NCBI GenBank assembly: GCA_016200845.1
Contig: JACQDW010000120.1
Coordinates: forward strand, 1-42,909
Reading direction: 5' to 3'
DNA length: 42,909 nt
Source of the DNA: Burkholderiales bacterium
GTDB taxonomy: Bacteria > Pseudomonadota > Gammaproteobacteria > Burkholderiales > Burkholderiaceae_D
Under the pieces are notes generated by a model. That model did not search any database and was not told the origin of the DNA. It saw only the letters and a program-made list of their open reading frames with translations. A program made the position numbers and the translations under genes. The first letter of the stretch is position 1, and each line of letters begins with the position of its first letter. Below are positions 1 to 42,909 of this stretch, one piece after another.

Positions 1-822
1 ATCGATCGCCTCCAGCGCATCAAGTGCCCCCGTTTTAATACCAACATCCATAGTGTTTGGTACTTCGCACTCAAGCGGGTTAATGCGAATAAGACGTGCG
101 CCGTGATATTGGATCATGCGGTGACTAAAATGACGAACCGATGGAATAGCAGTCCCAGCGCCAAGCTCAATGACAATAGGCCTTTGGATACGATCAAACA
201 AGCTTGGTTGCCGACGTGACTGTTGCCCAGTCCGTTCATCTATCCATTCCCAATCAGAGAACATCAAAATATTTGGTCGAGCAATTGAATCGCAATACAG
301 ACATCTAGGTACCTCATTGACAAGCTCGCATCGAGCTTCATCCACAATTGGATAGAATCCGTTGACATCCCAGATCTGAGTGGCGCATTTATCCAAGCAC
401 TGCAAATGGTGGATAGAGCCATGACACTCTACGATATTGGCAGGATCAAATCCTGCTTTTTGGAACTGTCCATCGACATTGCTTGTAAACACACTACAAG
501 GGATTCCCATTTGCTCCGACCATCGTTTCAATATCGCATATCCACGATGCGGCGCGGTATTTCGGTAGAGTGCGAGTCTATGACCATAAAACCCCCACGC
601 CCGTTGCGGGAATGTGCGAAACGAGTTTGGGGAAGCGATACGGGAAAACTCCAAACCGGCCTCTCGTAGCGCAGGGTACGCCTTCCAGAATCCGTCGGAA
701 CCACGAAAGTCTGGCAAGCCCGAATCCACTCCCATGCCCGCACCCGCGGCGATCACCAAGCAATCTGTTTGGTCAATCAATTGTGCCGCTCTATTAATTT
801 GATTTTGCAGCTCTTCATTCAT
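1..822 (-). CDS. SIR2-family (sirtuin) protein, 3' end outside the window
   Basis: This is an uninterrupted frame of 274 codons that runs off the left edge with no stop, so it is partial at its C-terminus. The start ATG at 822 is preceded by GGAGGA. Sirtuin signatures are in order: a nucleotide-binding GAGMGVDSGLPDFRG block at about residues 26-40, a TSNVDGQFQKAGF block, the putative catalytic histidine in VECHGSIHH, and two cysteine pairs (QCLDKC and RCLYC) that would bind structural zinc. A C-terminal IELGAGTAIPSVR block sits where classical sirtuins have GTSLxVxP. Family knowledge: NAD-dependent deacylases, or NAD-consuming enzymes. It is a paralogue of the sirtuin at 18400-19221, which suggests only a few residues are missing. 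The TSN in place of the usual TQN and the altered C-terminal motif mark a variant subfamily, so the substrate is unknown. It is divergent from nothing visible; rlhA lies downstream of its start region on the same strand. Confidence 0.9.
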   Translation of the reverse strand, partial: MNEELQNQINRAAQLIDQTDCLVIAAGAGMGVDSGLPDFRGSDGFWKAYPALREAGLEFSRIASPNSFRTFPQRAWGFYGHRLALYRNTAPHRGYAILKRWSEQMGIPCSVFTSNVDGQFQKAGFDPANIVECHGSIHHLQCLDKCATQIWDVNGFYPIVDEARCELVNEVPRCLYCDSIARPNILMFSDWEWIDERTGQQSRRQPSLFDRIQRPIVIELGAGTAIPSVRHFSHRMIQYHGARLIRINPLECEVPNTMDVGIKTGALDALEAID

Positions 823-908
823 TGTATCCTCCCCAAATACGCTTGAAAACTACTCGCAAGAACGTGAAAAACATTTTCTTTAGCTTGAAGTATGAGGATA
901 CCTCCACT

Positions 909-929
909 TTGCGACATCTCGTGTCGCAA
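909..929. promoter_or_regulatory. Perfect 8-bp inverted repeat upstream of the sirtuin gene
   Basis: TTGCGACA (909-916) and TGTCGCAA (922-929) form a perfect inverted repeat around a 5-nt spacer, 87 bp upstream of the sirtuin ATG. It lies in the 140-bp gap between rlhA and the sirtuin gene. There is no following T tract, so it looks more like an operator or a short hairpin than a terminator. Related TGCGAC/GTCGCA palindromes occur upstream of the second sirtuin operon, near 15977 and 16088. The regulatory role is inferred. Confidence 0.4.
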
Positions 930-962
930 TCGTGTTCTGAATATACCTAGAGGCTCTATCCC

Positions 963-2924
963 TTACGGCCGCATCTTATGAAACACCAAAGGACTCTCCA
1001 CCGTGGTCGGTGGTGGTGATTTGAGGATGTGGGCTTTCATGCTGCCCATGACGTGCATTTCGCATGGTTTGCAATCAAAACGTAAATTGAATTTCTCGTC
1101 GCCTGATACCAAGGTCATGGGCTCTGCTTTGACCTGGCCTTGTACGCCAGTGACGCCTTTGGCTTGCTTGGGGCAGAGGTTGAAGGCGAAGCGCAGGCAG
1201 TGTTTGGTGATCATCAAGGGCACTTCGCCTGGCTCTTCGTGCGCTTCATAGGCGGCGGCGATCAGTTGTACGCCGTGGCGGTGATAGAAGTGACGTGCCT
1301 TTTCGTTATACACATTGGCCAGATACGAGAGACTGGTTTCTGGATAGGGCACCAATGGGGCTTGTTCCGGTGTGCGTAAGGGGCGTTGCCACTGGCGCAG
1401 ACGCTGTTCTTCGTGTGCAGCCACCGCATCGCGGCGCAAGGCGTTGATGACGGACGATGGGACAAACCAGGCGCGTGGCAATTGCACTTCCACCTGCTCA
1501 CAATAGAACATGGTGTTGCCCAATTTAGCCAAGCTCTCGCGCAGGTTGGCGAAGGCTTTTTCGGCTTGTTGGGCTGGTTCAAACTGTAGTGCGACTTCGG
1601 TCACGCTCTCGATGCCATCGGCGTCGGACAGAGCTAATTGCAAACCGCGCTCGGTTTCAGACAAACGCAGCCACAGCGCAATTTTTCTGTCGGATGATTT
1701 TTTAGTCAGCGCCATTTCCCATTGCTGGTCACGGTTTCTGTGTACCGACATACCGACTTTTAAACTGGCAAACTGCGCCATCTTTTCATTCGGATGCACG
1801 CGCCAGATGGTGCCGTTTTCGTTGACCGATTTTTTCTCGACTGTGTTCGCCTGCACGCCCACTACTTCGCGCTTGTGCATATAGTTCAAGCCATCGCCGT
1901 TGGCCATATCCTCATTGGTTTCGAGTTCAAACCAATCTGGCCCAAGACGTGTTACATAACCGACGTGCAAACCGACAAACTTGGGCGAGTCAAATGCGCC
2001 GATATCGTCAAGGCGTCCATTGGCAAAATAGGTGGTATGCCCGCGATGGAAGGTCTTATCGACATTGGGTGTGAAAGCAACTTGCGTGAGGCCGCTGGAA
2101 GCGCGATAAAACTCGGGGCGGCGCTCTAAAATTTCATCTAACAACAAACGATAATGCGCCGTGATGTTTTTCACATAGCTCATATCTTTGTAGCGGCCTT
2201 CGATTTTGAGCGACTGTATGCCCGCATCCAAGAGAGATTCCAGATTCGCGCTCTGGTCATTGTCTTTCATCGACAACAAATGCTTGTCGTAGGCGACCAC
2301 ACGTCCCTGATTATCGCTCAAGGTATACGGCAATCGGCAAGCCTGAGAACAATCACCCCGATTGGCGCTGCGGCCATCTTTTGCGTGCGAGATATAACAT
2401 TGACCGGAAAACGCGACGCACAAAGCGCCGTGCACAAAGTATTCCAACGGTGTAGAAGTCTGCGCTTTAATCGCTTTGATTTGTTCAAGTGTGAGTTCGC
2501 GTGCTAACACTAATTGCGAGAAACCCGAAGCGCCTAAAAAGTGCGCTTTGGCAGGCGTGCGGATATCGCACTGCGTACTGGCATGAATTTGAATCGGCGG
2601 AATATCAAGTTCCATCACGCCCATATCTTGCACGATCAGGGCATCGACACCGGCATCATAGAATTGATGGATTAGCTTGCGCGCTGGCTCTAACTCGGTG
2701 TCGTGCAGAATCGTATTGAGCGTGACAAACACCCGCGCATGAAAGCGATGCGCATAGTCCACCAACTTGGCAATCTCGCTGATCTCATTGCTGGCATTAT
2801 GTCGCGCCCCAAACGAAGGGCCGCCTATATACACCGCATCCGCCCCATGCAAAATCGCCTCGCGCGCTATCTCAGTCGTCTTAGCGGGCGCAAGCAGTTC
2901 AATTTCATTAAGGCGAAGAGTCAT
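963..2924 (-). CDS. rlhA: 23S rRNA 5-hydroxycytidine C2501 synthase, peptidase U32 family
   Basis: The 653-residue product has the U32-family start (ELLAPAKTTEIAREAILHGADAVYIGG) and the family cysteine region (GQCYISHAKDGRSANRGDCSQACRLPY, about residues 170-200). A long C-terminal extension matches the DUF3656-containing RlhA/YdcP type rather than the shorter YegQ/TrhP type. The C-terminal part carries further cysteines (KHCLRFAFNLCPKQ and FDCKPCEMHVMG). Known role of the family: prephenate-dependent, iron-dependent hydroxylation of C2501 in 23S rRNA. The length equals that of Escherichia coli YdcP. The ATG at 2924 directly precedes the conserved N-terminus, although no strong Shine-Dalgarno sequence is seen. 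It stands alone, with a terminator-type hairpin of the upstream gene about 50 bp before its start. Older annotations would call it a U32 collagenase-like protease. Confidence 0.9.
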   Translation of the reverse strand: MTLRLNEIELLAPAKTTEIAREAILHGADAVYIGGPSFGARHNASNEISEIAKLVDYAHRFHARVFVTLNTILHDTELEPARKLIHQFYDAGVDALIVQDMGVMELDIPPIQIHASTQCDIRTPAKAHFLGASGFSQLVLARELTLEQIKAIKAQTSTPLEYFVHGALCVAFSGQCYISHAKDGRSANRGDCSQACRLPYTLSDNQGRVVAYDKHLLSMKDNDQSANLESLLDAGIQSLKIEGRYKDMSYVKNITAHYRLLLDEILERRPEFYRASSGLTQVAFTPNVDKTFHRGHTTYFANGRLDDIGAFDSPKFVGLHVGYVTRLGPDWFELETNEDMANGDGLNYMHKREVVGVQANTVEKKSVNENGTIWRVHPNEKMAQFASLKVGMSVHRNRDQQWEMALTKKSSDRKIALWLRLSETERGLQLALSDADGIESVTEVALQFEPAQQAEKAFANLRESLAKLGNTMFYCEQVEVQLPRAWFVPSSVINALRRDAVAAHEEQRLRQWQRPLRTPEQAPLVPYPETSLSYLANVYNEKARHFYHRHGVQLIAAAYEAHEEPGEVPLMITKHCLRFAFNLCPKQAKGVTGVQGQVKAEPMTLVSGDEKFNLRFDCKPCEMHVMGSMKAHILKSPPPTTVESPLVFHKMRP

Positions 2925-2970
2925 GGCGGGATGTCATGTGAGGCGAAGGAAGGGGTGGATTATAACGAAA

Positions 2971-3007
2971 AGCCCTCCCGTCTGCTTAAATAAGAGACGG
3001 GAGGGCT
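2971..3007 (-). terminator. Rho-independent terminator of the CsgG-like gene
   Basis: A 12-bp perfect stem (AGCCCTCCCGTC at 2971-2982 with GACGGGAGGGCT at 2996-3007) is followed, on the minus strand, by TTTTCGTT. It lies 55 bp downstream of the stop codon of the CsgG-like gene. The T tract continues into a TATAAT-like hexamer that could serve as the -10 of rlhA. Confidence 0.85.
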
Positions 3008-3062
3008 AGTCAAAACAAGCAATTGCTAGATGCTTAAGACATGAAGCACAAAGTTAAAACAT

Positions 3063-4208
3063 TTACTTCTTATTCCCACTAAACGTCCCCTGCCCAGCGT
3101 TATTGCCAGTGAATTGCCACATGCCCATCACAGCGCCGCTTTGCAGATCGATGTTGCCCATGAATTTGGCATTACCTGCTTTACCCTGACCGGACAAGAC
3201 CATTTCACCGTCGGGGCTGACTGTGCCGCTGACATTGAAATTAAAATTGTATTTGGTCGATTTGCCCATGCCGGAGACATTGCCGTTTTTATTGATCATC
3301 ACATTGACACTGCCTTCGTCGTCACCCGTGAATGTGACGGTGTACATGCCGGACAAACTACCTGATGCGGCAGGCGCGCTATGATTGCTGCCGTTGTTAT
3401 TATTGGAAGCTGGGGCGTACTGTTGTGCGGCGACTTGGCCAGGTGGTGTTGCTTGTATCGAATTGGCTGCATTCGCTTTTGAGGCGACCGAGGTTGACTG
3501 GATCAATTGGTCTTTATTGCGGACGGTTTGCACGATTTTGTTGTAGTTGTCGAGCAAGCTGGCGGCGATTAATTTGCCCTCTGGGGTTTTGCTATAGCCA
3601 CCCGCACTCGCCCATCCAAAGCCGCCCCAACCCCAACCGCCCAGACTAAAATCCATCTTGCTTGCTTTGCCTTCGGCGCTTGCCACCTGGATGCCAGAGC
3701 GCACATCGGCTAACAACAGTGTGGTCTCGGCTTCTTTAAATTTAACGCCACCGGCAATGCCACCAAGTGCACCGAGTGCGCCACCAAAGCGTCCCAGCAA
3801 ACCACCGACCGCGCCACCAACGCCGCCAGTGTCACTGGCAAACTGCACAGCAGGTGTCATCACAAAATCAGCTGCCTGTAATTGTCCGCCACCGACGTTA
3901 GAGCCTTGTTGCAATTGCCCCGAGGCTGCCAATTCGCGCTCCTGACGGATATTATTCATCGCCACGCCGCGCTCTACGACAGTGAAGCATCCAGATTCTT
4001 CCACGATCATGCGCAACATCGTCGATGGGGAGCCAAGCTTATAGCTCGACAACGAGGCCAGCATGTGGCTTTGGGGCTCCACCACGGCCAGCGTCCCCAA
4101 GTTCTTCGTACACTTTTCTATCGCCCCCTTATTCACGCTATCCGCGCTAGCAACACCAGCGGCGCAGATCGACAAAGCAGCAGCAATGACAGATAAACGA
4201 AAATTCAT
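3063..4208 (-). CDS. CsgG/HfaB-like secreted protein with an added C-terminal beta-rich domain
   Basis: The start ATG at 4208 has AAGGA seven bases upstream. A signal peptide ends near GVASA-DSV. There is no lipobox cysteine, unlike true CsgG lipoproteins. Residues about 30-240 resemble the CsgG fold: a hypervariable start, a LRMIVEESGCFTVVERG block, RQERELAASGQL, and later TTLLLADVRSGIQVASAEG. A glycine-rich stretch (about residues 130-155) interrupts this region, where CsgG-family proteins have a flexible or membrane-inserted segment. After a Gln/Asn/Ser linker comes a roughly 95-residue domain of short Gly/Asn-rich beta strands. Family knowledge links CsgG to export of curli or holdfast components. 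No csgA, csgB or csgE neighbour is present, so the role here is unknown; many related proteins are annotated only as peptidoglycan- or curli-assembly associated. The gene is monocistronic with its own terminator. Confidence 0.75.
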   Translation of the reverse strand: MNFRLSVIAAALSICAAGVASADSVNKGAIEKCTKNLGTLAVVEPQSHMLASLSSYKLGSPSTMLRMIVEESGCFTVVERGVAMNNIRQERELAASGQLQQGSNVGGGQLQAADFVMTPAVQFASDTGGVGGAVGGLLGRFGGALGALGGIAGGVKFKEAETTLLLADVRSGIQVASAEGKASKMDFSLGGWGWGGFGWASAGGYSKTPEGKLIAASLLDNYNKIVQTVRNKDQLIQSTSVASKANAANSIQATPPGQVAAQQYAPASNNNNGSNHSAPAASGSLSGMYTVTFTGDDEGSVNVMINKNGNVSGMGKSTKYNFNFNVSGTVSPDGEMVLSGQGKAGNAKFMGNIDLQSGAVMGMWQFTGNNAGQGTFSGNKK

Positions 4209-4304
4209 GGTCAAATCCTTAAGCTAAATGAATGAAGGCGCAGTATAACTTAAACAAACGCCAACTTTTCAATAAAATTGTAAGTGTCTGAAACCTGTAT
4301 CTCA

Positions 4305-6008
4305 TTACTTTCTACGCTGCATCATATCTTGCGTCCACACCTCCAGCTGCGGCTCGTGCTTCAAGACTTTAGAGCCGGGATCGACCGTCCAGGTTGCGTT
4401 CGCTGGCAAGACAATCTGCCCCACGCCGTTTTTCATCTCTAGCTTGTGCAGCTTTTGATCAACGCGCACTTCAACTGGCAAAGGGAAGACGCTGTTATCC
4501 GGGGTTTTCCAGTGCAGATGCAGCACATTGCCGCGACGCTCTTGCACTAACTCTGGCAAAGTCGCATGCGTCAGATAAGTCTTAAAAAACCAGTTCCAAT
4601 CTTTTTTAGTCACTTGATTAACGAACTGTATGAACTCTTTGCTGGTGCTATAACGTGGCGCAAAATTGCCGGGCTTGGGATCGAGACGTCCATATACCAA
4701 GAGCCGCACCGCTTTAAAAAATGCATCATCACCAATCTGTCCGCGCAAAGTATGCAGAATATGCGAGCCTTTAAAATACACATCATTGCCCGGCCCATTG
4801 GACACATCGTGCTCACTCATAGAATGTCCGGTCACCATAGGGAAGTGATTGACGATGCGCAGCCGCTGTTCATGCATCGCGACCTGATAATCGCGCTCGC
4901 CGCGCAGATATTGCAAATACAAAGGCTGCATATAGCTGGCAAAACCTTCGTGCAACCAAAAATCATCCCAGTTTTCATTGGTCATCTGATTGCCAAACCA
5001 TTCGTGGGCAAACTCGTGATTCAACAACCAGTCATAGCCATGTGGCGATTTTTTATAACCATTGCCATAGGCGTTCACGGTCTGATGCTCCATGCCCAAA
5101 TGCGGTGTTTCGACCACGCCCATTTTTTCGTCGGCAAACGGATAAGGTCCGATCACGCTTTCAAAAAAATCTAAGGTCGGTGTGAATTCAGCGAACAGTT
5201 CTTTCGCTTTCGCCTCATTTCCATTGAGGTGCCAAAAACGCAGTGGAATCTGATTTCCAAAACGGCTTTGATAGCCGCCTTCCATTAAGGTATATGGTCC
5301 AACATTGACCGAGATGCCATAGGTACTGGGCTGTTTGATCGTCCAGTGATAGGTACGCCAGCCATCTTTCTCATCAACGCCTTGCGCCACACCATTGCCC
5401 GCCACCACCAAGGGAGCTGGCACTGTGAAATGTGTGCTCATGCGCTTGGGTTTGCCCATAGGGTGATCGATGCAAGGCCAGAACAAATCACAGCCTTCGC
5501 CTTGTACGGCAGAGGCGATCCAAGGCTCGCCAGCTGTCGTCTTAGACCAGACAAAACCACCATCCCAAGGCGCTCGTTGGGCAATGCGCGGTTGGCCGTG
5601 ATAGCTGATTTTCACTTCGGCTTTGTCGCCAGTTTTGAGCGATTGCGGCAGAGTCAGATATACGCGGCCTTCGGGATTATTGATTGCGTCGGGCGCTAAT
5701 GCGGTGCCATTCACACTCACTGCATCAATGGGCAAATTCTTATCCAACTCCAGCACCAGCCGCGCCACTGATGACTTCGCTACAAACTGCAAAACCGCGA
5801 CGCCTTCTATGCTTTGCTTCGATGGGTCTATGCGTAAGCTCAGATCGGCATTTTCAAAACTCACGGCCAATTGTTCGGCGGTACGCTCTGTTCCCGAACT
5901 CATCGTGAACGTAGTTGGTTGCGAGCCGACTATGGGTGGGGTCGTTTGCGCATAAGCAGCTAAGGGAGCACTAAAAAGGCAAAGCAAGGTAAGTGGTTTG
6001 AGTTTCAT
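4305..6008 (-). CDS. Secreted M1-family zinc metallopeptidase
   Basis: The chosen start at 6008 gives a clean signal peptide (MKLKPLTLLCLFSAPLAAYA, cleavage before QTT). The frame is open 27 codons further upstream, but that extension would spoil the signal peptide. The product is 567 residues. The zinc site is HEFAH with a second glutamate in WLHEGFASYM 19 residues later, the M1 HExxH-x18-E pattern. An upstream LGMEHQTVNAYG block stands where aminopeptidases have GxMEN, so the exopeptidase motif is GMEH rather than GAMEN. The N-terminal beta domain and the absence of a long C-terminal helical domain fit short M1 peptidases. It is divergent from dacB, sharing a 131-bp spacer. Substrate specificity cannot be read from the sequence. 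Confidence 0.88.
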   Translation of the reverse strand: MKLKPLTLLCLFSAPLAAYAQTTPPIVGSQPTTFTMSSGTERTAEQLAVSFENADLSLRIDPSKQSIEGVAVLQFVAKSSVARLVLELDKNLPIDAVSVNGTALAPDAINNPEGRVYLTLPQSLKTGDKAEVKISYHGQPRIAQRAPWDGGFVWSKTTAGEPWIASAVQGEGCDLFWPCIDHPMGKPKRMSTHFTVPAPLVVAGNGVAQGVDEKDGWRTYHWTIKQPSTYGISVNVGPYTLMEGGYQSRFGNQIPLRFWHLNGNEAKAKELFAEFTPTLDFFESVIGPYPFADEKMGVVETPHLGMEHQTVNAYGNGYKKSPHGYDWLLNHEFAHEWFGNQMTNENWDDFWLHEGFASYMQPLYLQYLRGERDYQVAMHEQRLRIVNHFPMVTGHSMSEHDVSNGPGNDVYFKGSHILHTLRGQIGDDAFFKAVRLLVYGRLDPKPGNFAPRYSTSKEFIQFVNQVTKKDWNWFFKTYLTHATLPELVQERRGNVLHLHWKTPDNSVFPLPVEVRVDQKLHKLEMKNGVGQIVLPANATWTVDPGSKVLKHEPQLEVWTQDMMQRRK

Positions 6009-6139
6009 CTTGGTGGCTATTGGGAAGGTGAAATGGAAATTAGAAGTGTAGTGCTGTTTAAAAGTTCCGACAAAATTTTTCTGTTTCAAATTTTCTCGCG
6101 TATGATTTGCTTCAACAATTTGCAGACGATTTTTTGCCC

Positions 6140-7663
6140 ATGCTACAGCTCAAACCAGCTCCAACAATTTCACGCCAACTCGGTCTATTCAGCTTACTCT
6201 TAGTGAGCATAGTGAGCTTGCTTTTCTCCTCGCCTAAAGCCGAGGCACAAGACTCTGTCCAACCGCTTCCCACCGCCATCGAGCAATTACTTAAGCAATC
6301 AGGATTACCCAGAACCGCCCTGCATTTAAGCGTCATTCCCACCCGCCAAGGTGACGCCGTGATAGCGTTTCAAGAGACCGAGCCAGTGAGCCCGGCATCG
6401 ACCATGAAGCTGGTCACCACGCAGGCAGCCTTGGACTTGCTTGGGCCGCAGTTTCGCTGGAAGACGCAGTTGTTGAGCAGCGTGCCTGTGGTCAAAGAAC
6501 GCTTGAAAGGTGATCTCATCATCAAAGGTGGCGGCGATCCTGATCTCACTTGGGAAAAATTTGCATCCATCTTGCGCCAGTTAAGGCAACAAGGCCTGCG
6601 TGATATCCACGGCGATATCCTCCTGGACCGCAGTTATTTCCAACCACAAAGACCAGAACTGAATGCACCTGCATTTGATGACAATCCCGACGCTTATTAC
6701 AACGTGATTCCCGATGCCTTGCTCATCCACAGTAATCTCACTGCAATTAACTTGAGCGCCGATCAAGAGCGGATACAAACGCAATTATTAACGCCATCCA
6801 GCAATATTACTTTGCGTCCGCAATTAAAGCTTAACAATGCACCCTGCAATCAATGGAAAAACGGTTGGCGCTCACCACAAATCAAGATCAGCGAAGACGC
6901 CTATAGCGACGCTGCTGGCCATATAGAAATCAACTTACAAGGCAGCTTTCCACGTTCGTGCCAGACTACGGTGTATCTCAATCTGCTAGAACGCAACGCC
7001 TATATCGCCAAGCTATTTCGTGCGCTGTGGACTGAACTTGGCGGCACGTGGAAGGGGAAAATCCGAGACGGCAGCGTTCCCGAAAATGCACTCCCTTTAT
7101 TGACGCATGAATCTGCAACGCTGGCTGACACCCTCAAAATCGTCAACAAAGCGTCCGACAATGTCATGGCACGCATCGTCTTTATGACACTGGCGGCAGA
7201 ATCAAAATTTGAAACAGCGGCAGACCAAACAAACCCAGACAGCGCCCTACGCGCTAGCCAACTTGTTCGTCAATGGTTGGAGCAACAAGGCATCGATGCT
7301 AAGGGATTCGCAATTGAAAACGGCTCTGGACTATCGCGTACCGATCGCATCAGCACACAACAATTAGCCCAAATACTACGCCGAGCCGCGCAGAGCAACT
7401 GGTATCCAGAATTTGCCACCAGCCTACCCATCGTCGGCATCGATGGCACCATGCACAAGCGCCTAAAAGACAGCGTCGCACAGGCACGCTCGCGCATTAA
7501 AACGGGTTATCTGAAAAACGCCATTGCCATCGCTGGCTTTGTGCGCGACACGCAAGGAAACGACATGATCGTGGTTGCTATTTTGAATGCAGAAGATCTC
7601 ACAGTGGCACAAGGAAAACCACTCTTAGACGGTATCATCGCCTGGCTGGCGAATGGAAGATAA
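6140..7663 (+). CDS. dacB: D-alanyl-D-alanine carboxypeptidase/endopeptidase (PBP4, S13 family)
   Basis: The three penicillin-binding motifs are present: SxxK as STMK (about residue 87), SxN as SDN in KIVNKASDNVMARI, and KTG in SRIKTGYLKNAIA. The product is about 508 residues, including the inserted domains typical of PBP4 between SxxK and SxN. A signal peptide ends at KAEAQ. The ATG at 6140 is preferred; an in-frame TTG at 6107 is the only earlier option, and neither has a good Shine-Dalgarno sequence. Family role: periplasmic cleavage of D-Ala-D-Ala ends and of cross-links during peptidoglycan recycling and remodelling. The small membrane-protein gene at 7778 follows on the same strand. Confidence 0.93.
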   Translation: MLQLKPAPTISRQLGLFSLLLVSIVSLLFSSPKAEAQDSVQPLPTAIEQLLKQSGLPRTALHLSVIPTRQGDAVIAFQETEPVSPASTMKLVTTQAALDLLGPQFRWKTQLLSSVPVVKERLKGDLIIKGGGDPDLTWEKFASILRQLRQQGLRDIHGDILLDRSYFQPQRPELNAPAFDDNPDAYYNVIPDALLIHSNLTAINLSADQERIQTQLLTPSSNITLRPQLKLNNAPCNQWKNGWRSPQIKISEDAYSDAAGHIEINLQGSFPRSCQTTVYLNLLERNAYIAKLFRALWTELGGTWKGKIRDGSVPENALPLLTHESATLADTLKIVNKASDNVMARIVFMTLAAESKFETAADQTNPDSALRASQLVRQWLEQQGIDAKGFAIENGSGLSRTDRISTQQLAQILRRAAQSNWYPEFATSLPIVGIDGTMHKRLKDSVAQARSRIKTGYLKNAIAIAGFVRDTQGNDMIVVAILNAEDLTVAQGKPLLDGIIAWLANGR

Positions 7664-7777
7664 AAGCTGAGTGCCATTCACCCCGCTCAAATTGCGTTCC
7701 GTCGCAATGCGCTTTCGCCGTTGAGCGCGCTCGATAAAATGACAGCTACTTTTTCGAGAACTTTGCAGGAGACCTTA

Positions 7778-7972
7778 ATGATCGCTTTTTTACTCTGGAT
7801 AATCCTTTGCGTCATTTGCTGGCCGCTGGCTTTATTGGCCTTGGTGTTATATCCGCTGATCTGGTTGATCTTACTTCCCTTCCGCGTGATAGGAATCACG
7901 GTGGATGCGGTGTTTGAACTCTTACGTGCCATCGTTTTGTTGCCTGCGCGGGTGTTACGAGGCAAGTCTTGA
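7778..7972 (+). CDS. Small hydrophobic membrane protein, function unknown
   Basis: The ATG at 7778 has AGGAG about six bases upstream, much better support than the earlier in-frame TTG at 7721. The 64-residue product is almost wholly hydrophobic: a long segment at residues 1-35 (probably one or two membrane spans), then a VIGITVDAVFELLRAIVLLPAR amphipathic tail ending in basic residues. No enzyme motif is visible. It lies 114 bp after dacB and ends 6 bp before the convergent stop of the HDOD gene, with no terminator between them. Short conserved proteins of this look are common in Burkholderiales; I recognise no function. Confidence 0.7.
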   Translation: MIAFLLWIILCVICWPLALLALVLYPLIWLILLPFRVIGITVDAVFELLRAIVLLPARVLRGKS

Positions 7973-7978
7973 AGTGAC

Positions 7979-8842
7979 TTATCGTGACTTGTGGAACAAA
8001 TCCTGCAACTCTTCACACCAGTCGTCCGCGTCTTCCATACTGATACCCAAATATTGGCAAACCCGCTCACCGCTCTTGGTCCACTCGCAGGAACTTTCTT
8101 GCCCTTCAAATTTTTGTATGGCAAATTCCACCAAGGAGGTCAACGCGATCAATCCGCGTATGAGTTCGTCGGTAGCACGATCTTCCAGAGTCGCATAATC
8201 ATGGTGCAGCAAAATCGCGGTGGAAACAGACTCAGGCAAACCCCAAGTACGTGCCATCAATGAACCTATGGCCGCGTGATTCGTGTTATAAGCTTGGTCT
8301 TCAATTTCGGTCAACGCCAACACGGGCTCGCTATTGGCCTTCTTCCAGGTATCCGCATAATCAGGAAAACGCTCCATCAAGATCGGTACGCCAATATCGC
8401 AAAACAAGCCAAAGGTATGCGCAATATCGGAAGTACAAACAGGAAAACGTCCAACCAGTGCGCTCAATCCATGTGCGCGCTTGGATGAGTGATCCCAAAA
8501 CTTACGCAGACTTTGCGCTTTGATCTCTATCGTCTGGCGAGCGATAATTCCCGTCATTAAGATCCCAGTTTGGTTCAATCCGATCAAACGCACCGCATGA
8601 TCTACCGACCGCGCTTGCAAACGCAATCCAAAGAAGGACGAGTTCGTCAATTTCATTAAAGACGCTGACAACGCGACGTCATTTGAAATCACTTTTGCCA
8701 AGCCGATCGCGCAAGGGTCCTCTTTATTGAGTTCTTTTTGCATCTCCACCAACAAACTCGGACGCGGCGGAATGCGTATCGTCTTAACCAATTGATCAAG
8801 AGATTGATTATTCGACACCACGGGTGCAATTTTCTGATTCAT
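7979..8842 (-). CDS. HDOD-domain protein
   Basis: The product is about 287 residues. The HDOD core runs from LVKTIRIPPRPSLLVEM through VISNDVALSASLMKLTNSSFFG (typical helix pair) and AVRLIGLNQTGILMTG, then a later HD-like helical part (YNTNHAAIGSLMARTWGLPESVSTAILLHHD). Family knowledge: HDOD proteins are regulatory, HD-related domains usually lacking catalysis, found in signalling and stress pathways. The start is uncertain: ATG at 8842 leaves 15-20 residues before the domain, while ATG at 8890 and GTG at 8929 are also open. None has a clear Shine-Dalgarno sequence. It is convergent with the small membrane-protein gene, and its promoter region backs onto the copper operon. Confidence 0.85.
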   Translation of the reverse strand: MNQKIAPVVSNNQSLDQLVKTIRIPPRPSLLVEMQKELNKEDPCAIGLAKVISNDVALSASLMKLTNSSFFGLRLQARSVDHAVRLIGLNQTGILMTGIIARQTIEIKAQSLRKFWDHSSKRAHGLSALVGRFPVCTSDIAHTFGLFCDIGVPILMERFPDYADTWKKANSEPVLALTEIEDQAYNTNHAAIGSLMARTWGLPESVSTAILLHHDYATLEDRATDELIRGLIALTSLVEFAIQKFEGQESSCEWTKSGERVCQYLGISMEDADDWCEELQDLFHKSR

Positions 8843-8981
8843 TTTTGAGAGTTTTATAGATAAAAGATGATATGCACTTAGCACTTCCATGCCCGAGAAA
8901 GCATCGCCCTCATTAGACAATATTTCCACATGGAAATCAATCTCAAAACTTTAAGGAACTGAAGAATACGCAAAGGCGAAC

Positions 8982-9009
8982 TTCACTATAAGTCAAATCC
9001 TGCTAGAAT
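8982..9009 (+). promoter_or_regulatory. Putative sigma-70 promoter of the copper operon
   Basis: TTCACT (8982-8987) and TAGAAT (9004-9009) are separated by 16 bp, close to -35/-10 consensus. The start codon of the DUF2946 gene is at 9018, so transcription from here would leave almost no leader. This fits the absence of any Shine-Dalgarno sequence at that start. Predicted by eye only. Confidence 0.4.
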
Positions 9010-9017
9010 CCAGCCCC

Positions 9018-9431
9018 ATGTTTGCCGCGACCTCCACATCCACCTTTTCTCGTCTGAGAAACGCTCATCGCCTGATGTTGGCGGTGTTGCTTTTCTATGT
9101 CGCGACACTGGGTGTGGCCATGGCGGCGCCCGTCCTCAAAGCACAAGGCTCCAACATTTTGTGTACCAGTACCGGCATCAAATATGTCAGCTCCTCCGGC
9201 GAAATCACCGATGCCAATGGCAATGCACAAGATGGCAAACCCGGCAAGATGCAGGGTCACAGTCTGGAATGCTCACTGTGCGTTCCCACTGGAATCACCC
9301 CTGATTTACCTATTCTCGACGTCCCAGCGCCGATTCACGCTTTATCCTATGCAACGCGCTCTATCCCGGCTGCGCGGCTTGCCTCTCTCGTTTCTGCACC
9401 GCTTCCTGCGCGTGGTCCACCCACTATTTAG
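9018..9431 (+). CDS. DUF2946-family protein, copper-associated
   Basis: The 137-residue product has an N-terminal hydrophobic segment (MLAVLLFYVATLGVAMAA, likely a signal peptide or anchor). A GxHxxxCxxC type motif follows (QGHSLECSLCVP, about residues 79-90), as is typical of DUF2946. A proline- and alanine-rich tail ends in PARGPPTI. DUF2946 genes frequently sit next to TonB receptors and PCu(A)C chaperones, exactly as here, and the histidine/cysteine motif suggests metal binding. The direct biochemical role is not established. No Shine-Dalgarno sequence precedes ATG 9018; an internal ATG at about 9075 would shorten the N-terminus but keep the hydrophobic segment. Confidence 0.8.
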   Translation: MFAATSTSTFSRLRNAHRLMLAVLLFYVATLGVAMAAPVLKAQGSNILCTSTGIKYVSSSGEITDANGNAQDGKPGKMQGHSLECSLCVPTGITPDLPILDVPAPIHALSYATRSIPAARLASLVSAPLPARGPPTI

Positions 9432-9462
9432 TTTTCCCTCACACACTATTTGATTAACTCGT

Positions 9463-9486
9463 GATATCGGCATTCAGGTCGATATC
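9463..9486. promoter_or_regulatory. Inverted repeat before the TonB-receptor gene
   Basis: GATATCG (9463-9469) and CGATATC (9480-9486) are perfect 7-bp inverted arms with a 10-nt spacer, in the 79-bp gap between the DUF2946 gene and the TonB receptor. CTCGTG and CTCGTG also flank the structure on both sides as direct repeats. It may be an operator, or an mRNA hairpin that tunes expression within the operon. Confidence 0.4.
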
Positions 9487-9510
9487 GCCACTCGTGTACG
9501 AAAAAACTAA

Positions 9511-11790
9511 ATGAACCAACGCCACCTCAGCACAGGTGCGGCATCGCTCTTTGCCGCCCTGCAGATATTCCCTGCCCACGCCCAAGATCTTGACACGCCA
9601 ATCCCAGAACGCGTGGTGATACAGGGCACCCAAAGCAGCACCCTACCCACCATCATCCCGACCACCATAGAAGGCATCAACGCCGAAACCGTAGCACGCA
9701 CCATCAATGCCTTTGACGCCGAAGATGCCTTGAAATATTTTCCCAGCCTCTTAGTGCGCAAACGTTTTGTTGGCGACTTTAATCATGCGGTGCTGGCGAC
9801 CCGCGCTTCCGGCACTGGCAATAGCGCCCGTTCGCTAGTGTTTGCAGATGGCATTTTGCTGTCCAATTTGCTCGGCAATGGTGCCAGTTTCACCCCACGT
9901 TGGGGCTTGGTCTCGCCAGAAGAAATCGCTCGTGTCGATGTGCTGTATGGCCCATTTTCTGCGGCTTATTCTGGTAACTCAGTCGGCGCGGTGGTGGACT
10001 ATGTCACCCGCATGCCAGATAAATTTCAGGCTCAGGTCAAACTCTCCGCCGTCACTGAACAATTCAAAGAAGCCGCTACCGATCACGCTTACACTGGCAA
10101 GCAAGCCTCCCTTAGCCTCGGCGACAAACAAGGACCATTTTCATGGTGGCTGCATTTCAATCACTTGGATAGCGAAGGACATCCGATTGCCTTCGTGAAT
10201 AAATTAAACTCTTCTGGCGTCACCAGCAACGCCGGAACCTTTGTCACCGGAGCCGTCCCCGGCATCAACCCACAGGGCAAAGACTGGTGGTTATTGGGTG
10301 CCAGTGGACAAACCCATACCCAGCAAGATCACGCCAAGATCAAATTCGCTTATGACATTAACCCAACCCTGCGCGCCAGCTATACCTATGCAAGCTGGCG
10401 TAACACCGCCATTAGCGATGCAGATAGCTATTTGCGCGATCTCACTGGTCGCCCTGTTTATAGCGGAGACATCAATATCGCTGGAAAAAAATACACCCTC
10501 GCGCCAACCGACATCACAGAAAGCCTTACGCAATCCGAACATCGCACGCACGGCTTTTACATCAAAAGCAATCGCAGAGGCATGTTCGACTGGGCTTTGT
10601 CCGCCAGTAGTGACGACTACACGAGCGATCTCATCCGCATGCCCAACACGGCCTTGCCCACCGCAAGATCGGGTGGCGCTGGTCGTATCGCTGACGGCAA
10701 GGGAACAGGGTGGCAGACCTTGGGAATCAAAGGAATCTGGCGTCCACAGAGCCAACACATCACCGAGTTTGGCATCCAGACCGAACGCTATCATTTACGT
10801 ACCCAAGTCTTCGCCATAGGAGACTGGATCACGGGCGCGCCAGCACAAAGTATCTCGGCCTTCCGTGGTGACACGCAATTAAACAGCCTGTATGCCCAAG
10901 ATGCCTGGCGCATCAGCCCAACATGGCGCGCCATCCTCGGTGCGCGTTTAGAGCAATGGCAGGCCAATCATGGTGCCATCGCCAACGCCACCACTACACT
11001 CGCGTTTGCCAATCGAGAGCAAGTCAAGCTCTCGCCCAAAGCAGCGTTGTCTTATCAATGGAGCGACGAGCTCGCCCTCAAAGCATCAATCGGAAAAGCC
11101 TGGCGCATGCCCACCGTCTCAGAGTTATACCAAGGCAGCATCGCCAGCAACAACATCATCAACAACGACCCGCTACTTAAACCAGAACATTCCTGGACCG
11201 GCGAGCTCAGCGCTGAATGGTCGCTGGCACAAGGCAAAGGTCTCATGCGCAGCACCTACTTCGCAGAAGACAGCCGCGACGCTCTCTATGCACAGACCAA
11301 TGCGCAAGTCAGCCCTGTCGTCACTACCATACAAAACATAGGGCAGATACGCACTCAGGGATTTGAGATCGCTTATCAAGCAAATGATGTTGTCGTCACT
11401 GGCTTAGACCTCAACGCCAGCCTCACCTATGCCCACTCCCTCATCGTGCGCAATGACCGCTTCCCCGCCAGCGTCGGCAAATGGCAGCCACGCGTCCCCA
11501 GATGGCGCGCCAACTTCCTCGCCAGCTATCGCCACAACCAACAACTCTCCACCACGCTGGGCGCACGCTACAGCGGTCGCCAATACGGCACGCTCGACAA
11601 CAGCGACCACAACGAATCTAGCTACACCAGCGTCTCGCGCTTCTTCGTTGCCGACTTGCGCCTGCGCTATCAAGTCGACTCGCACTGGAGCGCAGCCTTA
11701 GGCATAGACAATCTCAACAACAGAAAATATTGGGCTTTCCATCCTTACGCCCAGCGTAGTATCGTTGCAGAGTTAACTTGGTCCCACTAA
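9511..11790 (+). CDS. TonB-dependent outer-membrane receptor, probably for copper
   Basis: The 759-residue product has a signal peptide ending at PAHA-QDL and a TonB-box-like stretch (ERVVIQGT) right after it. A plug domain covers about residues 45-190 (IEGINAETVARTINAFDAEDALKYFPSL, then VDVLYGPFSAAYSGNSVGAVVDYVT). A 22-strand-type barrel follows, ending in the classical aromatic/His C-terminus (AELTWSH). The substrate is inferred only from context: it lies between a DUF2946 gene and a PCu(A)C copper-chaperone gene, an arrangement linked to copper uptake. Siderophore use cannot be excluded. The stop is 23 bp before the chaperone gene, so co-transcription is very likely. Base composition is visibly more GC-rich than the island to the right. 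Confidence 0.9.
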   Translation: MNQRHLSTGAASLFAALQIFPAHAQDLDTPIPERVVIQGTQSSTLPTIIPTTIEGINAETVARTINAFDAEDALKYFPSLLVRKRFVGDFNHAVLATRASGTGNSARSLVFADGILLSNLLGNGASFTPRWGLVSPEEIARVDVLYGPFSAAYSGNSVGAVVDYVTRMPDKFQAQVKLSAVTEQFKEAATDHAYTGKQASLSLGDKQGPFSWWLHFNHLDSEGHPIAFVNKLNSSGVTSNAGTFVTGAVPGINPQGKDWWLLGASGQTHTQQDHAKIKFAYDINPTLRASYTYASWRNTAISDADSYLRDLTGRPVYSGDINIAGKKYTLAPTDITESLTQSEHRTHGFYIKSNRRGMFDWALSASSDDYTSDLIRMPNTALPTARSGGAGRIADGKGTGWQTLGIKGIWRPQSQHITEFGIQTERYHLRTQVFAIGDWITGAPAQSISAFRGDTQLNSLYAQDAWRISPTWRAILGARLEQWQANHGAIANATTTLAFANREQVKLSPKAALSYQWSDELALKASIGKAWRMPTVSELYQGSIASNNIINNDPLLKPEHSWTGELSAEWSLAQGKGLMRSTYFAEDSRDALYAQTNAQVSPVVTTIQNIGQIRTQGFEIAYQANDVVVTGLDLNASLTYAHSLIVRNDRFPASVGKWQPRVPRWRANFLASYRHNQQLSTTLGARYSGRQYGTLDNSDHNESSYTSVSRFFVADLRLRYQVDSHWSAALGIDNLNNRKYWAFHPYAQRSIVAELTWSH

Positions 11791-11813
11791 TCACCAAATA
11801 AAAGGAACACACC

Positions 11814-12260
11814 ATGAACCAACACATCACCGCCAGCCTGCTCCTCGCCTTATCCAGCATCTGCAGCGCCACCGTCAACGCCCAAGTGACCGTCAAAGAA
11901 GCCTGGATACGCGCCACCGTCGCCCCACAAAAAGTCACAGGCGCATTCTTGCAGATCACATCCAAGCAAGACGCCAAACTCATCGCCGTTTCCAGCAACA
12001 TCGCCGACAACGTAGAAATTCACAGCATGGAAATGGAAGGCGACATGATGAAGATGCGTGAAATCAAAGACCTCCCACTCCCCGCTGGCAAAACCATAGA
12101 ACTCAAACCAGGCGGCATGCACATCATGCTGTTTGGATTGAAAAAAGCAGTGAAAGAAGGTGAAAAAATAAAGCTGAACTTAACCGTCGAAGACAACAAG
12201 AAACAACGCCAGCAAGTGGAAGTGCAGGCGACGGTGAAGGCTATGAATGGGGGGATGTAG
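11814..12260 (+). CDS. PCu(A)C-type periplasmic copper chaperone
   Basis: The 148-residue product has a signal peptide ending near TVNA-QVTV. The copper-binding pattern H-M-x(n)-M-x(n)-H-x-M is visible as EIHSMEMEGDMMKMREI followed by GGMHIMLFGLK. The domain fills the mature protein; the Ig-like strands VTVKEAWIRATVAPQKVTGAFL and IKLNLTVEDN are standard for the family. Known role: delivers Cu(I) to the CuA site of cytochrome oxidase or buffers periplasmic copper. Shine-Dalgarno AAAGGA precedes the ATG. The 3' 250 bp are repeated at 19294-19549, so the present 3' end may have been replaced when the neighbouring island arrived. Confidence 0.95.
   Translation: MNQHITASLLLALSSICSATVNAQVTVKEAWIRATVAPQKVTGAFLQITSKQDAKLIAVSSNIADNVEIHSMEMEGDMMKMREIKDLPLPAGKTIELKPGGMHIMLFGLKKAVKEGEKIKLNLTVEDNKKQRQQVEVQATVKAMNGGM
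12011..12260 (+). repeat. Left copy of the 250-bp PCu(A)C 3'-end duplication
   Basis: From CGTAGAAATT at 12011 to the stop codon, this stretch matches 19294-19549 in the same orientation. Scattered, mostly silent, differences occur, and the right copy carries extra codons near its end. Similarity stops right at the stop codons and at an internal gene position on the 5' side. The two copies bracket the island. About nine bases in ten agree by eye; the exact identity was not computed. Confidence 0.9.
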
Positions 12261-12272
12261 AATTTAGAATGA

Positions 12273-12301
12273 CGCACCTCAAATTCAAAATTTGAGGCGC
12301 G
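12273..12301. terminator. Hairpin just after the copper-chaperone gene
   Basis: CCTCAAATT (12277-12285) and AATTTGAGG (12289-12297) pair perfectly around a 3-nt loop, and the stem extends by CGC/GCG at 12273-12275 and 12299-12301. No T tract follows on either strand. It lies between two convergent genes at the left edge of the island and may be a weak bidirectional terminator. Confidence 0.45.
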
Positions 12302-12316
12302 GTAAAACGTAACAAC

Positions 12317-13072
12317 CTAACTAGACAAAGATCTCCCGAGAACAGTAAAACTAACTAGCATGGCTGGAAACAAATCAACTCTCTCAGGCTTAAAATAAAA
12401 ACCGACTGTTGGAAATTTCTCCATTAATCTAGACTTTCCATTGTCAAGCGATTTTCGACCAGTGAAGGCTTCGTTAAATAACTTTTCAAGCTCTTCACTT
12501 TTAATTGGCTCCTGAGCCAAATCACTTTCTGTTATTACCTGAAGTGGCATACAAATCATCCCAACGACATAATGACTATGCTTTCGATCATCAAGGGATG
12601 AAAATACACTTCTTTGCGTCAATTTCCCTTGACTCTTCACATAGTCTGCAAACATTCGCCTAATTCCCCTCTCACTTGAAAGCACTTCATTAATTTTCCT
12701 AGGGTCTTTTGGCTGTAAGAATTTCTTTGCTTCTAAATAGAAATTAAATTCACTCGCCGCGTCACTGGACGGGATGTGCGCCCACAAATCACATCGCCCA
12801 AATTCAGACTGAGTCGCTTTCTTAATTGGTAGTTCTTCGGCGACGATACTTTGAGGATTTGAACGGATAATTGAAGCAGCCAAGGAACTGACGACTACAC
12901 GCTCGTTTGCAAGCCACGGAACTTCTGGTTTACCAAAAAGCGCCTCCGTTTTGCTCAAATATTGCCTTAAATGGGTTTCCCAATTTCGGCAAATTTTGGT
13001 CAATTGTTCGTAAATAAAATCATACTCTTCAAATCTTTCAACATTCTTTTTTGTGCTAAGTGGTACGTACAT
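12317..13072 (-). CDS. Uncharacterised protein with PD-(D/E)XK nuclease-like motif
   Basis: The 251-residue product starts at ATG 13072 behind AAGGAAG. No family is recognised with certainty. The middle of the protein carries GRCDLWAHIPSS, then FNFYLEAKKF about 20 residues later: a D ... ExK arrangement with hydrophobic strands on both sides, typical of restriction-endonuclease-fold nucleases. An upstream conserved-looking helix (VSSLAASIIRSNP) and EEL could supply the first acidic residue. It is the last gene of a leftward group, 34 bp after the WYL regulator. Its place beside a DUF2779 nuclease and a WYL regulator suggests a defence or DNA-processing role, which is inference. It might equally be a restriction-like protein without activity. 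Confidence 0.6.
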   Translation of the reverse strand: MYVPLSTKKNVERFEEYDFIYEQLTKICRNWETHLRQYLSKTEALFGKPEVPWLANERVVVSSLAASIIRSNPQSIVAEELPIKKATQSEFGRCDLWAHIPSSDAASEFNFYLEAKKFLQPKDPRKINEVLSSERGIRRMFADYVKSQGKLTQRSVFSSLDDRKHSHYVVGMICMPLQVITESDLAQEPIKSEELEKLFNEAFTGRKSLDNGKSRLMEKFPTVGFYFKPERVDLFPAMLVSFTVLGRSLSS

Positions 13073-13106
13073 TGTTCTTCCTTAAACAAGTTTTTAACAA
13101 ATTAAA

Positions 13107-14081
13107 TCAGAGCTCTACACCCACAACGTCCCAAACTTTATCACCAAACCCACGCAACCACCAACGTAAGTGTCCAGTGTCAACTACAGTCGCATTTATC
13201 CTAAAACCCGAATTCAATTCTTCTGCGATCTGATCTTTGGATAGAGCGGATTCCAGCAAATGTTGCCCCGCCTTTTTATCGATCGTAAATGATAGATGGA
13301 CTTTTTTTCCGTGGCCAAAACCAAAACGCCCGTCCGCGTCGTATTCCTTTAGCTTGAAGTTTTTAGGGCGATCAAAACTAAGAGTTGAAGTGCTAACAGA
13401 TGAGATTCTATGAACCGCGAGACTGCGTTCGTTCGTGTACCCTTTAAAACGGCAGACCAAGTACAGGCGTGGTCCTTGCTGCGCTAAGCCCAAGGGCATT
13501 ACATCATGGCGTTTCCTTTCGCCAGCCGCATTTTTGTAGCTCACATCTAACCATCGGTTGAAATACAAAGCGTTGCTAACTGGTTCTAAGATCCCCTGCT
13601 TTATTGGTGGGGGAATCAAAGACTGAGTCTCACTAACGACCCTCACCTTACCAAGCCACTCGCGGGCGCGAGAACTATTGGTATGTGATTTAAACTCTGC
13701 AAGAGGATCTAATTTCGCACGTGCTTGCTCAAAGAATCCTCGCATCGACGTCATCAAATTAGAAGGTAATAAATTTTTTAAGTGCTGCTCCGCAAGTGAG
13801 AGCAACAAAGCATCCTGCTCATTTAACATAGGAATAGAAAAACTTGGAGTTTGCGTGCCTCGACGATAGCTGTATGGTTTACTGTCGCTATTACAATCGA
13901 CGTCAAAATACTGGCAAAGCATTTTTAACTGTTTCTGAATATTGCGAATGTCTCGCTTAATTCCGGCATTTTCTAATTGCACGCATAACTCCTGCGCTGA
14001 AACAGACCTGCTGGTGGGTATTCGTCGCAATAACTCAATCGCCAATCTCACTGTTTCTGATGTCTTATTTTCCTTCTCCAT
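13107..14081 (-). CDS. WYL-domain transcriptional regulator
   Basis: The N-terminal winged-helix part (about residues 1-85) is followed by a helical linker and a WYL-type domain (RWLDVSYKNAAGERKRHDVMPLGL, then PRLYLVCRFKGYTNERSLAVHRISSV). A C-terminal WCX-like extension ends in HLRWWLRGFGDKVWDVVGVEL. WYL proteins of this architecture (BrxR, CapW and relatives) are repressors often linked to phage-defence operons; the ligand is unknown. ATG 14081 is chosen because AAAGGA sits six bases upstream; ATG 14096 is in frame but lacks a ribosome site. The gene begins about 17 bp after the true stop of the DUF2779 gene and lies 34 bp before the PD-(D/E)XK-like gene, so it probably controls its own operon. 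Confidence 0.85.
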   Translation of the reverse strand: MEKENKTSETVRLAIELLRRIPTSRSVSAQELCVQLENAGIKRDIRNIQKQLKMLCQYFDVDCNSDSKPYSYRRGTQTPSFSIPMLNEQDALLLSLAEQHLKNLLPSNLMTSMRGFFEQARAKLDPLAEFKSHTNSSRAREWLGKVRVVSETQSLIPPPIKQGILEPVSNALYFNRWLDVSYKNAAGERKRHDVMPLGLAQQGPRLYLVCRFKGYTNERSLAVHRISSVSTSTLSFDRPKNFKLKEYDADGRFGFGHGKKVHLSFTIDKKAGQHLLESALSKDQIAEELNSGFRINATVVDTGHLRWWLRGFGDKVWDVVGVEL

Positions 14082-14098
14082 TGCTTCCTTTTTCATTG

Positions 14099-15675
14099 TT
14101 AATACCCACTAAAAAAGCGCCAAATAACAAACATAGCGTAAGTATCGAGTTCACAATAGCGTCGCAGAACATGATCAATCTCAGCCTTTCTGGAGCAAGT
14201 AACAGCCTTTGCAATGGCTTCAATATAGACCTGCATCGCTACCCCACCGTTTTGAACCTCACTCAAGTCTTGATAAGACAATTCAGGTGCAACGGCAGGC
14301 AAGACCTTTTTGATGCTCCAACTCCCCTGTTGGCTTGGGTGATAATAGTATTTTTAGTGATCGCAAGAAGATCAACCAACCTGTCTTTAATCGCTAATAA
14401 TTGATCGCTATATGCGGGTAAAAATTCGGCTAGGTCTCGGATGCACATTTTTTCAAAACTGGCGTTATAAGCGAATATGTTACCGCGCTTACCGCAAGAA
14501 GCAATGAGACTTTCAGCCAATCGCTTCGCGGGATCTTTTCCCGTCAAATCCAAAAACTCCATGTGTGTGACTCCACCAATGCGACCCAATTTGTGCAAAC
14601 TGTATTGGAATGGAATTTGCCGATATGGTCTACGGCCTTTCCAAATTGGCACAGCAAAATTGACTGTCTCAAAGTCAAGAAAGAAGATCGGTTTTTTGTG
14701 TTGTGCCAACTCGCTCGCAGCACTCATTCGGTCGAAGTAAACTTGTTTGGATATGGTATGTATTTTCACCCGAAGCTGCACTGGATTAAGTAACTTGTCG
14801 GGCACGCGCCTAAGATCAGTTATGCCTTGATTTAAACACTCTTTAAGTGCCGTTGTGTTAATCGATGGCAGCCATTGCACAGGAAATTGAGCCTGTTGTT
14901 CTTGGCTCTTGCAATAAGCTGCAAATCCACAATCATTCGGCATACTACAATGCTTACCGGTTTGAATCGCTGGTTCTGATCGCTTCTTGACGACTTGATG
15001 TGCACCAACAATCCACTTAACACCAACAATCCACTTAACACCAACAATCCACTTAACACCAACAATCCACTTAACACCAACAATCCACTTAACAACTTCA
15101 GCTTCTTGACGAAACACATGTTCGGTTACATCGACCACTGAAAGTAACCCCTCATAATGGCTCTTACCATCGTAAGAAAAATCAGAGTTGACATATGCGA
15201 GCGACACCTCTTCAATTTGAGCTCCTGCGGCTCTAGCTATGTAAAACTGGATAGCGACATCGGCCAAATAGTGCTCTTTAATTTCACTTGACGATTTCAC
15301 CTCTATCATATTCCAAACTCTTTGACCGTTACGTCTTGCAGGTAACATGACATCGATGAATGAGCGCGCACCGTTTACCTGAAACCCAGCTTCAAAAATT
15401 GGATGCCTTGACGAAAGAAATTCTTTTGTCTGAATCACGACCTCATCAATGCCTTGAATCATCGGCTGAAATACAATTCCTTTTCCTTTAGGATCATACA
15501 AACGACGCGCGACTAATCCAACCTGATTACCGATGTCAAAACCCATTTGCATTGATGCGGAAACGTCGTTCATATCTTGACGATGAACCTCTAACCATAA
15601 ACGCTTATGGCACTGGAGATAAGCCATTATTTTCGACTGCGCAAACGTAAGACGAAGAACGCGGTTCCATATCAC
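14099..15675 (-). pseudogene. DUF2779 Fe-S nuclease/exonuclease with a one-base frameshift
   Basis: The first frame runs from GTG 15675 to a stop at 14263. The expected C-terminus continues in another frame to 14099 (GSWSIKKVLPAVAPELSYQDL, then RRYCELDTYAM). The switch maps to an A5 run, seen as T5 at 14351-14355 on the plus strand; adding one A would give 525 residues in a single frame. Domains: a Cas4/RecB-like nuclease with Cys22, Asp108, the Glu125/Lys127 EVK motif and cysteines 243, 249 and 255 for a likely iron-sulfur cluster; then a DnaQ-like exonuclease starting at FLDFET (about 334). The final exonuclease acidic motif (ELDTYAM) lies beyond the frameshift. Residues 195-224 are five copies of VKWIVG. 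The cause may be a real mutation or a homopolymer sequencing error. It heads the operon with the WYL and PD-(D/E)XK-like genes. Confidence 0.85.
15003..15092. repeat. Five perfect 18-bp tandem repeats inside the DUF2779 gene
   Basis: The unit CACCAACAATCCACTTAA occurs five times without a mismatch. Because 18 is a multiple of three, each copy adds VKWIVG to the protein in frame. The segment sits just before the cysteine cluster, in the helix that joins the nuclease core to the iron-sulfur region. Identical units point to recent expansion by strand slippage. Confidence 0.97.
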
Positions 15676-16216
15676 TAAACAGGCGTGGATACATCATGAT
15701 AAGCGCCGATAATTTATTTTCACACGTCATAATTTAAATACCCTCTCCCTTAACATTGAGAGAAAAACAGCTTCATTGCTCCCTGACTTGCCAAAAGCTT
15801 CTCACCGTTTCTGGGACAAAAGTCGTTGTCGTTGGGATGACAAAAAAACGAATGAAATAAATGACTTTTGCCTCACTACGAAATGTCTGAACTGGCGCTC
15901 TAAAAATAAGCGGCATGGCAAATCCTTTCGTCAGTTCACTTAAATACCAAAATTTTAAGTGCTACGTACGACGACTTGCGTCGCATGTGAACTCATCACA
16001 CTCGAATGAAAAAACTTCTATCTAGAATTGCTGAATATGCGGTCTTTGTCACCGAAGCAAAAAAGACGATTAGATCGAGATTTACTGTTTGCGACGCAAA
16101 TCGTCGCACCTTAATGCAACAATCAAATGTTCTCCGACGCACTAATCGAGGGCTACATTTCGGTTCATTTGTGACCGAAACAAAACTTTAACTACTCACC
16201 AAATTGAGGCGACAAC
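15676..16216. other. 540-bp divergent intergenic region inside the island
   Basis: This region separates the leftward DUF2779 operon from the rightward SIR2 operon and must hold both promoters. It is AT-rich with no convincing gene. A 61-codon frame at 16006-16191 has no ribosome site. Two short palindromes with TGCGAC/GTCGCA cores occur at 15977-15985 and 16088-16100. A loosely repeated TTTGT(C/G)ACCGAA motif occurs near 16048 and 16168. Confidence 0.6.
16088..16100. promoter_or_regulatory. Perfect 13-bp palindrome upstream of the SIR2 operon
   Basis: TTTGCGACGCAAA is a perfect palindrome (six-base arms around a single base), 117 bp before the first gene of the SIR2 operon. A shorter relative, TGCGTCGCA, lies at 15977-15985, and TCGTCGCA follows immediately at 16101. 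The spacing and symmetry suit a dimeric repressor; the WYL protein encoded nearby is a candidate. The assignment is inferred. Confidence 0.4.
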
Positions 16217-17317
16217 ATGAGCCGTTTTGCATTTTTCTTGCTGTATTTGCTGTTTATGATACCGACTTATGTTCTTCCTTTCATAGGTTCAAATTCAACC
16301 GTCGTCCATGCAATTTTGCAAGACACAGAAAGCAGTTTGCCAATCTACACGTGGATTCATGCGGGTTCATTGTTCATATTGGTCATACTCGGTACGATTC
16401 GAGGAAGTAGCAATGCCAAAAGTGGGTTGTTTGCCTTTCCACTCTGTGCTGCAATTTTTGATTTTGTGCCAGTACTAAGTAGTATCCCTTTCATTCCAAC
16501 TATTTTGCATGTAATAGCGCTCATCTTGGGATTACAAGAACAGAAAGACTTGAATGAGAAACACTCAATCAACGCCGACAAAAAAAAATGTCCTCATTGT
16601 GCCGAGTACGTTAAATGTGAAGCCGTTCTATGTCGGTATTGCGGTAAAGATTTGGTGTTGCCACGCAAAACTCATTTAGCCAGATCTATAACGAAACCCG
16701 AAGTAACGATAAATCCGACAGCACTGAGCAATAGCAAAAAAAATATCTCTACAAACTCGAAAGAATTTTCGACTCTTAACGAACTGTTAGTACACCCAAC
16801 AGACGAACAAACTTCGCACACATGGCTTTATTGGATTTGCGTTCTCGTAATCGCAGGCGGAAGCATGGGCTACTACTATTACTCAAGCAATACCGTTCGT
16901 TGGAAAAAACCGGATTTAAACAAGCTAAGTCGCGATTCGGAAAAAATTATGTCAACACGTGCAGGGGACTTGATTGTTGTAGGAGAATTTCAAAACAAAA
17001 ATATCACCTTCAGAGGAAAAAAGCTATTTAAGGAAGACTTAAACGATTATTCGTTCGTGCAGAAATTCGTATATACCGAACAGGATGTCGTTTTGGTGAC
17101 AACCAGTTCTGGTGCAAATTGTCAATTCTATTTTTTTCTAACGATCACGAGTACGGTCTTATCGACACCAACTTTTGGGACGTGTGATGACAGCCCTATC
17201 ATTTCTCAACAAGGCGAAAAAATAACTCTGCTTATGAATAACAAAGCTGGAAAAAAGGTGCGCTTTGCATTTAACAAAGGCGTAGTCTCCGAAAATGGCA
17301 AGCACCTCGAAAAATAA
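16217..17317 (+). CDS. Membrane protein with cytoplasmic zinc ribbon, unknown function
   Basis: The 366-residue product starts at ATG 16217 behind GAGG. Three hydrophobic segments (about residues 3-24, 47-62 and 70-106) are followed by a zinc ribbon with CPHC at 125-128 and CRYC at 139-142, similar to UPF0547-type ribbons. A lysine/serine-rich linker and a fourth membrane span (about 203-223, WLYWICVLVIAGGSMGYYYY) come next, and then a roughly 140-residue soluble C-terminal part with no recognised motif. It is the first gene of a three-gene operon; the next gene starts three bases after its stop. As a membrane protein tied to a degenerate HD protein and a SIR2 protein, it could be a membrane effector or sensor, but this is speculation. 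Confidence 0.75.
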   Translation: MSRFAFFLLYLLFMIPTYVLPFIGSNSTVVHAILQDTESSLPIYTWIHAGSLFILVILGTIRGSSNAKSGLFAFPLCAAIFDFVPVLSSIPFIPTILHVIALILGLQEQKDLNEKHSINADKKKCPHCAEYVKCEAVLCRYCGKDLVLPRKTHLARSITKPEVTINPTALSNSKKNISTNSKEFSTLNELLVHPTDEQTSHTWLYWICVLVIAGGSMGYYYYSSNTVRWKKPDLNKLSRDSEKIMSTRAGDLIVVGEFQNKNITFRGKKLFKEDLNDYSFVQKFVYTEQDVVLVTTSSGANCQFYFFLTITSTVLSTPTFGTCDDSPIISQQGEKITLLMNNKAGKKVRFAFNKGVVSENGKHLEK

Positions 17318-17320
17318 AGA

Positions 17321-18388
17321 ATGTGCACGATCAACCGTATCTCATTAAGTTCTCAAGAAATTTCATACTTAAGAAAAGTAAACCTAGTCTTAAGTAGAAT
17401 TCAAACAATGCTCTTGCAACAGCTGGTTTGTCTCGAGTTAGACTTGTCCGGGCGAATAGACAACACGAACGAACTGTTCAATTATTTTGATATCGACATC
17501 GAACTCCATTATTACTTGCGTCCAGATGATCAGAACTTTACCGCTAACGCAGAAAATATTCTTGCGAAGCGTTCTGGCACCACAAAATACAAAATGTTTA
17601 GCAACCTGGATTGGAGTGTCGGGTTCGAACACCTATTTGGCTTTACTCAACACTGCTGGCTATTTCACGACTTATATGCGCCAAATTCACACAACTATCC
17701 TGCACTATCGATTCAAGATATGCTGCGTATCGGTGATATTTGGATCAATGTCGTGCCTCAATTCCAATACTTTATCGATGCTCCAATACGAGCCTTTTCA
17801 TTGCGTTATATTTGCCCACTCAACCAACACTACGGATCGACACACTTCACAACATATAGTGGAAAACGCATTCCCACATTTCCTGATACACCGAGGCAAA
17901 ATGATTTCAAAGTCGAAGATATCATTCAAGGACTGAGCAATCAATGCAAATATTTTGGTCAAACAAAACACTTTTATTCAATAGCACAGCATAGTTTGCT
18001 TGTCGCGTCATTACTTCCACAAAAATTACGCCCAGCGGCATTATTATATTCGGCGCCGATTGCTTACATGGGAGAGTTGCCCAACAACCTGAAACCAAAA
18101 ATGCATGCCCATCGCAGATATGAGAATCGATTACGTTCAGCGATTGGACATCGATTCGGTGTGTCACCAACTCTATTCGATTCAGCGCTTCTAAAGGAGG
18201 CCAAATCGCGGGTAGAGGCAACTGAACAGCGTGATGTTCTTCCAAATATCATTGATACAGTCAACAACTTTGAAACAGTAAAGCCGATGCAAAAATTCAT
18301 CACATATCTCTCGCCAGAAGACGCAAGAAAAAGCTTTCACGTTGAGCTAAAAAAGTATCTTCCAAGTGCCTTTAACTACACTAGATGA
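17321..18388 (+). CDS. Protein with N-terminal unknown domain and catalytically degenerate HD domain
   Basis: The 355-residue product is tightly coupled to the preceding gene. The C-terminal half (about residues 178-340) matches the YfbR-like HD phosphohydrolase family found in many phages and bacteria: an SGKRIPTF start, an EDIIQGLSNQCKYFG block, then FYSIAQHS. In that family the next block is ALLHDAxEAY; here it reads LLYSAPIAY (residues 241-249), so the HD pair is YS and the glutamate is Ile. The later KEAD-type aspartate is also missing. His224 is kept. The fold seems intact but the metal site is lost. Residues 1-175 include HCWLFHDLY and IQDMLRIGDIWINV and match no domain I recognise. 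A binding or regulatory role for nucleotides is possible. Confidence 0.72.
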   Translation: MCTINRISLSSQEISYLRKVNLVLSRIQTMLLQQLVCLELDLSGRIDNTNELFNYFDIDIELHYYLRPDDQNFTANAENILAKRSGTTKYKMFSNLDWSVGFEHLFGFTQHCWLFHDLYAPNSHNYPALSIQDMLRIGDIWINVVPQFQYFIDAPIRAFSLRYICPLNQHYGSTHFTTYSGKRIPTFPDTPRQNDFKVEDIIQGLSNQCKYFGQTKHFYSIAQHSLLVASLLPQKLRPAALLYSAPIAYMGELPNNLKPKMHAHRRYENRLRSAIGHRFGVSPTLFDSALLKEAKSRVEATEQRDVLPNIIDTVNNFETVKPMQKFITYLSPEDARKSFHVELKKYLPSAFNYTR

Positions 18389-18399
18389 TTTGAATAGTT

Positions 18400-19221
18400 A
18401 TGGAAAACACAGAAAGATATAAGATCGCCGCCGCTCTTTTAAAAACCGCCGACGGTTTGTTAATTACCGCAGGCGCCGGAATGGGAGTTGACTCCGGCTT
18501 GCCCGACTTTCGAGGTGATGAAGGTTTATGGAACGTCTATCCAGCACTCAAAAATGCGAACCTATCTTTCACAAAAATTGCCAATCCAAGTGCGTTTGTA
18601 TCAATACCAGAGATCGCCTGGGGATTTTACGGACATAGATTGCAGCTCTATCGCGAAGTCACCCCGCATGTGGGCTTTAAAATATTAAGAGAAATGTCGC
18701 AGACAATGCGCAATGGTGCGTTTATTTTCACCAGTAATGTTGACGGGCATTTTCAAAAAGCTGGTTTCGACGAAAAGCATGTTGTGGAGTGTCATGGTTC
18801 AATCCATCATCAGCAGTGTAGCGGCCCATGTAATCTTTTAATACGCTCTGCCGCCAACATAGAAGTCGATATCGATGCAGAGCAGTGTATTTGGAAATCA
18901 GCGTTACCACGATGCAAACACTGCGGTGACGTGATGCGCCCGAATATTTTGATGTTCAACGACTATTCGTGGATTTCTACACGCACCGATCAACAGATAG
19001 AAAGAATGCGCGACTGGATTGCAAGAGTAAATAACTTAGTGGTGATCGAAATTGGTGCTGGTCGCGCAATTCCGACTGTACGCAACCAAAGTGAAAGATT
19101 ACAAAAGCCAGTAATACGTATTAATCCCATAGATTTTTCAGTTCGACATCGCCGCAGTATTGGACTTGACTCAACCGCGTTAATTGGCTTACAGGGGATC
19201 TTCGAGGAATTCTTGAAATAA
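18400..19221 (+). CDS. SIR2-family (sirtuin) protein, island copy
   Basis: The 273-residue product carries GAGMGVDSGLPDFRG (about residues 24-38), TSNVDGHFQKAGF, the putative catalytic histidine in VECHGSIHH, cysteine pairs QCSGPC and RCKHC for zinc, and IEIGAGRAIPTVR near the C-terminus. It shares every unusual motif with the sirtuin at 1-822, so the two are paralogues of one variant subfamily. Family role: NAD-dependent deacylation or NAD cleavage. SIR2 domains recur in bacterial defence systems as NAD-depleting effectors, but stand-alone proteins of this length are more often deacylases. It is third in the operon, 11 bp after the degenerate HD gene. The displaced PCu(A)C fragment follows 72 bp downstream. 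Confidence 0.9.
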   Translation: MENTERYKIAAALLKTADGLLITAGAGMGVDSGLPDFRGDEGLWNVYPALKNANLSFTKIANPSAFVSIPEIAWGFYGHRLQLYREVTPHVGFKILREMSQTMRNGAFIFTSNVDGHFQKAGFDEKHVVECHGSIHHQQCSGPCNLLIRSAANIEVDIDAEQCIWKSALPRCKHCGDVMRPNILMFNDYSWISTRTDQQIERMRDWIARVNNLVVIEIGAGRAIPTVRNQSERLQKPVIRINPIDFSVRHRRSIGLDSTALIGLQGIFEEFLK

Positions 19222-19293
19222 CTGAAGAAAAATTTACTGATTACCACCGTTGGCTACTTTCATTTTGACACGCATCGTATGCTTAACGCGCAG

Positions 19294-19549
19294 CGTAGAA
19301 ATTCACAGCATGGAAATGGAAGGCGACATGATGAAAATGCGAGAAATCAAAGACCTCCCCCTGCCCGCCGGCAAAACCATAGAACTCAAACCAGGCGGCA
19401 TGCACATCATGCTGTTTGGGCTAAAAAAAGCGGTGAAAGAAGGTGAGAAAATAAAACTGAACTTAACCGTCGAAGACAACAACAAAAAGCGCCAGCAAGT
19501 AGAAGTGCAGGCGACGGTGAAGTCTATGAATGGGGGGATGGGGATGTAG
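19294..19549 (+). pseudogene. 5'-truncated PCu(A)C copper-chaperone remnant
   Basis: This is the right copy of the duplicated 3' end. It retains the metal motif (EIHSMEMEGDMMKMREI ... GGMHIMLFGL) and the C-terminus with an added GM, but lacks the signal peptide and the first half of the domain. A short in-frame leader from a TTG at 19250 is open, yet it encodes no export signal, so a functional periplasmic protein is unlikely. It is best read as the original 3' end displaced by the island. Confidence 0.88.
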
Positions 19550-19575
19550 GTGTTGGTGCTATTCCCAAAGATGGA

Positions 19576-19608
19576 GAGAGGTTTTATAGCTAAGCCAAAA
19601 AACCTCTC
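19576..19608. terminator. Hairpin between the chaperone remnant and the RcnB-like gene
   Basis: GAGAGGTTTT (19576-19585) pairs perfectly with AAAACCTCTC (19599-19608) across a 13-nt loop. It sits between convergent stop codons. The T residues are inside the stem rather than after it, so it is only a moderate terminator candidate for either strand. Confidence 0.55.
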
Positions 19609-19617
19609 GTCACTGCA

Positions 19618-20145
19618 TCAACGCAAAATATCCTCAATCGCGTCCACCACCATAGCCGTGCCTATCGCGATGAGTAGGATGTCGTTGGCGACTCTGACAT
19701 AGCGGTGTCCTGCAGGTGCAGTGCCCAGAATAGAGATGACGCTGCGCGGTACGTCAACATAGACGATGTCTCTGGCTAAAGCCTGGCCTTTGCGCCATTT
19801 CTTTGCTTGTCCTGGCGGCATGCAGCCATTGTTCTTTTTTGCTAGCCCCGGTGGACAGCCGTGTTTGCGTACATCTTCTTGGTAATAGGCACGCACTAGG
19901 TTGATGTGTTGCGGGGTGAAATAGACGTCTAAATTGCTTTGTTCACTTTGTCTGCCTGCATCATCAGCGTCGTTTTTGTTGCCGTGTTTGTTGCCATGCT
20001 TATTTCCGTGTTGCTCGGACTTGCCTTGCCCATTTCCCGCCCACGAAGGTTTGTCGGCAAACGCTGCACCACTCCACAATAAGGTGCTGGCGCTCAAAAC
20101 GAGCAATAACTGTTTTGCTTTGATTTGCGTCACGATCTTTTTCAT
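19618..20145 (-). CDS. RcnB/CigR-like periplasmic protein
   Basis: The 175-residue product has a signal peptide ending at AAFA-DKP and AAGGAT six bases before the ATG. A low-complexity HGNKHGNKHGNKN stretch (about residues 45-60) could bind metal. Two GCPPGLAKK/GCMPPGQAKK repeats and a C-terminal RcnB-type block (VPRSVISILGTAPAGHRYVRVANDILLIAIGTAMVVDAI) match proteins annotated as RcnB-family or CigR. RcnB takes part in nickel/cobalt homeostasis in Escherichia coli, and CigR is an anti-virulence membrane protein in Salmonella. The family relationship is clear but the function here is not. It stands alone, 20 bp downstream of the histidine-kinase gene on the same strand. Confidence 0.78.
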   Translation of the reverse strand: MKKIVTQIKAKQLLLVLSASTLLWSGAAFADKPSWAGNGQGKSEQHGNKHGNKHGNKNDADDAGRQSEQSNLDVYFTPQHINLVRAYYQEDVRKHGCPPGLAKKNNGCMPPGQAKKWRKGQALARDIVYVDVPRSVISILGTAPAGHRYVRVANDILLIAIGTAMVVDAIEDILR

Positions 20146-20164
20146 TTTTTATCCTTCAAAAATT

Positions 20165-21505
20165 TTAAGCCGACAGACTCACTGTAAATTGCGTATTACC
20201 ATCGGCATTCGTCGCTAAGCGATGTGCAAGTCCATGGCGATGTAATACTTCTCTCACAAATAACAAGCCCACGCCTTGACCACCTTTCTTGGTGGTGAAA
20301 AATGGTGTGAACAAATTTTCTTGTGCGATGTGCGCCAAACCGTTTCCAGAATCAATCACCGCTAATTGCCATTGTTGATGCTCGTTTTGCGTCAAACTGA
20401 GGTGCACAAAAGCAGGGCTATCAACGTTGCGTCTGTCCCTAACGGCTTCTATCGCATTTTTGACGACATTCATCATCGCTTGTTCGAACAAATGGCGATC
20501 TAACATTTGTGGTGGGGGAGACGCTCTCTGCGTCCAATCGATGGTGATTCCTTGTTCAGCACAAGTCTGTTTGTACAAGTACACGATATCGTCCATCAAG
20601 GCCGCGACATCGACGGGACGCAAGTCAGGCTCGGGCATTTTGACGACACGGGTGAAGCGCTCAATAAATTCACCCAGATTGACATTGCGTTTTTGCACAG
20701 CGATGATCGCGGTAGAAAAATCTTCGCTATCGTCGGCGCGCAATTGATCGCGATAAAACAGGAGTGATTCCAACACCGAACCGGTTGCCGCCACCGTGTT
20801 ATTCACTTCATGCGCCAACACGCGCACCAACTTTTCGTAGGTCGCTTTCTCTGAGCTGACTAATTCATCAGTGATCTCATCAATCAACAAAAATTCACGC
20901 GCAAAACCGCGATCTATAAACTGTCCGCGTTGCGGCCGAAAACGTCGTCCGGCACTGTCGGCAAACACGGCGCTCTCGCCGCAACTCAAATTTTGCAACG
21001 CCGCGATGAAATCTGGTGAACTTGCAGTCTGCATGAGGCTTGATAAATTTTGGCCCTCTCCATTGACGACGGACAGCATGCGCTTAGCAACGGGGTTCAT
21101 CAAACTGATATTGCCGTCATAATCAAACACGATCACGGCGCTGGGCGTCGCTTCCAGCAAGCGATCTAAAAATCCACGCTGTTCGCCCAGTCGCAAGCGC
21201 TCTTCGTGCATCACTTCTAGCAATTGATTGAATAGACTGATTAAAGAATTGAGCTCGCGATTGCGATGCGGTTTCATCCGCACGGAATAATTCGCCTCTT
21301 CTAACAGTTCATGAAATTGGCGGGCGAATCCCAAAGGTAGCATGGCCTTGCGCAGCAAATAAACGCCAAGACTCCAACTCGTCAGCAACAGCACTTCAAT
21401 GCCCAACATCAGCCACGGCTGTTGCCGCAAAAAACTCAGCACCAGCCCCAACAGCGTAATATGAATCAGCGCTAGATATAGCTGAAGACGGCTTTGCAAA
21501 CTCAC
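20165..21505 (-). CDS. Sensor histidine kinase, NtrY-like, with minimal periplasmic loop
   Basis: The 446-residue product has two membrane spans (about residues 9-27 and 32-51) with only about five residues between them. A HAMP-like or coiled linker, a PAS-type domain (about 113-205, ATPSAVIVFDYDGNISLMNP), a phosphoacceptor helix with His232 (RVLAHEVNN) and an HATPase domain (MNVVKNAIEA, DSGNGL, FFTTKKGGQGVGL) follow. GTG 21505 overlaps the stop of the regulator gene by four bases. The tiny loop means the signal is probably sensed in the membrane, or through the ABC transporter encoded in the same operon, as in Bce-type kinases. It is the last gene of the six-gene operon and the likely partner of the NtrC-family regulator. 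Confidence 0.9.
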   Translation of the reverse strand: MSLQSRLQLYLALIHITLLGLVLSFLRQQPWLMLGIEVLLLTSWSLGVYLLRKAMLPLGFARQFHELLEEANYSVRMKPHRNRELNSLISLFNQLLEVMHEERLRLGEQRGFLDRLLEATPSAVIVFDYDGNISLMNPVAKRMLSVVNGEGQNLSSLMQTASSPDFIAALQNLSCGESAVFADSAGRRFRPQRGQFIDRGFAREFLLIDEITDELVSSEKATYEKLVRVLAHEVNNTVAATGSVLESLLFYRDQLRADDSEDFSTAIIAVQKRNVNLGEFIERFTRVVKMPEPDLRPVDVAALMDDIVYLYKQTCAEQGITIDWTQRASPPPQMLDRHLFEQAMMNVVKNAIEAVRDRRNVDSPAFVHLSLTQNEHQQWQLAVIDSGNGLAHIAQENLFTPFFTTKKGGQGVGLLFVREVLHRHGLAHRLATNADGNTQFTVSLSA

Positions 21506-22995
21506 GCGATTTCCTGATCTTGCGTTTCACCCTGCACATTGTTCTGGACTTCGTCGCTGGCAATCTGATGTTTTTCCAAACGGCGATACAGCGCAAAACG
21601 GCTCAAGCCCAAGGCTTTAGCGACGCGCGACAAATTGCCTTGATGCGCGTCCATCGCCCTCTCTATCATGTGCTTTTCAACCTGATCCAAAGTCAATCCA
21701 GACAAGGTGGCAAGCTCGCGATTTTCTTTCGCCGCGACTTCGCTCTCTGCTTCCACATTCACAAAATGGCTGCGCTCCAATTTACTCTCGCTCACCAACA
21801 GTAAAGTACGCTCCAGACATTGGCGCAATTGGCGAATATTGCCAGGCCAGGTTTGTTGGCTCAACCACTCCAAAGCCGATGGCATTAACTGCACTGCAGG
21901 CATGTCATAACTCTGGCACAGTTTATCCATCAAGCGCTTTGCCAATAGAGGAATATCACTGCGCCGCTCGCGCAGAGCAGGCAGTCGTAAAGTAATTAGA
22001 TTGAGGCGATAAAACAAATCTTCACGGAACTCGCCGTTCGCCACTTGTTCTGCTAATTCACGATTAGTGGCAGAGATAATCCGCACATCAACTCGCTCAG
22101 TCTTACTCGAACCCAAAATTTGATAGGTCTGGCTCTGCAACACACGCAATAATTTCACTTGGTCTGCGCGATTCAGCTCACCGATTTCGTCCAAAAACAA
22201 AGTGCCTTGATGCGCCGTCGCGAAGTGTCCCTTGCGATCAGCTTTTGCATCGGTAAAAGCGCCACGTGCATGACCAAACATCTCACTCTCAAACAAGCTC
22301 GACGACACCGCACCCATGTTCACCTTGACCGCCTCACGTGCGGCTCGCGGACTATTTTTGTGAATGGCGTCTGCGATCAATTCTTTGCCGGTACCGCTCT
22401 CGCCTAAAATCAACACCGATGCCGTAGTTTTGGCGACACGGGCGATGGTGGCCAAGACTTTCAACAGCTCCGGGTGTTCGCCCACGATCTCTGAAAAATC
22501 GTAATCTTGGTCAAGTGCCTGACGATCAGGATGGATGCCATCGCTTGTCGAAGCGTTCACCAGAGTTTGCTCGACCAACTGAATCAAATTCGCGTTATTC
22601 CAAGGCTTAGTAAAAAAGTCTGCAGCACCTGCTTTGACACCCTTCACCGCCAAATTAATCGAACCCCAAGCCGTCATCAACAACACGGGCAATTGCGGAA
22701 ATTCGCGATGAATCTCGCTCATCAACGCCAAGCCTTCTTCACCCGTAGTTTGCATAGAAAAATTCATGTCAATCAAAGCCAGATCAAAACCCAGATGACC
22801 CGAGGTGCGCAATGCATGCATCGCCTGTTCATGACCATCACACAAGGTCGTCGCAAAACCATTTTGCTTCAACAATAAAGCCAGAGATACTTGCACCGAC
22901 TGATCATCGTCGACAATCAAAATACGGCGTGAAGCTGGGGATTTTTGCATACCTACGCTAACCTTTTTAAGCCATGATAAACATTTGCTCTGCAT
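21502..22995 (-). CDS. NtrC-family sigma-54-dependent response regulator
   Basis: Receiver domain (about residues 24-140): acidic DDD at 29-31, phosphoacceptor Asp76, Lys130. AAA+ domain: Walker A GESGTGKE at 198-205, Walker B LFLDEIGEL, arginine-finger region FREDLFYRLNL. The sigma-54 contact loop reads GAFTDA (245-250) instead of GAFTGA. A C-terminal Fis-type helix-turn-helix (LSRVAKALGLSRFALYRRLEKH) binds DNA. The start at 22995 abuts the permease stop (TAAATG); ATG 22950 is an alternative that begins just before the receiver domain. The operon carries its own sigma-54 promoter and palindromic upstream sites, so this protein most likely activates its own operon when phosphorylated by the adjacent kinase. 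Confidence 0.93.
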   Translation of the reverse strand: MQSKCLSWLKKVSVGMQKSPASRRILIVDDDQSVQVSLALLLKQNGFATTLCDGHEQAMHALRTSGHLGFDLALIDMNFSMQTTGEEGLALMSEIHREFPQLPVLLMTAWGSINLAVKGVKAGAADFFTKPWNNANLIQLVEQTLVNASTSDGIHPDRQALDQDYDFSEIVGEHPELLKVLATIARVAKTTASVLILGESGTGKELIADAIHKNSPRAAREAVKVNMGAVSSSLFESEMFGHARGAFTDAKADRKGHFATAHQGTLFLDEIGELNRADQVKLLRVLQSQTYQILGSSKTERVDVRIISATNRELAEQVANGEFREDLFYRLNLITLRLPALRERRSDIPLLAKRLMDKLCQSYDMPAVQLMPSALEWLSQQTWPGNIRQLRQCLERTLLLVSESKLERSHFVNVEAESEVAAKENRELATLSGLTLDQVEKHMIERAMDAHQGNLSRVAKALGLSRFALYRRLEKHQIASDEVQNNVQGETQDQEIA

Positions 22996-24195
22996 TTACT
23001 CATACCGCAAAGCCTCACTAGGATCTAACTGACTGGCTCGCCAGGCCGGATACAAAGAGCATAGCAGCGACACGACATATACGATCAGCATAGAGATCCC
23101 CACCGAGACAAAGAAGCTCTGCCAGTCCATAAATTTTGCCATGACGCCAGTTAATGGCAACTGTATCAGAAACAGCAAACCCACGACCATCGCCAAACTG
23201 GATAACAAGACTTGTTCGGCGATAATTTGTCCGTAAATCTCAAGACGAGTCGCACCGATGGCGCGGCGCAGGCCGATTTCTGGGATGCGCTTACTAACAT
23301 TCAGGCCAAGCACTCCAAAGAGCCCAAAACCAACCATGAGCATCAAGAATGCAGCAATCGCCAACGGCGGCGCAAAAAACAAACCCTTTTGTCGGAACAT
23401 TTCATCGCGCCCCTCACTTAACAAAGCAATGTCATATTCCAAATCGCTATGAACAGAACGTAGTTGCTGCAGCAATTTAATCTCAAAATTTCGAGGCGTA
23501 CCCGCTTTTACCTTGATGACCATTTGGCGCAATGGTTCTTCCTTATAAGCAGAATAACGAAGAATCACCAATTCCTCCCGACTCATAAATTCACCACGAT
23601 GACGATAGTTCTCAATAACGCCCACCACTTTGTACACGCGAACTTCTTTTTCATCGAGACTCGCATTGGTCAATCGCTTACCAAGCGGATCTTCCTGTCC
23701 AAACATGCTCTGTGCCATTTTGCGATTGATAATCACTGGCGTTTCCGAAGCAACCTCATCTTGTTCTGAAAACCAACGCCCAGCGATCATAGGAATGTTC
23801 AATATCTTTTGCGCTGCATCGTCGGCTTGCAAGAAATACGTATTAATCATTCTGGTTGAATCCATCGCACGAAAACCACCCATATATCCTGAATCACTGT
23901 AGGGTGCAGACTGTATAAAACTCACACCTTCCACCTCAGGCATGGCCTGCAGACCTCGATAAAAATGATCCAATAGCTGTGGATTAGCCTGATTCAATGC
24001 GTCCGAGTTTGACGACAATTGCACGCGCCAGCGATCAGAATAATCAAAACCACGACTTTCCTTATAAAGACTAAGGTTATAAACAAAACCAACCACAACT
24101 CCAAATACCACAATAAAGATCAACAATATTTCAACGCTAATCATGAGATTTTTCCCTTTGCGGCGCCAAAGAGCTTTTAGTAAGTGTTTTAACAT
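22996..24195 (-). CDS. ABC transporter permease (FtsX/MacB type), second subunit
   Basis: The product is 399 residues from ATG 24195, whose A overlaps the TGA of the first permease; AAGGAAA lies upstream. Topology is typical of MacB/FtsX: one N-terminal span (ISVEILLIFIVVFGVVVGFVY), a large periplasmic MacB-type domain (about residues 45-275), then three C-terminal spans with the PEIGLRRAIGAT coupling helix between the first two and PAWRASQLDPSEALRYE at the end. It probably pairs with the first permease as a heterodimer. Such transporters export peptides or lipoproteins, or act as mechanotransmitters with a membrane-fusion protein and an outer-membrane channel. An upstream extension of the frame to 24246 is ignored because it lacks a ribosome site. 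Confidence 0.92.
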   Translation of the reverse strand: MLKHLLKALWRRKGKNLMISVEILLIFIVVFGVVVGFVYNLSLYKESRGFDYSDRWRVQLSSNSDALNQANPQLLDHFYRGLQAMPEVEGVSFIQSAPYSDSGYMGGFRAMDSTRMINTYFLQADDAAQKILNIPMIAGRWFSEQDEVASETPVIINRKMAQSMFGQEDPLGKRLTNASLDEKEVRVYKVVGVIENYRHRGEFMSREELVILRYSAYKEEPLRQMVIKVKAGTPRNFEIKLLQQLRSVHSDLEYDIALLSEGRDEMFRQKGLFFAPPLAIAAFLMLMVGFGLFGVLGLNVSKRIPEIGLRRAIGATRLEIYGQIIAEQVLLSSLAMVVGLLFLIQLPLTGVMAKFMDWQSFFVSVGISMLIVYVVSLLCSLYPAWRASQLDPSEALRYE

Positions 24196-25430
24196 CAAAC
24201 ATTTCCTTTCAAAGCAAAAACTGGATCCAGTCGCGCCATGCGCCACGCTGGCACTACACCTGACACAATGCCAAACACCAACGTAATCAACATACCATAA
24301 GCGAAAATTTGAAAATTAATACTCAGATTCAAACTCGGAAGGAATCCTGTTTGATTAATCCACATCAAGAGGCCTTGAGTCATCAATAAAGCGATTGCAC
24401 AGCCAACTAAGGATAAAACAATGTTCTCCACCAAAAATTGCTTTACCAAATCCATAGTAGTTGCCCCAAAAGTCTTACGCACACCAATCTCGGATCCGCG
24501 TTCCATCATGCGTCCGACATTCAAATTAACCAAATTCAAGGCCGGCAATAACATGAACAAAAACATCAACACCATGACCCAGGCTAGCACTTGTTCCGCT
24601 CCCGAATCCTCGCTATAAGCATCCCTCGAAAAGCCTCTGGCGAATGCATCCAATTGAGTATTAGCCAACAAAAGAGTCTTAGTCCATCGCTTCGGGTCGC
24701 CTATCTGAACGCTTCGACCAACATCAACAATTTCCTTTTTTAGCGCGTTCATATCGTCACTCTTTTTGGCCATAAACACAGCGGAATAAACGCCATAGAG
24801 TTTATTCTTGTCTTCACTCGATGGCGATGTGCTGTGTGGCACCCAAATCTGTGGATTTCCACTTCCCTTCTGCCCATCATCAACGACACCAATCACAGCG
24901 TATTGGGTTCCACGAACATTGACGTTCTTTCCCAGCGCAGGCTGTTCGCCAAACAATTTGCGTGCAATAACCAAATTGATCACCGTGACGAAACGTCCCT
25001 GCTCCACTTCATCACTTTGAAAATAGCGTCCTTCTCTTAACTGATAATAGTAAATCTCCCAAAAAGCGGCATCGGTATAAACAAGATTCAGTTTCTCGAC
25101 ACGGTCATCCTGATATGCGGCAACCGGCATCGTTTGGGAAACGACACTCACTTTCTCTGCTTTTTTAAGAGAACCCAGCTTCGATGAAATTAACTGATAA
25201 CCTAATCCACCTATCATCACACTATCTTTTCCGGATACGACAAATGACTTCACTTCCACAATGCGATCACGATTCACGTCCACCCCCGAAGGCGCAAAGC
25301 TATGTTCCAAAATCGCTGTCACCGTCAGCAACACCACCAAGGTCAGCACGATGCACAACAAATTGATGGCGGTAAACATCTTGCGGCGCCAATACACTTT
25401 ACTCGCCATCAGAAGATAATTTTTAAGCAT
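24195..25430 (-). CDS. ABC transporter permease (FtsX/MacB type), first subunit
   Basis: The 411-residue product starts with ATG 25430 behind TAGGAG. It shows one N-terminal span (FTAINLLCIVLTLVVLLTVT), a periplasmic MacB-type domain, three C-terminal spans, the coupling-helix motif GSEIGVRKTFGAT and a PAWRMARLDPVFALKG end. It resembles the following permease in layout but is clearly a distinct sequence, consistent with a heterodimeric channel. It starts 9 bp after the ATPase gene and its stop overlaps the next start codon, so the two permeases are translated together. Confidence 0.92.
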   Translation of the reverse strand: MLKNYLLMASKVYWRRKMFTAINLLCIVLTLVVLLTVTAILEHSFAPSGVDVNRDRIVEVKSFVVSGKDSVMIGGLGYQLISSKLGSLKKAEKVSVVSQTMPVAAYQDDRVEKLNLVYTDAAFWEIYYYQLREGRYFQSDEVEQGRFVTVINLVIARKLFGEQPALGKNVNVRGTQYAVIGVVDDGQKGSGNPQIWVPHSTSPSSEDKNKLYGVYSAVFMAKKSDDMNALKKEIVDVGRSVQIGDPKRWTKTLLLANTQLDAFARGFSRDAYSEDSGAEQVLAWVMVLMFLFMLLPALNLVNLNVGRMMERGSEIGVRKTFGATTMDLVKQFLVENIVLSLVGCAIALLMTQGLLMWINQTGFLPSLNLSINFQIFAYGMLITLVFGIVSGVVPAWRMARLDPVFALKGNV

Positions 25431-25439
25431 AGCCCGCTC

Positions 25440-26102
25440 CTACGCAACCAACTGACCGTCGAATACGCGCACGATGCGATGCGCTTGCTTGGCTTGATGT
25501 TCGTCATGCGTCACCATCACCACGGTTGTGCCTTCTTGATTGAGCTTGAGCAAAATGTCCATCACTTCTGCACCCATCTGGCTATCGAGATTTCCTGTTG
25601 GTTCGTCCGCTAATAAAATCTTGGGTTGTCCCACCATGGCGCGTGCAATCGCCACCCTTTGTTGCTGACCGCCAGACAGTTGATTCGGATAATGCTCCAT
25701 CCGCGCATTCAAACCAACGCGCTGCAAAGCCGCCCGTGCCATCTCACGCCGCTCACTCGCCGCGCATTTGCGATACAGTAACGGTAGCTCAACATTGTCG
25801 ATCACGCGCAAGTCATTGATCAGATGAAAGCTCTGAAACACAAAACCAAAACTCTGATTGCGCAGTGCGGCTAGTTCGGTATCGCGCCTATCTTGCACCG
25901 CTTGTCCATGGATGTGTATCGCACCGCTGGCGGGTCTATCCAACAAACCAATCAGATGCAACAAGGTGCTTTTGCCGCAGCCACTCGGGCCCATGATTGA
26001 AACAAACTCGCCTTCACGTATATGCAAATCGATCTCACGCAAGGCCATCGTTTCTACGGTGTCGGTCTGATAGGTCTTGCTCACGCTATTTAAAGAAATC
26101 AT
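25440..26102 (-). CDS. ABC transporter ATP-binding protein (LolD/MacB type)
   Basis: The 220-residue product has Walker A GPSGCGKST (about 39-47), Q-loop FQSFHL, signature LSGGQQQRVAIARA, Walker B ILLADEP and the H-loop MVTHDEHQAKQA. This is the LolD/MacB/SalX branch that pairs with FtsX-type permeases. A GAGG Shine-Dalgarno sequence precedes ATG 26102. It lies six bases downstream of the membrane-fusion protein gene and powers the two permeases encoded next. Confidence 0.95.
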   Translation of the reverse strand: MISLNSVSKTYQTDTVETMALREIDLHIREGEFVSIMGPSGCGKSTLLHLIGLLDRPASGAIHIHGQAVQDRRDTELAALRNQSFGFVFQSFHLINDLRVIDNVELPLLYRKCAASERREMARAALQRVGLNARMEHYPNQLSGGQQQRVAIARAMVGQPKILLADEPTGNLDSQMGAEVMDILLKLNQEGTTVVMVTHDEHQAKQAHRIVRVFDGQLVA

Positions 26103-26108
26103 ATTGAA

Positions 26109-27353
26109 TTACCTCACTGTAAAACGATCTAAATGCTTAAATTTATTCACGTCAGAGACGACGATCTTGCTACCCGCTTTCACGCCAGCGAGCACTTCCA
26201 CGGTCTTGCCATTGCCGGCGCCAAATTCGACTTGCCGCTTCACTGCTTGGCCATTTTCAATCACAAAAACATCTTGCCGCCCCTGCCCATTGATTGCCAC
26301 ACCAAGATCCACCACCAATGCTTGTGTTTTTTGAGCGATGATGATATTGGTCTCGACCCGCAATTTGTGGCGCAAGGCCGGATGATTGGGCTGTTCCAGA
26401 TTGACGATGAGTTTCACTGTGCCATTTTGAATTTCGGGCAGAACAGTTTGCACTTGCCCCATCAATACCTGTCCACTATATTCCACTCGCACCGCTTGCC
26501 CAGATTCAAGCAAACGTGCGTAGAAGTCCGACACATTGGCCTCGACTTTAAAATTGTGTAATTCAGATACCTTGGCGATCAATTGCCCGGTGCTGACACT
26601 GGCTCCTTCATCACCTAGCGTCCAGGTTAAGATACCATCAAACGGCGCAGTGACTTGGGTTTGCGCCAACAAGCTTTCTTGCAATTCCATTTGTTTTTGG
26701 AAGATCGATTTTTGCAGACCGGCACTTGCTATATTGCTAGTCGCGGTCTTGCGCACATCGACTAATGATTCTTTGTGCTGGCGCAATTGCACTTCATTAC
26801 GCTTTACTGCCAGCTCTGCCGCCTGCACATCCACTTGTGAGGTAATGCCAGTCGCGCCCAGTTTTTTAAAGCGATTGAGTTTTACCTGATTGCTTTGCAA
26901 ATCGAGTTCCATCAACTCGATCTCGCTAGCAATGCGTCTCAAACTAGCGTCCATCTCTTGCTGCAGAACTTGCACCCTTAGGGCTTGTTGCGACACTTGC
27001 TCACGCAAATTATCGATCGCAACTCTATGCACTTTATCGTCCAGCACCATCAACAAGTCACCCGCTTTCACGGTTTGTCCGGCTTTTGCTATCACCTTGC
27101 TGATACGAGTTTGACTAGGGCTAGAGAGCTGCTCCTCGCGCACCGGTATCACTACACCGGAGGCGTTGATGGTGCTGTCTAACGCGGCTAAACGTACTTC
27201 TGAGATTTTGAGTTCGGATAAATTAGCCGACTGCGTCGCCAAACGATGTATGCCCCAACTCAGCCCCGACACCGTCAACAACACTGCAGCCAGTAGCATC
27301 GCCTGTTTGCGTTTGCGTGTGCTCTTCACACTTTGGCTTAGTTCACTATCCAT
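26109..27353 (-). CDS. Periplasmic membrane-fusion (adaptor) protein, HlyD/MacA type
   Basis: The 414-residue product has a single N-terminal span (about residues 17-35, AMLLAAVLLTVSGLSWGIHRLA), a biotinyl-lipoyl-like half motif (ISKVIAKAGQTVKAGDLLMVLDD), a long alpha-helical hairpin (about residues 110-215) and the returning lipoyl half (VTAPFDGILTWTLGDEGASVSTGQLIAKV), followed by beta-barrel and membrane-proximal domains. It should bridge the inner-membrane ABC permeases to an outer-membrane channel, which is not encoded in this window. The gene is first in the operon: AAGGGAG precedes ATG 27353 and the sigma-54 promoter lies 36 bp upstream. Confidence 0.93.
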   Translation of the reverse strand: MDSELSQSVKSTRKRKQAMLLAAVLLTVSGLSWGIHRLATQSANLSELKISEVRLAALDSTINASGVVIPVREEQLSSPSQTRISKVIAKAGQTVKAGDLLMVLDDKVHRVAIDNLREQVSQQALRVQVLQQEMDASLRRIASEIELMELDLQSNQVKLNRFKKLGATGITSQVDVQAAELAVKRNEVQLRQHKESLVDVRKTATSNIASAGLQKSIFQKQMELQESLLAQTQVTAPFDGILTWTLGDEGASVSTGQLIAKVSELHNFKVEANVSDFYARLLESGQAVRVEYSGQVLMGQVQTVLPEIQNGTVKLIVNLEQPNHPALRHKLRVETNIIIAQKTQALVVDLGVAINGQGRQDVFVIENGQAVKRQVEFGAGNGKTVEVLAGVKAGSKIVVSDVNKFKHLDRFTVR

Positions 27354-27388
27354 GTTGATTCTCCCTTGCTACGAATAGGTGCATTCAT

Positions 27389-27404
27389 TGCAAATGCCGT
27401 GCCA
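27389..27404 (-). promoter_or_regulatory. Sigma-54 (-24/-12) promoter of the efflux operon
   Basis: On the minus strand the sequence reads TGGCACG, four bases, TTGCA, identical to the sigma-54 consensus TGGCACG-N4-TTGCW. It lies 36 bp before the start codon of the adaptor gene, in the correct orientation. The operon itself encodes an NtrC-family sigma-54 activator. Confidence 0.93.
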
Positions 27405-27468
27405 GGAAGTGGTTTCGTTTAAAATCAATCACTTAAGGAAAATGTGCTCGCCAACTCGACAAAAAACT

Positions 27469-27501
27469 GTGCGCAAGCGAACCTGATGTGCGATTTCGCA
27501 C
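27469..27501. promoter_or_regulatory. Tandem palindromic activator sites upstream of the sigma-54 promoter
   Basis: GTGCGATTTCGCAC (27488-27501) is a perfect inverted repeat with 6-bp arms. GTGCGCAAGCGAAC (27469-27482) is a slightly imperfect copy 19 bp away. They lie about 65-110 bp upstream of the -24 element, the usual place for enhancer sites of NtrC-type activators. The regulator encoded in the same operon is the likely ligand, by inference. Confidence 0.7.
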
Positions 27502-27523
27502 TTACTTTTTGAAAGTTGAGCGC

Positions 27524-27568
27524 GAAAAAAAACACCTGCGATCAGGGAACTTCCCCAACCGCAGGTGT
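27524..27568 (-). terminator. Rho-independent terminator of the large M1 aminopeptidase gene
   Basis: ACACCTGCG (27532-27540) pairs with CGCAGGTGT (27560-27568). A nested GGGAA/TTCCC pair in the loop extends the hairpin. On the minus strand it is followed by a run of eight T residues. It lies 20 bp after the aminopeptidase stop codon. Confidence 0.93.
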
Positions 27569-27587
27569 CATTCAACAAAACAATTGA

Positions 27588-30269
27588 CTACTTCTGCTGA
27601 TCCAACCAGGCACTAATCACAGGGACGCGCTCTTGGCGCACCTTGATTCTGTATTTGATCGTGGTAATCGCCGTTTCTACTTCACGACGTGCACTCGCAT
27701 CCAGATGTGCCTCGGCATAGGCATTGAGCTTATCTATCATGCCCAGATTCAAAGCGCTCTTTGCTAAACCTGGGAAATAACGGCTGCGTGAGGTGCCATC
27801 GACGCGTGCATTGACCTTATCCAGATTGGCAATCGCAAAATCAAATGCCATGTCAGTGTGTTCGCCAGCGACGATCGCAATCATCGACGCGCCAGTCGTC
27901 ACACCTGGTTCATCCGTTAAAGCTAATTCCAAGGCGCGCTTTGCCAACACCGGGTCTTTCGCCGTCGCCAGCAAGGTATATAAGCTGGTCTTTACCATTG
28001 CCGATTTTTCTGCCTGTGCACGAGCACGCAAAGCATCCCAAGTCGCGGCATCAGCATGATTAGCGACGATACTTAAAATAAGCATTTTTAATTCTGGTGG
28101 CGCGACGCTAGTGTCGCTATCCATCAAACGATAACGACGGCGCACTTCGGCCAGCGTTGCCTCATCGCCGATGCTACTCAACAATGCGATCAAGCTAGAA
28201 CGATAGCCAGCTACACTTTCTGCTTCGCCACTCTTCGCTTCCCAGCCCACTGTGTTCATTTGTGGCTTGAGTCGCTTCAGAGCAAATTCGCGGAAGGCTT
28301 GCTGACGCACAGGATCAGATTTAAGCAAGTCATGCACTCCGGCAAACACGCCTGCGATTTGACTCCAGACATGCATAGACGCATTTTCTGGCGTTGCCTT
28401 TGCCAGATCGAGATAAGCTGCAATCGATTGCTGCCCCGCCATTCCCATCGCCCAGTTGTCCGACAAAATACCGGTCTGATCTATCGCTGGGACCGCTGCA
28501 AAATTCGCAGTTAATTGGGCCATCGCTTTGGGTGAATACAAAGTACGGTAATAACCATTTTGTCCCGCATTCAACACCACCGCACCGCAAGCGGGCAATT
28601 GCAAACTGCCTTTACCCTTGCTCACCAAAGTGCGTCCGACAACATTGGTTCCCGCGACCTGGGCAACCACAGGAACTTGCCATTGCAAGGCCTTCTTCTC
28701 TGGGTGATCTTTAGAGAATTCACCCTGACTCAAACTAACGATCGATTTACCGTCTTTGCACACAACATCATCAACCCGTATCAACGGCACACCCGGTTGC
28801 TGGGTAAAATCTCGGGCGATGGAAATGATAGGTTTGCCTGCAGCCTTTTCAATTTGGGTGAAAAAATCTTTCGTCACCGTGCTGCCATAAGCGTGCTTTT
28901 TCATGTAGGCACGCACGCCATTGCGCCACGCGTCCTCGCCCACATAGTTTTCCAACATGCGAATGACCGCCTCGCCTTTTTGATAGGTGATGGTGTCAAA
29001 TGCCTGGCTCGCTTGCTCCACCGTTTCTATGTGTTGCACCACTGGATGCGTGGTTGCCAGAGCATCGCGCCCCATCGCCGATTCACGCACGCCGATGGCA
29101 TTAAATTCAGGTTCCCACTCAGGATGCAAGCGACGCATCACACGGTTTTCCATCCAAGAGGCAAAACCCTCATTGAGCCACAAATCATCCCACCACTGCA
29201 TCGTCACCAAATTACCAAACCACTGATGTGCGGTCTCATGCGCAGCGGTGACAAATACACCTTCCTTGTGCCCCTGAGTCGAAAAGTCAGGATCAATCAA
29301 AATTGAATTTTCAAAGGTGAAAATCGCCCCCCAGTTTTCCATCGCGCTAAAAAATTGGCTTTGTCCCGGTGCGGCGATATTGTCGAGCTTTGGCAGCGGA
29401 TAGCGCACACCAAAATAATCATTAAACTCGCGCAAAATCGGCTTGGATTGCTCTAAGGCATAGCGTGCCTGATCCAAACTGCCACGCTTGGCGATGACAC
29501 CAACCTCTGTACCGTCGGCGTCCACTGTGGCACGTTCAAAATCGCCCACGCTCATGAATAACAAATAGGTGGACATCTTAGGGGAAGTTGCAAACTTGAT
29601 TTGCGTTTTACCGTTACCCACATCTTGCTTTGAGATCACCGGCATATTACTCACCGCCAATTGCTCTGTAGGCACCGTCAATTCGAGATTAAAACGTGCT
29701 TTATAGATCGGCTCATCCCATGATGGAATCACGCGGCGCGCGTCGGAATTTTCAAATTGGGTGTAGAGCGCGCGCTTTTTGCCATCAGGCGTATCGTAGT
29801 CGAGTGAAAACAAGCCAACTGCCTGTTGCCCGATCACGCCGGTGTAAGCGATTTCTAATTGATACTCGCCTTTCGCCAATTTTTTTCCAAAGTCAAAACT
29901 GGCTATTTGCTTCGCCTCATCCAAAGTCACGGCCGCATCGTCGGCAATCAGCTTGCCTTTTGCATCGAGTAAGCTGACCTTTTGAAATTTCAATTCATGC
30001 GCATTGAGGGTGATCTTCTGCGTCGCTTCCACCACGCTGATGGAAATTTTTAGTTTGGCACTAAAACTCGCCGCTTTGGCGTCTGGGGTCAAGGATAAGT
30101 CATACAACGATGGGCGCACAGTGCGTGGCAATTGCGTCGTTACTTGCGTCGTTACGTGCTTAAGCATCGCGCTCTGTTGCGCATCTGACGCATGCGGTGC
30201 CGCCATACCCGGTTGCGCGCTCAAACCCAAAGTCGCGATCACAGCCAAGGACAAAATACTTCTTTTCAT
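27588..30269 (-). CDS. Secreted M1-family aminopeptidase with ERAP1-like C-terminal domain
   Basis: ATG 30269 is chosen: AGGAGA lies about 10 bases upstream and the protein then begins with a signal peptide (MKRSILSLAVIATLGLSAQP, cleavage near GMA-APH). The frame is open 41 codons further upstream without a signal. The product is 893 residues. Exopeptidase motif SAMENWGAIF, zinc site HETAHQWFGN with the third ligand in WLNEGFASWM 18 residues after, and the tyrosine region FDTITYQKG follow the M1 pattern. The C-terminal 300 residues are helical repeats as in ERAP1/tricorn-factor type enzymes. Predicted role: removal of N-terminal residues from peptides in the periplasm or outside the cell. It differs from the shorter M1 peptidase at 4305. 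Confidence 0.92.
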   Translation of the reverse strand: MKRSILSLAVIATLGLSAQPGMAAPHASDAQQSAMLKHVTTQVTTQLPRTVRPSLYDLSLTPDAKAASFSAKLKISISVVEATQKITLNAHELKFQKVSLLDAKGKLIADDAAVTLDEAKQIASFDFGKKLAKGEYQLEIAYTGVIGQQAVGLFSLDYDTPDGKKRALYTQFENSDARRVIPSWDEPIYKARFNLELTVPTEQLAVSNMPVISKQDVGNGKTQIKFATSPKMSTYLLFMSVGDFERATVDADGTEVGVIAKRGSLDQARYALEQSKPILREFNDYFGVRYPLPKLDNIAAPGQSQFFSAMENWGAIFTFENSILIDPDFSTQGHKEGVFVTAAHETAHQWFGNLVTMQWWDDLWLNEGFASWMENRVMRRLHPEWEPEFNAIGVRESAMGRDALATTHPVVQHIETVEQASQAFDTITYQKGEAVIRMLENYVGEDAWRNGVRAYMKKHAYGSTVTKDFFTQIEKAAGKPIISIARDFTQQPGVPLIRVDDVVCKDGKSIVSLSQGEFSKDHPEKKALQWQVPVVAQVAGTNVVGRTLVSKGKGSLQLPACGAVVLNAGQNGYYRTLYSPKAMAQLTANFAAVPAIDQTGILSDNWAMGMAGQQSIAAYLDLAKATPENASMHVWSQIAGVFAGVHDLLKSDPVRQQAFREFALKRLKPQMNTVGWEAKSGEAESVAGYRSSLIALLSSIGDEATLAEVRRRYRLMDSDTSVAPPELKMLILSIVANHADAATWDALRARAQAEKSAMVKTSLYTLLATAKDPVLAKRALELALTDEPGVTTGASMIAIVAGEHTDMAFDFAIANLDKVNARVDGTSRSRYFPGLAKSALNLGMIDKLNAYAEAHLDASARREVETAITTIKYRIKVRQERVPVISAWLDQQK

Positions 30270-30452
30270 ACGAATGATTCTCCTGATTATTTTTATCAAT
30301 GATGGTAGGGCAAGTTGCTTGTTCACCCAATTTTGGCAGATTCGATCCACCTCATAATTTGTCGACTCGAACATCCCTACATCGCTCGACATCGAGCACG
30401 CTTTAGGAACGCGATTGTGAGCAAAAGTTCATTTTTCCGCAAGCCTGCAATA

Positions 30453-30492
30453 CAAAAAAACGCATGCACCGTTTCAACTGGTGTCATGCGTT
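30453..30492 (-). terminator. Rho-independent terminator of prc
   Basis: AACGCATGCACC (30459-30470) pairs with GGTGTCATGCGTT (30480-30492) with a single bulged base. On the minus strand a run of T residues follows the stem (A tract at 30454-30460). It lies 127 bp beyond the prc stop codon, on the far side of the inverted-repeat element at 30515-30616, so that element is transcribed as part of the prc 3' untranslated region. Confidence 0.85.
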
Positions 30493-30514
30493 CTTGTGTA
30501 AGAAAACCAGACTC

Positions 30515-30616
30515 AGGACTTGCGCAAAATTGCGCTGGCTAGGCGTGGAGCCGAAGACAGTACTTCGTACGGCGAGGCGAACACAACAACGCCAGCGTCT
30601 GTTTTGCGCAAGTCCT
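30515..30616. repeat. 102-bp palindromic intergenic element with terminal inverted repeats
   Basis: The ends AGGACTTGCGCAAAA (30515-30529) and TTTTGCGCAAGTCCT (30602-30616) are perfect 15-bp inverted repeats. A second inner pair, CGCTGGC and GCCAGCG, extends the stem, and a small GTAC-TTC-GTAC hairpin sits in the middle. It begins two bases after the prc stop codon. The first 26 bases recur with one mismatch at 42884-42909. The structure is that of a MITE-like or REP-type repeat; it carries no gene. Confidence 0.85.
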
Positions 30617-30618
30617 AA

Positions 30619-32805
30619 CTAATTAATTTCTTTGCGCTTGAGAGCAGCTTTGGAACCCTGGCGATCCGCCACTCGCTTATTTGATTTCAGCAATTCGACT
30701 TCGTCGCCCAAAATATGAGCTGCTTCGATCAAATACACATCTTTTGCTTCTTTACTAGCTTTTTCTGCCGCCAGCTCAGATGCCAAGCTACGCTCATTCA
30801 CTTGCAGGCCATCGTCTTGCGTATTCAATTTCGACGCCTGATTTTTCTTGGCACCTGCATTTGATTTACTTTCCTGGCTGGCGCGCAGTGTTTCACGTTG
30901 CTTGATTTTTTCTTCGCGCGCATCGCGCTCTTGTCTGCGTTCTGCCTCGTTCAGAGAAATCGTTTTCTTATCTTTTTGTTTTTTGTATTCCGCGATGTCT
31001 TCTTTGATGAATTGGAATTCCAAATCCTTGGCAATCCGCATTTCATGCCGCACTTGCAGCATCGCTTGAATATCCTTCAGATTCCCCATGACTTTGTAGT
31101 CAGCCGGCTTAATTTGCACCCACGGCAAGGCATTGTCATAGCTCGCTTCGCCAAACGTCTCAGCGTCGGTAAAAGTGGGATAAGCGATATCCGGTGTCAC
31201 ACCGCGCAATTGCGTTGTTCCCCCATTCACACGGAAAAATTGAGCGATGGTCAGCTTCAATTCACCATACATTTTTTCAGTGCGGGTCAGGCGATCAATG
31301 TCGATCACGTTTTGCACAGTTCCTTTGCCAAAGCTACTTTCACCGATGATCAAACCACGACCATAATCTTGAATCGCCGCTGCAAAAATCTCTGATGCCG
31401 ATGCCGATCCGCGATTGATCAAGACACCCATAGGACCTTCCCAATGCACGCTGCCTTCCTGGTTACCTTCGACTTGGATCTCACCGCGTGAATAGCGTTG
31501 TTGCACCACCGGTCCTTTACCGATAAACAAGCTGGACAGCTCGATCGCTTCGATCAAAGAGCCGCCACCGTTATTACGCAAATCGATCAAGACACTATCG
31601 ACCTTCGCCTTTTTAAATTCTTCCAAATATTTAGCGACATCACGCGTGGCGCTCTTGTAATCTTTGTTGCCGCGGCGCATACCATCGATATCGAGGTAAA
31701 AGGTCGGCAATTCGATCACACCGATCTTGCGCATACCATCAGGCGTCTTCACTTCTTGTATGGTTTTTTTGGCCGCTTGCTGTTCCAGCGTGATTTTGTT
31801 ACGCACCAAAATCACCGATTTATGAGTGCCGTCAGTGCCCGCGTCCGCAGGTAAAACATCAAGCAAAACGGTGCTGTCTTTAGGTCCGCGAATCAGCGCC
31901 ACTACATCATCTAAGCGCCAACCCATGACATCAACTGGCTGACTCTCTGCGCCCTGCCCAACACCAACAATACGGTCACCGACTTTGAGTTTTCCTGACA
32001 AAGCCGCTGGGCTACCCGGGATCAACTCACGAACGGTCGCCATCTCGTCGCGCTCTTGCAAAGTGGCACCTATGCCGCTCATGGACAAACTCATGGAGAT
32101 ATCAAAATCTTCTGCCGCCTTAGGTCCCAGATAATTGGTATGCGGATCTATCGACAAGGCGTATGCATTCATGAAAATCTGAAAGATATCTTCGCTCTTG
32201 CGCTTTTTGGCTTGCGTCAGATAGGTGTCGTAGCGACGATCGAGTGTCTTGCGAATTTCTGCCACTTCTTTGCCTGCGATCTTCAATCGCAGCCAGTCGT
32301 TTTTCACCCGCTTGCGCCACAAGTCGTCCAACTCGGCTGCGGTTTTCAGCCAGGTTTCTTTTTCACGCGAGAATTGATAGGTCTCGGGTTGGGTGAAATC
32401 AAATTCACCCTTGAGCAATTCTTTGGCAAAACTGATGCGCTCAATAAAGCGCTGGTGGTAGCGATTAAACATCGCGAATGGTGTGCTCAGATCTTTATCA
32501 AAAATAGCGTCATCAAGTTGCGTTCTGGCCGGACTAAATTCATCGATATCGGATTGTAAAAAGAAGATGTGTTCGCCATCTAAGGACTTCAAGTAACGAT
32601 CAAAAATCTTCTCCGACATCGCATCATCCAAAGGCATGGCCTTGTAATGCGCACGAGTCAGATATTGGGTGGCGATATTGGCCGCCTGAACTTGCTGCGG
32701 CAAGGGCTTAAAGTCCAGAGTCGCCACAGGTTTGGAAGACTCAGCCGTCGCAAAATGCGTGGTAATCGCCAAGCCCAGTACTAAACCTAACCAAGTTTTC
32801 TTCAT
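30619..32805 (-). CDS. prc: Tail-specific (C-terminal processing) periplasmic protease
   Basis: The 728-residue product has a signal peptide ending at HFATA-ESS and GGAG before ATG 32805. The N-terminal helical region precedes a PDZ domain (about residues 240-320, SGIGATLQERDEMATVRELIPGSPAALSGKLKVGDRIVGVGQG), then the S41 core: LIDLRNNGGGSL, catalytic Ser in GSASASEIFAAAIQDYGRG, and Lys in GESSFGKGTVQ. A C-terminal DUF3340-type, lysine-rich region ends the protein. Known role: degradation of proteins with nonpolar C-termini, including peptidoglycan hydrolases and penicillin-binding proteins. Length is slightly above Escherichia coli Prc. It is divergent from the prkA operon. Confidence 0.95.
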   Translation of the reverse strand: MKKTWLGLVLGLAITTHFATAESSKPVATLDFKPLPQQVQAANIATQYLTRAHYKAMPLDDAMSEKIFDRYLKSLDGEHIFFLQSDIDEFSPARTQLDDAIFDKDLSTPFAMFNRYHQRFIERISFAKELLKGEFDFTQPETYQFSREKETWLKTAAELDDLWRKRVKNDWLRLKIAGKEVAEIRKTLDRRYDTYLTQAKKRKSEDIFQIFMNAYALSIDPHTNYLGPKAAEDFDISMSLSMSGIGATLQERDEMATVRELIPGSPAALSGKLKVGDRIVGVGQGAESQPVDVMGWRLDDVVALIRGPKDSTVLLDVLPADAGTDGTHKSVILVRNKITLEQQAAKKTIQEVKTPDGMRKIGVIELPTFYLDIDGMRRGNKDYKSATRDVAKYLEEFKKAKVDSVLIDLRNNGGGSLIEAIELSSLFIGKGPVVQQRYSRGEIQVEGNQEGSVHWEGPMGVLINRGSASASEIFAAAIQDYGRGLIIGESSFGKGTVQNVIDIDRLTRTEKMYGELKLTIAQFFRVNGGTTQLRGVTPDIAYPTFTDAETFGEASYDNALPWVQIKPADYKVMGNLKDIQAMLQVRHEMRIAKDLEFQFIKEDIAEYKKQKDKKTISLNEAERRQERDAREEKIKQRETLRASQESKSNAGAKKNQASKLNTQDDGLQVNERSLASELAAEKASKEAKDVYLIEAAHILGDEVELLKSNKRVADRQGSKAALKRKEIN

Positions 32806-33350
32806 TAATACGCTCCGCTTATTTGTTCAGATATATCGTTAATTCAATACCATTTTCGTTAGTTCAAGAGTCCGGCTCCTGCTAGACCCAACTACCGACA
32901 ATTGTCATTTCCCGCAGCATATCATTACTTTGTCGCACTGAGGCAGACTCAGACATTCTGAAACACGCTGATACACCAGCTGTGGGTCTGACCTGGTTTC
33001 AGACTTCTGGTTCCGCCATGCCTCGTAATTTTCATCAATATTCCTGCTTTTGCATTCAACTCAACGCTGATTACACCGTTAACGTGAGTAAGCAGCGTCG
33101 CCTCGCGTTGATGCGTCAGGGGCACACGGAAAAAGGCAAAAAAAACACAGTTAGCTTGCACACCAAAAAAACCTTGAAAACAAGTATTTACGGGCGTTCA
33201 GAGGGAGAACTAGGTTGCAATCTTGCGATAAAACAAAAAATAGACACTGCAATCTTGGTTTTTTCGGCTACACTAAATTTATTGGTGGCAACAATTCAGA
33301 TCTTTTAACTGACCGGACACGAGTAAGCTGTGTTTCAAGAGGAGATGGAC
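32806..33350. other. 545-bp divergent intergenic region between prc and prkA
   Basis: No convincing gene is seen; short frames on both strands lack ribosome sites and family resemblance. It contains an imperfect inverted repeat (arms around 32950-32964 and 32996-33009, with TCTGAAAC and GTTTCAGA as the perfect core). A direct repeat TGCAATCTTG occurs at 33216 and 33248, and the prkA promoter lies at its right end. Confidence 0.6.
33268..33274 (+). promoter_or_regulatory. Sigma-S-like -10 element of the prkA operon
   Basis: CTACACT differs by one base from the extended sigma-S -10 consensus CTATACT. It lies about 75 bp before the prkA start codon. Sigma-S control of prkA-yeaH-spoVR is known in enterobacteria; here it is inferred. 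The two TGCAATCTTG direct repeats lie just upstream and could bind a regulator. Confidence 0.45.
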
Positions 33351-35273
33351 ATGAATATCTTTGACAACTACACCTCGCGCTATGAAAAAACCCGTGAGGA
33401 AGAATATTCGATGCAAGAATATTTGGAGCTGTGTAAAAAAGACCGCCTCGCTTTTGCGACCGCCGCCGAACGTATGCTCGCTGCCATAGGCGAGCCAGAA
33501 TTACTCGACACCCGCAACGATTCGCGTCGCTCTCGCATCTTCTCCAACAAAGTCATCAAAATCTACCCAGCCTTCCGCGAGTTTTATGGCATGGAAGAAG
33601 TGATAGAACAAGTGGTCTCTTACTTCCGTCATGCCGCACAAGGCTTGGAAGAGCGCAAGCAAGTTCTCTATTTGCTCGGCCCGGTTGGCGGCGGCAAATC
33701 GTCCATCGCAGAGCGCCTCAAATATTTGATGGAGAAAATTCCCTTTTATTGCATCAAAGGCTCGCCCGTCAATGAGTCTCCTCTTGGCTTATTTAACGAA
33801 GAGGAAGACGGCGCCATTTTGGAAGAAGATTATGGAATAGAGCGTCGCTATCTCAAATCCATTCCCAGCCCTTGGGCGGTAAAACGCTTGCATGAATTTA
33901 ATGGCGACATCAATAAATTCCGCGTGGTACGCCGCTATCCCTCGGTCTTAAAACAAGTTGCTGTTTCCAAAACCGAGCCGGGCGACGAAAACAATCAGGA
34001 TATTTCTTCACTGGTTGGTAAAGTCGATATCCGCAAGCTGGAAGACTTTTCACAAGACGATCCAGATGCCTATAGCTATTCCGGCGGCCTCTGTCTTGCC
34101 AATCAAGGCTTGATGGAATTTGTCGAAATGTTTAAAGCACCGATCAAAGTCTTGCATCCTTTATTGACTGCGACCCAAGAGGCCAACTTCAAAGGCACTG
34201 AAGGATTCGGCGCGATTCCATTTGAAGGCATCGTCCTGGCGCACTCCAATGAATCAGAATGGAAAACCTTCAAAAACAATAAAAACAATGAAGCCTTCTT
34301 AGATCGCATCTATATCGTCAAAGTACCCTATTGTCTGCGCGTCACCGACGAGATCAAGATTTATGAAAAATTGGTACGTGGATCCTCCCTGGCGCAAGCA
34401 CCGTGCGCTCCAGGCACCTTAAAAATGATGGCGCAGTTCGCCGTGTTATCGCGTCTGGTGGAGCCAGAAAATTCCAGTATCTTTAGCAAGATGTTGATCT
34501 ATGACGGAGAAAATTTAAAAGACACCGACCCCAAAGCAAAATCACGGCAAGAATATGTCGATTATGCGGGCGTCGATGAAGGCATGACTGGACTATCCAC
34601 CCGCTTTGCGTTCAAGATTTTGTCTAAGGTGTTTAACTTTGATAACACCGAGGTCGCTGCCAACCCAGTGCACCTGTTGTATGTGCTCGAACAGCAAATC
34701 GCACGCGAGCAATATGCCCCAGAAACCGAGCAAAAATATTTGTCCTATCTGAAAGAATATCTCGCTACGCGTTACGCCGAATTCATCGGCAAAGAAATTC
34801 AAACCGCGTATCTCGAAAGTTATTCTGAATATGGTCAAAATATTTTTGATCGCTATGTTTCCTTCGCCGACTTCTGGATACAAGATCAGGAATTCCGTGA
34901 TCCCGACACTGGTGAGAGCTTTGATCGCGATGCATTAAATAGCGAGCTCGAAAAAATTGAAAAACCTGCGGGCATCTCGAACCCCAAAGATTTCCGCAAC
35001 GAGATCGTCAATTTTGTTCTGCGTGCAAAAGCGCAAAATGGCGGAAAAAATCCCACCTGGACTAGCTACGAAAAACTGCGCACAGTCATCGAGAAAAAAA
35101 TGTTCTCGAATACTGAAGAGCTGCTGCCTGTCATTTCTTTCAATGCAAAAGCCAGCGCCGACGACGCCAACAAACATCAGGAATTCGTCAGCCGCATGGT
35201 GGCAAAAGGCTACACGGCAAAACAAGTGCGCTTATTATGTGAATGGTATTTACGGGTTCGGAAATCGTCATAG
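33351..35273 (+). CDS. prkA: PrkA-type AAA+ serine protein kinase
   Basis: ATG 33351 has AGGAG six bases upstream and gives MNIFDNYTSRYEKTREEE, the family N-terminus; earlier in-frame starts lie within the ribosome site. The 640-residue product has an AAA+ core with Walker A GPVGGGKSS (about residues 109-117), IPFEGIVLAHSNESEW and FLDRIYIVKVPYCLRVTDEI, and a C-terminal PrkA domain with kinase-like features (YPEDGE-type region is absent; YLKEYLATRYAEFIGKEI is conserved). YeaG in Escherichia coli, 644 residues, is the closest known relative and acts in nitrogen-starvation and stress responses. It is the first gene of prkA-yeaH-spoVR. Confidence 0.95.
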   Translation: MNIFDNYTSRYEKTREEEYSMQEYLELCKKDRLAFATAAERMLAAIGEPELLDTRNDSRRSRIFSNKVIKIYPAFREFYGMEEVIEQVVSYFRHAAQGLEERKQVLYLLGPVGGGKSSIAERLKYLMEKIPFYCIKGSPVNESPLGLFNEEEDGAILEEDYGIERRYLKSIPSPWAVKRLHEFNGDINKFRVVRRYPSVLKQVAVSKTEPGDENNQDISSLVGKVDIRKLEDFSQDDPDAYSYSGGLCLANQGLMEFVEMFKAPIKVLHPLLTATQEANFKGTEGFGAIPFEGIVLAHSNESEWKTFKNNKNNEAFLDRIYIVKVPYCLRVTDEIKIYEKLVRGSSLAQAPCAPGTLKMMAQFAVLSRLVEPENSSIFSKMLIYDGENLKDTDPKAKSRQEYVDYAGVDEGMTGLSTRFAFKILSKVFNFDNTEVAANPVHLLYVLEQQIAREQYAPETEQKYLSYLKEYLATRYAEFIGKEIQTAYLESYSEYGQNIFDRYVSFADFWIQDQEFRDPDTGESFDRDALNSELEKIEKPAGISNPKDFRNEIVNFVLRAKAQNGGKNPTWTSYEKLRTVIEKKMFSNTEELLPVISFNAKASADDANKHQEFVSRMVAKGYTAKQVRLLCEWYLRVRKSS

Positions 35274-35354
35274 AATCACCCATGACGTGATGGGATGAGC
35301 GTCGCAACACTGATGCACGCCATCCCAGTAGCCGGATCAGTGCGGGAGAACACT

Positions 35355-36629
35355 TTGGTTCATCTGATCGACAGACGAGTGCAAGGAAAAAACAAATCTG
35401 CCCCCAATCGCGAGCGTTTTTTGCGTCGCTACAAAGGTCAGATTAAAGAAGCCGTGGCGCGCGCAATCAAAGGAAGGTCTATCACCGACATGGACAGCGG
35501 AGAAAAAATCTCCATCCCTGTTAAAGACGTCAACGAGCCCAACTTTGGACACGCCCACGGTGGCGTGTGGGAAACCGTCAATCCCGGCAATCAGGAATAT
35601 CAAAAAGGCGATCAGATCGAGCGCCCCAAAGGTGGCTCCGGCAAGGGAAAAGGCAAAGGGCAAGCCAGCAATAGCGAAGAAATCAGCGACGATGATTTTG
35701 TATTTCAGCTCAGCCGCGAAGAGTTTCTCAATTATTTTTTTGAAGACTTAGAATTACCAAATCTGGTCAAAACTCAGCTCACCGCCATCACCGATTTTAA
35801 AAATCAGCGCGCTGGTTTTAGCACGACAGGTACAGCGTCCTCGCTACATGTATTGCGCTCGCTGCGTGGCGCGCTTGGACGGCGTATCGCTGTCGGTGGC
35901 AAATCAAACAAACGTCTGCGCGAAGCCGAAAAAGAATTGGGCGAATTACTGGGCGAGACCGACGACACCCAAGACCCACGCATTATCAAACTACGTCAAG
36001 AAATCCATCACTTGCGTACGCGCCTTTTAGCAATCCCGTTTATCGATCCGTTTGACTTGCGCTACAACAACCGCATCAAGGTTCCCAAGCCATCAACTCA
36101 AGCGGTGATGTTTTGCGTACTTGACGTGTCGGGCTCTATGGATGAACAGAAAAAAGATACCGCCAAACGCTTTTTCATCTTGCTCTATTTGTTCCTGATG
36201 CGCGCCTACGAAAAAATCGAAGTCGTCTTTATCCGTCACCACACCTCGGCGATGGAAGTCAGTGAACAAGACTTTTTTCATTCACGGGAATCGGGCGGCA
36301 CCATCGTCTCATCTGCCTTGCGCTTACTCACCAGCGTGATTCAAGAACGCTATGGCAGCGCCGACTGGAACGTCTACGTCGCGCAAGCTTCAGACGGCGA
36401 CAACTGGGATAACGATTCTGTGGTCTGCCGTCAAATCTTAATCAACTCCATCATGCCACTGGTGCAGTATTACGCCTATGTCGAGATCACCGAAGGCGAA
36501 CATCAAAACCTCTGGCAAGAATACACGCAAGTAGTGGAACATCACGCCCATTTCGCCATGCAAAAAATCGAGGACCCTGCTGATATTTATCCGGTGTTTA
36601 GAGAACTCTTCAAAAAACAAATTGCCTGA
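35355..36629 (+). CDS. yeaH: DUF444 (YeaH) von Willebrand-type stress protein
   Basis: The chosen TTG at 35355 has GGGAG six bases upstream and makes the protein begin (M)VHLIDRR, aligned with the start of Escherichia coli YeaH. It gives 424 residues, close to the family's length. ATG 35295 is in frame and would add 20 residues without a ribosome site. Conserved parts: GKNKSAPNRERFLRRYKGQIKEAV, an acidic/Gly-Lys-rich linker, a VWA-like domain with CVLDVSGSMDEQKKD (MIDAS-type DxSxS), FIRHHTSAMEV, SGGTIVSSAL and YPVFRELFKKQ at the end. Its partner is PrkA, and the exact activity is unknown. It starts 81 bp after prkA. Confidence 0.92.
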   Translation: MVHLIDRRVQGKNKSAPNRERFLRRYKGQIKEAVARAIKGRSITDMDSGEKISIPVKDVNEPNFGHAHGGVWETVNPGNQEYQKGDQIERPKGGSGKGKGKGQASNSEEISDDDFVFQLSREEFLNYFFEDLELPNLVKTQLTAITDFKNQRAGFSTTGTASSLHVLRSLRGALGRRIAVGGKSNKRLREAEKELGELLGETDDTQDPRIIKLRQEIHHLRTRLLAIPFIDPFDLRYNNRIKVPKPSTQAVMFCVLDVSGSMDEQKKDTAKRFFILLYLFLMRAYEKIEVVFIRHHTSAMEVSEQDFFHSRESGGTIVSSALRLLTSVIQERYGSADWNVYVAQASDGDNWDNDSVVCRQILINSIMPLVQYYAYVEITEGEHQNLWQEYTQVVEHHAHFAMQKIEDPADIYPVFRELFKKQIA

Positions 36630-36647
36630 CCGCACACCGAGGCCATC

Positions 36648-38210
36648 ATGAACAGCGAGAAAAAAATCGATACCCCCAGCTCTCCGCCTTCCACCAATCC
36701 CCGGCGCTTGCCCGATCAATCCGAATGGACTTTTGAATTGATCGAGCACGCCCATGAAGAAGTCGCGCGCATCGCTAAAAATTTTAAACTCGACACCTAC
36801 CCCAATCAATTAGAAATCATCACCGCCGAACAAATGATGGACGCCTACGCCTCGGTTGGCATGCCCGTCTCCTATAACCACTGGTCTTTCGGCAAGCACT
36901 TTTTACAGACCGAAAAAAGTTATAAGCGTGGGCAAATGGGTCTGGCTTACGAGATTGTGATCAACTCCAATCCCTGCATTTCTTATCTGATGGAAGAAAA
37001 CAGCCTGACCATGCAAACCCTGGTCATCGCCCATGCTGCCTATGGACACAATTCTTTTTTTAAAGGGAACTATTTATTCCGCACCTGGACCGATGCCGAA
37101 GCAATCATCGACTACATGGTCTTCGCCAAACAATACATCAGCCTGTGCGAACAGAAACATGGCGTTGAAGCGGTTGAACTGATACTCGACTCTTGTCACG
37201 CATTACAAAACTACGGCGTCGATCGCTACAAGCGTCCCGCAAAATTGTCCCTCGCCGAAGAAAAAGAAAGACAAGATGAGCGCGAACGCTACCTGCAATC
37301 GCAGATCAATGATTTATGGCGCACCGTCCCCAGGCGCGAAGACACGGTCGATGCCAAAGAAGCAGAACGCTTCCCGCCAGAGCCACAAGAAAACCTCTTG
37401 TACTTCATCGAAAAATATTCACCGCTATTGGAACCTTGGGAAAGAGAAATCGTGCGCATCGTCCGCAAGATTTCGCAATACTTTTACCCCCAACGCCAAA
37501 CTCAAGTCATGAACGAAGGCTGGGCCACATTTTGGCATTACACCATTTTGTACCAGCTCTTTGATGAAGGCTTAGTCGGCAATGGTTTTATGATGGAATT
37601 CTTGCAAAGCCACACCAATGTGGTTTATCAACCGCCAGTCACCAGCCCCTATTACAACGGCATCAACCCCTACGCACTGGGCTTTGCCATGATGAGCGAC
37701 ATCCGCAGAATTTGTGAAAATCCGACCGAAGAAGACAAAGCCTGGTTCCCCGATATTGCAGGCAGCGATTGGCTCAAAACTCTGCACTTCGCCATGCAAA
37801 ACTTTAAAGACGAGAGCTTCATCGCGCAGTTTTTATCACCCAAATTAATCCGCGACTTTCACTTCTTTTCCATCATCGACGACGATAGCAAAGACAAAAT
37901 CAAAGTCGCCGCCATCCACGACGAAGACGGCTATCGCACCATACGCCAACACCTCGCCGGACAATACAACCTGGGCAATCGCGAACCCAACATCCAAGTC
38001 TGGTCAGTAGACCTACAAGGCGACCGCGCACTCACGCTACGCCATCAACAATACCTACGCCGCCCCCTCAACAATCAAGCCAGCGAAGTCCTCAAACACG
38101 TCGCAAGGCTATGGGGATTTGATGTGTATTTAGAAGTCGTCGACCCCAGCAACAAATTGCTCACGACGATGGAGTGTAAAGTGGAGCGGCCTAAGGCACG
38201 GGTGCGTTAG
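36648..38210 (+). CDS. SpoVR-family protein (YcgB-like)
   Basis: The 520-residue product starts 18 bp after yeaH. The SpoVR family pattern is clear: YPNQLEIITAEQMMDAYASVGMPVSYNHWSFGKHF, NSNPCISYLMEENSL, AHAAYGHNSFFKGNYLF, NEGWATFWHYTILY, NPYALGFAMMSDIRRI and a C-terminal HDEDGYRTIRQHLAGQYNLG block. The many histidines and acidic residues suggest a metal site. The family is needed for spore cortex formation in Bacillus and is co-conserved with PrkA and YeaH in non-sporulating bacteria. Its biochemical role is not established. It is the last gene of the operon, with no clear terminator after it. Confidence 0.94.
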   Translation: MNSEKKIDTPSSPPSTNPRRLPDQSEWTFELIEHAHEEVARIAKNFKLDTYPNQLEIITAEQMMDAYASVGMPVSYNHWSFGKHFLQTEKSYKRGQMGLAYEIVINSNPCISYLMEENSLTMQTLVIAHAAYGHNSFFKGNYLFRTWTDAEAIIDYMVFAKQYISLCEQKHGVEAVELILDSCHALQNYGVDRYKRPAKLSLAEEKERQDERERYLQSQINDLWRTVPRREDTVDAKEAERFPPEPQENLLYFIEKYSPLLEPWEREIVRIVRKISQYFYPQRQTQVMNEGWATFWHYTILYQLFDEGLVGNGFMMEFLQSHTNVVYQPPVTSPYYNGINPYALGFAMMSDIRRICENPTEEDKAWFPDIAGSDWLKTLHFAMQNFKDESFIAQFLSPKLIRDFHFFSIIDDDSKDKIKVAAIHDEDGYRTIRQHLAGQYNLGNREPNIQVWSVDLQGDRALTLRHQQYLRRPLNNQASEVLKHVARLWGFDVYLEVVDPSNKLLTTMECKVERPKARVR

Positions 38211-38377
38211 TGGTCAAGCCATACTACGAGCTTTAGTTGAAGTTCGTATGCAACACTTAACCTCCAAAAAAGCATGAGTATTTTTGACGTCAGTAATGCC
38301 GATACTTAGGCTAGGCATGTTGATTATGTCAAAACACCAACTAATTTCTGAGCATCGATACGATCAAGTTGATCTTT

Positions 38378-39427
38378 CTATTTCTGATTAGACGTTTTTG
38401 CTTCTCTGCGTACTCTAGCTTTCTTACTCGCGTCACCTTGAAGTTTTGATTCGAGTTCATTTGTTTCATCGACCGGAAAGCAAGCTGCTGAAAACTGCAA
38501 AACACAGGGACTCCAAAGCTTGGTAAAATCTTTCGCTACTTTTGGAGTAACTTGCGTACATTGCACAAGACTTACTGCAGTCAAAAACAACCCAAATATC
38601 GTCAGTTTTCTTTGATTTACAATATTGTTTCGCTCTTGCTTTTCATTGCGTTCAATTCGAACCAATTCCGCCAACAGTCGCAATTGTTCAGTGACCTCCT
38701 GTGCGTACTGCATTACTTTCTGACGATCTCTGACTGATTTATAGAATGTTCCAAGTTCAATTGTTGTTTGCTTAATTGGTTCTGCAAAGTAGCAAGCGGA
38801 CATAAATTCAGACCACTTTTTCAATTCAATTTCTGCATTTTTATTTCTTGCTTGAGCTGCATCCCCAAGGCTTTCAATCACGTCGTCAAGGACGCTCATG
38901 TAAGCGTGCGCGAGCGAAACAACTCTAGAAAGTCGCAATGATCTTCCTGGCTGCGAATCGGAACGTTCTATATTTTTCGTAGTGTCAATAACAGCAATGC
39001 CTCTTCCATCCGCGACAAAATACAGATTATCTTGGGCTTCGAAAGACGACTCAGAAAGAGCATTGCTTTCGCGTAAAAATTGGGAAACAACTCCACGACA
39101 CTCCTTCAACTCCCCGTTGATCCAAATAACAGATGAACTTCGCGTGTTCATTTTCGATCCGACCAGCGGTCTGAGGGCTTCTTCAGCGACTGCTTTTTCC
39201 AAGGGGAAATTCGAGTATTGCCAAACGATAGCAACCGTGCGAGATGCTTGATTCAGATTCGAGAAGAACTGAATGAACTCAACATTTATCGAATCCACTG
39301 GGGGAACAGCGCAAATTCTTGTTCCATAAATTATCGATTTTCGGAAAATTTCAGTGTATGGAACAAAAACCTGTTTTTTCGAAGGCGTCCATCCTGACAG
39401 TAAATAAATATGTGCGCTGTAGATCAT
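38378..39427 (-). CDS. Uncharacterised protein with coiled region and C-terminal membrane span
   Basis: The 349-residue product has no family I recognise. The N-terminal 200 residues include FIQFFSNLNQASRTVAIVWQYSN, SSSVIWINGELKECRG and NLYFVADGRGIAVID, which look like a soluble alpha/beta domain. A charged helical stretch (about residues 235-275, with YAQEVTEQLRLLAELVRIERNEKQERNN) precedes one hydrophobic span (LTIFGLFLTAVSLVQC, about 282-297). A short C-terminal part ends in a lysine/arginine-rich tail. The helix-then-span layout recalls CorA-like ends, but the GMN signature is absent. Start ATG 39427 has no clear ribosome site. The gene is AT-rich compared with the genes on both sides and stands alone, which suggests recent transfer. 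Confidence 0.65.
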   Translation of the reverse strand: MIYSAHIYLLSGWTPSKKQVFVPYTEIFRKSIIYGTRICAVPPVDSINVEFIQFFSNLNQASRTVAIVWQYSNFPLEKAVAEEALRPLVGSKMNTRSSSVIWINGELKECRGVVSQFLRESNALSESSFEAQDNLYFVADGRGIAVIDTTKNIERSDSQPGRSLRLSRVVSLAHAYMSVLDDVIESLGDAAQARNKNAEIELKKWSEFMSACYFAEPIKQTTIELGTFYKSVRDRQKVMQYAQEVTEQLRLLAELVRIERNEKQERNNIVNQRKLTIFGLFLTAVSLVQCTQVTPKVAKDFTKLWSPCVLQFSAACFPVDETNELESKLQGDASKKARVRREAKTSNQK

Positions 39428-39667
39428 GATGCAAAGTATCGGAAGAAAAAAAGTTGTTTTTCATTCCAACTATTGTAAGTTAGTCTCGTCTCCACACTTA
39501 AATATCGTTAGTATTTTGCAACATATTATTATGAGCAACTAGCTTAGCCAAACAAGTTAAATGATTTTTAAACAATTAACTATGCCTTCAAAATTTGCCA
39601 CTTGGATTGCAACTTGCTTGACAGCTACCGCTAAGAACACGTTAATGAATCTGCACTTCTTAAGCTC

Positions 39668-41212
39668 TCACTCGCCCAAAGGCACCCAAATCTCAATCCG
39701 GGTACCCACCCCAAATTGACTCTGCAAATCAAATTCTCCATTCAACACCAGCACCCGTTCGCGCATGCCTGTGATGCCCAGGCCTGCTTGTGCTTGAGTT
39801 GGGTCGAATCCTTGGCCGTTATCACTTAAGCTTAAATGCAGAAACTCTTTTCCGGTTTCTTGTTTTTGCAAACTCAGCTGGATTTTCACTTGCTTTGCTT
39901 TGGTGTGCTTTAACACGTTTGAGCTGGCTTCTTGCACGATGCGGTAGATAGACAATGCCAAGTCTTTGTTCAGATGGGTCAGATCGTCGTCGGCATTGAG
40001 AGAAAAATGGCAATCGCTTTGTGCCTCGTTATAGACGCGCAGCATTTCTTCTATCGCGCCTTGTAAGCCCATCAGTTCTAACACTTCGGGGCGCAGGCGG
40101 CGCACCAGATTTCTGCCGTTGGCATACAGGCTGAGTGCTTGCTTGATGATGCTGCGGGCGCCGGTCTGTATCTCGCTTAAGGCGGCTTCTTGCGCCTCGG
40201 CTTGGCGGGCTTTTTCCGCTAATTTGACGATGCGTTCCGATTCCAATCGCAATGCTATCAAGGAGGCATTGAGTTCATCGTGAATTTCGACGGCGATGCT
40301 CTGGCGTTCGGCTTCGACGATGGTGTTGACTTGGTGAATTAGGCGACGCTTTTCTGCATCGGCTTTTAAGGCTGCATTGCGCGATGCCATTAACTCTTTG
40401 GTGCGCTCTTCTACCTTGCGTTCCAAATCTTGTTTGGCGTGATGCAGGCTGGTCGCCATCTCGTTGATGGACACTTGTAAATCGCCGATTTCGCCTCCGG
40501 TATCAACCTGCATTTGGGTCTCGGTGCGTCCGTGGCTGATGTGATGCAAGGCATCCATCGCCGCCCGCAATGGGCGGGTCAGGCCGGACGACAAATACCA
40601 CGCCATCGCTGTACTCGCGCCCAAGGCCAGCAACGACATCAGCACCTCAATCACAAATCGATGACGTTGCATACTGAGTTTGTAGCTGCCTGTCATAGTC
40701 ACGCGTACATAGCCTAAGACTGTATTCCGATTTTCCACATCCGATTTTTCTTTGACGCTTTGCCCTTCTTTTTCAAACGCGCTCAGACTCACCCACACTA
40801 ATTGCTTTTTGATTGGCATTTCCGTGAACCACGTCTCTGGCTGCGCGCGTCCGATATTATCGACGTGACTCAATTCTTTTTTGTTCGCATCAAAAATATC
40901 AATACGGTAGATGCTGCGATCAGATTGAATTACGCTATAAATCATTTGCTTAATCCCTTGTACATTGCGTGACAAGAGATGGAACTCTACGCCCTCTGCC
41001 AGAGCAATCGTCACTGTTTTAGCGCGGCTATTAAGCTCATCATGTACCTCATTCATCCTTGCATAATACGAGTACGACATCAGCGAAAAAAACAAATACG
41101 CAATCGGCAAAACGGCGATCACTAATAGGCGCGTGCGTATGCTCCAATCGCGCCATCGCATTAAACGTAGCACTGAACTTGCAATCAACATAAATGCTTT
41201 CTTTAATCTCAC
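39668..41212 (-). CDS. NarX/UhpB-type sensor histidine kinase
   Basis: The 514-residue product has a membrane span at about residues 28-50, a periplasmic sensor region to about 185, and a second span (VLMSLLALGASTAMAWYLSSGL). A HAMP domain (LTRPLRAAMDALHHISHGRTETQM) and coiled coil follow, then a HisKA_3 helix with the phosphoacceptor in EIHDELNASL and an HATPase domain (IVQEASSNVLKHTKA, LSDNGQGFDP, GLGITGMRERV). GTG 41212 overlaps the stop of the regulator gene by four bases (GTGA). It forms a two-component pair with that LuxR-type regulator. The stimulus is unknown; the adjacent divergent tonB gene hints at a link to TonB-dependent uptake. Confidence 0.92.
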   Translation of the reverse strand: MRLKKAFMLIASSVLRLMRWRDWSIRTRLLVIAVLPIAYLFFSLMSYSYYARMNEVHDELNSRAKTVTIALAEGVEFHLLSRNVQGIKQMIYSVIQSDRSIYRIDIFDANKKELSHVDNIGRAQPETWFTEMPIKKQLVWVSLSAFEKEGQSVKEKSDVENRNTVLGYVRVTMTGSYKLSMQRHRFVIEVLMSLLALGASTAMAWYLSSGLTRPLRAAMDALHHISHGRTETQMQVDTGGEIGDLQVSINEMATSLHHAKQDLERKVEERTKELMASRNAALKADAEKRRLIHQVNTIVEAERQSIAVEIHDELNASLIALRLESERIVKLAEKARQAEAQEAALSEIQTGARSIIKQALSLYANGRNLVRRLRPEVLELMGLQGAIEEMLRVYNEAQSDCHFSLNADDDLTHLNKDLALSIYRIVQEASSNVLKHTKAKQVKIQLSLQKQETGKEFLHLSLSDNGQGFDPTQAQAGLGITGMRERVLVLNGEFDLQSQFGVGTRIEIWVPLGE

Positions 41213-41886
41213 ACCTGAATCAAACCATGCTTAACCGCGAGTCGCGTCAACAGGGCTGGTCTGTGTATGCCTAGTTTTTCTTTGACCGATTGACTGATAT
41301 TGCTAATGGTTTTTTGCGAGAGGTCGAGTTTTTCTGCGATCTCTACATTGGTCAAACCTTCTGCCATTAATTTGAAAATTTCCAAACTGCGCTCGTCCAA
41401 CAAGGTCTGTGGTGAGGCATCGCCCATCACCGATAAATTTGCCAAGCGTTCGGCAATCGCCGGCATGAAATACAGCTCCGCCTGGCTGGCTTTTTGTACC
41501 GCAATTGCCAGCTCGGAGGGATCGCAATCCTTAGTCACAAAGGCTTTTGCACCCAACTTGTAGGTTTCTTTAATCAAGGCATCCTGATCAAACTGGCTCA
41601 AAAAAACGATACGCGCTTGCGGGAATTTTCCTAAAATATTTTTTGCCGCATCAAGCCCAGACAGCTCCGCGCCGAAACGGATATCGGACACCAGCACGTC
41701 TGGTTGCAAGAGCTCGAACTGAGCAACCGCTTCCTGCGGCGTCTTAGCTTGTCCGACAACTTGCATTCCTTCGGCTGCCAAGGACATGGCAAATCCTGTC
41801 ATCACGATGGGGTGATCGTCCGCCAGCAGGACGCGAATTGGCTTAGCGTTGTTTTTCTTTTCTACATGTTCAGACCTGATGCTCAT
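41209..41886 (-). CDS. LuxR/NarL-family response regulator
   Basis: ATG 41886 has AAGGAG about eight bases upstream and is preferred over an in-frame TTG at 41910. The product is 225 residues. Receiver domain: DDHP at about 23-26, phosphoacceptor Asp68 (VLVSDIRFG), Lys119 (FVTKD). C-terminal LuxR helix-turn-helix: LEIFKLMAEGLTNVEIAEKLDLSQKTISN. It is cognate to the kinase encoded directly downstream. The spacer toward tonB holds a perfect palindrome that could be its binding site. Confidence 0.93.
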   Translation of the reverse strand: MSIRSEHVEKKNNAKPIRVLLADDHPIVMTGFAMSLAAEGMQVVGQAKTPQEAVAQFELLQPDVLVSDIRFGAELSGLDAAKNILGKFPQARIVFLSQFDQDALIKETYKLGAKAFVTKDCDPSELAIAVQKASQAELYFMPAIAERLANLSVMGDASPQTLLDERSLEIFKLMAEGLTNVEIAEKLDLSQKTISNISQSVKEKLGIHRPALLTRLAVKHGLIQV

Positions 41887-42206
41887 GTCGGCTCTCCTTC
41901 GATTGCGCAATTAATGTGCTTCATTTTACCTGAGTATCCTCGCCTCCATCCAATAAAAAGCAATTTTTTTACCATTAACTAGCAATTTATTTTATTCGTT
42001 AAGCCTTTGATTTTACGCATAAAAATCAAAACAAAGCCGCACGCAAGCGATGCATACATAGAAAATTGCGCAGAAATACCTTTTATTTTGCTAGTTACTA
42101 GCATATAGTAAGTCAAGTACATGGCATCTTAAGCGCAAATCAAATTCCATGTGCTTACCCTGCTGTCGGTCAGATGGCATTTATCCCGAGTATCGAAAGG
42201 AAAATC
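41887..42206. other. 320-bp divergent spacer between the response regulator and tonB
   Basis: This spacer is AT-rich and without a gene. It contains a perfect palindrome at 42089-42103 and a matching half site ACTAGCA at 41978-41984, so that TAACTAGCAA (41976-41985) and TTGCTAGTTA (42088-42097) form a 10-bp inverted repeat about 110 bp apart. Promoters for both genes must lie here. Confidence 0.7.
42089..42103. promoter_or_regulatory. Perfect 15-bp palindrome, possible operator for tonB and the two-component genes
   Basis: TGCTAGTTACTAGCA has 7-bp arms around one central base. It lies 103 bp before the tonB start codon and about 200 bp before the regulator's. With the distal ACTAGCA half site it could bind a dimeric regulator in both directions. 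The LuxR-type regulator encoded alongside is the obvious candidate, but binding is inferred. Confidence 0.5.
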
Positions 42207-42869
42207 ATGCAAACGCTTAATTTCAATCAGCCGCCCCGCAAAAGCTTGTCTTCAATCAGTGTGACGATCGCCTTACACATCATCGTGTTTGGGCTGGCCT
42301 TGCAGACTGGACGCATCATTAGCGAACCTCACTCTAAACCAGTCACAGTAACATTTGACGATAAAAAACCTATCGATCCCCCCAAACCTGTGGAAATGAA
42401 CAAGCCCAAAATAAACTTACCGGAACAAGCCATCATCGAATTACCGAAACTCCCTGATACGACGAGTGATCCGACAAAGACCATCACGACCAGAGCCAAA
42501 AACAGCGACGATACGGGCGTACGCGACGACAACAGTGGCGGTGCAGGCACAACAAACGGTAGCGGTGATACAGGGGCAAAACACGTGCCCGTTCACATCG
42601 CAGCACAAGTCGATTCCAACGCCTGTGCCAAGCCAGAATATCCTTTGACTTCGTTGCGAAATCAGGAAGAAGGCACCGTCAACCTTGCTATGTTAATTGG
42701 CGTTGATGGGAAAGTCTTAGAATCAAAAGTGGAAAAATCAAGTGGCTCCAAAGCCTTAGACCGCGCCGCCATCGCCGGTTTAAGTTTATGCAAATTCAGC
42801 GCTGGTAGCACCGATGGTGTAGCAGAAAAATCCTGGGCGAAATTGCAGTACGTCTGGACAATCAATTAA
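42207..42869 (+). CDS. tonB: TonB-family energy transducer
   Basis: ATG 42207 follows AAAGGAAAATC; the 11-codon upstream extension of the frame has no ribosome site. The 220-residue product has an N-terminal anchor (VTIALHIIVFGLALQTG, about residues 19-35), a proline/lysine-rich periplasmic stretch (KKPIDPPKPVEMNKPKINLPEQ), a Thr/Gly/Asn-rich linker and a C-terminal TonB domain (YPLTSLRNQEEGTVNLAMLIGVDGKVLESKVEKSSGSKALDRAAI). It couples the proton-motive force to TonB-dependent receptors such as the one at 9511. No exbB or exbD is seen before the window ends. Confidence 0.88.
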   Translation: MQTLNFNQPPRKSLSSISVTIALHIIVFGLALQTGRIISEPHSKPVTVTFDDKKPIDPPKPVEMNKPKINLPEQAIIELPKLPDTTSDPTKTITTRAKNSDDTGVRDDNSGGAGTTNGSGDTGAKHVPVHIAAQVDSNACAKPEYPLTSLRNQEEGTVNLAMLIGVDGKVLESKVEKSSGSKALDRAAIAGLSLCKFSAGSTDGVAEKSWAKLQYVWTIN

Positions 42870-42883
42870 AGGCTTTTCTAATT

Positions 42884-42909
42884 AGGACTTACGCAAAATT
42901 GCGCTGGCT
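42884..42909. repeat. Partial second copy of the 102-bp inverted-repeat element
   Basis: These last 26 bases match the first 26 bases of the element at 30515-30616 with a single G/A difference, in the same orientation. The copy begins 14 bp after the tonB stop codon and is cut by the window edge. Both copies therefore sit directly downstream of a gene, on opposite gene strands. Confidence 0.85.

What the first reader, a model, noticed from the sequence alone, without database searches (positions are those of the whole stretch)
12011..19549. Seven-kb island bracketed by an intact copper-chaperone gene and a displaced 3' copy of it
The sequence shows the PCu(A)C 3' 250 bp twice in the same orientation. 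Homology starts inside the gene and ends at the stop codons, and the copies have visible silent differences. Between them lie six accessory genes in AT-richer DNA. This is the footprint of an element that enters a gene and supplies a substitute 3' end, or of recombination with a related strain's locus. No integrase is present, so the mobility route is open. The silent differences argue against a very recent simple duplication.
Basis: partly seen in the sequence, partly recalled or inferred. Interest (0 to 1): 0.72.

Follow-up and report, generated by a model that had tools for sequence, protein, structure and literature searches.

The report
Defence islands that swap gene tails
In this bacterium, and in a few relatives, small clusters that look like anti-virus genes sit right behind ordinary genes; each cluster seems to have brought its own copy of that gene's tail end and pushed the old tail aside, and no known DNA-moving enzyme was found in them.

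Summary
The last 250 bp of the PCu(A)C copper-chaperone gene occur twice (12011-12260, 19294-19549; 93%), bracketing six genes at 42% G+C against 49%. The differences are mostly silent (dS 0.33, dN 0.015), so the copies diverged as functional gene ends in separate lineages.

It is not a one-off. The same genome holds a second such island, reaching into the window's first 962 bases: intact U32 peptidase gene, island, displaced U32 3' end on another contig, beside a gene that follows U32 in relatives. A same-genus genome has one at prfA, with empty sites in two relatives. MAGs of Polaromonas and Curvibacter show it at exodeoxyribonuclease III and a glyoxalase/DUF2621 gene. All five carry a WYL regulator and defence-like genes, but WYL was my search handle for all except the first. 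No recombinase domain was found in the larger ORFs scanned.

Best reading: islands that entered by one crossover at a gene's 3' end, supplying a foreign tail and displacing the native one. The footprint equals e14 in icd, without an integrase. Whether a recombinase in trans, a lost one, or RecA did it is open. I call it a new variant of a known kind.

The parts
11814..12260 (+). Intact PCu(A)C copper chaperone gene: native 5' part plus, from 12011 on, the inferred imported 3' end
   Evidence: PF04314 over the full length; repeat and breakpoint
12011..12260 (+). Substitute 3' end (attL-like side), own stop codon
   Evidence: dS 0.33, dN 0.015 against the displaced copy
12317..13072 (-). i1, 251 aa, no family; relative (52%) in a restriction/defence-like cluster of G227 (cluster labels recalled from the ORFs). 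The nuclease-like D..ExK pattern is a recalled motif, not tested
   Evidence: structure model unusable (mean pLDDT 34)
13107..14096 (-). i2, WYL-domain regulator
   Evidence: PF13280 E 9e-9, PADLOC WYL E 4e-16
14102..15675 (-). i3, DUF2779 protein (Cas4-like N-terminal part, RNase H-like exonuclease domain), interrupted by a frameshift in the 14323-14347 stretch
   Evidence: the Pfam Cas4 match is just below its cut-off; family reading from PMC3985635
15003..15112 (+). 18-bp tandem repeat inside i3 (repeated VKWIVG)
   Evidence: family D2
16090..16108 (+). Palindrome TGCGACN7GTCGCA, proposed operator of the WYL regulator, before the i4-i5-i6 run
   Evidence: (2 in window, 0.02 expected)
16217..17317 (+). 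i4, membrane-type by eye, zinc-ribbon match below the curated cut-off
17321..18388 (+). i5, unknown N-terminal domain plus 5'-nucleotidase-like domain (phrog_318); the N-terminal domain stands alone in the G026 island
18400..19221 (+). i6, SIR2-family protein
   Evidence: PF02146 E 1.5e-22; phrog_2162
19294..19549 (+). Displaced native PCuAC 3' end (attR-like side), no signal peptide, own stop
19618..20145 (-). RcnB/CigR-like gene (matches below the curated cut-offs), native right neighbour: same convergent order, one gene apart, in G024
963..2924 (-). Intact U32-peptidase-type gene (label recalled) at the edge of the second island; its 3' end (966-1114) is repeated on contig C34
1..822 (-). 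SIR2-like gene of the second island (runs off the contig), 49% identical to i6
910..928 (+). Second TGCGACN7GTCGCA palindrome, before the second SIR2-like gene

Best explanation
The stretch 12261-19290 is an integrated, integrase-less, WYL-controlled defence-type island. It arrived as DNA, most simply a circle, that carried the 3' end of the same chaperone gene from a related species. One crossover in that 3' end joined the foreign tail to the native 5' part, which kept the gene whole, and pushed the native tail to the island's far side. Shown: the repeat, its silent-site divergence, the same anatomy at four other genes, empty sites at two of them, and no recombinase domain in the ORFs scanned. 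Inferred: the circle, the donor, and the enzyme. I lean to site-specific recombination by an enzyme supplied in trans or lost since (a CIME-like state), because the displaced tails are short and the resolved cases are all 3' ends. The WYL protein probably represses the cargo through TGCGACN7GTCGCA sites.
For: Repeat and breakpoints. Copies diverged under purifying selection: pooled over PCuAC, U32, prfA and exodeoxyribonuclease III, 27 silent against 8 replacement changes, 20.7% silent expected by site count; the Curvibacter pair was not pooled (4 silent, 3 replacement). Second island in the same genome: displaced U32 3' end on C34 beside a DPP-IV-type gene that follows U32 in 4 of 8 relatives examined (a KdtA-type gene too in 3; labels recalled). 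Third island at prfA in G030; in 2 of 12 relatives examined (G002, G008) prfA is joined within about 10 bp to the sequence after the displaced copy. At 9 differing sites inside that homology, nearest relative G010 agrees with the displaced copy at 7 and G008 at 6, so the displaced tail looks native. Fourth at exodeoxyribonuclease III in a Polaromonas MAG; fifth, in tandem, in a Curvibacter MAG. No recombinase domain in Pfam scans of the larger island ORFs. Displaced tails are shorter than uniform breakpoints predict (simulated p 0.006 for six, 0.016 for five; post hoc). Operator motif: 42 sites in 32 of 141 WYL-side loci, none in 69 controls.
Against: No partner integrase element was found: a second prfA 3' end occurs only in G030 of 43 genus genomes (41 with a match) and in 2 of 392 family genomes (387 with a match; G030, and G250, not examined); a second U32 3' end only in G000 of 43 (30 with a match). 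G000 has two strong tyrosine-recombinase hits, read here as XerC/D, and two weak ones; no serine-recombinase match in G000 or G030. In Curvibacter two displaced tails of one gene start at different points, which one fixed core does not predict. No shared motif at the ends of four islands. Most WYL loci show no such bracket: 3 of 141 WYL-side loci have a resolved gene-3'-end repeat. The prfA test of which tail is native is weak: over all 162 columns both tails are 9 changes from G008, and G002 agrees with the intact tail at 5 of the 9 sites. The PCuAC neighbourhood also lacks SCO1/PepSY/YcnI-type genes (labels recalled) seen in G024, so it is not a clean one-step insertion there. Island 2 spans a contig gap. 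WYL was the search handle for four of the five cases.
Confidence: 0.5

Rival explanations
1. RecA-dependent or homology-facilitated illegitimate recombination. Transforming DNA from a related species, with the gene's 3' end as anchor and the island behind it, crossed over in the gene; the other end joined illegitimately (or the fragment circularised), leaving the native tail displaced. No site-specific enzyme was ever involved.
For: No recombinase domain in the island ORFs scanned; no shared end motif; different breakpoints in one gene in Curvibacter; the two prfA tails about as diverged as sister species; many integrase-free hotspots show recombination at flanking core genes (PMC5635113, passages); displacement of old genes by this route has been proposed for effector loci (PMC5361080, passages).
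Against: Random junctions should give displaced segments of all lengths, whole genes included; all six are 95-250 bp. Among the repeats that bracket a WYL gene, the resolved ones (L138, L279) are 3' tails and none is a 5' end (L287 unresolved). The double crossover proposed for hotspots would leave no displaced tail.
Confidence: 0.33
2. Old local tandem duplication of the chaperone gene, into which unrelated genes were later inserted, removing the 5' half of the second copy.
For: A truncated gene copy is present.
Against: One PCuAC copy at the 8 syntenic loci; dS 0.33 with dN 0.015 means both tails stayed under selection while diverging; the same footprint at four other genes, with empty sites at two.
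Confidence: 0.05
3. Metagenome assembly chimera that joins two strains.
For: G000 is a 70.6% complete, 227-contig assembly.
Against: The same anatomy in G030 (99% complete, about 30 contigs) and in two other assemblies; both flanks belong to one locus in relatives (for PCuAC, one relative on the right side; for U32).
Confidence: 0.04

Closest known systems
Prophage e14 in E. coli icd
   Same: The element enters a gene near its 3' end and supplies a substitute tail: 165 bp duplicated, 12 exchanges, two conservative replacements, reading frame kept (PMC11148124, passages)
   Different: e14 is a prophage with a putative integrase gene (intE); these islands have no recombinase domain in the ORFs scanned and carry a WYL regulator with defence-type genes
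CIME (cis-mobilizable element)
   Same: [quoted passage not shown] no integration or transfer genes; tandem accretion known (PMC5704250, passages)
   Different: No related integrase element at the same genes was found; two breakpoints in one gene in Curvibacter
Insertion with long target duplication (Helicobacter, linked to restriction-modification genes)
   Same: Defence-type cargo flanked by a long direct repeat of target sequence (PMC1643837, passages; the original paper was not read)
   Different: Here the copies differ by 3-8%, mostly at silent sites, so one copy looks foreign and not a duplicate of the target
Integrase-free hotspots and core defence hotspots
   Same: Variable genes, in the second case defence genes, next to core genes with no recognisable mobile element (PMC5635113 and PMC10250203, passages)
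   Different: Double exchange at flanking core genes leaves no displaced gene tail
BrxR-family WYL regulators of defence islands
   Same: WYL regulator beside mosaic defence genes (PMC9122601, start of abstract in the listing and passages)
   Different: The main text held has no occurrence of 'integrase', 'direct repeat' or 'DUF2779'; the integration footprint is the new part. Whether i2 belongs to the BrxR family proper was not tested

Membership tests
[quoted passage not shown]
CIME (cis-mobilizable element) | Lacks integrase and transfer genes | tested here: met
   larger ORFs only; island 2 only in its sequenced part
CIME (cis-mobilizable element) | End sites recognised by the integrase of a related ICE/IME | tested here: inconclusive
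CIME (cis-mobilizable element) | Excision or mobilisation in cis with a partner | not testable with these tools
   needs DNA or culture
e14-type integrase-borne element | Own integrase gene | tested here: not met
   (larger ORFs)
Insertion with long target duplication | The flanking repeat is a duplicate of the target, so copies are the same but for later drift | tested here: not met
   dS 0.33 and dN 0.015 at island 1; at prfA the displaced copy agrees with the two nearest relatives at more of the differing sites (weak)
Hotspot exchange by double homologous recombination | No duplicated flank | tested here: not met
Homology-facilitated illegitimate recombination product | Junction at an arbitrary position in the gene | tested here: inconclusive
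   Two different starts in one Curvibacter gene, but displaced tails shorter than uniform
WYL-regulated defence island (BrxR-like) | WYL-domain regulator next to defence genes | tested here: met
   WYL; ZorAB-like in the prfA island, GmrSD in the Polaromonas island. In island 1 itself no PADLOC system was named beyond WYL and Cas-type matches
WYL-regulated defence island (BrxR-like) | Regulator binds an operator and represses the cargo | not tested
   Only a motif association, TGCGACN7GTCGCA

The most novel reading that the evidence does not exclude
These islands are a recognisable class of mobile defence islands with no integrase of their own. They live at the 3' ends of unrelated housekeeping genes and use the borrowed gene tail itself as landing site and exit handle: the two tails recombine to release a circle, and the circle re-enters the same gene in another species, keeping the gene whole in passing.
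Probability: 0.25. Interest if true: 0.8.

Novelty: new variant of a known kind. Interest (0 to 1): 0.62.

Why it matters
Many variable chromosomal islands lack any recognisable mobile element (PMC5635113, passages), and how they enter is open. Here the entry scar is legible: a foreign tail on the intact gene and a displaced native tail. The scar points to the native side and can be searched for by machine. If the class is real, defence genes spread between species without a dedicated integrase of their own, and displaced gene tails become a marker for finding such islands.

Tried and rejected
Phage, plasmid or viral origin: no relative of PCuAC confirmed in viral contigs (5 stretches matched a pattern, 0 confirmed); i1 has no match in plasmids. 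The planned phage search with the PCuAC 3' end did not run.

A shared core sequence: AGAAATTCA occurs at the start of the displaced copy in islands 1 and 2, but not in prfA or the Polaromonas gene; the only other shared word of 8 or more bases was TACTGATT at two right ends. Rejected as motif.

Other repeats around WYL loci: 13 of 141 WYL-side loci have a repeat of at least 80 bp, 0 of 69 controls (Fisher p 0.006; loci are not independent, and some of the 61 family loci are continuation stretches without a WYL gene). Only 3 of the 13 (L138, L279, L311) were resolved as gene 3' ends. L261 and L267 look like REP-type repeats; L137 and L141 look non-coding; L287 is two partial LysR-like copies; L310 (coding-like), L236, L198, L201 and L245 were not resolved. 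With a 50-bp threshold, one search also showed a 68-bp repeat in L177 (not examined) and marked L198 as a 5' end; neither nor 78 marked a 3' end among the 40 stretches, five of which are same-genus contigs.

C-end/N-end scan: C-end rows at L138, L279, L287, L236 and L290 (two), N-end rows at L245, L279, L290 (two) and L141. By their coordinates none of the N-end rows brackets a WYL gene, except the L279 row, which is the same tail repeat read in another frame. L245, L290 and L141 were not examined further. L311 was missed by this scan. A naming slip left its control group at 20 loci instead of 49; the DNA repeat control was redone correctly, this scan was not.

Operator: with a looser spacing (3-10) one control locus, L041, also matched. 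Structure of i1: mean pLDDT 34, unusable; three PDB hits at E 0.14-0.51, taken as chance. The genus name was not established.

Full report
What was claimed and what is there. The PCu(A)C gene at 11814-12260 is intact (PF04314). Its last 250 bases recur at 19294-19549 in the same orientation, 93% identical, 7283 bases downstream. The second copy lacks the signal peptide and the N-terminal part; its Pfam match begins at profile position 41. The homology begins abruptly inside the gene at 12011 and ends at the two stop codons. Six genes lie between. Their DNA has 41.9% G+C against 49.0% in the rest of the window. No direct repeat of at least 80 bp and 80% identity, more than 1.5 kb apart, occurs in 69 control loci, 1.01 Mb; at a 50-bp threshold 2 of 29 control loci had a 56-bp repeat, one at an ORF 3' end.

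The copies are not a decayed local duplicate. There are 13 silent and 3 replacement changes over 48.7 silent and 197.3 replacement sites: dS 0.33, dN 0.015. Both tails therefore spent most of their divergence as working gene ends, in different lineages.

Relatives lack the island. Among 20 PCuAC neighbourhoods fetched from 17 genomes, none holds a match to any of the six island proteins at E 1e-6. Eight loci keep HDOD, TonB receptor and PCuAC in order (6, 2), and none of the eight has the island. In G024 the RcnB-like gene follows PCuAC convergently after one gene, which marks the displaced copy's side as native; this was seen in that one relative. Among 36 genus genomes no other one has two PCuAC copies close together.

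A second island in the same genome. Searching the family for the WYL gene led to contig C34 of the window's own genome. C34 holds a WYL gene, a DUF2779 gene, a tandem AAA ATPase and the last 148 bases of the U32-peptidase-type gene that stands intact at window 963-2924 (96% identical). The window's first 822 bases are a SIR2-like gene, 49% identical to the SIR2 gene of island 1. The displaced U32 tail on C34 is followed, after one gene, by DPP-IV-like and KdtA-like genes (labels recalled). In 4 of 8 relatives examined (G281, G010, G017, G227) the DPP-IV-like gene follows U32, 125 bp to 1.1 kb away, and in 3 of them the KdtA-like gene too; in the other four it was not in the stretch fetched. 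So the layout is: intact U32, island across a contig gap, displaced U32 tail, native neighbours. That the two contigs are adjacent is inferred; their ends do not overlap.

A third island at prfA, with empty sites. In G030 (same genus, 99% complete) the release-factor-1-type gene prfA is followed by a WYL gene, an AAA ATPase, a 425-aa protein and ZorA- and ZorB-like proteins. Then comes a displaced copy of the last 153-162 bases of prfA, 92% identical. In G002 and G008, 2 of 12 relatives examined, prfA is joined within about 10 bases to the very sequence that follows the displaced copy in G030: clean empty sites. At the 9 sites inside the homology where the two G030 tails differ, nearest relative G010 agrees with the displaced tail at 7 and with the intact gene's tail at 2; G008 agrees at 6 and 3; G002, farther away, at 4 and 5. 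Over all 162 columns both tails are 9 changes from G008. The displaced tail is thus likely native, and the working gene carries an imported tail. This is suggestive, not significant on its own.

Cases in other genera. One scan of genome contigs with three WYL proteins gave 80 loci, the best of 152. In a Polaromonas MAG (L311) a 13.1-kb island with AAA/M41, DUF2779, WYL, two GmrSD-type and Nmad2 proteins lies between intact exodeoxyribonuclease III and a displaced tail of it, 97% identical, with its own stop codon. In a Curvibacter MAG (L279) a glyoxalase/DUF2621 gene is followed by a DUF2779-WYL-Nmad island, a displaced tail, a further 4.4 kb, and a second displaced tail; the two tails start about 65 bases apart in the gene, and the homology runs on past the stop through what by eye is a terminator hairpin. 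No empty site was sought for these two.

How common it is. Gene-3'-end brackets were resolved at 3 of 141 WYL-side loci, apart from the two islands of the window's genome; the second island and these three were found with WYL as search handle, so the WYL link is partly built in. Any repeat of 80 bp or more occurs in 13 of 141 WYL-side loci and 0 of 69 controls; most of the 13 are not gene tails or were not resolved.

Cargo and control. The cargo is defence-like by name: WYL regulator, DUF2779, whose catalytic domain is placed among presumed 3'-5' exonucleases and occurs with a PD-(D/E)XK-like partner domain (PMC3985635, passages), SIR2 and a 5'-nucleotidase-like protein, ZorAB-like, GmrSD. No function was tested, and PADLOC named no complete system in island 1. 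A palindrome TGCGACN7GTCGCA occurs twice in the window, once per island, where 0.02 is expected; overall 42 sites in 32 of 141 WYL-side loci and none in 69 control loci, one control locus matching with looser spacing. I propose it as the WYL operator.

Mechanism. Any single crossover between a circle carrying [foreign tail + island] and the gene gives this anatomy. The scar equals that of e14 in icd: 165 bp, 12 exchanges, frame kept (PMC11148124, passages). But no recombinase domain was found in the larger island ORFs. The window's genome has two strong and two weak tyrosine-recombinase hits, and neither it nor G030 has a serine-recombinase match. No partner element was found at prfA in 392 family genomes, where only G030 and G250 (not examined) have a second tail, nor at U32 in 43 genus genomes. 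For site-specific entry speak the short displaced tails (95-250 bp; simulated p 0.006 to 0.016, post hoc) and that the resolved brackets are 3' ends; N-end rows do not bracket WYL genes (the L279 row apart, which is the same tail read in another frame), but were not all examined. For a homology-driven entry speak the missing recombinase, the absence of a shared end motif and the two breakpoints in one Curvibacter gene. I put about 0.5 on the site-specific, CIME-like reading and 0.33 on the homology-driven one.

Literature. Integrase-free hotspots with recombination at flanking core genes (PMC5635113), core defence hotspots (PMC10250203), long target duplications with restriction genes (PMC1643837), displacement by homology-facilitated illegitimate recombination (PMC5361080) and CIMEs (PMC5704250) are known; passages were read. 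I found no description of WYL-type defence islands bracketed by foreign and native gene tails in the listings; the library holds open-licence papers only, and listings are not full readings.

Noticed in passing
window 1-962 and G000:C34 (L144 7050-13084): A second island of the same kind sits at the window's left edge, at the 3' end of the U32-peptidase-type gene, split over two contigs.
   Followed up: yes
window 14102-15675 and 15003-15112: The DUF2779 gene is interrupted by a frameshift and carries about five copies of an 18-bp repeat; decay, phase variation or assembly error.
   Followed up: partly
window 910-928, 16090-16108; L144 12283-12301; 32 of 141 WYL-side loci: Palindrome TGCGACN7GTCGCA, associated with WYL loci.
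   Followed up: partly
window 11790-11814 and 19549-19618: The SCO1-, PepSY- and YcnI-type genes that surround PCuAC in G024 (labels recalled) are missing in the window's locus.
   Followed up: no
L279 15226-19985 (Curvibacter sp. AG1): Tandem array: two displaced tails of one gene with different start points, with a BTAD/AAA regulator gene between them.
   Followed up: partly
L137 5497-5577 and 14976-15057 (G026): A WYL/DUF2779 island bracketed by an 82-bp non-coding repeat that also occurs inverted nearby; a transposase-like ORF (label recalled, 13463-14938) lies inside the bracket.
   Followed up: partly
L087 (G227:C1:3823000-3842000): The i1 family sits in a restriction/defence-like cluster (labels recalled), so i1 may be a defence protein of unknown type.
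   Followed up: no
L245 16255-16653 and 20271-20668: A 399-bp direct repeat, 97.7% identical, beside but not around a WYL gene; it covers the start of an ORF.
   Followed up: no
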